33,329 nucleotides of DNA from a virus: positions 1 through 33,329 of the IMG/VR virus record IMGVR_UViG_3300020061_000019; one strand, given 5' to 3'. Below the pieces are notes generated by a model, which was not told where the DNA came from, searched no databases, and saw only the letters and a list, made by a program, of their open reading frames with translations. The stretch's first letter is position 1, and every line of letters starts with the position of its first letter. Below are positions 1 through 33,329 of the stretch, in pieces. The translations under genes and the position numbers were made by a program.

Positions 1-1532
1 ATCGGGGTCCATTCCTTGTCTTCGTAGGCGGTGTCGCTCGCCCCGCCGGAACCGTCCTGCTGGGTAATCGCCGAGTAGGCGTAGACGGCGTGGTCCAGGG
101 TGGTTGACGGCACCACACCGTTGGCGTCGGGGATGACCGGATCAGGGTCGACGTAGTAAGTCGGCGACAGCGCGAATGACGCCGAGGAGGACCGGTAGTC
201 CTCCAGCTTGAGCACCAGCGCGGTAATCAGGCCCCGGAAGCGGTACATCTCGATCTGGCCGTCGAAGGTCACTAGGTGCGGCAGGGTAGTCGGGTCGTCT
301 TCCAGGTGAGCGATCTCGACACCGGCCTGGTTGACCACCGAGATATAGACGGTATCGGGGTCGTAACGCCAGCCTGCGATGATGCGTAGTGGGACGCCAG
401 GGACAAAGACCTGCGTCATCGGGGCGGTGTAACTGCGGGTGTCGGTGCCATCGTCGAACTCCAGCACGAACTCCCCCGCGCCGACGTCGTAGTAGACCAT
501 CGGCTTGAACGCTGGCCCTGTCGGGTCCATGGCACGGAAGAGCACGGGGTTGTTGGCAGGCCCGACGTCAGGGGCGAAGTCAGGCGTCCATTCGACACCA
601 ATCCAGGCGTCCTGATTCACCTGAGGCCCGAGTCCGAGGGTCCACCGGTAATAGGACTCACTCAGGCCGGTAGAGGTGTCGGAACGTCCACGCCCGATGC
701 GCCACTCGGTGTTCTCGTCCTCATCGGGGTTGACCGTGATCGGGGAGAGCTTGCGCACGCCGACGGTATCGTCACTGGAGTAGTAGAGGTTCAGGTGCTG
801 ACCGGAGTAGACCGGGTCGATGTAGACCTTGTCGATGGTCTTTGGTGTACCGTCGTCGGCGCGGACGTCGAGATAGAGCGATGCCACCGCAGCCGGATCA
901 GGCATCGGTGCGCTCTTCCAGAAGGTGCTCGGGTTGTCGTCGATTGCCTTGAGGGCGTCCCAGTCCTTGATGTACTTAGTGATGATGTTGCCGAGGACGT
1001 CCTGCTCTTCCTCGAAGTACTGACTTCCCTGGCTGCGATCGTAGACATTACGTCGAATCAGGCAGTTACGCAACCCAATCGGGTAGGCAACACTCTCCAG
1101 GGTGGGGTCGTTGGTGCGGGTGACTCGGAACTGCAGCTTCTTGGCCACGATCGGGTAGACCTTGGTGGAGTACTTGAAGTAGCTCTTGACGTCGGAGCGA
1201 CTCACATTGACACTCAGCGGGATTCGCTGCATGTCGAGGACTTGCCGCCAGTTGTTGGAACGGTCCTGATACCACACCTCGGCCACGCACGGCATGCGCA
1301 GGATCTCCATAGTGATCTCGGAGACCGACAGTGGCAGCTTGAACATCGTGGTGATGACTTCGGTGCCGCCGTCAGCGAAAGAGCGTGGCTGGCTGAACCA
1401 TTCGCGGGTAGCCGGGTCGATCGACTGGCTCGGGTTGTTGGGGTCACGTCTGCCGAAGATCAATCCCAGGATGAATTCGACCAGCCTCAACGGGAAGTTG
1501 AAGTCGAAGTAGAACTTGGTCTCGTCAGCCAC
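1..1532 (-). CDS. Minor tail / baseplate-distal protein, C-terminus beyond window
   Basis: The frame is open from a GTG at 1532 to the left edge, showing about 510 residues without a stop, so the gene is partial. The start is supported by TAAGGAG about 12 bases upstream, and it lies 7 bases after the stop of the preceding gene. The N-terminus begins VADETKFYFDF. The protein is rich in beta-strand, Tyr and Asp. A central part (about residues 180-260) has a motif pattern around YLDVRADDGTPKTIDKVYI that resembles the galactose-binding or jelly-roll modules of many phage tail proteins. It follows baseplate J and a gpI-like gene, which suggests a distal baseplate or fibre-attachment role. No catalytic motif is seen. 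The family is inferred mainly from context. Confidence 0.7.
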   Translation of the reverse strand, partial: MADETKFYFDFNFPLRLVEFILGLIFGRRDPNNPSQSIDPATREWFSQPRSFADGGTEVITTMFKLPLSVSEITMEILRMPCVAEVWYQDRSNNWRQVLDMQRIPLSVNVSRSDVKSYFKYSTKVYPIVAKKLQFRVTRTNDPTLESVAYPIGLRNCLIRRNVYDRSQGSQYFEEEQDVLGNIITKYIKDWDALKAIDDNPSTFWKSAPMPDPAAVASLYLDVRADDGTPKTIDKVYIDPVYSGQHLNLYYSSDDTVGVRKLSPITVNPDEDENTEWRIGRGRSDTSTGLSESYYRWTLGLGPQVNQDAWIGVEWTPDFAPDVGPANNPVLFRAMDPTGPAFKPMVYYDVGAGEFVLEFDDGTDTRSYTAPMTQVFVPGVPLRIIAGWRYDPDTVYISVVNQAGVEIAHLEDDPTTLPHLVTFDGQIEMYRFRGLITALVLKLEDYRSSSASFALSPTYYVDPDPVIPDANGVVPSTTLDHAVYAYSAITQQDGSGGASDTAYEDKEWTP

Positions 1533-1539
1533 TTTGGCT

Positions 1540-2886
1540 TTAGCTCCTTACGAAAGCGGTGGGATCCCGCAACTCGGCGGTGGTCTGGCGCGGCTTGCGC
1601 GATGTCCAACTACTGGTCACTGTCGAGTCACGTGCCGGTGCCGAATAGGCGATAGCCAAATCGGCGGTGTAGGTGCGCTTGGACACGCTGGCCTTCTCGA
1701 TGGGCAGACGATAGCGCAGATCGTCGGCAAAGCCTCCGATGGACAACACTTCGGCCTTCTTGGTGTTGATGTAGTCCTGCTGATTGGTGTACTTGAACTG
1801 GTACGGCGACTGGTCGGGATTCAGCGCCGGGGCAGCGTCGGGGTGGATGCCGAACTTGCCGCCCGGGTAGTTGTCTAGGCTGTCGGCCTTCTCGTACTCA
1901 GTCCAAGCGGTGAACTGGCCGGTGCTCTCGAACCACTCGAACGGCGGTTCCAGGCCGACCGACCCATCGTCCCGAAGCCTGCCGTACTGAACCGAATCGA
2001 TCGGGGAGCGAGAGCCGCCTGAAGCCAGGTAGTAGTACCCGTATTCGGAAGTGATATTGAACTTGGCGTAGGGGGCCAACTCGGGTGAATCACTGAACAG
2101 CCACTTCTCGGTGGGATCGAGATCAATGGCCAGCAACTCAGGCGCGGGCAAGTCCTGCAGGACCGGGGTGCCAGTGACAACCTTCTCGACCTGATAGTAG
2201 GTCGAGTCGGCGGTGATCGCCCGGACGGCAACAGGCGAGGAGACCGAGAGCCCGGTGGTATTGATGGTCACCACCGTGTCCTGTGGGGTGATCTTGTCGA
2301 GCATGTCGCGCAGTAGGCGGCGTTCCTTGGGCTCGATCTCGGTCTTGTAGGGCCGGATCGTGACCTCGTTGCGGGCAGACACTGGGGCGCGCCCGACGTT
2401 GCTACCGAGGCCAAAATTGTCGATGTAGCGCCAGTTCTCCATGATCTCGCAGTCCACCGAGGTCGCGGCGTGCACGGCCTGACGGATCCCGTCGGCGGTG
2501 CCGCCGAGGCCGCAAGCGATGAAGTACTCGCGGATCCGGTTGCGGTACCACTGATCCTTGACCGTGACATCGTCCCACTGGTCGGAGTTGAGCATCTGGT
2601 TCATGGTGTTGTAGGGGTAGGACTCCGACGGCGACCGACTCAAGAAATGCACGTTGCCGAAGATGTAGTCGAGGTCAGACCCGTAGATACCCGTCAGAGC
2701 GCCGGAGAGCCGCTGGAGGAAGATCTCCTTCTTCAGCGATCCGGCTCCAGCGTCGCCACACATCGCATCGAGGAACTTGTAGAGCACCGTCGAAGAGTCG
2801 GCGGTGTAGACGTTCTCGTCGAAGTGCTCCAGCCGTAGCTCGGTGGACTTCGATGGCATCAACGGGAAGGGGTCATTTGACGGCAT
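1540..2886 (-). CDS. Baseplate protein, possibly tail protein I (gpI)-like
   Basis: The gene encodes 448 residues from an ATG at 2886 that overlaps the stop of the small gene upstream by one base (TAATG). The N-terminal 170 residues are helical and contain DQWYRNRIREYFIACGLGG followed by a short turn and a beta segment. This pattern is reminiscent of P2 gpI-type wedge proteins, which bind baseplate J. The C-terminal half is beta-rich and acidic and may attach a fibre. Its position directly downstream of baseplate J (separated only by a 40-residue gene) matches the J-I order common in contractile tails. The gpI assignment is inference from context and weak sequence pattern. A generic minor tail protein is the alternative. 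Confidence 0.6.
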   Translation of the reverse strand: MPSNDPFPLMPSKSTELRLEHFDENVYTADSSTVLYKFLDAMCGDAGAGSLKKEIFLQRLSGALTGIYGSDLDYIFGNVHFLSRSPSESYPYNTMNQMLNSDQWDDVTVKDQWYRNRIREYFIACGLGGTADGIRQAVHAATSVDCEIMENWRYIDNFGLGSNVGRAPVSARNEVTIRPYKTEIEPKERRLLRDMLDKITPQDTVVTINTTGLSVSSPVAVRAITADSTYYQVEKVVTGTPVLQDLPAPELLAIDLDPTEKWLFSDSPELAPYAKFNITSEYGYYYLASGGSRSPIDSVQYGRLRDDGSVGLEPPFEWFESTGQFTAWTEYEKADSLDNYPGGKFGIHPDAAPALNPDQSPYQFKYTNQQDYINTKKAEVLSIGGFADDLRYRLPIEKASVSKRTYTADLAIAYSAPARDSTVTSSWTSRKPRQTTAELRDPTAFVRS

Positions 2887-3008
2887 TAGTTACCTCCCAG
2901 AGCTATGAGTGCGCACGACAGGGCGGCGATGGCCAGTCCGAATGCGACCAGTGAGATGAGCAGCGCGCTATAAGCCGCAACCGTCACTGGAGGAATGAAT
3001 GGCTTCAT
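2886..3008 (-). CDS. Small membrane protein (40 aa) inside the baseplate operon
   Basis: A 40-residue ORF starts at the ATG at 3008, two bases after the baseplate J stop, and ends in TAATG overlap with the next start. It begins MKPFIPPVTVAAYSALLISL and continues as an unbroken hydrophobic stretch (about residues 8-37) with one Cys, so it should form a single transmembrane helix. There is no strong Shine-Dalgarno sequence; AAGGCG lies about 14 bases upstream inside the previous gene, so translation is probably coupled. Its exact fit between two genes with minimal spacing is the main argument that it is real. Function is unknown; a membrane-acting peptide or a minor virion component are both possible. 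Confidence 0.6.
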   Translation of the reverse strand: MKPFIPPVTVAAYSALLISLVAFGLAIAALSCALIALGGN

Positions 3009-3010
3009 AT

Positions 3011-4753
3011 CTAGCGATTCGCCTTGCGCAGCACGACGGCTTCCAAGAAGATCGGCAGCGCATTGTCGTTGAGCTTGAAGTCATCGTCCTGAGTGGAGAT
3101 CGGGGTGACGTCAGCACTGTTGCCATAGACCTTGATGCCGTGGTCGACGGCGTTCTCTACGCTGGTGGTCAGGTAAACGTTGTCGACACCAAGCACCTGG
3201 TGAGTAGCCAGCGCGACGTCGCTGATCTCGATCCATGCGCCGTAGGGCAGACCTGAGAAGTACTGCCTCAGCCGGTCCTGGATGGCGTTGTTGACCTGAC
3301 TGACCACGAACCCACGGTCGTATTCGATCGACAGGTAGATACGTAGGTAGGAGTAGCTGGCCTGGTGTACCAGGGTGTCGGTGCAGATCTGCTTGCCTGC
3401 CTTGACGACGGCATTGAGTACTTCAGGCACCCGGTTGTAGACGTAGGTCAGTGTCAGCGGCGTGCTCGACGCAGGACCAGCGGCGGTCCACTCGATTCCA
3501 GCAACCTCACGGATGGACCCGGCGGTCAGAGTGGTACCACGCAGCAGGTGGTAGTGCGTGCCCTGCTGATACTGAGTAACGCCTAGGGTGATGGTCGAGG
3601 GGAAACTCAGAATGGGCACGCTACCCAGTCGCATGAAGCGGTTGGTGGCGCTTGGCGTGCCTGACGAGCCGACGCGAGCGAAGTTGCCGGTGTACAGCTC
3701 GGCGGTCGTGGTCGCGCTCAAGGTCTGGGTAGTGACCACAGTGCGCTCGGTGATGGTGTAGGGGTCCGCACCGTTGACGAACAAGTCGACCTTGTTGGTG
3801 ATGCCGTTCAGAGGGTCGTTGCGGCTGGACTTGGTGGTGTACTCGAACTCGACATCGACGATGTCACCGACGACCATCGCGCCGCTGCTCACGCGCGTGA
3901 TCTGGGGGCTGCCGCCCGAGGCGAAGGTGTAGTCGTCAATCGGACGATAGAAGACCTCATCTTCCTGGCCAAGGTTCTTGAACACCGTGTCCCCGGCGGG
4001 CCAGGCGTACTTGACATCGGCACTAACCGGCAGAGTCAGGGTGGTGTTGGGCACCGCGATCTGGGTGACGTACTTCCGGATCGGACCGAAACAGGCGGCC
4101 TTGGAGATGTTCTGGTTCTGGTAGGCCAGGCCGAGGTACCAGTCTTCGGTGCCTGCGACGTTGCGCATGAAGGTGTCCTTGAACCGCTGGCGCAACTCGT
4201 TGTCGGACTCGACGTCAACGCCGCCGGTGAAAGCCTGCAGGTTGGTCACGCTGGTCGCGCCAAGGACCTGGCCGAGGTAGACGATCGAGTCAGGTGGGAC
4301 GTTTCCAGCAACGCCTACCTGCGTGCACTCGACGGGGATGTCGGAGACGTAACTCCCGCCGGGGATGATCACGGCCTGGGTCGAGGAGAAGTACAGCGGG
4401 TTACCCGACGAGGGCAGTGACTGCCGGGTGTAGAACTGGCTACCCAGCGGGATGGAGACGTCTTGGGAGTTGGCCGTTGTCAGCTCCACACGCACGATTC
4501 CGGTGGCCTTGCGGCCCTGCAGGCGTCCGAATCCGAAGATGCCGACCCACTGCTCCAGCTCCAGGCCTGCCTTGGACTCGATGTCTAACAGCGATCCGAC
4601 GAGGTACTGATCGACGTAGGCCTCGGAGATGGATTCGGAGACGGCGTCGATCATCTTGCGTTCAGGGGTGCCCAGCTCCAGGCTGAATCCTGGCGCAGTG
4701 ATCGCTAGCTTCGCCAAGATCTCCTTGGCGATCTGATCAGGAGTTTTACTGAT
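3011..4753 (-). CDS. Baseplate J-like wedge protein
   Basis: This is a baseplate J family protein (P2 gpJ, and T4 gp6 by function), which forms the wedge ring around the hub and connects it to tail fibres. Typical features are the N-terminal motif LELGTPERKMIDAVSESI, the sequence EAYVDQYLVG, and the mid-protein stretch GVDVESDNELRQRFKDTFMR. I place the start at ATC 4753, giving about 580 residues: a perfect AAGGAG ends 7 bases before it, and the extra residues SKTPDQIAKEILAK continue the family's N-terminal helix. The conservative alternative is TTG at 4717 (568 residues), but its nearest AAGGAG is only 3 bases away. It lies between the gp25-like gene and a gpI-like gene, the usual W-J-I order. 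Confidence 0.88.
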   Translation of the reverse strand: MSKTPDQIAKEILAKLAITAPGFSLELGTPERKMIDAVSESISEAYVDQYLVGSLLDIESKAGLELEQWVGIFGFGRLQGRKATGIVRVELTTANSQDVSIPLGSQFYTRQSLPSSGNPLYFSSTQAVIIPGGSYVSDIPVECTQVGVAGNVPPDSIVYLGQVLGATSVTNLQAFTGGVDVESDNELRQRFKDTFMRNVAGTEDWYLGLAYQNQNISKAACFGPIRKYVTQIAVPNTTLTLPVSADVKYAWPAGDTVFKNLGQEDEVFYRPIDDYTFASGGSPQITRVSSGAMVVGDIVDVEFEYTTKSSRNDPLNGITNKVDLFVNGADPYTITERTVVTTQTLSATTTAELYTGNFARVGSSGTPSATNRFMRLGSVPILSFPSTITLGVTQYQQGTHYHLLRGTTLTAGSIREVAGIEWTAAGPASSTPLTLTYVYNRVPEVLNAVVKAGKQICTDTLVHQASYSYLRIYLSIEYDRGFVVSQVNNAIQDRLRQYFSGLPYGAWIEISDVALATHQVLGVDNVYLTTSVENAVDHGIKVYGNSADVTPISTQDDDFKLNDNALPIFLEAVVLRKANR

Positions 4754-4760
4754 TGTCCTG

Positions 4761-4766
4761 CTCCTT
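4761..4766 (-). promoter_or_regulatory. Ribosome binding site deciding the baseplate J start
   Basis: AAGGAG on the minus strand overlaps the gp25-like gene stop and sits 7 bases before an ATC codon in frame with baseplate J. No ATG, GTG or TTG lies at the right distance, so this site argues for a non-canonical ATC start at 4753. Confidence 0.55.
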
Positions 4767-5181
4767 ACACACTCTGTGCGACGGCAATCGTGGTGGACTG
4801 CGAGGACCCGTTGCGTAGCTTGATGGCCACGTTCACGGTGTCGTAGCTAATCCGTGTCACGATGTCATCGACCGAAACCAGCAACTCGCTGGCACTCAAC
4901 AACTGAGGGTTTTCCTTGAAGCGCCGCAACTGCACCGCCTGGTAGTTCTGCAGTACTCGGAAGATCTCGGCATGCACCTCTGCCTGCGTGGATTCGGTAG
5001 CGATTCCACCGATGAATTCCTGCAAGATACTGCCCATGTTGACGTGGAAACGATCGCCGCCGTAGCGCTCCATAATCCACAGGTAGATGTCTTGCCGTAG
5101 CTTGTCTACGCCCTGAACGATGGCGAGCTGACTGCCTTTCTGGACGAGATCGCCATCAGCAATGGCAAGCGAGTACGACAT
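4765..5181 (-). CDS. Baseplate wedge protein, gp25/gpW-like
   Basis: The 138-residue protein matches the GPW/gp25 family in length and layout. Members are lysozyme-like wedge proteins that start sheath assembly on the baseplate. Recognisable parts are the N-terminal strand MSYSLAIADGDLV, the sequence VDKLRQDIYLWIMERYGGDR (a helix followed by the conserved turn), a helical middle and a C-terminal pair of strands. The ATG at 5181 is preceded by AGGAGGAG only two bases away. Its place immediately before baseplate J is diagnostic. The leader contains CCTCCT that can pair with the ribosome binding site, so translation may be modulated. Confidence 0.85.
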   Translation of the reverse strand: MSYSLAIADGDLVQKGSQLAIVQGVDKLRQDIYLWIMERYGGDRFHVNMGSILQEFIGGIATESTQAEVHAEIFRVLQNYQAVQLRRFKENPQLLSASELLVSVDDIVTRISYDTVNVAIKLRNGSSQSTTIAVAQSV

Positions 5182-5183
5182 GA

Positions 5184-5219
5184 CTCCTCCTCTCAGTACT
5201 TCTTGTCGCTATCAGGAGG
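5184..5219 (-). promoter_or_regulatory. Possible SD-sequestering hairpin before the gp25-like gene
   Basis: CCTCCT (5214-5219) is complementary to AGGAGG in the ribosome binding site (5184-5191), with a loop of roughly 22 bases. If formed, the hairpin would mask the site. Only complementarity is seen; folding was not computed. Confidence 0.35.
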
Positions 5220-5229
5220 TCCGACAGGG

Positions 5230-5997
5230 TCAGACCCACTCGATCCTGATTGATCCCGCCGCGCCAAGCGTGCCGGTGGTGGCTGCAATGGCACCGCCAC
5301 CGCCGCCACCAGCACCACCAGTTGCGCCATTGCCGACACGTGTCGACGAAAGGCCTTGACGTCCGTTTCCTACCCCGACAGGGTCCCCGCCGGTAGAAAC
5401 ACCACCAACCCCACCGGCCCGATTTCCTCCGGTAGCAGCCTTACCACCTCCGCCGCCCCCGCCGCCTCCGCCCGCACCGTTGGTGGTGTTTCCGCCCGGG
5501 GACCCTGTCGACGGGAGGGGACTACCCGCACCACCGCCGCCACCAGATCCCCCTCGACCACCATTCAAAATGACGCCCGGTAAGAGTTCGTACTGGCCAT
5601 CGAGCACGATGTACGAAGTGCCGCCAGAGGAAACTTCAACAGCCGTGATGCTGGCCAGGCCAGCATTGCCCAATACGCCCCACCCGGCATAAAGACCGAT
5701 CTCACCGGAGATGAAGCGCGAAAATCGAGACGCAGTCGTACCAGCACTCAAGGTGTAGGTCGATCCCATGACTGAGACTGGGACGAAGGACCTTCCGATG
5801 CGTGATCCACCACCGCCACCACCGCCACCACTGACGAACTGGTTCTCGTTGGCGACGTGAGTACCAGTAACACCATTGCCGCCTGCGCCAATAAGTGTGA
5901 TCCACGCACCCCAATAACCCAGGGGGATCGGAGCGTCAATCACCTCGGTGGTCACGGTGATCGGAGGCATGGACATCATAGGTAACAACAGGGGCAT
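5230..5997 (-). CDS. Glycine-rich tail tip / adhesin-like protein
   Basis: The 255-residue protein has an N-terminal beta-rich part followed by several tracts of 5-10 glycines separated by short linkers (about residues 55-65, 150-190 and 230-237). It ends GAAGSIRIEWV, a C-terminus typical of glycine-rich phage tail proteins. Such tracts can pack as polyglycine-II helices, as in the gp38 adhesin of Salmonella phage S16, which binds the receptor. It lies in the baseplate operon after the spike-like gene, whose stop overlaps this ATG by one base (TAATG). A receptor-binding or tip-decorating role is inferred; the polyglycine-II fold is analogy, not demonstrated homology. Confidence 0.65.
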   Translation of the reverse strand: MPLLLPMMSMPPITVTTEVIDAPIPLGYWGAWITLIGAGGNGVTGTHVANENQFVSGGGGGGGGSRIGRSFVPVSVMGSTYTLSAGTTASRFSRFISGEIGLYAGWGVLGNAGLASITAVEVSSGGTSYIVLDGQYELLPGVILNGGRGGSGGGGGAGSPLPSTGSPGGNTTNGAGGGGGGGGGGKAATGGNRAGGVGGVSTGGDPVGVGNGRQGLSSTRVGNGATGGAGGGGGGAIAATTGTLGAAGSIRIEWV

Positions 5998-7400
5998 TAG
6001 GCATTGCCCTTCAGGTCGGCCACCAGGCCAACGCCGATAGGACTACCGCCGACGGCGGTGATGTAGACGGTCAGGATGTCGCCGTCGGCAAAGCTCCACG
6101 ATCCCGTCAGGCTCGAACCTGCTACCTGACTAGCGAAACCGATGGTGGCCGAGGTCCCCGAGACCGTTGAACCGTTCTTGCGTAGCTCCACGGTGAGCGA
6201 ACCAGAGTTATCGGCAGTGGCGCACCGGTAGATGATCTGGGTGAAGGTCACGGCCCGCGCCAACTTGACACCGATGGTGTTTTGTCCGTATCCCACAGCG
6301 CGTTGGCCAAAGTTTTGTGGGTAGCTCACATCATAGGGGGATGCCGCCAGAGCAGCCTGGACATCAGGGGCCAGCTTGTCCAGAGTGACGGCTTCATCGG
6401 CGATCTTGTCCGTGTCCACGGTGTCATCGAGTGGTATGCGCTCGTCGGTGAGTCGTAGGTCGTCGTCCTGAACCGGTGCCGCGTCTGCCGCGCGCGCGTC
6501 GGTGAAGTACAGATTGGTCGTACCCTCAGGCAGCTCGTCGGTGTTGGACAGCGTGCCCGCGCCAGAGATCAACAGGTCATATCCGGTGCCGTTCCACCAG
6601 TAGAGATTGCCGAGATCAGCAGTGAGGTAGAGCGTGCTGGGCTGCCCCAGGGCGGGGAGATCGGCGAACTCGTCCTTCTCGACCACCAGGGGTGCAGGGA
6701 GCTGCACCGCCGGGACCACTCCAGAGACCAGGTCGGCCTTGTTGCCCAACGCGCTAGCAGTAGCTGAACTGATGGGCTTACCAGCATCAGTGGTGTTGTC
6801 GACGCTGCCCAGGCCGACGTCGGCCTTGACCAGGGTGACCACGTCGGTCTTGCCCGCTACTGACTGCACGGGTGCGGCGTCGGCGGCGCGGTCATCGGTG
6901 AAGTACAGATTGGTCGTACCCTCGGGGACCTCATCAGTGGAGTCGGGTGCGCCGGGTCCCGCAGGGGGGACCACCGGGATCCAGGTGGTCCCGCCGTTGA
7001 TTGAGTACTGCAGCTTGCCGACGTCGTTGATGCTGAAGTAGGTGGTGCCCAACCGGAGCATGCCGTTGACCCGAATCTCAGGGCCATTCAGCTCCAGAGG
7101 TCCGGAGGCCGATCCGACCGAGACCTGCCCCTCCTCCGGTTCGATGTTCTGGGTCGGGTCGTTGAACGGGATGCGACCGGCCAGCCGCCACTCCATGTCG
7201 AATCGCTCGACGTACCACTGCTCGCCGATGGCAGGAGTGACGATGGCATCGCCGACGGCGTAGGCGCAGTTGACGTTCACCGTGTACTTGGATCGCAACA
7301 ACACCGTCGCGGTCCGGGTCGGTAGGTCGATCCCAATGACGTTCCCAGGCTCGCGGCTGGTGTTGTTGAGAACAGCCTGACGACTGAAGCCTTCTGTCAT
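5997..7400 (-). CDS. Baseplate spike or fibre protein with OB-like N-terminus
   Basis: This 467-residue protein starts at an ATG overlapping the hub stop by one base. Residues about 18-75 (GNVIGIDLPTRTATVLLRSK and following strands) look like the OB-fold that begins gp5/gpV-type central spikes. A fibre-like region follows with two copies of a segment built around EGTTNLYFTD and RAADAAPVQ, a repeat common in tail fibres; the DNA of the two copies shares a 29-base identical stretch (6499-6527 and 6895-6923). KADVGLGSVDNTTDAG is another widespread fibre motif. The C-terminal 100 residues form a beta domain. Directly after the hub gene, it may be a spike carrying a fibre, or a fibre anchored to the hub. 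Confidence 0.6.
   Translation of the reverse strand: MTEGFSRQAVLNNTSREPGNVIGIDLPTRTATVLLRSKYTVNVNCAYAVGDAIVTPAIGEQWYVERFDMEWRLAGRIPFNDPTQNIEPEEGQVSVGSASGPLELNGPEIRVNGMLRLGTTYFSINDVGKLQYSINGGTTWIPVVPPAGPGAPDSTDEVPEGTTNLYFTDDRAADAAPVQSVAGKTDVVTLVKADVGLGSVDNTTDAGKPISSATASALGNKADLVSGVVPAVQLPAPLVVEKDEFADLPALGQPSTLYLTADLGNLYWWNGTGYDLLISGAGTLSNTDELPEGTTNLYFTDARAADAAPVQDDDLRLTDERIPLDDTVDTDKIADEAVTLDKLAPDVQAALAASPYDVSYPQNFGQRAVGYGQNTIGVKLARAVTFTQIIYRCATADNSGSLTVELRKNGSTVSGTSATIGFASQVAGSSLTGSWSFADGDILTVYITAVGGSPIGVGLVADLKGNA
6499..6923. repeat. 29-bp direct repeat within the spike/fibre gene
   Basis: An identical 29-base segment is present at 6499-6527 and 6895-6923, encoding the repeated EGTTNLYFTD motif. 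It reflects internal duplication of a fibre module and could be a recombination site between fibre genes. Confidence 0.85.
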
Positions 7401-10183
7401 TAGCTAGACACCACCGCTGCCCCGCCGTCGGCGTCTTGCTGGTCTTGAGTTTCCTGACTGGTAGCAGTAGGCAAGTTAGTGGCCATGTTGCGAATGGCAG
7501 GGTTGGACGGAGCCATGATGGTCATTGACGTCGTGAAGCCATTCTCGAAGTCGCCGCTATGCATGACCTCGGACACATACACCTGAAAGTTATGTCCTAC
7601 CAGGTTCAATCGCATGCCGGGGAACACCTCAGGCATGAATGTCGTCTCGATCGTGGTGGAGTATTGCTCGGCCCACTTAGTCATGAAGATCTGCACGGCC
7701 AAGAGGAACTCCATCGGCCCCTGCTGGACCGATGACATCGACTGCACCAATGGGCGGACGCCAAACTTCTTCATGATCTGCTTGCCGGAGAGCAGGGGTT
7801 CCCCAGGTACGTGCGGAGCGACCGCCGACAGCTGCCGGAAGAGGAACTCATTCTCGACGGTGGCCACGCCCTTGGAGTTGAGCCAGCCCAAGATGCCACC
7901 ACCTCCCGCACCATTGGGGAGTGCTGCGCCAGCCACGTAGACGTGGGTGGCCAGCGCGTCATCGTTCAGATCGATCTGGACGTTCTTCATCTCGATGTCT
8001 TCGAGATTCATGATCGCGCCCTTGCCATCGAGCCCGAAGTAGTCGGGGTAGTAGGCGGTGAAACTTCCGTCGGGTGCGCTCTGGAAATTGCGCAGGCCTG
8101 CCTTGGCGAACGAGACGACCGTCTGGATCAGCGGCTCGTCATTGATGAAGGCCTTCTCCTCAGTGCCCGGGTAGCCGCCGTACTGGGAGGAGATGGTATT
8201 GGAGAACTGGCCCGCCTGAAACTGGTAGGTGAAGAGGTTGCGGGCGATCGGTTCGTTGGAACCCACCTGTGCGGTACCGCTACCCAGACCGGTGGCCACG
8301 GTGCCCGGTGAAGCGCCAGCCCCACTCTGCGCGCGCGCAGGGTCGAAGGCTGCGACCGGGCTGCCGCCGTACTCCGCACCAGGCACGTGATAGCAGGCCG
8401 CGTTGGCCATGTTGAAGTAGATCGGAATCTCGTGGATGAGTGTGCCGGTCTGCTGGGCCTCGACGATCGTGCCGTTGCCGGTATACATGACGACGTGCCC
8501 CTCGTTGGGCTGAATCAGGTCACCAGGCACCAGATTACTCGCTGGGATGCGAAGGTTGGAGGCAGCCTGATCGTAAGTGCGGCGCCCGATCTCCATGCCG
8601 ATGGACCGATAAGCAGCCTGCGTCAGACCTGAGCAGTCGTAGGAAGCCGGTCCGGTGTCACCCCAGCCGTAGGGCTTGCCGATCTGGGACCGCGCGAAGG
8701 TCAACGCGCCAGCGGTGTCGTACTTCGGTAGACCGACGATGCTACCTATCCCTGCCACCGACGGTGTGCCGTTGGAGGTCGGGATAGCAGGCAGTGCGGT
8801 GGCCCCGGGCGCTCCGGCGGTGATAGGTGACAGTACGGTGCTGGCCGCGTTAGTGCCCGTACGCAGAGTGCGTACCAGCTCGATGGCAGCAGCCTCTTCC
8901 TGGGCATAACGGCCTGGCTTGGCCGAGGCTTGCACGGCTTGACAGGCCGCGCCACGGTCCATGTTGCGCCAGTCGTAGTTCTTGAGCTTCTGCAGAAACA
9001 TGCCCGCCGACTCGCGAGGGTTCATCCGCTGGGCCACGGTGCCCCAGCCGATGTTGCGCTGCTGGAACAGCCCGATCGAGTCGTGGTCGCTACTGACCGC
9101 GTCGTGAGGGAAGTTCAACGACTCGGGCACCGCGTTATTGGCGTACATCACCCAGCCTGGAGACTCGACGGCGACCGTCATGAAACACTGCACAGCGGCG
9201 TCGTTCTTCATCGCGGCGTCAGACCAGTTCTTGCCGACCTCCTGGAAGGCCTTCCAGGCTTCCTGGTCCTTCTCGTCGGTGCCGCCGGTAGCGGCAGTGC
9301 CAACACCCTGCGCGGCGGACAGGTCGCGGTTGTCGGGACCCATGGCCATCTCGTCGACGGCCCGAAGGACTTCGATCATGCGTTCGGGAGCGGTCAGGGA
9401 GTAGTTGCCACGGGTGACGTTGAGCTGGCGACCGGCTGCCGCACCAACACCGGCAGAGGTGTCATCACCGAGCAACAGACGCTTGAACTCATGGACCGCC
9501 GCCGCATTCCCCGGGTCGTACTTGGCGATCTGCTGTTCCATGAAGGTGTAGAAACCCGTCGGGAACCGCCCGATGTGCACGTCCTGACTGTTCCACCCAC
9601 CGACCTCGATCAGTAGCTTGCGCAGCAACGAACCCATGCCTGCGTCAGACTGTCCCTCGCCGTTGGCCGAGTCAAAGACGTTGGTACCGGCCTGGTCGAA
9701 GATGCCCGCCGACTGCGGCAGGCCCGGATCCCACCAGGTGTGCAGCAGTCGCTTGAGCGTGCAGCTAGCGCGGAAGTTGACCGTGCCCGGGTAGAGCTGG
9801 ACGTGTGGCACCTGGTCGAGGTAGCCAGAGAAGACCTGGATCCATTCGACGCGCTTGAGCTTGATCACCACCCGGTCCATGCGTTCGAAACGCTGCATAT
9901 AACGCATGTCTTTGTTGGCTAGACGGAAGACCGCCGAGGCCACACTGTTCTCTGGCCGACGGATGGACCAGGCCACAATGTCGGTGGAGACGTCGAACTG
10001 CTTGTTGCCTCGGGCAATGAGGATCTGAATATCCGGGGCGTAGACGAGCGTCTTCATCGCTGGCGGGTCGTTGGGCGAGATATTGGTCAGCACACCGTTT
10101 TCGAGCTGATCTGACGTCAGACCGGTGTCGCCAATGCTAGGGACGACGTTGCCGAGCGGTACGGGAGGAATAGGAGAAGTCAT
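7400..10183 (-). CDS. Baseplate hub with lytic transglycosylase and NlpC/P60 domains
   Basis: The 927-residue protein is a mosaic. Residues 45-160 are beta-rich and fit a gpD/gp27-type hub domain. Residues about 305-440 resemble a lysozyme-like transglycosylase: E340 followed by Ser in TVAVESPGW, then SIGLFQQRNIGWG. Residues about 485-605 form an NlpC/P60 endopeptidase with C517 in SYDCSGLTQAAY and H563 in EGHVVMYTGNG. The remainder (about 700-900) returns to hub-like beta structure, with MRLNLVGHNFQVYVSEV. The layout suggests a hub split by inserted cell-wall enzymes that cut glycan and peptide during penetration. It is the longest gene in the window and sits between the tape-measure side genes and the spike. 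Confidence 0.85.
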   Translation of the reverse strand: MTSPIPPVPLGNVVPSIGDTGLTSDQLENGVLTNISPNDPPAMKTLVYAPDIQILIARGNKQFDVSTDIVAWSIRRPENSVASAVFRLANKDMRYMQRFERMDRVVIKLKRVEWIQVFSGYLDQVPHVQLYPGTVNFRASCTLKRLLHTWWDPGLPQSAGIFDQAGTNVFDSANGEGQSDAGMGSLLRKLLIEVGGWNSQDVHIGRFPTGFYTFMEQQIAKYDPGNAAAVHEFKRLLLGDDTSAGVGAAAGRQLNVTRGNYSLTAPERMIEVLRAVDEMAMGPDNRDLSAAQGVGTAATGGTDEKDQEAWKAFQEVGKNWSDAAMKNDAAVQCFMTVAVESPGWVMYANNAVPESLNFPHDAVSSDHDSIGLFQQRNIGWGTVAQRMNPRESAGMFLQKLKNYDWRNMDRGAACQAVQASAKPGRYAQEEAAAIELVRTLRTGTNAASTVLSPITAGAPGATALPAIPTSNGTPSVAGIGSIVGLPKYDTAGALTFARSQIGKPYGWGDTGPASYDCSGLTQAAYRSIGMEIGRRTYDQAASNLRIPASNLVPGDLIQPNEGHVVMYTGNGTIVEAQQTGTLIHEIPIYFNMANAACYHVPGAEYGGSPVAAFDPARAQSGAGASPGTVATGLGSGTAQVGSNEPIARNLFTYQFQAGQFSNTISSQYGGYPGTEEKAFINDEPLIQTVVSFAKAGLRNFQSAPDGSFTAYYPDYFGLDGKGAIMNLEDIEMKNVQIDLNDDALATHVYVAGAALPNGAGGGGILGWLNSKGVATVENEFLFRQLSAVAPHVPGEPLLSGKQIMKKFGVRPLVQSMSSVQQGPMEFLLAVQIFMTKWAEQYSTTIETTFMPEVFPGMRLNLVGHNFQVYVSEVMHSGDFENGFTTSMTIMAPSNPAIRNMATNLPTATSQETQDQQDADGGAAVVSS

Positions 10184-10189
10184 TAGAAG

Positions 10190-10747
10190 TTATTTCCCCC
10201 CGCCCGCGAGAGGCATTGGCGGCGTAGGAATGTCAGACCCGGGCGGCGTCGGGGGCTTCAGCATGCTATCGACATCCAATGGACCTGGCCCCTTGTAGGT
10301 GGGAATCTGTGGCCCCCAGATGGAGGACCAGTGTGCTCCGAAGGACGAGATCACAGTGCGTTCGCTCATCAACGAGTCGATCAGCGAGACCCCGAAAGTG
10401 ACGCGCGGTGCGTACTCGAATCGGCGTTCACTCACCTGGAACTCGACGATGTACCCAGTCCAATTCTCGATGTTGCGTTCCGGCCAGAACAGGGTGATCA
10501 TTCCGTCCTCGTCGGTCTGGGCATTGATCTGGTGATCACGCACGAAGGCCTGGAAGACGTGCTTATCGTCATTGCTACGGAACTGACAGGTGAAGTTGAT
10601 GTCAGGCTGACCAGAACGAATGGGAAAGTGCTGCAGCATCTTCCTGGTCTGCGCCGAATTGATGGCGGCAGTCATCGGCGAACGGAACTGCGTCACGTTG
10701 AGCTTGAACTTCTGCCCGTCGTGACCCAACACGACCATCTTGGACAC
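10190..10747 (-). CDS. Baseplate / tail protein between tape measure and hub
   Basis: The 185-residue protein begins at GTG 10747, immediately after the stop of the preceding small gene; AGGA lies about 9 bases upstream. The first 130 residues alternate strands and turns (MVVLGHDGQKFKLNVTQF, then FVRDHQINAQTDEDGMITLF), with a region that could form the beta-sandwich of a hub-proximal protein. The last 45 residues are Pro/Gly-rich and likely disordered. It shares operon and style with the 239-residue gene upstream: both have a central segment describing a target sequence between aromatic strands. No known family is recognised with certainty; a role in linking tail tube to hub is inferred from position. 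Confidence 0.6.
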   Translation of the reverse strand: MSKMVVLGHDGQKFKLNVTQFRSPMTAAINSAQTRKMLQHFPIRSGQPDINFTCQFRSNDDKHVFQAFVRDHQINAQTDEDGMITLFWPERNIENWTGYIVEFQVSERRFEYAPRVTFGVSLIDSLMSERTVISSFGAHWSSIWGPQIPTYKGPGPLDVDSMLKPPTPPGSDIPTPPMPLAGGGK

Positions 10748-10918
10748 TTACTGATCCTGTCGTGGCGAGGGCTTGCGTAGAGGAATCAGGTCATCTTGCG
10801 GTGCGTAGAACATGCCGTAGTCGAATGACCACTTCAGTCCGCCACCGAGGTCCCAGTCCGCTGTCCACCCCGTGTTGATCGGGCGACTGATCGGTACATT
10901 GCTCGCGAAATCCGCCAA
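10748..10918 (-). CDS. Small tail-operon protein (56 aa), TTG start
   Basis: I choose TTG 10918 because GGAGGT lies 7-8 bases upstream and the codon follows the preceding stop by one base. A longer frame from GTG 10957 would overlap the upstream gene by 38 bases with no better ribosome binding site. The protein contains GWTADWDLGGGLKWSFDYG, suggesting a short beta-hairpin protein, and ends with a basic tail. Nothing in it identifies a family. Tight packing between two tail genes suggests a small structural or assembly component of the tail tip. Confidence 0.6.
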   Translation of the reverse strand: MADFASNVPISRPINTGWTADWDLGGGLKWSFDYGMFYAPQDDLIPLRKPSPRQDQ

Positions 10919-10919
10919 C

Positions 10920-11639
10920 TTACCCACCTCCAATGAGATTGCCGAGATCGAACCCACCCGAGATTCCTCCGGGTAGGAAATTCTGGACCGAGGTGAACTG
11001 ATTGATCACCGAACCGAAATCGTCGATGATGCTGGCGACATCGCCGATGCCCTTCTCTGAATCAGTCGTGCCCTGGCCGTAGCGAGGATCGTTGTACTTG
11101 CCACGGCTGTAGTTGACGCCGTCCTGCAGACGACGCAGCTCGGCGTCAAGAGTGTTCTTGCTCATCACCCCGGAGACGTCTTCCTGGACCTTGCAGGTAA
11201 CGGTGAACTCGCGCTTGACCTCTTCGATGGCATCCTGGAATGGCACCGAGACGACGAAGCAATTGAGCTTCCAACCCCGAGTGGTGTACTCGAATGTCGC
11301 TGGCGTGCCGTTGCGTTGGGTGACCATGACGTCACGCATGAACTTGGCCACCTTGTTCATGTAGTCCCACCCACCAGGACGGCCACTAAGGGGCTTCTTG
11401 GACCCACAGTCAGCCTTGAAGGTGAAGTCGTCGATCTTGGTGCCCAACAGCTGCACAACACGTCCGCCGTAAGTGTTGTCGATGCGCTTGTTGATGGTGT
11501 AATTCCAATTGAACTCGTTGGGATTGGTGCGGAACCGCAAGGAGCCGACGTCGGGGTGGTGCATGCTGGCAATGCCACGCTCACCGGCGCGCAGTGGCGC
11601 AGACTGTTGCGGGAAGGCGTACTTGTTGACGGCAGGCAT
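10920..11639 (-). CDS. Tail tip / baseplate protein following the tape measure
   Basis: The 239-residue protein starts with an ATG overlapping the tape measure stop by one base (TGATG). Residues about 25-155 form a beta-rich domain (GSLRFRTNPNEFNWNYTINK, then WKLNCFVVSVPFQDAIEEVK). The C-terminal 80 residues are helical and end in a glycine-rich tail. The N-terminal pattern, a strand followed by NPNEF, resembles proteins lying just after the tape measure in actinophage myoviruses, which may cap the tube at the tail tip. The exact role is inferred from order alone. Confidence 0.6.
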   Translation of the reverse strand: MPAVNKYAFPQQSAPLRAGERGIASMHHPDVGSLRFRTNPNEFNWNYTINKRIDNTYGGRVVQLLGTKIDDFTFKADCGSKKPLSGRPGGWDYMNKVAKFMRDVMVTQRNGTPATFEYTTRGWKLNCFVVSVPFQDAIEEVKREFTVTCKVQEDVSGVMSKNTLDAELRRLQDGVNYSRGKYNDPRYGQGTTDSEKGIGDVASIIDDFGSVINQFTSVQNFLPGGISGGFDLGNLIGGG

Positions 11640-13915
11640 CAGTTACCGTTCCATCCTTGGAAGGCGTGTCCGTAGGTAGGATCACCCGGGGGAGCGTTAT
11701 TCAGTTGCGCCGAGCCATATCCCGCATTGGCGCTCTTCTGCTGACCCGACAGCTGGATCTGCTGCGGCGCGCTGACCTTGCCACTCTGGTCAACGGTGAT
11801 GGTCACGTTGCCAGTCACCTGCCCCTCGGTACGCACGGCTGCCTGTCCCTTGAAGGCTTCCTCAGGGGTCTTCGGTGGGGCCTGCGGGGTCCGACCACTC
11901 TTGGCGAAGAGGTCCTTGGACTCCTGTGCCGCATCAGGTTCCGAGGCGAAGGGGTTGGTCGTCAACTCGTCCCATGCGCCACCGAAGTCTCCGCTGAGCG
12001 CCTTACCGATGGCAGGGATGGCCCCGGTGGTGAATGGCTTGGCCAGGGTACCGATGAAATCGCCTACCTGGCTCATGAAGGGCTTGGGATGATCAGCACC
12101 AATATGCTCGGCTGCTTGCTTGGTGGGGTCCTTCGCGCCATCTATCCCCAACACCTTCTTATACAGCTCCTCGGCGGTGTTGTAGTCCAGCTCAGCACCC
12201 ATCTGGTTCATCATCGCCATGAAGCTCGCGACGGCGTTGAGCTGACTCTGTGGCCATGACTGCTGAGCCATGTAGGCATACTTCTTGGCCGCGTCGTTGT
12301 AGGCCTCGTCGACGTCGATACCCTTGGCCGACAAGGCTGCCGGAATGGCCTCGGGCAGAATTCCGGTGATGCCATTCTGGTAGGCGACCTGGGTCAGGAA
12401 GTTCTGGTTGCCCATGGCCCCCTGCATCGAACCAGGGATCTTGTCTCGCAGGAGCTTGTTCTCCGAGTACCCCTCCTGAGCCCCCAGGATGGACCGGCGT
12501 GCCGAGTCGGGGTCCATGCCTTGGCTCGTCAGCTGATCCATCATGGACACGGCCTGCTCTTGGCGCTCGGGGGTAGACGCGCCACCTGAGCGCGCAAGCT
12601 CGTTCATCATGGCCAGCAGGCTCGAACTACCTGCGGCAGCCTCACCCGCCGACTCCCCGCCGTAGATCGAAGACTTGGCCAGCGACATCGATGTGGAGAA
12701 CTGCACACCCATGTCCTTGAAGTTGGACAGCATGTAGTCCTGGACGGTGTCGAAGTCTCCGCCCTTGAATCCCTCGGAGAGGGCCATCTGCATAGCCTGG
12801 CGGGCCTGCTGGGTGGTGATGAAGGGGTTCAGGGCCAGGAGGCGGGCCTGAGCCTCGTAGCCCATACCCGTGCCCGCGTCGCCACCCTGGACCGCGCCGA
12901 GCTGGGTGTACTTCTGGATCTCTTCGCCGACATCGTTGTACTTGCTCAGGCCCCAGGCCGCAGCACCAGTGAGAGCCGCGCCCTTGGCCACACCGGCCAA
13001 CCGGCCACTCATGCCGCCCATGGCGTCAGGGTTGTTCGAAGCCCACTTGCCTGCAGCGGCCATGCCCGCGCTTGCCATGCCAAGCATCGACGCCGCACTC
13101 CGCCCGCCGCCTCCGCCTGCCCTGACCTCATTCTGGACCTGCTGCGCCCCGTTGATCGTGGCGGCCACGGCCTGCTGCCAGGGTGGTGCATCCGGCGACG
13201 GTGTGGCGGGGACGTTCTGGGGCTCTGCCTTCGTCGACTGGCCGCCCTGAGTCGGATCCGGGGGTGCGGAGCTGTCGTGGCCCGTCTGTGTGGCCTGAGG
13301 GGACTGAGAGCCCGGGGCAGCGTTACCCCACCCCTGTCCGCCGCCGGTGCCGCCCATGCCGCCCTGGCCGGTCGTACCGGCCACCGCACCGCCGACCATG
13401 CCTAGTAGTGCCGGGTTGATGGCCTGGCCGCGCGCGGCCATCATGTTGGCGAACAGCCGGGGGTCCTGTCCGGACATGCCCGCCATCTGCTGCTGCACGG
13501 TCTGGAGGTCGGGGGTAACGCCCATCCCGAACATCTGGCCCTGGAACGGGTTGATGTAGCCCTGCGGGGCTGCCGTGGAGTAACCACCCTGCGGGCCTGC
13601 CGTCGCGGTCGGCCCGACGTTGCCCCCGCCGCCACCCATCTCGTTCTGGATGTAGGCCATGCGTTCCATCTGGGTAATGGCCTCGCGGTAGGACTGGCTG
13701 GCCCGTTCCATGATCTGAGGGACCTGTTGCATGTAGTCCAACCAGGTGCCCGTCGACCGGGCGAGGTACTCCTGCTGAGTAGCCACCGCACCCATCGCTT
13801 GGGCGAGCTGAGTGGCATCGGTGAATGCCTGCGGCGGGACGTCGAAGGAGAGCCGAGCGACCACCGAGTCATCGGTGTACTCGAACCCTCCACCTGATCC
13901 ACCTGGTGAGGACAT
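11639..13915 (-). CDS. Tape measure protein
   Basis: The 758-residue protein sets tail length and is later ejected through the tube. It is Ala/Gly/Gln/Met-rich and mostly helical, with a hydrophobic segment around residues 270-320 (MLGMASAGMAAAGKWASNN, then GAALTGAAAWGLSKYNDVG) of the kind found in tape measures that insert into membranes. A low-complexity GGQ/PQ-rich stretch occupies about residues 95-250. It sits directly downstream of the frameshifted chaperone gene and upstream of tail tip genes, the canonical order. Using 1.5 angstrom per helical residue, the length would fit a tail near 110 nm, but only as a rough estimate. Confidence 0.85.
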   Translation of the reverse strand: MSSPGGSGGGFEYTDDSVVARLSFDVPPQAFTDATQLAQAMGAVATQQEYLARSTGTWLDYMQQVPQIMERASQSYREAITQMERMAYIQNEMGGGGGNVGPTATAGPQGGYSTAAPQGYINPFQGQMFGMGVTPDLQTVQQQMAGMSGQDPRLFANMMAARGQAINPALLGMVGGAVAGTTGQGGMGGTGGGQGWGNAAPGSQSPQATQTGHDSSAPPDPTQGGQSTKAEPQNVPATPSPDAPPWQQAVAATINGAQQVQNEVRAGGGGGRSAASMLGMASAGMAAAGKWASNNPDAMGGMSGRLAGVAKGAALTGAAAWGLSKYNDVGEEIQKYTQLGAVQGGDAGTGMGYEAQARLLALNPFITTQQARQAMQMALSEGFKGGDFDTVQDYMLSNFKDMGVQFSTSMSLAKSSIYGGESAGEAAAGSSSLLAMMNELARSGGASTPERQEQAVSMMDQLTSQGMDPDSARRSILGAQEGYSENKLLRDKIPGSMQGAMGNQNFLTQVAYQNGITGILPEAIPAALSAKGIDVDEAYNDAAKKYAYMAQQSWPQSQLNAVASFMAMMNQMGAELDYNTAEELYKKVLGIDGAKDPTKQAAEHIGADHPKPFMSQVGDFIGTLAKPFTTGAIPAIGKALSGDFGGAWDELTTNPFASEPDAAQESKDLFAKSGRTPQAPPKTPEEAFKGQAAVRTEGQVTGNVTITVDQSGKVSAPQQIQLSGQQKSANAGYGSAQLNNAPPGDPTYGHAFQGWNGN

Positions 13916-14817
13916 TTACACCCATCCTTCTTCATCGGCATCATCCATCGCCGAGAACAGATCAGCGCCGGTCATGCCGCGTTTCTGCTCCAGTGAGGCG
14001 AAGTACGCATCCATCTCGTCAACGTCGTCTACTACTTCTTCCATATCCCTGCCAGCCACAGTCAGAGGTTCGGGCTCGAACACGCCAGCCAGGAACAGCT
14101 CGTTGTAGCGCTGACCATCCAGGTACCAGGTCTGCTTCTGCAGCATGTCCTCGACGTCCTGCAATTGCTGGCGTCGATTCATGCCGATCCAGTAACGAGC
14201 GGCAAAGCGCTGGAAGGGGTTCAGGCTGCGCTGGGAAAGCAGCCCCTGCTGATAGGCCAGACGGATCTCGAACTCAGTCGAGACGTCTAGCCTTTGAGTT
14301 TTCCCAGCTTGATGGCCAACTCGGCGTACTCACGCTCCAGATCCATGATGGCCTGGTAGATCTGGGTGACGACGATCGGGTAGTACTCCAGCACGGCCTC
14401 GACGTTCTTGTCGAAGATCTCGTCCTCGTTGGTGACCTCGCGCAGTTCCTTGAACAACGGCTTGCCCTGGATCTCGCGCACCCCGGCGGCGACCACGGCA
14501 ACCTGGTAGGCACGCTGGAATCCCAGCTGGGACTCCAAATATTTTTTGGTGAACAGGCCGACACGCATCTCGTCGCCGGTCTTGAGTGTTTGGATGACGA
14601 CCGAATGTCCCATGACGCTGATCTTCTTGGACCGACGTCCACAAGTGAGCAGGCTCGCGAAGTCGCGGCGCTCCTCGGAGGTCAGTTCGGTGACATCAGA
14701 GTCCTGGTCTTCGAGGGGGTCTACCTCGACCAGTTCGCCGACGATGCGGCGCTGCTCTGGTGGTGCAAAATCTGGGTCTACCGTGGGATCCACTGGAATA
14801 GCTTCACTTTGAGTCAT
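13916..14817 (-). CDS. Tail assembly chaperone fusion (GT-type) made by -1 frameshift
   Basis: A -1 slip at G-GGA-AAA (14299-14305) near the end of the upstream chaperone joins it to a second frame that runs to 13916 without a stop. The fusion is 173 residues of the first frame plus 127 of the second, about 300 in all. Residues just after the slip read TQRLDVSTEFEIRLAYQQGL, so the new frame is plainly coding well before the ATG at 14182. That ATG has no ribosome binding site, so the second part is unlikely to be made alone. The arrangement is the same as lambda G/GT and most long-tailed phages; the fusion is thought to recruit tape measure and tail subunits. The stop abuts the tape measure ATG. 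Confidence 0.85.
14266..14283 (-). promoter_or_regulatory. Possible stimulatory hairpin downstream of the frameshift site
   Basis: TCTCGA and TCGAGA flank a six-base loop about 15 bases after the slippery heptamer. A hairpin there could stall ribosomes and promote slippage. The spacing is longer than the usual 5-9 bases, so this is tentative. Confidence 0.35.
14287..14817 (-). CDS. Tail assembly chaperone (G-type)
   Basis: The 176-residue acidic protein starts at ATG 14817 with AAAGGA 6 bases upstream. The first 50 residues are acidic and probably flexible; the rest is helical (TSEERRDFASLLTCGRRSK, later NVEAVLEYYPIVVTQIYQAI). It terminates three codons after the slippery site. Its position immediately before the tape measure and the frameshift define it better than sequence does. 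It is expected to be the abundant, non-frameshifted member of the chaperone pair, absent from the mature virion. The ribosome binding site lies in a small palindrome that might limit translation. Confidence 0.85.
   Translation of the reverse strand: MTQSEAIPVDPTVDPDFAPPEQRRIVGELVEVDPLEDQDSDVTELTSEERRDFASLLTCGRRSKKISVMGHSVVIQTLKTGDEMRVGLFTKKYLESQLGFQRAYQVAVVAAGVREIQGKPLFKELREVTNEDEIFDKNVEAVLEYYPIVVTQIYQAIMDLEREYAELAIKLGKLKG
14299..14305 (-). promoter_or_regulatory. Programmed -1 ribosomal frameshift slippery site GGGAAAA
   Basis: Read on the minus strand in frame 0 as CTG GGA AAA CTC, this is a canonical X-XXY-YYZ heptamer close to the GGGAAAG used in lambda G/T. After a -1 slip the next codon is ACT and the frame stays open for 127 codons. 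Zero-frame termination follows after three more codons. Confidence 0.85.
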
Positions 14818-14891
14818 GCTCGTCCTTTACTTAAAGGGGGTGTTATTCTGTTGTTGCCTCGGTGGCCCAGGTACTTCCGAAACCCATTCAC
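14814..14891 (-). CDS. Possible 25-aa leader peptide before the tail chaperone
   Basis: A GTG at 14891 opens a 25-codon frame (VNGFRKYLGHRGNNRITPPL, then SKGRA) that ends with ATGA overlap onto the chaperone start. The overlap would suit translational coupling. There is no convincing ribosome binding site and the peptide is short and basic, so it may be chance. Confidence 0.25.
   Translation of the reverse strand: MNGFRKYLGHRGNNRITPPLSKGRA
14824..14837 (-). promoter_or_regulatory. Palindrome over the chaperone ribosome binding site
   Basis: CCTTTAAGTAAAGG can fold as a 5-bp stem with a 4-base loop. Its right arm includes the AAAGG of the chaperone ribosome binding site. It may tune translation of the chaperone; folding was not computed. 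Confidence 0.35.
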
Positions 14892-14907
14892 GAAACGCTG
14901 CCGGGGC

Positions 14908-15873
14908 TTAAATCGGCCTTAGGTCTGACGGCTCCTCGGTGCTATGTTGTCCGTCGTCCCATCGGACGCCGACCTCTTGCCCTGGCAGGTGAGTCACCGT
15001 GCCCGGGATGACTTGATCGCGCCACGGCAGACCCACTCGGTGGCCTGGCGAGTACCCGTGTCCTACCCACCCGGGTACGACTTGTGGCTGCACTGCTGCA
15101 GCGGTTACTGGCTGCTTCGGAGCAGGCCCACCCTCAGCGGAGTGGGCCGTCGTAAAAGACGACATGTGAGGGCCGAACTGGGCTCCGTAATCCGGCGGCA
15201 GGTTCTCCGAGGAATGCGGATCGTAGTCCTCGTAGCCACCGAAGCCGAACCCGCCCGGGTCCTGCGTGGGCGGAGCCTGATCGACGTAGCTCTCCGGGAT
15301 GTGCTGTGAAGGGTCCTGGCCGAACTGCTCTTCCGGTGGCGAGAGGTGCTCTCCGCCATCGTCGAAGCCGTGACCGGACAAGTCCTCGCGGGCGAAGTTG
15401 TTGGAGTCGGGGTAGGCACCGAAGCCGCCCTGACGGTAGGCGTTGATGTTGGTCGGTGTCGGGGTGCCCACGCCGGGGGGAGCCGTCGGGGTGCCTTGGA
15501 CCGTGTTCGGGCTGAACATGTCACCAATGCCGTCGACGAGCGAACGGCCTGTTTCTGCCAGTGCGTGACCGGTACCACTGGCCAGGTCACCGAACTGGGA
15601 GTCGGTGAGACGATTTCCACCCTCGCCGTCACCGATGGCCGTACCCATGTCTCCCAGGGTGTCGCCGACCTGCCCCCAAGCAGCATCGGGATCGGCGTCG
15701 GCCTCGCGCTGCATGCGGCGTGGATCGTTCAAGCCCGCCGAGATACGGCGTCCTGCGAGCATGCCGACCAGACCCTCCGGCAGGTCATGCGTCTCGTAGT
15801 CCTTGGCGAAGCGGTGGGACCCGTCGTCGAAGGCCCCGTAGGTGTCGCTCTGGCGCTGAATCGGCATGCTCAT
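14908..15873 (-). CDS. Disordered Pro/Gly-rich phage protein with C-terminal beta-barrel-like domain
   Basis: The 321-residue protein starts at ATG 15873, four bases after the stop of the upstream homing endonuclease; GGAGG lies about 12 bases upstream, inside that gene. Residues 1-230 are low-complexity, rich in Gly, Asp, Ser and Pro, and probably disordered. The last 50 residues (GYSPGHRVGLPWRDQVIPGT, then VGVRWDDGQHSTEEPSDL) look like a small SH3/KOW-type barrel. It occurs between tube and chaperones in the tail operon, where assembly or tail-tube associated proteins are found. No function can be assigned from sequence. Confidence 0.6.
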   Translation of the reverse strand: MSMPIQRQSDTYGAFDDGSHRFAKDYETHDLPEGLVGMLAGRRISAGLNDPRRMQREADADPDAAWGQVGDTLGDMGTAIGDGEGGNRLTDSQFGDLASGTGHALAETGRSLVDGIGDMFSPNTVQGTPTAPPGVGTPTPTNINAYRQGGFGAYPDSNNFAREDLSGHGFDDGGEHLSPPEEQFGQDPSQHIPESYVDQAPPTQDPGGFGFGGYEDYDPHSSENLPPDYGAQFGPHMSSFTTAHSAEGGPAPKQPVTAAAVQPQVVPGWVGHGYSPGHRVGLPWRDQVIPGTVTHLPGQEVGVRWDDGQHSTEEPSDLRPI

Positions 15874-15877
15874 GGGG

Positions 15878-16543
15878 TTAGACCACCTCCAGCTCAGGCT
15901 TGCGGTATCCGTTGTTCACGTGGGCCGCCTTCCAGGCGTGATTGTGTTCTTGGGCCGTCACTAGTTCTTTATGACTCGCGAGCCATTTGAACAGGTCTTG
16001 CTCCCAAAGCACCTCGCACGCCCATCCCTTGGCTGCGTAGTATGCGACGATCGCTTGCTCTTCTTCCGGCTGATGCCAGAAGCTCCCGAAGTACTCGAAG
16101 ACGCGACGACCTGGGATGTCGACGAAGTCGGGAACCTTGCGCCCGATGAAGGTATGGCCATCGTGATTGTGTCGATACCCCAACTTGGCCAGGTAGGGCG
16201 CGAGAGCGTACTCATGATTCGAGACGCGACGTCGAGGCGGCGGAACGTAGTTCTCGCGAAGATCGCCACCAGGCAGCCAGCGACGCTTCTGCGACTCGGA
16301 CTTGAGGCGCGACTCCTCGGCCTTCTGTTCTGGCGTGCGGGAGTGATAGGTAGCCAACGACCTTTCGGTACGGTCGGCGAACTCACCAGCTTCCCATCGC
16401 CGCTTCATCGCGGCTGCGGCTGCCGCTGTATGTTCCGGAGTCCGTTTATGCCGCCCGCACGTACATCCTTCATCACACTTACGAGCCTTCCTAGCGACAT
16501 GTTCTGGACTCTGCTTTCGGCCTTTAAGGGCATGATCAGTCAT
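15878..16543 (-). CDS. Free-standing homing endonuclease, NUMOD plus Vsr-like nuclease
   Basis: I start at ATG 16543 (221 residues); a longer frame from TTG 16600 is possible but adds an odd Lys/Cys-rich stretch. The N-terminal half has NUMOD3-like DNA-binding repeats (SPEHVARKARK, RTPEHTAAAAAAMKRRW). The C-terminal half resembles very-short-patch repair (Vsr)/EDxHD nucleases: E111 in SNHEYALAPYLAKLGY, D139 in VPDF, then EYFGSFWH with H157, and a final VLWEQDL. These match the fold used by homing enzymes such as I-Bth0305I. It interrupts the tube-to-chaperone order and is probably a mobile selfish gene that targets an intron-less site in a related phage. It is not needed for tail assembly. 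Confidence 0.8.
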   Translation of the reverse strand: MTDHALKGRKQSPEHVARKARKCDEGCTCGRHKRTPEHTAAAAAAMKRRWEAGEFADRTERSLATYHSRTPEQKAEESRLKSESQKRRWLPGGDLRENYVPPPRRRVSNHEYALAPYLAKLGYRHNHDGHTFIGRKVPDFVDIPGRRVFEYFGSFWHQPEEEQAIVAYYAAKGWACEVLWEQDLFKWLASHKELVTAQEHNHAWKAAHVNNGYRKPELEVV

Positions 16544-16617
16544 GTTTGTGATCTTACACCTTAGTAGTTTATGTTTGCCAGTTTTACACATTTTCTGCAA
16601 ACATGCAGGTCAGAGCG

Positions 16618-17091
16618 TCAGACGACCGTAGTTTTAATGTACTGCATGGTGATCGTCTTGGGCAGCGTCATCGTGCCGATGTTGATCTGCTCGCCCTCGT
16701 CGATGTCGGTGAGCACGCAGCCGTGGTAGACGCGCGCGCGGATCCCGTTAGGACTCTGTGGCGCACGGATCAGCTTGCGGCACGTCACCTCGCCAAGAGT
16801 GATCTGGCGCTTGAGGACCTCCAACAGGTTGTTGGTGCCCTCCAGGCCAGGCAAGCGCGACCAGACAGGCTCGTTCCACAGCTCGTAGAAGGTCAGGCGG
16901 ATGGTACCTGCACCGACGGCCATAGCGGTTACGATCTCCTGCGGCGTCTCATCGTCGATCGCCTGAACCACCTGAGCACCGGCCACCGGCTGTGGTGGAG
17001 TGTCTTGGAGGGTCTGGAGATAGGCGAGCCGTGTGCCACGAAACGTCATGGTGGTAAACCCGCTACCGCCTACGCGAACATTGGACTGCAC
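16618..17091 (-). CDS. Tail tube protein
   Basis: The 157-residue protein begins at GTG 17091, with GGGAG about 7 bases upstream. It is beta-rich (RLTFYELWNEPVWSRLPG and RARVYHGCVLTDIDEGE) and ends GTMTLPKTITMQYIKTTVV, a C-terminal strand typical of tube subunits that pack into a six-membered ring. Its length and its location directly after the sheath gene are the best evidence. It forms the inner tube through which DNA passes. Thirty bases separate it from the sheath stop, and the two genes are likely cotranscribed. Confidence 0.85.
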   Translation of the reverse strand: MQSNVRVGGSGFTTMTFRGTRLAYLQTLQDTPPQPVAGAQVVQAIDDETPQEIVTAMAVGAGTIRLTFYELWNEPVWSRLPGLEGTNNLLEVLKRQITLGEVTCRKLIRAPQSPNGIRARVYHGCVLTDIDEGEQINIGTMTLPKTITMQYIKTTVV

Positions 17092-17121
17092 TTCTCACTC
17101 CCTTCGTTGTTCAAGGCCTGC

Positions 17122-18873
17122 TTAGCCGGTGGTGTTCGTGCCCTCGACCGTGGTGGTGATGTCTCCCGACTCGACGGCGATCGAGTACCGGACCACGATG
17201 TAGTTGAGTGGGTAAGCAGGACGCCACTCATAGCGCACCTCGATGACGTCGGGCATCGTGTCGATCTGCCGCGCCTTGAGGTTGCGGTAGCCACGGATGA
17301 TCTCGTCACGTACCAACGACACCAGCGCAGCCTCGGCACTCGCCTTGACCTGCACGATCGTGGTGTCGTAGATCGGCATACCGATCAGTCCGTCGGCGTC
17401 CAAGTAGTCGCGGATGCGATAGACCATGACGTCCTGCTGGCCGATGATGCTCCACTCTCGGGTATGTAGGTCAGTCGGATCAGTGGTCACACCGTGGCGG
17501 ACCTGGATCTGCTGACGACGAGTCTTCTCGATCACCATCAGGCCGTTGGAGGACTCCAGGTTCTTCTCGCCCTCGCGCTGGTTCTCCGCCGGTCCCTGGA
17601 ATCCGAGGATCGTCTTGCGGGTCAACGGCATTGCCGCGATGGCGGAGACCGACTTACCGGCCACGGAGGCGGCCATGAACTGACCACCCAGGGTGATGGT
17701 TTGGTTCAGCTCCGGGGCGTAGTAGGAGAAGCCCGACGGCGAGATCAGGGCGATGCGCTGGCTGGTCAGGGCCTGCGCATTGATCTGTCGCTGGCTGGTC
17801 AGGACGGGAGTGACCGATCCATCCATGCCGATGATGGCACGACGCTCGTACCGGTTGCCCGACTGGATGGTGACGTGCTGCTGCACCAAGGCCTGAATCG
17901 CTGTCGCGCCGGTGGCAGGCACGATGATGGCGATCTGTTCCTCGTCGCGGAACTTGTCCAGCGCGTCAGCGTAGTCAGCCATCGTGATGGTGTCCGGGTC
18001 CTCGGGGTCGATGGCACAGCCCAGGATCGTGGAGGCACCGTTGATGAAGGCGAACTTGGCGGCCAGTGTCAGCTCGGACTGGATGTTGCCCGCAGCGTCG
18101 AACGGCTCGCCGTAGAGATCGCGCACGTCGTCATAGTCAAAGAGGGTGTAGACCTCGAAGTACTGCGGGTCGGTGTATCGGTAACTCAGCTGGATGGTGT
18201 CGCCTGCATCGATGTGGCCGCCGTCGATCACACGCTGCAAGGTGTACAGGTCGTCGCGGCTAGCGATCTCTGAGTCCTCGCCGACCGAGACGCGAGTGAT
18301 GACGTAGTCCGTGCCCACGACGTAGAGCTGACCCGAGTTGGGATCGACGACCTTGACGGTGGAGACGTCGATACCGTGCTGACTCAGTGTTCGGTTGAGT
18401 GCGGCCTCGCCGATGTCTTCCTTGACGATCGAGACGTCGCCGCTGGGGGTCAGGGCGGCAGTCTTGGTCATGATCGGACGGCTGTCACCCGGAGCAAAGG
18501 TAACCACCCAAGGTCCGCCGTTGGGTCCAGCGACCGACGTGATGTCTGGTGCCGACAGGTTGGACAGCGCGATCAGAGCCGACTCGACAGCTGTCGCCGC
18601 AGCGTTCCATGCGATGTTGGCCGTGGGCTGGCCCGCATAGGTCAGTGTGAAGTTGCCACCGGTTGGTGCGCCTGTGATGGTGATCGTCTGAGTGGTGATG
18701 ATCTCGCCGGTGTCCGGGTTGATCTTCAGACTCTCACGGAACGTGCGATACCCCACCGACTGGCCGAAGATGGCGACCGCCGTGGGTACCGACGACCGAA
18801 CGCCAATCTGCGGTCCGCCTACCTCCTCGGTATAAATACCAGGTGGCTGGTAGCGCGTGAAGTCAATCGCCAC
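17122..18873 (-). CDS. Tail sheath protein with inserted beta domain
   Basis: The 583-residue protein starts at GTG 18873 with AAAGGGA seven bases upstream. The opening MAIDFTRYQPPGIYTEEVGG is typical of contractile sheath subunits, as are the C-terminal features KASAEAALVSLVRDEIIRGY and YEWRPAYPLNYIVVRYSI. Residues about 62-140 (TITGAPTGGNFTLTYAGQPT onward) form an extra beta domain rich in Thr, Gly and Ala, similar to a module seen in other actinophage structural proteins, and probably exposed on the tail surface. The protein polymerises round the tube and contracts on infection. The upstream spacer contains a short hairpin but no clear promoter. Confidence 0.9.
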   Translation of the reverse strand: MAIDFTRYQPPGIYTEEVGGPQIGVRSSVPTAVAIFGQSVGYRTFRESLKINPDTGEIITTQTITITGAPTGGNFTLTYAGQPTANIAWNAAATAVESALIALSNLSAPDITSVAGPNGGPWVVTFAPGDSRPIMTKTAALTPSGDVSIVKEDIGEAALNRTLSQHGIDVSTVKVVDPNSGQLYVVGTDYVITRVSVGEDSEIASRDDLYTLQRVIDGGHIDAGDTIQLSYRYTDPQYFEVYTLFDYDDVRDLYGEPFDAAGNIQSELTLAAKFAFINGASTILGCAIDPEDPDTITMADYADALDKFRDEEQIAIIVPATGATAIQALVQQHVTIQSGNRYERRAIIGMDGSVTPVLTSQRQINAQALTSQRIALISPSGFSYYAPELNQTITLGGQFMAASVAGKSVSAIAAMPLTRKTILGFQGPAENQREGEKNLESSNGLMVIEKTRRQQIQVRHGVTTDPTDLHTREWSIIGQQDVMVYRIRDYLDADGLIGMPIYDTTIVQVKASAEAALVSLVRDEIIRGYRNLKARQIDTMPDVIEVRYEWRPAYPLNYIVVRYSIAVESGDITTTVEGTNTTG

Positions 18874-19007
18874 GATTCAGTCCCTTTCCAAGGCCTCTAA
18901 TTGTTATTGCTAGCCCGATCGAATCTGACAGGGTCTAGGCTCAAGTACGAGTGAGCTGGCCATGCCTCTATCGGAACCCAAAGAACTGATCACCAGCTCA
19001 CTTCCTT
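18874..19007 (-). other. Spacer between neck gene and tail sheath
   Basis: This 134-base gap is large for this operon. It contains a 9-base inverted repeat, GTGAGCTGG (18951-18959) with CCAGCTCAC (18993-19001), separated by 33 bases. A 27-codon frame (18910-18993, GTG start, AAGGA 9 bases upstream) exists but is not convincing. No clear promoter or terminator is recognised. Confidence 0.4.
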
Positions 19008-19700
19008 TTATTGCCAGTCGTAGCGGGTAGGAAGGTCGACCACCTCGGTGATTGCCCTGAGCGAATACGTACCGTCGTGCGCAAAGACAATGTTGGTCTG
19101 GCCGAGGATGTCGAAGCTGTAGGTGTCCTCGTAGCCGGGGATCTCTTCGTCCCAGGGCACGCCGGTGCTCATGGCCTGCCCGCCAGGAACCAGCTCGTCA
19201 CGGTTGATCGTCATCGCGATGTAGGGGTTCTGGGCCAGGCTGCTGATCAGCTGTCGGAACTGCTTGGTATCCTCGTCGGCCTTCGTGATGACGTTCTCCG
19301 GCGGGCGGCTGAACATCAGCATCGAGATCACTGCATCGGAGAGTCGATCACGCTCCAGCGATGTGAGCGCCACGATGGACAGCGAGACGCGGCCCTCGAA
19401 GATGAACTCGCGGATCGGCTCCCAGTTGACCGACTCATCGTCATTGACGACCTTGCGGATGATCTCGTGATCGATGCCAGCGTTGACGAGCTTGGTGAAG
19501 GAGAACTGCACCCAGATGCCTGGGTAGCGCTCCTTCTTCAGGGGGTACTCCATGTCGACGGTGACCTCGGAGCCGTTGACCAGCCCGTTGAGGGTCGTGC
19601 CGGTGATGGCGTCACGTAGTGCCACGATGACCGCGCGCTTGACGGTCTCGATCATTCCTGCGCCGCCAGCGCCTGGGAATGGGGCATTCGGGGTGGTCAC
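19008..19700 (-). CDS. Neck / tail terminator-like protein
   Basis: The 230-residue protein starts at GTG 19700, where GTGA overlaps the preceding stop by four bases and AAAGGA lies 8 bases upstream. A longer reading frame exists but is out of context. It mixes helices (ETVKRAVIVALRDAITG) with strands (YPGIWVQFSFTKLVNAG, then EFIFEGRVSLSIVALTSLER), the layout of tail terminator and neck proteins that cap the tube. It lies between a head-completion type gene and the tail sheath. Assignment as tail terminator is by position and fold impression; a connector protein is the alternative. Confidence 0.6.
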   Translation of the reverse strand: MTTPNAPFPGAGGAGMIETVKRAVIVALRDAITGTTLNGLVNGSEVTVDMEYPLKKERYPGIWVQFSFTKLVNAGIDHEIIRKVVNDDESVNWEPIREFIFEGRVSLSIVALTSLERDRLSDAVISMLMFSRPPENVITKADEDTKQFRQLISSLAQNPYIAMTINRDELVPGGQAMSTGVPWDEEIPGYEDTYSFDILGQTNIVFAHDGTYSLRAITEVVDLPTRYDWQ

Positions 19701-20155
19701 AGCTTGTTTCCTTTCAGGATGTCCATGGCAGCGCCCTGGATGTCGCGACGGGACTCCTTGATCGCACTGGCGATCGAGGCCTCCAGGTATCGCTTGGGCT
19801 TGAGGCCCGGGTGCTTCCACTTCTGATCACGCCAGACCTTGCCGCGTCCAGGGATGTTGACGAAGCCAGGCTTGCCTGGCTCACGGCCCTTGATCCGGCG
19901 GGTCTGGCCGGTCTGCTTGTCCTTGATCGGAACCATGCGCCCCTCGACCCACCACATGATGAAGGGTTCGAAGCCTCGGTTCTGGATGATCAGGTGCTTC
20001 ATCGTCGACCGGATGCCGACCTCGCCGCCTGCCGAGTAGGGCTGTAGGGCACCAGTGGACTTCCAGCCACGTCCACGCATGTTCTCGCGGGCCTTCTGTA
20101 CGGCTTTGCGCGCGATCACTCGGTTCAGTTCGACGGGAGCGGGGAGTCGGGTCAC
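19697..20155 (-). CDS. Head-tail connector / neck protein (HK97 gp10-like)
   Basis: The basic 152-residue protein starts at GTG 20155 (GTGA overlap with the upstream stop). It has a helical N-terminus (LNRVIARKAVQKARENMRGR), a middle basic beta part (PFIMWWVEGRMVPIKDKQTG) and a C-terminal helix (YLEASIASAIKESRRDIQGA). These features resemble HK97 gp10-type neck proteins that complete the head-tail joint. It is followed by the terminator-like gene, as in many siphoviruses and myoviruses. The assignment comes from length, charge and order. Confidence 0.6.
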   Translation of the reverse strand: MTRLPAPVELNRVIARKAVQKARENMRGRGWKSTGALQPYSAGGEVGIRSTMKHLIIQNRGFEPFIMWWVEGRMVPIKDKQTGQTRRIKGREPGKPGFVNIPGRGKVWRDQKWKHPGLKPKRYLEASIASAIKESRRDIQGAAMDILKGNKL

Positions 20156-20577
20156 CGTGGCCGCCGAATGGCATCATTGAACGCTTCACCATCGGGAGTC
20201 ATGTTGACGGCGTGTGCAGTGTCAGTGATGCCTGCGTGGTCAAGCAGCTTGCGGCCCACACCCATTTGGCGCATGTTCGGGTTGGTGTGAATGAAGTCGA
20301 CGTATCCGTCAGGACCATGCTTCAGATAACCATGAATGTCATCGGCAGCCGCCTGGCCAGGGATGCGATCGGGATGTCCTTGAGGCACCGACCCAGACCA
20401 ATCGGGACCTACCGCTAGATGTGTGCCCGGTTCGGGAGTGACGAATCGCAGCGAGTCCGCCTTGTTGCGGAAGTGCTGCATGGTCTGTTCGTGCTTGCGC
20501 CAAAACTCTTCCTCGTCGAAGGCGAGACGCCACGGTTCCAACATCTCGACCTGCTCGCGAGCAGTGACGAGCCTCAT
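20152..20577 (-). CDS. GNAT-like protein with shared N-terminal tag
   Basis: The 141-residue protein starts at ATG 20577 with AGGGG about 7 bases upstream. Residues 1-17 (MRLVTAREQVEMLEPWR) are nearly identical to the N-terminus of the gene at 21870-22205. After a helical linker, residues about 91-115 (GYVDFIHTNPNMRQMGVGRK) match motif A of GNAT acetyltransferases: a strand, a polar turn, then R/Q-x-x-G-V-G-x-x-L-L for binding acetyl-CoA pyrophosphate. The domain is shorter than the usual 150 residues, so it may be minimal or degenerate. It sits among neck genes, where the enzyme is unexpected. Virion packaging and host-targeted acetylation are inferences. Confidence 0.55.
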   Translation of the reverse strand: MRLVTAREQVEMLEPWRLAFDEEEFWRKHEQTMQHFRNKADSLRFVTPEPGTHLAVGPDWSGSVPQGHPDRIPGQAAADDIHGYLKHGPDGYVDFIHTNPNMRQMGVGRKLLDHAGITDTAHAVNMTPDGEAFNDAIRRPR

Positions 20578-20603
20578 CGCGGGACCCCTGTAGGATTGAA
20601 TTT

Positions 20604-21263
20604 ATGCCCTACGCCAGAGGTCGACGCAGGCCACCTGGTCTCACTAATGCCGAGGTCTTCGCCTGGTTCATTCCCGATCAGACCACCAAAGAGTGCTGGG
20701 ACTGGCCTTCCGGCACTGACCAGAACGGTTACGGGCAGTTGTCGCTGCGTGGACGCACCTACAAGGCCCACGCTCTCTCCTACGAGGTGCATCACGGGCC
20801 AACCAACAGCCTGCACGTGCTGCACTCCTACGATCGACCGATCTGTGTCCAGCCCGCTCATCTTCATCTCGGAACGAACAGCGACAACGTCGCCGAGATG
20901 GTTGAGCGAGGACGACATGCCACGGGAGAACGAGTCGGAAGTGCCAAACTCACTGAGGCCGACGTCCTGTGGATTAGACAGAGCGACTTGACTCTGACGG
21001 CTCTGGCAGAGATGTTCGACGTCCACCTCTCGGCCATCAGCCTGATCCTGCAGGGAAAGAACTGGCATCACTTGCCTGGAATCCAAGAAGGACGCGGATC
21101 GGCCAAAGGCGAACGAAACGCACATGCCAAGCTCACCGAGACAAACATTCGATGGATCAGGGCGCAGAACGGACTTAAAGGGAAGGAGATGGCCAAGATT
21201 CTTGGTGTTAGTCAGGCAACCATCAGCATGATTCGTTCTGGGAAAATCTGGACTCATCTGTGA
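20604..21263 (+). CDS. HNH homing endonuclease, antisense to the late operon
   Basis: This 219-residue protein is the only well-supported plus-strand gene. Residues about 30-104 form an HNH_3 nuclease: CWDWPSGTDQNGYGQL, then H74 in HVLHSYDRPICVQPAHLHLG followed by TNSDN. Two helix-turn-helix units (about residues 115-150 and 173-210; AKLTEADVLWIRQ and AKLTETNIRWIRA) likely bind the target DNA. The ATG at 20604 follows AGGA by 8 bases; TAGGAT, a possible -10, also fits a leaderless start. It ends four bases from the stop of the gene at 21268 and diverges from 20577, so it is inserted cleanly between two operon genes. It is a typical free-standing homing gene. Confidence 0.88.
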   Translation: MPYARGRRRPPGLTNAEVFAWFIPDQTTKECWDWPSGTDQNGYGQLSLRGRTYKAHALSYEVHHGPTNSLHVLHSYDRPICVQPAHLHLGTNSDNVAEMVERGRHATGERVGSAKLTEADVLWIRQSDLTLTALAEMFDVHLSAISLILQGKNWHHLPGIQEGRGSAKGERNAHAKLTETNIRWIRAQNGLKGKEMAKILGVSQATISMIRSGKIWTHL

Positions 21264-21267
21264 TCAC

Positions 21268-21870
21268 CTACCTGGGTTTATTGTCGAAGCGGTTGAAGAC
21301 CTGACCGACGAAGGGGTATTTTCCAATGGGCATGTCAGGGCTGATCAGCTGTAAGTCCGCGCGCTGGCTGACGGTGTCGTAGCCGGTCTGCCCGATCATG
21401 GCCCCGGTGCGCAGGGACTCGTTGGTGACGCCCTTGAAGACGTAGATGGCATCGACTGACTCAATGCGCTTGTCGATGGTCCAGCTACCCACGCGCACGA
21501 CGTAGTCGCGTTGCCAGAGATCAGGGCGGTGCTCGGTCTGGATCGAGCTGGCGATGGGGTGCCACATACCGCGCTTGCCGAAGGTCTCTTCGTCGTTGGA
21601 GTCGGTGAACAGGCCCCACGCCCGATGGATCTCCTTGACCCCGCCGTCGAAGGTGGTGCCGTAGCAGCGCTCGCAGTCGTACTTCGCGGCGCCGTTGTAG
21701 ATGTCGTCGTAGCAGACCGGGCAGCGGGGGTAGGCCGGGTCGTCCTGGACCTCGGGGACGTGCAGCATGTGGATCAGCACGCATTCTTCGCCGTGGCTCA
21801 TCAGGCTGTCGCGGATGTTCTGGCGGAACAGCCGGATGGCGTATGGCTCAACAAGATCGACGCGAGGCAT
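21268..21870 (-). CDS. Head completion / neck protein with zinc-ribbon motif
   Basis: The 200-residue protein starts with an ATG at 21870 that overlaps the preceding stop by one base. It carries a compact zinc-knuckle: CPVCYDDI followed by CERCYG, near residues 50-70, with Cys pairs spaced as in a zinc ribbon. The rest is mixed alpha/beta with strands such as DYVVRVGSWTIDKRIESVDA. Zinc-binding proteins of this size lie between portal/capsid and tail genes in several actinophages and probably act in head completion or as stopper. The zinc motif is seen; the role is inferred. Confidence 0.6.
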   Translation of the reverse strand: MPRVDLVEPYAIRLFRQNIRDSLMSHGEECVLIHMLHVPEVQDDPAYPRCPVCYDDIYNGAAKYDCERCYGTTFDGGVKEIHRAWGLFTDSNDEETFGKRGMWHPIASSIQTEHRPDLWQRDYVVRVGSWTIDKRIESVDAIYVFKGVTNESLRTGAMIGQTGYDTVSQRADLQLISPDMPIGKYPFVGQVFNRFDNKPR

Positions 21871-22205
21871 CAGTGCGTCTCCGGACCCGGAGGGACGAAG
21901 TATTCGGGCTTGATGTGGTCTAGCGGGACCTGCCAGAACTTCTCGCCATGAGGAAATTCTTCTTCGACGTCGCCGTGCTCATGCAGTGCGTCATCGGGAA
22001 AGTTCAGCTGAACGACACCCTTACCGAAGTTCTGGTTCTCGCCCTTCGGATGGTCCGAGAACCAGACTTGCTCGGGGCCGCCGAACTCCTTGTCCTTATA
22101 GATGCTGTCCGCGTATTCAGGCTCGGTACGGTGATAGAGCATGGGCATAGCGGTGCGCCACGGCTCCAGCATCTCGACCTGCTCACGGGCCGTCACGATT
22201 CTCAC
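21870..22205 (-). CDS. Possible small ADP-ribosyltransferase-like protein with shared N-terminal tag
   Basis: The true start is GTG 22205 (GTGA overlap with the upstream stop), giving 111 residues. Residues 1-17 (VRIVTAREQVEMLEPWR) repeat the tag of the GNAT-like gene. The rest (LYHRTEPEYADSIYKD, then VWFSDHPKGENQNF and GKGVVQLNFPDD) has the pattern of small ADP-ribosyltransferase-fold proteins: H25 after Tyr in an early strand, a VWFS strand, and a beta-rich core. The usual final Glu cannot be assigned with confidence. Enzymes of this fold are packaged and injected by T4 (Alt), so a virion-carried effector is plausible but unproven. An unrelated small beta protein is the alternative. Confidence 0.5.
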   Translation of the reverse strand: MRIVTAREQVEMLEPWRTAMPMLYHRTEPEYADSIYKDKEFGGPEQVWFSDHPKGENQNFGKGVVQLNFPDDALHEHGDVEEEFPHGEKFWQVPLDHIKPEYFVPPGPETH

Positions 22206-23197
22206 CACGCACCACCCGTGGCCTGGGCGCCCCAGCTGACCGACGGGGCGGCGGGATAGAAGCGGAAACTCCTGGTCATGGCCGCGAACATGCCTGGCAC
22301 GAAGAACCCCTTGGCCGACCCGCCGTAGATACCGCCACCGACCAGCAGGCTGCCGCGTCCGAGGGAGAGCAGGGAGCGCTTGGCCATCTTGATGGCGGCC
22401 TTCAACTCCGGCTGCTCCTCCTCCAGGACCGTGCGCCACCGGTCGGCGTAATCGCGGCGATCGGTGTAGGTAGTGGCGGTGTTGGGGTAGGCAGGCTGCT
22501 CGGTGTAGCTCATGATCAGGTGCCGGATGATCTCCAGCTTGGTGGCCCAGAGGCTGAGCTGGACGAAGTTGCCCGGGACCTTGGTATCGCCGACCTCCAC
22601 GCCGTAGGCCGTGATCGGCTGGCCGGTGACGTTGAGCTTCATCACGGCCTGACCCATCAGGAATGCGATCCGGTTGTAGTCGAAATGACTCTGGAAGTTC
22701 TCGTTGAGCCAGGGGCCGCCGGTGGTGGAGTCGAAGAGGTCGGCGAAGAACCAGGACGACTGCTCGACCAGCACCTTGGCGTCCTCGCGCATGTTGTCGA
22801 AGAACGGCATCTGCTCCTGGATCTGCAGGTCGTCCTGGAAGACGAAGTCGACCCCGTCGACCTCGTAACTCCACTCGGCGTTGAGCGTGCCACGGTTGGC
22901 GGTCCACTGCGGCCCGATGTCGTAGTGGTACTTACCGACGTCGTCGCGGACGATCCCGGTGTCGGTGGTGACGTTGACGACCAGATCGCCCCGGGCGTCG
23001 ACGGCGGTCCCGTCGAGTTTGTTGAGGTAGACCTTCAGGCTCAGACTCCCGTCGGCGGCGTCGACGGGATCACCAGCGGGGTCCTGGATGCCGATGGCCA
23101 GATACCCGCGTCCGTGCTGAGACACGAACTTTCGGGCCTTGGCCGCGCTGACGAGCTTCTGGCTGTAGACCTCGGGACCATAAATCGGCTCGGTCAT
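22202..23197 (-). CDS. Neck / connector protein with N-terminal beta-sandwich
   Basis: I start at ATG 23197 (331 residues), just after the preceding stop; the upstream extension has no ribosome binding site. Residues about 35-140 (LAIGIQDPAGDPVDAADGSL onward, with VNVTTDTGIVRDDVGKYHYD) resemble an Ig-like sandwich. The C-terminal part has long helices (LWATKLEIIRHLIMSYTEQP, LEEEQPELKAAIKMAKRS) suggestive of a connector or adaptor ring. It sits at the head-proximal side of the neck genes. A structural role is likely; the exact ring is unknown. Confidence 0.6.
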   Translation of the reverse strand: MTEPIYGPEVYSQKLVSAAKARKFVSQHGRGYLAIGIQDPAGDPVDAADGSLSLKVYLNKLDGTAVDARGDLVVNVTTDTGIVRDDVGKYHYDIGPQWTANRGTLNAEWSYEVDGVDFVFQDDLQIQEQMPFFDNMREDAKVLVEQSSWFFADLFDSTTGGPWLNENFQSHFDYNRIAFLMGQAVMKLNVTGQPITAYGVEVGDTKVPGNFVQLSLWATKLEIIRHLIMSYTEQPAYPNTATTYTDRRDYADRWRTVLEEEQPELKAAIKMAKRSLLSLGRGSLLVGGGIYGGSAKGFFVPGMFAAMTRSFRFYPAAPSVSWGAQATGGAW

Positions 23198-23202
23198 GGC
23201 GA

Positions 23203-24813
23203 TCAGACCCGAATGTAATGCATATCGAGGCGGCTGCTGATCTTGGAGGCACCGTCGAACCAGCTGAAGATCCACTCCAGCAGGTTGGGACTGGCGACGT
23301 ACTTGACCTTGACGGTGAACACGTCATTGGTGTTGAAGCGGAGCTGCCCGGACAGGTCCAGGGTCTGCGAGAAGCCCGGGGTGAACACCGCGCCGCGCAT
23401 GAACTGCTGCTTGCGGATGTTGGTCTCCAGCCCATTGACGCAGAGGATGGCCATGGCCGTGTCGGGCACGATGGAGGGGTCCCACTGGATGGCGGCCTGG
23501 ATGTTGTAGAGCCCCGGCTCCTTGATGACGATGTCGGTATTGGTGACGGGGTTGAAGAAGTCGAATTCGTCCTCCAGCTCCTCACCCCACTGGATGATGG
23601 TGCCGTTGTAGGCGAGGGACTGGGTGGTGGTCTGACGCAGGCGCACCGTGGGGATCTTGGCGACGGGCAGCACCGTCCAGCGGTTGTGCGTCTGGTAGAA
23701 GAGCGAATCCTGAATGCGGATCCAGTCCTCGCTGCCCGGAGTGCTCTGTCCGGTGAAGCGCGCGCCCGCCGTCATGCCGGTGCCCCAGCCACGGAAGCTG
23801 GGTCCCTTGTCGGTGACCTCGTTGCGGTCGACGAAGGTGAACAGCAACTCGCCCATGTAGTAGATCGAGAGGGTGCGGTCCTTCAGTTCGGCCCGGTAGC
23901 TGGCGTTGGCCCAGTTGACGGTGAGGCCGGTGCTGATCAGGATCTTCTCGTTGGTCCGTCCGGTGGTGGTGTAAGCGATGGTGATGAAGTCGTAGGACAT
24001 GGCCAGACGGATGTAGCTCTGGCCGTCGGCGGACATCCGGAAGTACTTGTCGTTGGCCGCCGGGACGGTGAGGAAGACGACACCTTCCAACTGCTGAGGG
24101 CCGTTCTTCCAGGTAAGGACCTGGTCGTCGGTAACGGTCTCCTTGTCCTCGGTCTTGATCCTGCGCGCGATGGCGCGGTTGCTGTCGGGGCTGGCGTCGG
24201 TCCAGGACAGCTGCTGGCCGTTGGGGGTTCCCATGGTGCCGTGCGACAGGTCCGCCGTGTCGTAGGTGACGTCCCAGACTGCAGGCGGCAGGGAGCTACT
24301 GACGCCAGAGTCGTAGTTGTCGATCGAGTCTCGCAAGCCTACCGCTGCTTCGGTGGAACCGAAGCTGGCCCATACCCGGACGCGGTCGGTGTCGGTCTCG
24401 TAGATCTGCATGCCCCGGTCTGGCATGGCTGGCCGGGTGGTCGACGTACAAAGGACGTAGGGCCTATTGAGTAGGCGCGCGGCGTTGTTGTAGTCGTGGA
24501 TATGGTCGCCGTAGGCGGCTTGCTCATGTGCTTCGCCGAGGCTGTGGTGGATGCCTCCGGGGCTATCTGTGTCGACATCTTCGTGAGTGTTGTCCTGAGA
24601 CAACTTGTCGCCCTTGCCGATGTCGTCGGCGTCCCCGGAGTGATCGTGCCCCTTCAGTGCCGCGTTGTGCTGCACGGCCTCCAGACCATCACCTAGGTCT
24701 CGCAGTAGGGGGGTGTGCGCGCGGGTCGAGTCGCCCGCCGAGGAGAGGGGCGTCTCCTCCGGCAGTGATGGCACACCGTAGGCGTCGAACCCGCCGGGGT
24801 AGGAAGTCGGCAC
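23203..24813 (-). CDS. Fibre or collar protein with His-rich N-terminus and C1q/TNF-like C-terminus
   Basis: This 536-residue protein starts at GTG 24813 with AAGGA 9 bases upstream. A His/Asp-rich region at residues about 53-105 (KGHDHSGDADD, GIHHSLGEAHE, GDHIHDY) could bind metal ions along a trimer axis. The middle is a beta-sandwich, and the final 150 residues (EPGLYNIQAAIQWDPSIVPD, later FNTNDVFTVKVKYVASPN) match C1q/TNF-like knobs of trimeric phage fibres. Preceding the neck cassette, it may be a head or collar fibre rather than a tail fibre. Fold assignment comes from sequence pattern only. Confidence 0.65.
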   Translation of the reverse strand: MPTSYPGGFDAYGVPSLPEETPLSSAGDSTRAHTPLLRDLGDGLEAVQHNAALKGHDHSGDADDIGKGDKLSQDNTHEDVDTDSPGGIHHSLGEAHEQAAYGDHIHDYNNAARLLNRPYVLCTSTTRPAMPDRGMQIYETDTDRVRVWASFGSTEAAVGLRDSIDNYDSGVSSSLPPAVWDVTYDTADLSHGTMGTPNGQQLSWTDASPDSNRAIARRIKTEDKETVTDDQVLTWKNGPQQLEGVVFLTVPAANDKYFRMSADGQSYIRLAMSYDFITIAYTTTGRTNEKILISTGLTVNWANASYRAELKDRTLSIYYMGELLFTFVDRNEVTDKGPSFRGWGTGMTAGARFTGQSTPGSEDWIRIQDSLFYQTHNRWTVLPVAKIPTVRLRQTTTQSLAYNGTIIQWGEELEDEFDFFNPVTNTDIVIKEPGLYNIQAAIQWDPSIVPDTAMAILCVNGLETNIRKQQFMRGAVFTPGFSQTLDLSGQLRFNTNDVFTVKVKYVASPNLLEWIFSWFDGASKISSRLDMHYIRV

Positions 24814-24918
24814 CCTTTGTCCTTCTCTGGAGGTATGGTCAACTCACGGGCTCCCCGGCCCTACTGCAAGCGAAACCCAATCTGCTCTCGCTGGGGAGTC
24901 CGTATGAAGTAAGAGCGA

Positions 24919-25209
24919 CTACCCCTCGTAGTTGCGGTCAATCGAGGTAGCTTCTTGCTGCTCCTTGTAGTAGTCCCGAGCCGCATAGACGTCTGGGCGC
25001 GGGTTGCGTGGCTCGTCGACACCGGTAGCGCGCGCGCGGTCCAGCGAGTCCTCCTCGGCCTGCAAGGCAAGATCCGAAGGAGTAGCGACAGCGGTCAGGA
25101 TGGTCTCACCCTTGCCCGGGTTGCGGTCGAACTGACGGACCTGGTGTGTCATCCCAGGACGGGCATACACCGAGTCCGAGAACGGCGAGAGCGGCAGGTC
25201 ATTTGCCAT
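24919..25209 (-). CDS. Small acidic protein in the fibre/neck cassette
   Basis: The 96-residue protein starts at ATG 25209 with AAGGAG about 11 bases upstream. It is acidic, and its C-terminal 50 residues are likely helical (LALQAEEDSLDRARATGVDE and DVYAARDYYKEQQEATSIDR). No family is recognised. A 105-base noncoding stretch follows it before the next gene; in it I see only an imperfect GGACTCCCC/GGGGAGCCC pairing. A minor virion or assembly role is a guess from context. Confidence 0.6.
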   Translation of the reverse strand: MANDLPLSPFSDSVYARPGMTHQVRQFDRNPGKGETILTAVATPSDLALQAEEDSLDRARATGVDEPRNPRPDVYAARDYYKEQQEATSIDRNYEG

Positions 25210-25227
25210 GGTGTTCTCTTCTCCTTG

Positions 25228-25905
25228 TTATCCCCCGGCAGGAAGATTGCTCTTCGTGACCGGTTGAATCGTGGCGAGCTGGTGAGTCCAACTCCCGTCA
25301 GGCTGCGGCGTTGCTGCGACCTGGGTCTTGAGGTGTTCGTGGTCCTGGCACAGTGGCGGCTCGCCCTCATCGAGGAACTTCTGGGCGATCATGACGCCGT
25401 TGCGGCAGTTGGGGACCAGGCAGGCGTTGCCGCCCTGGATGGCGTAGCCACGGGCCTGAGCGGCCACGTCGGGGTAGCGATGACCGTCGGGAGTGTGGGC
25501 GGCGGTGTTGTCCTTGAAGACGATGTCATTGCTCTCCGCCGGGGCCATGATCTGGGCCTCGACCTCGACCGAAGCGGTGCCCTTGTCCATCGACCAGGTC
25601 TCCGAGTACACCTTGGGCGTGACCTGGACCTGGCCACCCATGAGTAGAGTGATCTCATTCTCCATGGCCTCGTCATCGCTGATCGAGATGGAGCCGCGCA
25701 TCCACAGGCGCTGGAAGCCCGGGACGTTCAGGCATTCCTTGGGCACGATGGTGATCGAGTTATCGCCGCCCTTGGCGTCCAACTCGAAGCTAGTGGTGTC
25801 GGTGTTGCACGTGATCTTCTTGTTGGTGTTGTTCTTGGCGAACAACGTGCCGGTCGATTCACGCAGTTCGCGCAGGGACTTCCGCTGCGCAGTAGGTGTG
25901 GTCAC
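25228..25905 (-). CDS. Decoration-type structural protein with zinc-finger-like C-terminus
   Basis: I choose GTG 25905 because AAGGAG lies six bases upstream; the longer frame to 25947 overlaps a palindrome and lacks a site. The 225-residue protein has a beta-rich core with PGFQRLWMRGSISISDDEAM, a pattern shared with the protein at 30931-31419. The C-terminal part has C162, C167, C186 and H189/H191 (ACLVPNCRNGVMIAQ, then CQDHEH), which look like a zinc site. A head or tail decoration role is suggested by neighbours. The zinc motif is visible; its function is not. Confidence 0.6.
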   Translation of the reverse strand: MTTPTAQRKSLRELRESTGTLFAKNNTNKKITCNTDTTSFELDAKGGDNSITIVPKECLNVPGFQRLWMRGSISISDDEAMENEITLLMGGQVQVTPKVYSETWSMDKGTASVEVEAQIMAPAESNDIVFKDNTAAHTPDGHRYPDVAAQARGYAIQGGNACLVPNCRNGVMIAQKFLDEGEPPLCQDHEHLKTQVAATPQPDGSWTHQLATIQPVTKSNLPAGG

Positions 25906-25928
25906 CTCGGTCTCCTTCACTAGGGTCA

Positions 25929-25942
25929 GGGCTTGCAAGCCC
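25929..25942. repeat. 14-bp perfect palindrome GGGCTTGCAAGCCC
   Basis: The palindrome lies in the 108-base gap between the fibre gene at 26014 and the next gene, just upstream of a ribosome binding site. It could form a short hairpin or bind a dimeric protein. No T-tract follows, so it is not a typical terminator. Confidence 0.4.
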
Positions 25943-26013
25943 CTCACACATTGATGTCGCTAGAGTTAGGGATTACAGGTTGATCACGTCCGACGGGCGA
26001 GCAGCGAGCAGCG

Positions 26014-27198
26014 TCAGAAGAACGCGAAGAACTTGGTGGAGTCGCCTTGGTCGAATAGCGTGACGAAGAAGCATCCGGTTGCGGAGTTTGCCGCAGGTGT
26101 ACCGACTGGGACGTGCTTGATGCCCAGGAAATTCCCGCCCACATGGGTCGCGGTGTGCACGCTGTCAACGCCACGCATCGTCGTATCCACTAGTGGTACG
26201 ACCACCGCCGTGTCGACAAAATCGGAACGCATCGTGAACGTGTGCGACTTCCCCACTCCGGGAGCGACGCCGATGGTTGCGATGAGTTTCTTCATCGTGC
26301 AGGCTGGCCAGCGTCCCGTATTAGCGTTCTCCCCACCCGCGAAGCCGCCGGGTCCGAATGAGGCGTAGTCCGTGGCCGTGGTGGAAAGCGCAGTATTGAA
26401 GGACAGGAACCACACCAGCTCACCAGGGACACCCGGGACGATAGTGAGGCAGGTCGCCACCGTCGACGCCGCAGGCGTACCTGCAGGCGAGTGCTTGATC
26501 GCGAGCGCTTCCGTTGTGAACGCAAGAGTGCCAGGGGACGATACCGCGACAGTGGTGGCGCCAGAGATCACGGCCGAGAACGTCGCGTCGGTCACCCGAT
26601 TAAAGAGGGGCGTGAACGTGTGCGACTTCCCCACTCCGGGAGCGACGCTCACATTGGCGGCGATCTTCGTCACCGTGAACGGCGACGGAGCCTGACCCTC
26701 ATGGAAGCCAGCTGTGGTGGAAGGGGTGTAGTTGGCGGCCCCGCATGGGTGCAAATAGGTTACAGCGCTGTTACTCGTCGTACCGGGGTTGCCCCCTAGC
26801 ATGAGATAGAAGTTGCCGACCGTGGTGTATTCGATGATCCAGTACGTGATGCTAGGGACCGTCGGAGTCCCAACCACTCTCGCGACCATGTTCACCAACG
26901 ACGACGCGCTGATCGCCACCGACCCCGACCAGGATCCGGTCTGGTTGGCAGCACCCGTACCCGTGATGGCCACTGTCACAGCCGTATCGACAGCGTTGGC
27001 ACGAATGGTGTAGACCCACGACCCGTTGACACCGACCGCGTTAGTCGTCCACACAGTGAGTTTGGTGATGATGACGTCTTCGGACAGGACGTTGCTGCGC
27101 TCTGCCTCTGTCGCGCTCCAGAACGGCGACCCTGCACCCCCGAGATACTGATAGTCGGCGTTCGGGGTCTGACCTCCGCCGATCCAGAAGGCCTTCAC
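26014..27198 (-). CDS. Fibre or decoration protein with three tandem beta modules
   Basis: The 394-residue protein starts MKAFWIGGGQTPNADYQYLG at ATG 27198, overlapping the upstream stop by four bases. It consists of three similar beta units, each opening with an I/V-T-K or K-K-L strand and a V-x-x-S/A-P-G-V-G-K-S-H-T-F-T turn in the second and third (VAPGVGKSHTFT appears twice). Pro, Gly and Thr are abundant, and no helix is predicted by eye. The repeats look like receptor-binding or surface modules of trimeric fibres. At DNA level the second and third copies share an exact 38-base segment. No enzyme motif is visible. Confidence 0.65.
   Translation of the reverse strand: MKAFWIGGGQTPNADYQYLGGAGSPFWSATEAERSNVLSEDVIITKLTVWTTNAVGVNGSWVYTIRANAVDTAVTVAITGTGAANQTGSWSGSVAISASSLVNMVARVVGTPTVPSITYWIIEYTTVGNFYLMLGGNPGTTSNSAVTYLHPCGAANYTPSTTAGFHEGQAPSPFTVTKIAANVSVAPGVGKSHTFTPLFNRVTDATFSAVISGATTVAVSSPGTLAFTTEALAIKHSPAGTPAASTVATCLTIVPGVPGELVWFLSFNTALSTTATDYASFGPGGFAGGENANTGRWPACTMKKLIATIGVAPGVGKSHTFTMRSDFVDTAVVVPLVDTTMRGVDSVHTATHVGGNFLGIKHVPVGTPAANSATGCFFVTLFDQGDSTKFFAFF
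26233..26648. repeat. 38-bp exact direct repeat in a fibre gene
   Basis: Identical 38-base segments lie at 26233-26270 and 26611-26648, coding for the VAPGVGKSHTFT motif in two modules. Complete identity of synonymous positions suggests recent duplication or gene conversion. Confidence 0.9.
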
Positions 27199-28673
27199 GC
27201 TCGGCTACCCGACGCTTCACACGCCAGCTTGCCTGCCGTGTCGACGATGAAGCCGACCATCAGGATCTTGCCCGCCACCGTCGTGGTCGGCAGGGCGACC
27301 GACCCAGAGACGTAGTCGGTCCCCCACGCGATGGGCTGAGCCGCCGCGCTACTGATCCGCACCAGCAGACGTTGGAAGTTGACCAGGGTTCCTGTGCGCC
27401 CGGACGTCATGGACGTGATCGGTACCGTCAGCGTGGTGATGTCGAGTGCGTCGATGTTGTCGGTGTTGAACGTGGGCGTCGCAGAACTGGTGACCGTCGT
27501 AACCCGAGGCGTGCGCTTCGTCGCATCCGAAGTGTTGTCGACGTTTCCCAGGCCCACGTCATTCTTGACGATGCCCGTGGGGGTTGTCAGGGCTGGGCTG
27601 GTCGCACGAACGGGTGCGCCCGAGCCGGTGGCCGTCGTCCAGACGGGCAGCGCCGCTGCGCCACCGCCGACGAGCACCTCGGTAGTCGCACCTGCTGCCA
27701 GCGTCTGCTGCACGCCCGTGGCTGTGGTGCCCGCTGCGATCAACCCGTAGGCGGTGGTAGACGTCGAGCGCCCCGTACCGCCGTCCGTGACTGCCACATC
27801 GGCACCGCCGGTGGTATAGAAGTCTGCATCGGAGTTGGCGGTATTGAACTGCGCCGTAGTGCCAGATACCGTATTCGATCCCAACGCGATCGTCTTGTTG
27901 GTCTGCGTGGTGCTCACCGAGTCGTAGTACGACTTGATCGATGCGAGGTTGTCGTTGGCAACTCGCCACTTGCCCGTGAATGGGCTATAGATGAATTCGG
28001 TGAACAGGGTGTCGGTGCCGCTCGTCGTGGTCGGCAGGGGAAGCGATGATGCCTCGAAAGCCGATCCCCAGACGATGGTGCGTGACGCGGTACCTGTGAT
28101 GCCGATTAGTAGGCGCTGTCCAGCGAACGGCGTGCCGGTCACGACGAAACCACTGATGTTTACCGCCAGCGCTGAGACGATGTAAATGTCGCAGTAGTCC
28201 GTGTTTATCGCCGGAGTTGCGGTGCTGCCGCTGCCGTTCAACCGTGGAGGTACGGGGATTTCCGAGCCCATCCACTTGGACGTAACGGAGTTCCACACAA
28301 AGCGGGCACGTAGCTTGACTCCGGCTGACGTGACCGCTGGGAGGGGAACCGCACCGACTTCAAACGAGGAACCCCATGTAATTGCCCTGGATGTGCCGTT
28401 GTCAGTGATCTCGACTGTCAGGGTGTCGCCCGCGACGGGTGCGCCGGTCTGGTTGGTTGTCATCGACGTGATGTCCTGCGCAAGACCGGTGATCGAGATG
28501 ACCTCGGCGAGATCGGTATTGAATGTCGGGATGGCAGCCTGAGTGACGACGAGGACGCGCTTGGTGATGCGCTTACTCAACAACGTTTGAGTGTCGGTGG
28601 TGCCCACCACGGCCCCGGTCGGACCTGCCACTACCGGGTAACCGGGTCGGTTCTCCACCCGCAAGTTAGCCAT
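27195..28673 (-). CDS. Tail/head fibre with repeated beta modules
   Basis: The 492-residue protein carries three copies of an approximately 95-residue beta unit. Each has a strand around NTD, then I-T-S-M, then A-I-T-W-G-S-x-F-E, then L-P-T-T-T, ending with S-K-W or similar (residues about 48-140, 150-240 and 395-490). Between the second and third lie low-complexity Thr/Ala stretches and KNDVGLGNVDNTSDATK, a fibre motif also seen in the spike-like gene at 5997-7400. The ATG at 28673 follows the SGNH fibre stop closely. It overlaps the next gene by four bases (ATGA). The role is probably a trimeric fibre shaft and knob. Confidence 0.7.
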   Translation of the reverse strand: MANLRVENRPGYPVVAGPTGAVVGTTDTQTLLSKRITKRVLVVTQAAIPTFNTDLAEVISITGLAQDITSMTTNQTGAPVAGDTLTVEITDNGTSRAITWGSSFEVGAVPLPAVTSAGVKLRARFVWNSVTSKWMGSEIPVPPRLNGSGSTATPAINTDYCDIYIVSALAVNISGFVVTGTPFAGQRLLIGITGTASRTIVWGSAFEASSLPLPTTTSGTDTLFTEFIYSPFTGKWRVANDNLASIKSYYDSVSTTQTNKTIALGSNTVSGTTAQFNTANSDADFYTTGGADVAVTDGGTGRSTSTTAYGLIAAGTTATGVQQTLAAGATTEVLVGGGAAALPVWTTATGSGAPVRATSPALTTPTGIVKNDVGLGNVDNTSDATKRTPRVTTVTSSATPTFNTDNIDALDITTLTVPITSMTSGRTGTLVNFQRLLVRISSAAAQPIAWGTDYVSGSVALPTTTVAGKILMVGFIVDTAGKLACEASGSRA

Positions 28674-28691
28674 CTGAGGACTCCCTGATCA

Positions 28692-30005
28692 TCATGCGGG
28701 TAGCAGCATCCGTAGCGCGTTGTAGACGCGGTAAGCGATGAACTTAGAGCCGTTGTCGCCGAAGTGGATGTTGCCTGGCATACCGGGATTGATCACCGCG
28801 CTGTTGGTCGTGGTGACCCAGACAGCGGTTCCGTTGGTCAGCAACTGGTTCCCCAAGCCGTCGAACACGTTGCCGGTACGGGGCTCGATGAATGGGACGC
28901 CGCGCGTCTGGCATGCAGGTTGCACCGCTGCGTCAATCGTGGTGTACGGCGAACCGTTGGTGCCAGCTGGGTCCCACGACCCGACGACGAGGACCATGGT
29001 GTTCGGCAGCGCAGCCTGGATGATGTCAATGGTCGACCCGATCGCCGTCGCGATGGCCGCCGCCGTCTGTGCATCCTTGTCGTTGTAGTAGCTGGTGATC
29101 ACCACGACGTCAGGAGCGGCGGGAAGGATGTCGGTCGTTGCGCGCGTCAAGTAACTCGCCGACGCACCCGTATTCGTGGCAATCGGGCCAGTCGACCCGA
29201 TACCACCATTCCAGACGTCCTCCCATCCACACATCTCACTAAACCTGTAGATCCACGACGCCAGGTCGCCACCCGTGGCGTAGCCACCGCCCTGGGTGAG
29301 GGAATCGCCCAGGAAGAACGCACGCGGGCCACGTGGTGGACGTGGGAACGGCGTAGCGCCCGTCGTGGCGAACACGGTGCGCAGCGACAGGTTGCTCATC
29401 AGGAACTGGATACGGTGCATACCGGTGTCAGGCAGGGTGAACTTGATCAAGTTGTGCGCGTTGTACGTCAGGGCCGTGGTGCGCGGAATGTCCCAGACAC
29501 GCTTGCCGTCGATCAGCAGTAGCCATGCCGCGCCCGTGCGCGCGTAGACCAGGAACTCGATCTCACTCGCCGCCATGATGTCGAACTGCACGCCCCAGCC
29601 CTTGGGGTTGGGGTAGCCGTTGGGTGAGCCACCGCCGTCTGGGTACTTCCAGTCGAACTTGTAGGCGCTGCCCGCACTGGAGTCCGCGTGCAGCGTCACG
29701 CCGCCCAGGTAAGTAAGGCGTCCGGACGGGACACCGTAGGAGGCGCCCGAAGAGATGGTCGTGGACGTGCTGTTCACGGTGACGGTCTCGGTGACGACAT
29801 AAGGCGACAGACCGTCTGGCTGATGAGGCATGTCACGGCGGCGCCAGACGGCAGTGGTGCCACCCTTGATTCCCGACTTAATTGCGCCGGAGAGTTGCTC
29901 CAGATTGTCGACTATCTCATCATCGACATACAGCTTGGTGGTGGCGTTGGCATTGACGGTGGGGGTGGGGACTGACAGTCGGGAGGCACTATTGCGCGCT
30001 GTCAT
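28692..30005 (-). CDS. Fibre protein with SGNH/GDSL esterase domain
   Basis: Start ATG 30005 is four bases after the upstream stop (AAGGCG nearby); the longer frame is the shadow of the gene before it. The 437-residue protein opens MTARNSASRL, like its neighbour, then TKLYVDDEIV fibre sequence. Residues about 225-437 are an SGNH hydrolase: block I GDSL with S235, block II NGGIG (266-270), block III SYYND with N308, and H414 in GNIHFGD. The Asp usually three residues before the His is Gly411, so the triad may be altered. Such fibres typically deacylate surface glycans. In an actinobacterial host, acylated cell-wall polymers are a candidate substrate, by inference. Confidence 0.8.
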   Translation of the reverse strand: MTARNSASRLSVPTPTVNANATTKLYVDDEIVDNLEQLSGAIKSGIKGGTTAVWRRRDMPHQPDGLSPYVVTETVTVNSTSTTISSGASYGVPSGRLTYLGGVTLHADSSAGSAYKFDWKYPDGGGSPNGYPNPKGWGVQFDIMAASEIEFLVYARTGAAWLLLIDGKRVWDIPRTTALTYNAHNLIKFTLPDTGMHRIQFLMSNLSLRTVFATTGATPFPRPPRGPRAFFLGDSLTQGGGYATGGDLASWIYRFSEMCGWEDVWNGGIGSTGPIATNTGASASYLTRATTDILPAAPDVVVITSYYNDKDAQTAAAIATAIGSTIDIIQAALPNTMVLVVGSWDPAGTNGSPYTTIDAAVQPACQTRGVPFIEPRTGNVFDGLGNQLLTNGTAVWVTTTNSAVINPGMPGNIHFGDNGSKFIAYRVYNALRMLLPA

Positions 30006-30009
30006 GCGC

Positions 30010-30915
30010 TCACGCCTTCGAGATGCACACGTGGTACTGACCCGAGGACCACACCTCATCCGGCTCGACGGTGACGCGGTTGGTGGTCGGGCGAGCCACG
30101 TAGACGTCGATCTCGTCGTAGGGGGAAGCGACACGGAAGACCGAGACCAGTACGGCCTTAGTGCCGAAGTTATGGTCACAGTTGAACGAGGTCGCACTAC
30201 CGTCACCCAGATCAGCCTCGAACGGGAGGGTTGCTGCGGGTGCCACACTGACGAACTGCACGGCCAGGGTGTCAGTGCCGAGAGTGAAGGTGTCATTGGT
30301 GGAGATGGCAAAGCTGTCGGCCCTGGTGCCCTGCAGGATCACCCAGAAGCTACCTACCTGTGCCTCACCAGCAGCGTCCCAGTTGAGTGCGCGGGTCATA
30401 CCTACACCCGAGCCGTTGAAGACGTAGGGGCCGTTCTGGCTACCCGTGCTCTGTGCGTACAGTAGGACCAGGTCACCGTTGGTGAGCGCGACACCATCCA
30501 GTGTCGACGTGCCTGGGTTGGCGATAGTGACAGCGGTACCGACTGCCGCCTTGAGCACGCCCTTGAACTGCAATCCCGACGCCAGGCCCGACACGGCATT
30601 ATCGACGTAGGCGCGAGTGGCAGCATCTTGCGCAGAGGATGGATCAGCCACTGAAGTAATGCGCTGGGACCCCATCGATACCGGATTGGTCGCCACAGCC
30701 ATCTGGTCCAGACGACTGGTACGCACCTGAGTATCGAAGTTGGAGATCGTCACAGCCAGCTGGGTGCCAGTGTGGTTGGCACGGGAGACCGCAGCAGCCT
30801 GTGCTGCATCGACGTCACCCTTGCGTGCGCCGTCGTCAGAAGCCGAAGGCGTTCCGACATGGAGGAGCTTCCTGGAGTTGAGGTCCAGGTCGTTGGCAGA
30901 CTTTCTGGCAGTCAT
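30010..30915 (-). CDS. Fibre protein with repeated collar motif
   Basis: The 301-residue protein starts MTARKSANDLDLNSRKLLHV at ATG 30915, with AAAGGAG 10 bases upstream. The opening repeats the N-terminus of the SGNH fibre, suggesting a shared docking segment. A helical part with SVADPSSAQDAATRAYVDNA and the sequence GSQRIT is a classic phage fibre-shaft repeat. The C-terminal 150 residues form a beta domain ending GQYHVCISKA. It is the first fibre of the cassette. Confidence 0.75.
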   Translation of the reverse strand: MTARKSANDLDLNSRKLLHVGTPSASDDGARKGDVDAAQAAAVSRANHTGTQLAVTISNFDTQVRTSRLDQMAVATNPVSMGSQRITSVADPSSAQDAATRAYVDNAVSGLASGLQFKGVLKAAVGTAVTIANPGTSTLDGVALTNGDLVLLYAQSTGSQNGPYVFNGSGVGMTRALNWDAAGEAQVGSFWVILQGTRADSFAISTNDTFTLGTDTLAVQFVSVAPAATLPFEADLGDGSATSFNCDHNFGTKAVLVSVFRVASPYDEIDVYVARPTTNRVTVEPDEVWSSGQYHVCISKA

Positions 30916-30930
30916 GTGTCAATTTCTCCT

Positions 30931-31419
30931 TTAGAACACCGTGGCCATGAATGCGACGGGGTCGTCGAAGGAGATGCGTACGGTGTTGTTGTCACGCATC
31001 TCAGTGAAGAAATTCCAGTACTCGGTCTGACCATCCAGGCTGAATACCGACATGATCACTGGACCACTACGCATCAAGTTATGAGTGATGTCGGTGACGG
31101 CCTGAGGGGTCTCCTGAAGATGCACATAGGGCCGGAAGAGCACGCCGCCCTCGGGCAATTCATGGATGATCTCTTCAAAATCGTTATCGATCGATACGAG
31201 GACCTGTTCGCGTTCCCACAGACGCTCGAAGCCCGACGACTTGGCTACCGTCCACGGCAGCGGCTGCTCATAATCATCTGAGGGCCAGGGCGGCAGAGAC
31301 CACCGCAGATTGCCCATGTTGAAGGTGATGGTGTTGGGAGAGAGATTGCGCACGAACAGGTCTGGACGCGGGGCGTACCCCAGCGGGTCCAGCTCGATCT
31401 CGACGATCTGTTCTGACAT
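30931..31419 (-). CDS. Decoration-like structural protein
   Basis: I start at ATG 31419 (162 residues, MSEQIVEIELDPLGYAPRPD) though AGGAGG is 12 bases upstream; GTG 31464 is an alternative. The protein is beta-rich, with VRNLSPNTITFNMGNLRWSL and a stretch GFERLWEREQVLVSIDNDFE that mirrors the decoration-like gene at 25228-25905, so the two may be distant paralogues. The C-terminal half is mixed, with VHLQETPQAVTDITHNLM. It precedes the fibre cassette. No catalytic residues are seen. Its leader holds a copy of the 15-base repeat found on the other side of the endonuclease gene. Confidence 0.65.
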   Translation of the reverse strand: MSEQIVEIELDPLGYAPRPDLFVRNLSPNTITFNMGNLRWSLPPWPSDDYEQPLPWTVAKSSGFERLWEREQVLVSIDNDFEEIIHELPEGGVLFRPYVHLQETPQAVTDITHNLMRSGPVIMSVFSLDGQTEYWNFFTEMRDNNTVRISFDDPVAFMATVF

Positions 31420-31431
31420 GACGAAACCCGG

Positions 31432-31455
31432 CCTCCTTCTATCTATTAGAGGAGG
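31432..31455 (-). promoter_or_regulatory. Possible SD-sequestering hairpin before the decoration gene
   Basis: CCTCCT (31450-31455 read on the minus strand) can pair with AGGAGG (31432-31437) across a 12-base loop, covering the presumed ribosome binding site. Only complementarity is observed. Confidence 0.35.
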
Positions 31456-31467
31456 TCCCGCCACGTC

Positions 31468-31911
31468 CTACAGGTACTGACTCACATATTCTGCGGCAGC
31501 TGCCAAGATGTCCAGGTCATCACCGGCCATGCCAAGCATGATGTTGCATCGATAACAAAGCATGCCTCGCGGCACACCTGTCGCATGACAATGATCACCA
31601 ACAAGGCGATCTTCCTTGCGGCAGATGGCACATCGTCCGCCCTGTTTTTCGACGACAGCCTGACGCTCGACGCGAGTGCGTCCGTCAACCCATCTCTTGC
31701 TCTTCAGATAATCACCAGGCTGGCGAGATTGGCGACGACTCTGATTGTATTTTCGACGCTTCTGGCGAACGACGGTCATGCACATGCGATCAGGCGCACG
31801 TCCTGTTCTGAAACTCACCTTTACGGTAGTAGGTCCACAAACCGAGCACGTGCCGGTGCGCTTTTCAAGATCAACATCGCCGAGTTTGTGCCACTCATTG
31901 CCTTTCTTCAC
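31468..31911 (-). CDS. Endonuclease VII-type HNH nuclease
   Basis: The 147-residue protein is best started at GTG 31911, downstream of the terminator; a longer frame reaches 32031 through that hairpin and the small gene. It has an extra zinc knuckle (CSVC at residues 22-25), a basic linker (QKRRKYNQSRRQSRQPGDYL), and then the endonuclease VII signature: C94-x-x-C97, D106-H107 in GDHCHATG, and C119-x-x-C122-N123 in MLCYRCNIMLG. T4 endonuclease VII resolves branched DNA, but in this form and setting the gene is more likely a free-standing homing or intron-less mobile HNH. It sits between a terminator and a decoration gene and has no strong ribosome binding site. Confidence 0.85.
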   Translation of the reverse strand: MKKGNEWHKLGDVDLEKRTGTCSVCGPTTVKVSFRTGRAPDRMCMTVVRQKRRKYNQSRRQSRQPGDYLKSKRWVDGRTRVERQAVVEKQGGRCAICRKEDRLVGDHCHATGVPRGMLCYRCNIMLGMAGDDLDILAAAAEYVSQYL

Positions 31912-31929
31912 GGACCCCAGAATAGACCC

Positions 31930-31959
31930 AAACCCGGCCTCCTTGGGAAGACCGGGTTC
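31930..31959 (-). terminator. Rho-independent-type terminator after the small-gene pair
   Basis: On the minus strand AACCCGGTCTTCC pairs with GGAGGCCGGGTT around a CCAA-like loop, giving about 12 bp with two G-T wobbles. The sequence after it, TTTGGGTCTATT, is moderately T-rich. It lies just after the 44-residue gene, as expected for a terminator. Confidence 0.6.
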
Positions 31960-31975
31960 GGCAGGGTTGCCAGAT

Positions 31976-32110
31976 TTAGCGGCTGATGTAGCGGCCCACC
32001 TCGGCGTCCCTGATCCAGCCGTTGCGTCCACGCTTCTCAGCGGACCGGACGTTCTTGCGGGAGGTCTTGATATAGCCGGGGGCGGACATCATCTGGGCCT
32101 TGGGGTTCAT
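31976..32110 (-). CDS. Small basic protein (44 aa)
   Basis: ATG 32110 is preceded by AGGAG five bases away, so I reject the longer frame from 32158. The 44 residues begin MNPKAQMMSAPGYIKTSRKN and are strongly basic (many Lys and Arg), ending IRDAEVGRYISR. The gene is bracketed by an upstream hairpin and a downstream terminator. Family and function are unknown; nucleic-acid or membrane binding fits the charge but is a guess. Confidence 0.65.
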   Translation of the reverse strand: MNPKAQMMSAPGYIKTSRKNVRSAEKRGRNGWIRDAEVGRYISR

Positions 32111-32122
32111 GACTGCTCCTGT

Positions 32123-32189
32123 GTGTGGTTGTGTGTGTCGAACACTTCTTACAACCACACCTCAGGAAGATCCATTCCGTTGAGGAATG
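32123..32189 (-). promoter_or_regulatory. Leader with nested and competing hairpins before the 44-aa gene
   Basis: A 10-bp outer stem (GTGTGGTTGT, 32123-32132, with ACAACCACAC, 32151-32160) encloses a small GTGT-CGA-ACAC hairpin. Next to it, CATTCC/GGAATG (32173-32189) competes with a longer pairing CCTCA-GGAA/TTCC-TGAGG (32160-32185). The layout could be an attenuator or processing signal. Confidence 0.4.
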
Positions 32190-32198
32190 TGATCTACG

Positions 32199-32411
32199 TT
32201 ACACCGCGACAGGAAGCACGGTCTTGTGCGGGCGCTTGATGCGCAGCTTGTGCACATGCATGACCCGGGGGTTGCTGATCGTCAGCGGCGGTTCGAAAGT
32301 CGCCGAGTCGACCCAGTCCTGCCAATCAAGATCAGGGTTCTTGTCCTGGACGAGGACACGCTGGTCCGCGCCGCTCTCGCGGTCGGCCAGGGTCACCAAG
32401 TAGGTGTCCAT
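32199..32411 (-). CDS. Small phage protein (70 aa) in late operon
   Basis: ATG 32411 has GGAG six bases upstream and is chosen over GTG 32423. The protein starts MDTYLVTLADRESGADQRVL and contains a central Trp-rich acidic part (NPDLDWQDWVDSATFEPPLT). The C-terminal part is basic (MHVHKLRIKRPHKTVLPV). It looks like a small alpha/beta protein, but no family is recognised. It lies between the hairpin array and the 44-residue gene. Confidence 0.65.
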   Translation of the reverse strand: MDTYLVTLADRESGADQRVLVQDKNPDLDWQDWVDSATFEPPLTISNPRVMHVHKLRIKRPHKTVLPVAV

Positions 32412-32522
32412 GCTGGTCTCCACTTCTGCTTGAGGTCTCTGTTGAGTCCTCTATAGCTTCATTGTGGGTCTTCCCGCATGGAAACGCAAGCAAACATGCT
32501 GTGATGTCCCTGTCAGATGGAA

Positions 32523-32561
32523 GGACGGGCCTACAGTCGTCGAGTGACTGCAGGCCCGTCC
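32523..32561 (-). terminator. Long GC-rich hairpin, possible terminator
   Basis: GGACGGGCCT and AGGCCCGTCC form a perfect 10-bp outer stem, extended internally by CAGTC/GACTG. On the minus strand it is followed by TTCCATCT, a weak T-tract. It may end transcription or act as an RNA-stabilising element. Confidence 0.5.
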
Positions 32562-32572
32562 GGGGGTAGTTC

Positions 32573-32658
32573 GGGATGCGAATCCCTCACCTCCACCATT
32601 TCCCACCCACTGGGAAAATTGTGCGCCCGAAGGCGTCAAGACCAGTCTAGCTGGTCTT
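32573..32658 (-). other. Run of four short hairpins (structured RNA candidate)
   Basis: In minus-strand order: AAGACCAG/CTGGTCTT (32638-32658, 8 bp); CGCC-TTCG-GGCG (32624-32635, a UUCG tetraloop); TTTCCCA/TGGGAAA (32599-32617, 7 bp); GGGAT/ATCCC (32573-32586, 4-base loop). With the long hairpin that follows, five stems fill about 136 bases. Such density in noncoding DNA suggests a structured RNA or stacked terminators. Confidence 0.5.
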
Positions 32659-32662
32659 ACTA

Positions 32663-33133
32663 CTACTGGCCGGGATCTACCGGCGGGTCGACCGGAGGCT
32701 CTACGACCGGCGGTGCCGAGACGGCGTCGAATGCCGCCTGCAGCTTGGTGGCCAGGGCCTCGCTCAGCGCGTTGGCCTGGGCCGCGTCCTCGGCGGCGTC
32801 AGTGTCGCGCAGGGTCTGCGCGTCAGCCAATGCTGCCGCGAGTGCGGTCTTGATGTTCTCGGACCACGCGGTCCAGCTGGCGATGACTTCGTCTTCGCGT
32901 GCCATGTTGACTCCTAATTTTTCGAATAGATGAAGGGCGGCGAAGGTAGTACGCCCTAGACCGAGCACTACCCAACGGGCAATTCGGCTCATGACGCCTC
33001 CTCTGTCCTCACTGATTTGTGTCCGATCTCCCCACAATTGCAGGCCCGGAGAACCCGGACTGGGGACGAACACTAGGACAACGAGTACCGCCAAAACGAT
33101 GACGCCAAACAAAACTGCCAGCTCAATCGTCAT
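32663..33133 (-). CDS. Membrane-anchored ORF with three in-frame start sites
   Basis: One open frame contains three starts without any stop between them. ATG 33133 (157 residues) opens a transmembrane helix (MTIELAVLFGVIVLAVLVVL) but has a poor ribosome binding site. ATG 32992 has GGAGG 4-5 bases upstream and opens MSRIARWVVLGLGRTTFAAL, which is amphipathic. ATG 32905 has AGGAG five bases upstream and gives an 80-residue Ala-rich helical protein ending in a Pro/Val tail. The first ATG overlaps the upstream stop. Either three products share a C-terminus, or formerly separate genes are fused. A holin-like or scaffold-like role is speculative. An annotator might call only 32663-32905. Confidence 0.6.
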   Translation of the reverse strand: MTIELAVLFGVIVLAVLVVLVFVPSPGSPGLQLWGDRTQISEDRGGVMSRIARWVVLGLGRTTFAALHLFEKLGVNMAREDEVIASWTAWSENIKTALAAALADAQTLRDTDAAEDAAQANALSEALATKLQAAFDAVSAPPVVEPPVDPPVDPGQ

Positions 33134-33329
33134 CATCCTCTTCGTAATCATCGTCACGGGCGACGATGTCCTCCAGGGCCGTACTACTGACCTCCAGGAA
33201 CTGCTTGGGCTTGGCAGCAGGGTCACCGGCCACCACAACGCCCTCGTTGAATTCATCCCATGGCGGGATCGGCACGGTAGACGACGGCGGGTCATGCGGC
33301 GGGCCGGACAGCTCGGGGGGGCCCTCGAT
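33123..33329 (-). CDS. C-terminus of an acidic-tailed phage protein
   Basis: The frame is open from the right edge to a TGA at 33123, so the start is outside the window. The visible 68 residues are proline-rich (PPHDPPSSTVPIPPWDEF), then helical, and end with an acidic tail (ARDDDYEEDDDD). It overlaps the following ATG by several bases. The upstream position relative to neck and fibre genes suggests a head-associated protein such as a portal- or scaffold-linked product, but nothing identifies it. Confidence 0.6.
   Translation of the reverse strand: MEGPPELSGPPHDPPSSTVPIPPWDEFNEGVVVAGDPAAKPKQFLEVSSTALEDIVARDDDYEEDDDD

Follow-up and report, generated by a model that had tools for sequence, protein, structure and literature searches.

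Several phage-encoded RNAs are described as acting on the genes of the phage that makes them. In the available text of PMC12197685, the c4 antisense RNA of phages P1 and P7 is a structured molecule whose complementary sequence probably lies in loops, and it pairs around the ribosome-binding site and blocks translation. In the same text, the sar RNA of P22 and the OOP and aQ RNAs of lambda work by base pairing, on genes of the phage itself. As far as these accounts go, c4 has one target mRNA (ant) and controls immunity, and sar, OOP, and aQ are each described with one target mRNA. SdhX, in the available text of PMC6393394, is a processing product of a long operon's 3' end and regulates other mRNAs. 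Control by short intergenic motifs is also described in mycobacteriophages, where the stoperators of cluster A phages are a short one-directional motif repeated in intergenic regions (available text of PMC3029335).

Here we analyze a hairpin array in a 33-kb IMG/VR virus fragment (IMGVR_UViG_3300020061_000019; all 33,329 nucleotides are referred to as the window). Like c4, the RNA that we propose would be phage-encoded, structured, and able to pair around ribosome-binding sites. Unlike c4, one of its loops matches 7 to 26 leaders per genome, the array sits at the end of a late operon, and the window has no Rfam match; a short loop seed common to many leaders also separates it from sar, OOP, and aQ as these are described. 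With SdhX it would share an origin at the 3' end of an operon and action on other mRNAs. SdhX, however, is Hfq-dependent, and no Hfq is known in mycobacteria. Stoperators are DNA sites for a repressor; the cluster A phage Blue7 has the TTGACACCCAC form, which the leaders of the cluster C-like phages lack. A search by title and abstract, mostly of literature outside subscription journals, found no regulatory RNA of cluster C phages.

Five hairpins lie in a gap between two genes of a cluster C-like phage

The window derives from a Ceeclamvirinae-like phage that is kin to mycobacteriophage cluster C. Its nearest named relatives within Ceeclamvirinae are Bixzunavirus (Tonenili and Dandelion), which we take to be cluster C1, and Myrnavirus (Myrna, Phabba, and ScoobyDoobyDoo), which we take to be cluster C2. 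PHROGs matches in the window include baseplate, tape-measure, sheath, endonuclease VII, and head-decoration-like genes. A preliminary description of this DNA reported five consecutive stems at 32523–32658, and all five are present there and were correctly described on the gene (minus) strand. The features of the locus, in the order of the minus strand, are as follows.

32663..32905, minus strand: upstream gene, an 80-aa ORF with its start put at ATG; the array follows its 3' end
32638..32658, minus strand: H1, an 8-bp hairpin, lineage-specific, its sequence and position not conserved in relatives
32624..32635, minus strand: H2, a 4-bp hairpin with a UUCG tetraloop on the gene strand, lineage-specific
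32599..32617, minus strand: H3, a 7-bp hairpin with an invariant GUGGG(U) loop, the proposed seed for CACCCAC leaders
32562..32598, minus strand: H4, an irregular helix with an inner 5-bp stem at 32573–32586 and partial outer pairing
32523..32561, minus strand: H5, a long G+C-rich stem-loop of 10+6 bp, terminator-like
32461..32489, minus strand: promoter-like site TTGCGT-N17-CACAAT, read from the sequences
32450..32455, minus strand: TATAGA, conserved shortly past CACAAT, an alternative −10 element
32199..32423, minus strand: downstream gene phrog_2997, 74 aa (PHROG E 2.9e-23), function unassigned

Because both neighbours are encoded on the minus strand, the array is on the strand that is transcribed, and its hairpins would be read in the order H1, H2, H3, H4, H5. 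PHROG and Pfam searches with the upstream gene gave no match, and it is weakly alike in relatives (15–20% identity); the phrog_2997 gene is the first gene past the promoter-like site and was aligned with 10 relatives. The earlier placement of the array between head and fibre genes is only loosely right, with a head-decoration homologue ∼1.3 kb downstream of the array and two direct neighbours that both lack an assigned function.

The segment 32523–32658 folds at −72.9 kcal/mol compared with −46.7 ± 4.2 for shuffled sequence (z −6.26), and none of 200 shuffles folds as well (plus strand folded), in agreement with the structured RNA candidate of the preliminary description. Most of this signal comes from H5. 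When H3 and H4 of the window were folded alone on the gene strand, z was −1.33 and 31 of 300 shuffles were as good; because this energy is near that of the shuffles, the proper support for H3 comes from covariation and that for H4 from conserved position only. In C1, the opposite strand of H3–H4 folds better than the gene strand (Tonenili, z −4.66 versus −1.78; Dandelion likewise). The strand of the array was assigned from gene direction, the terminator-like H5, and the tetraloops, and was not chosen by energy.

Rfam gave no match at the gathering threshold in the window or in the loci of eight relatives, and a single microRNA match in the window at E ≤ 10, far under its cut-off, was discarded as chance. 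Inspection by eye revealed no conserved pseudoknot linking the H3 loop to other parts of the gap, and ARAGORN called no tRNA or tmRNA genes in the window. The opposite strand of H4 (32562–32598, plus strand) resembles a tRNA acceptor stem and T-arm ending in CTCCACCA that ARAGORN does not call; the likeness is also seen in C1 (L004:26895-26945 and L003:3040-3085), and the C2 phages are without it.

The array could be a phage Y RNA, the partner of the Ro60-like (TROVE) protein that these phages make. The Tonenili genome has a gene for a TROVE/vWA_Ro60 protein, mimicry of tRNA is known among bacterial Y RNAs, and part of the opposite strand of the array has the tRNA-like character just described. 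A Y RNA is defined, however, by a long stem that joins its 5' and 3' ends, whereas the folds give separate adjacent hairpins with no closing stem, and the TROVE gene of Tonenili is >70 kb away. We regard a Y RNA as extremely improbable.

H3, H4, and H5 are conserved in related phages

Homologues of the gap were located by DNA similarity, by searches with two genes (the head-decoration gene and the gene downstream of the gap), and with a single exact DNA pattern. The hairpin array is found in the homologous gap of eight relatives whose genomes were covered in full or almost in full, and further records have it as well. The gap was identified in Tonenili, Dandelion, Cane17, Breeniome (L008), Myrna, Phabba, and ScoobyDoobyDoo and in five IMG/VR contigs (L006, L007, L011, L021, and L061), and 13 gap sequences, that of the window included, were compared side by side. 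The C1 form matches 190 phage records, which add little independent information because nearly all are at least 95% identical. A BLASTN search of phages with the array of the window returned only chance matches, which indicates that the array is conserved in structure and not in sequence. Gordonia phage Pupper (L014), its relative L062, and the fragment L009 lack the array, and all three keep the downstream gene. In Cane17, gene 101 (L016:2253-2459) is annotated across the array; this is probably a spurious ORF, as the gap is empty in the Dandelion and Tonenili records.

The conserved core of the gap consists of H3, H4, and H5 followed by the promoter-like site, and H1 and H2 differ between lineages. 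The order H3–H4–H5 is kept in 11 of 11 folded sequences, the sequences themselves differing, and each of the 11 has a helix at the H4 position, again with different sequences. C2 relatives have a GNRA-capped hairpin (GAAA, GCAA, or GGAA) after H3, at a different place from H2 of the window; these loops and the UUCG of H2 read correctly on the gene strand, and the C2-like member L021 has neither kind.

Compensatory change in the stems, on which the structured RNA of the preliminary description depended, is present in H3: five of its seven pairs are changed on both sides and none on one side only. Over the seven rows compared, 95.7% of cells are paired and the loop GUGGGU is invariant. In controls with the register slid, 51–75% of cells are paired (maximum 74.5%) and at most two pairs carry a double change.

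An H3 model was then searched in 13 records. The window, itself one of the rows from which the model was built, matches at 37.4 bits, and in each record with a known H3 the gap copy scores highest, the other matches being weak; these gap matches are not independent proof because most of the records are building rows or their close kin. Matches outside the gap, several of them antisense to leaders, were read as chance. The contigs L006 (2672-2678) and L007 (2408-2414; positions approximate) have a second GUGGGU just upstream of H3, and two seeds may exist there.

Based on the covariation of H3 and the recurring order of H3, H4, and H5, it is well supported by comparison that the gap encodes a conserved structured RNA. 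This is the part that held of an earlier choice among a stable noncoding RNA, a processing site, and a multi-hairpin terminator. Two findings go beyond that account: only H3, H4, and H5 are conserved, and the H3 loop has its complement in a motif that recurs in the leaders of many other genes of these phages.

H5 is terminator-like and is followed by a promoter-like site

The arms of H5 are 16 nt long and 94% complementary, and a similar G+C-rich stem is present in all 11 folded sequences. Of the proposed multi-hairpin terminator, a terminator role would fit H5, though the U-tract in the window is poor, with only UUCC after H5 (more U follows in Myrna and Dandelion), and a simple terminator scan of the window did not list H5. 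The window also has a terminator-like site with a 15-pair stem at 31928–31961 (minus strand), within the endonuclease VII ORF as listed.

After H5, the pattern TTGCnn-N17-nACAAT followed by TATAGA is shared by the window, C1, C2, and the L006 group, and Pupper has a looser form with CACACT. The pattern ACAAT-N3-6-TATAG has a single occurrence in 10 of the 13 records searched and two in G002, and it is missing from G006 and G007; the lone match in Pupper lies away from this site and on the opposite strand. The suggestion that the array lowers expression between head and fibre genes gains no specific support, given the promoter-like site behind the array. In L007, a 90-aa ORF (2549-2821) stands between the terminator-like H5 and the promoter-like site and splits an otherwise contiguous gap.

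The H3 loop is complementary to a motif beside Shine-Dalgarno sequences

Weak matches to the H3 model, elsewhere in whole genomes and antisense to gene leaders, led to the motif CACCCAC, which is the exact complement of GUGGGUG in H3. On the gene strand the leaders are laid out as CACCCAC, Shine-Dalgarno sequence, and start codon. The distance from motif to Shine-Dalgarno core has a median of 5 nt and is at most 12 nt in 109 of 131 cases. Leaders were counted with a second, codon-trained gene caller, as the first caller picked many antisense ORFs; with the first, phage BPBiebs31 appeared enriched, at 5 sites (z 4.0), and Blue7 showed no enrichment, and with the second they had 1 and 13 sites.

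CACCCAC is present in the leaders of 134 of 1563 genes in the eight H3 genomes and in 0 of 445 in the two nearest kin that lack H3 (Fisher p 1e-15, on gene counts that are not independent), a comparison that represents ∼3–4 lineages and not eight independent genomes. The window (0 of 34 genes, from the structural region) and G005 (1 of 16), both fragments, were left out of this count, and Limpid was excluded from the conclusions because only 33 of its genes were called. The reverse orientation, GTGGGTG, occurs in 7 of the 1563 leaders. Each H3 genome has 7 to 26 genes with CACCCAC leaders, mostly outside the block of structural genes; in Tonenili, 12 of 61 annotated starts at 9–31 kb have the motif compared with 1 of 47 in the structural block.

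The core hexamer ACCCAC was also compared with coding background and ranked among 4096 hexamers. Leaders of the C1 phages Tonenili (29 versus 2.3) and Dandelion (32 versus 2.6) had it at rank 5, Myrna (34 versus 2.9) at rank 2, and Scooby (38 versus 1.8), G001 (25 versus 1.45), and G002 (22 versus 2.0) at rank 1; it ranked 4 in G003 (11 versus 1.6) and 26 in G004 (12 versus 2.7). ACCCAC was not enriched in the leaders of Pupper (2 versus 1.8 expected), G006 (3 versus 2.3), Dorin (2 versus 1.6), BPBiebs31 (1 versus 0.56), or Trike (0 versus 0.6), and was slightly raised in Kabocha (3 versus 0.7). The excess outlasts shuffles that keep the dinucleotides of each leader, with ACCCAC first or second among the 64 A/C hexamers in six H3 genomes and fourth and sixth in the remaining two. 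The signal is weak in G004 (7 of 251 leaders), and in G003 leaders ACCACC exceeds ACCCAC.

In Scooby and Myrna, many leaders with the motif come after CTGTAG and TATAGT or TATACT, a sequence resembling a phage promoter element. Phage tRNAs as an alternative partner of the leaders were rejected: GTGGGT is found in none of the tRNA/tmRNA records of Tonenili (0 of 33) or Dandelion (0 of 34) and in 2 of 36 in Myrna and 2 of 34 in Scooby, where it stands before TTC and looks like part of a T-arm; ARAGORN returned no tRNA or tmRNA records for G002 and Pupper.

The array could act only in cis, as a multi-hairpin 3' end in which H5 terminates transcription and H3 and H4 protect the late mRNA or bind a protein through GUGGGU, the match to leaders being coincidental. 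Stable stems ahead of terminators are common in 3' untranslated regions, and the long G+C-rich stem of H5, followed by a promoter-like site, recurs in all 11 folded sequences, as a cis-acting 3' end would have it. A coincidental match is at odds with a scan in which every hexamer of the gap was compared with the leaders of its own genome: the H3 loop came first in six of the eight genomes and second in two, G004 being one of the latter. It is also at odds with the finding that motif and H3 are present or absent together in the clade. A purely cis-acting role is, in our estimate, rather unlikely. From these comparisons, there is a strong computational case that the H3 loop would pair with the CACCCAC leaders.

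The same short word occurs in a cluster A phage and might pair with 16S rRNA

Blue7 (NC_023713, cluster A) has 13 ACCCAC versus 1.1 in its leaders and CACCCAC in 11 of 92 leaders, and the H3 model has no match in this genome at E ≤ 1. In nine of the 11 CACCCAC leaders the motif is part of TTGACACCCAC, a stoperator-like DNA site that nearly matches the complement of the L5 stoperator consensus GGTGGMTGTCAAG (given in the available text of PMC3029335). The Blue7 leaders with CACCCAC are thus mostly TTGACACCCACC stoperator-like, and the same short word appears there in what is probably a DNA-level system.

CACCCAC in the cluster C-like phages might likewise be the DNA site of a phage-encoded regulator, with an accidental match to H3. 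Blue7 provides an example of such sites near starts in another phage group, and stoperators are one-directional in the available text of PMC3029335. Against a DNA site, no CACCCAC leader in the eight H3 genomes has the TTGA extension, the sites lie tightly before the Shine-Dalgarno sequence, and the double changes in the H3 stem argue for RNA. This origin of the motif is very improbable.

A further proposal is that CACCCAC is a translation enhancer or an unstructured A/C-rich spacer, possibly acting through 16S rRNA and unrelated to H3. Kin that lack H3 also use A/C-rich leader words such as CAACAA, with CAACAA repeats in Pupper, so A/C-rich leaders appear to be a wider habit. Actinobacterial 16S rRNA presumably holds GGTGGGTACTAGGTGTGGG, which was found without mismatch in one of three draft genomes searched and could pair with ACCCAC. 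It could not pair with the preceding C, which the leaders prefer: C stands before ACCCAC at 73–92% of leader sites compared with 50–58% in coding sequence, a preference that fits GUGGGUG of H3 and not the 16S copies, the first of which continues with A and the second, we assume, with U. Moreover, CACCCAC is in 0 of 385 host leaders (a 400-kb sample of one Mycolicibacterium genome) and in 1 of 146 leaders of BPBiebs31 and Trike, which infect M. smegmatis. We consider a motif unrelated to H3 decidedly unlikely, and pairing with the H3 loop remains the reading that we pursue below.

Some predicted targets are shared between lineages, and loop flanks differ

By reciprocal best hits, Tonenili and Myrna share 5 targets versus 0.55 expected (p 9e-6), Tonenili and G002 share 4 versus 0.49 (p 2e-4), and Dandelion and Myrna share 6 versus 0.80; many other genome pairs share none. 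The motif is found in at least two lineages in 11 of 92 target groups, one of which, a group of G001 and G004, has no motif in its leader stretch and looks like chance or a mis-started gene. Predicted targets in more than one lineage include phrog_2930, two phrog_1362 proteins, a Ro60-like TROVE protein, a ThyX-like protein, DUF7242, and a DnaE-like polymerase. The TROVE/Ro60-vWA protein (Pfam PF05731 and PF25045) lies at 134086-135744 in Tonenili (L092:14086-15744), and its leader has CACCCAC in C1 and C2.

The base after GUGGGUG in H3 is A in C1 and G in C2 and the L006/L007 group. C precedes CACCCAC at 82 of 99 sites in C2 plus the L006/L007 group versus 20 of 56 in C1, and T, the base predicted for C1, at 10 of 99 versus 16 of 56; in C1, A is as common as T at this position. 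A double-centred test of duplex energy gave an advantage to a lineage's own seed (p 0.0002 by permutation, over three lineages), and in absolute energy even the C1 leaders form their stronger duplexes with the C2 seed. These results are suggestive only of co-adaptation between the loop flank and the leader element in different lineages.

A proposed RNA from the 3' end of the late operon

The reading that we favor, and hold to be somewhat probable, is that a structured RNA is made from the 3' end of the late operon and that its H3 loop pairs with the leaders of non-structural, probably early genes and likely represses them. The structured RNA would be encoded at the 3' end of the late (head) operon, where its structure is conserved by comparison. 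Transcription of the gene strand would pass H3 and H4 and probably end at H5, after which a putative new promoter would start the next transcription unit. The H3 loop would offer GUGGGU as a seed, and in the relatives this seed is predicted to pair in trans with CACCCAC ∼5 nt upstream of the Shine-Dalgarno sequence. The comparison itself establishes the complementarity, the placement beside the Shine-Dalgarno sequence, and the joint presence or absence of motif and H3.

Such pairing would block loading of the 30S subunit, so the RNA would most likely help to turn off early genes once the late operon is on. The genes affected would most likely be of the DNA-metabolism type; repression is more likely than activation, and the genes are called early from their position outside the structural block. 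For the phage of the window, the target side is deduced from its relatives because its own early genes lie outside the contig.

A fuller version, which we put forward tentatively and rate as somewhat short of probable, is an RNA-level switch from early to late expression in this actinobacteriophage group. The 3' end of the head operon would free a small RNA, and its GUGGGU loop would act through CACCCAC to silence a set of early genes as one regulon; the loop flank and leader would have co-evolved between lineages. The Ro60-like, ThyX-like, and DnaE-like genes are candidates for this regulon.

The array may therefore be a small RNA by which the phage controls its own genes. If so, transcription of the late genes would by itself produce the RNA that stops early genes from being translated, by way of one common leader word, and the occurrence of CACCCAC before the Shine-Dalgarno sequence in many leaders of these phages would be explained. 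Mycobacteriophages would gain a phage-encoded regulatory RNA with a defined seed and a target list, and a simple RNA switch on the scale of a regulon would be at hand in a well-collected phage group (190 phage records of the C1 form).
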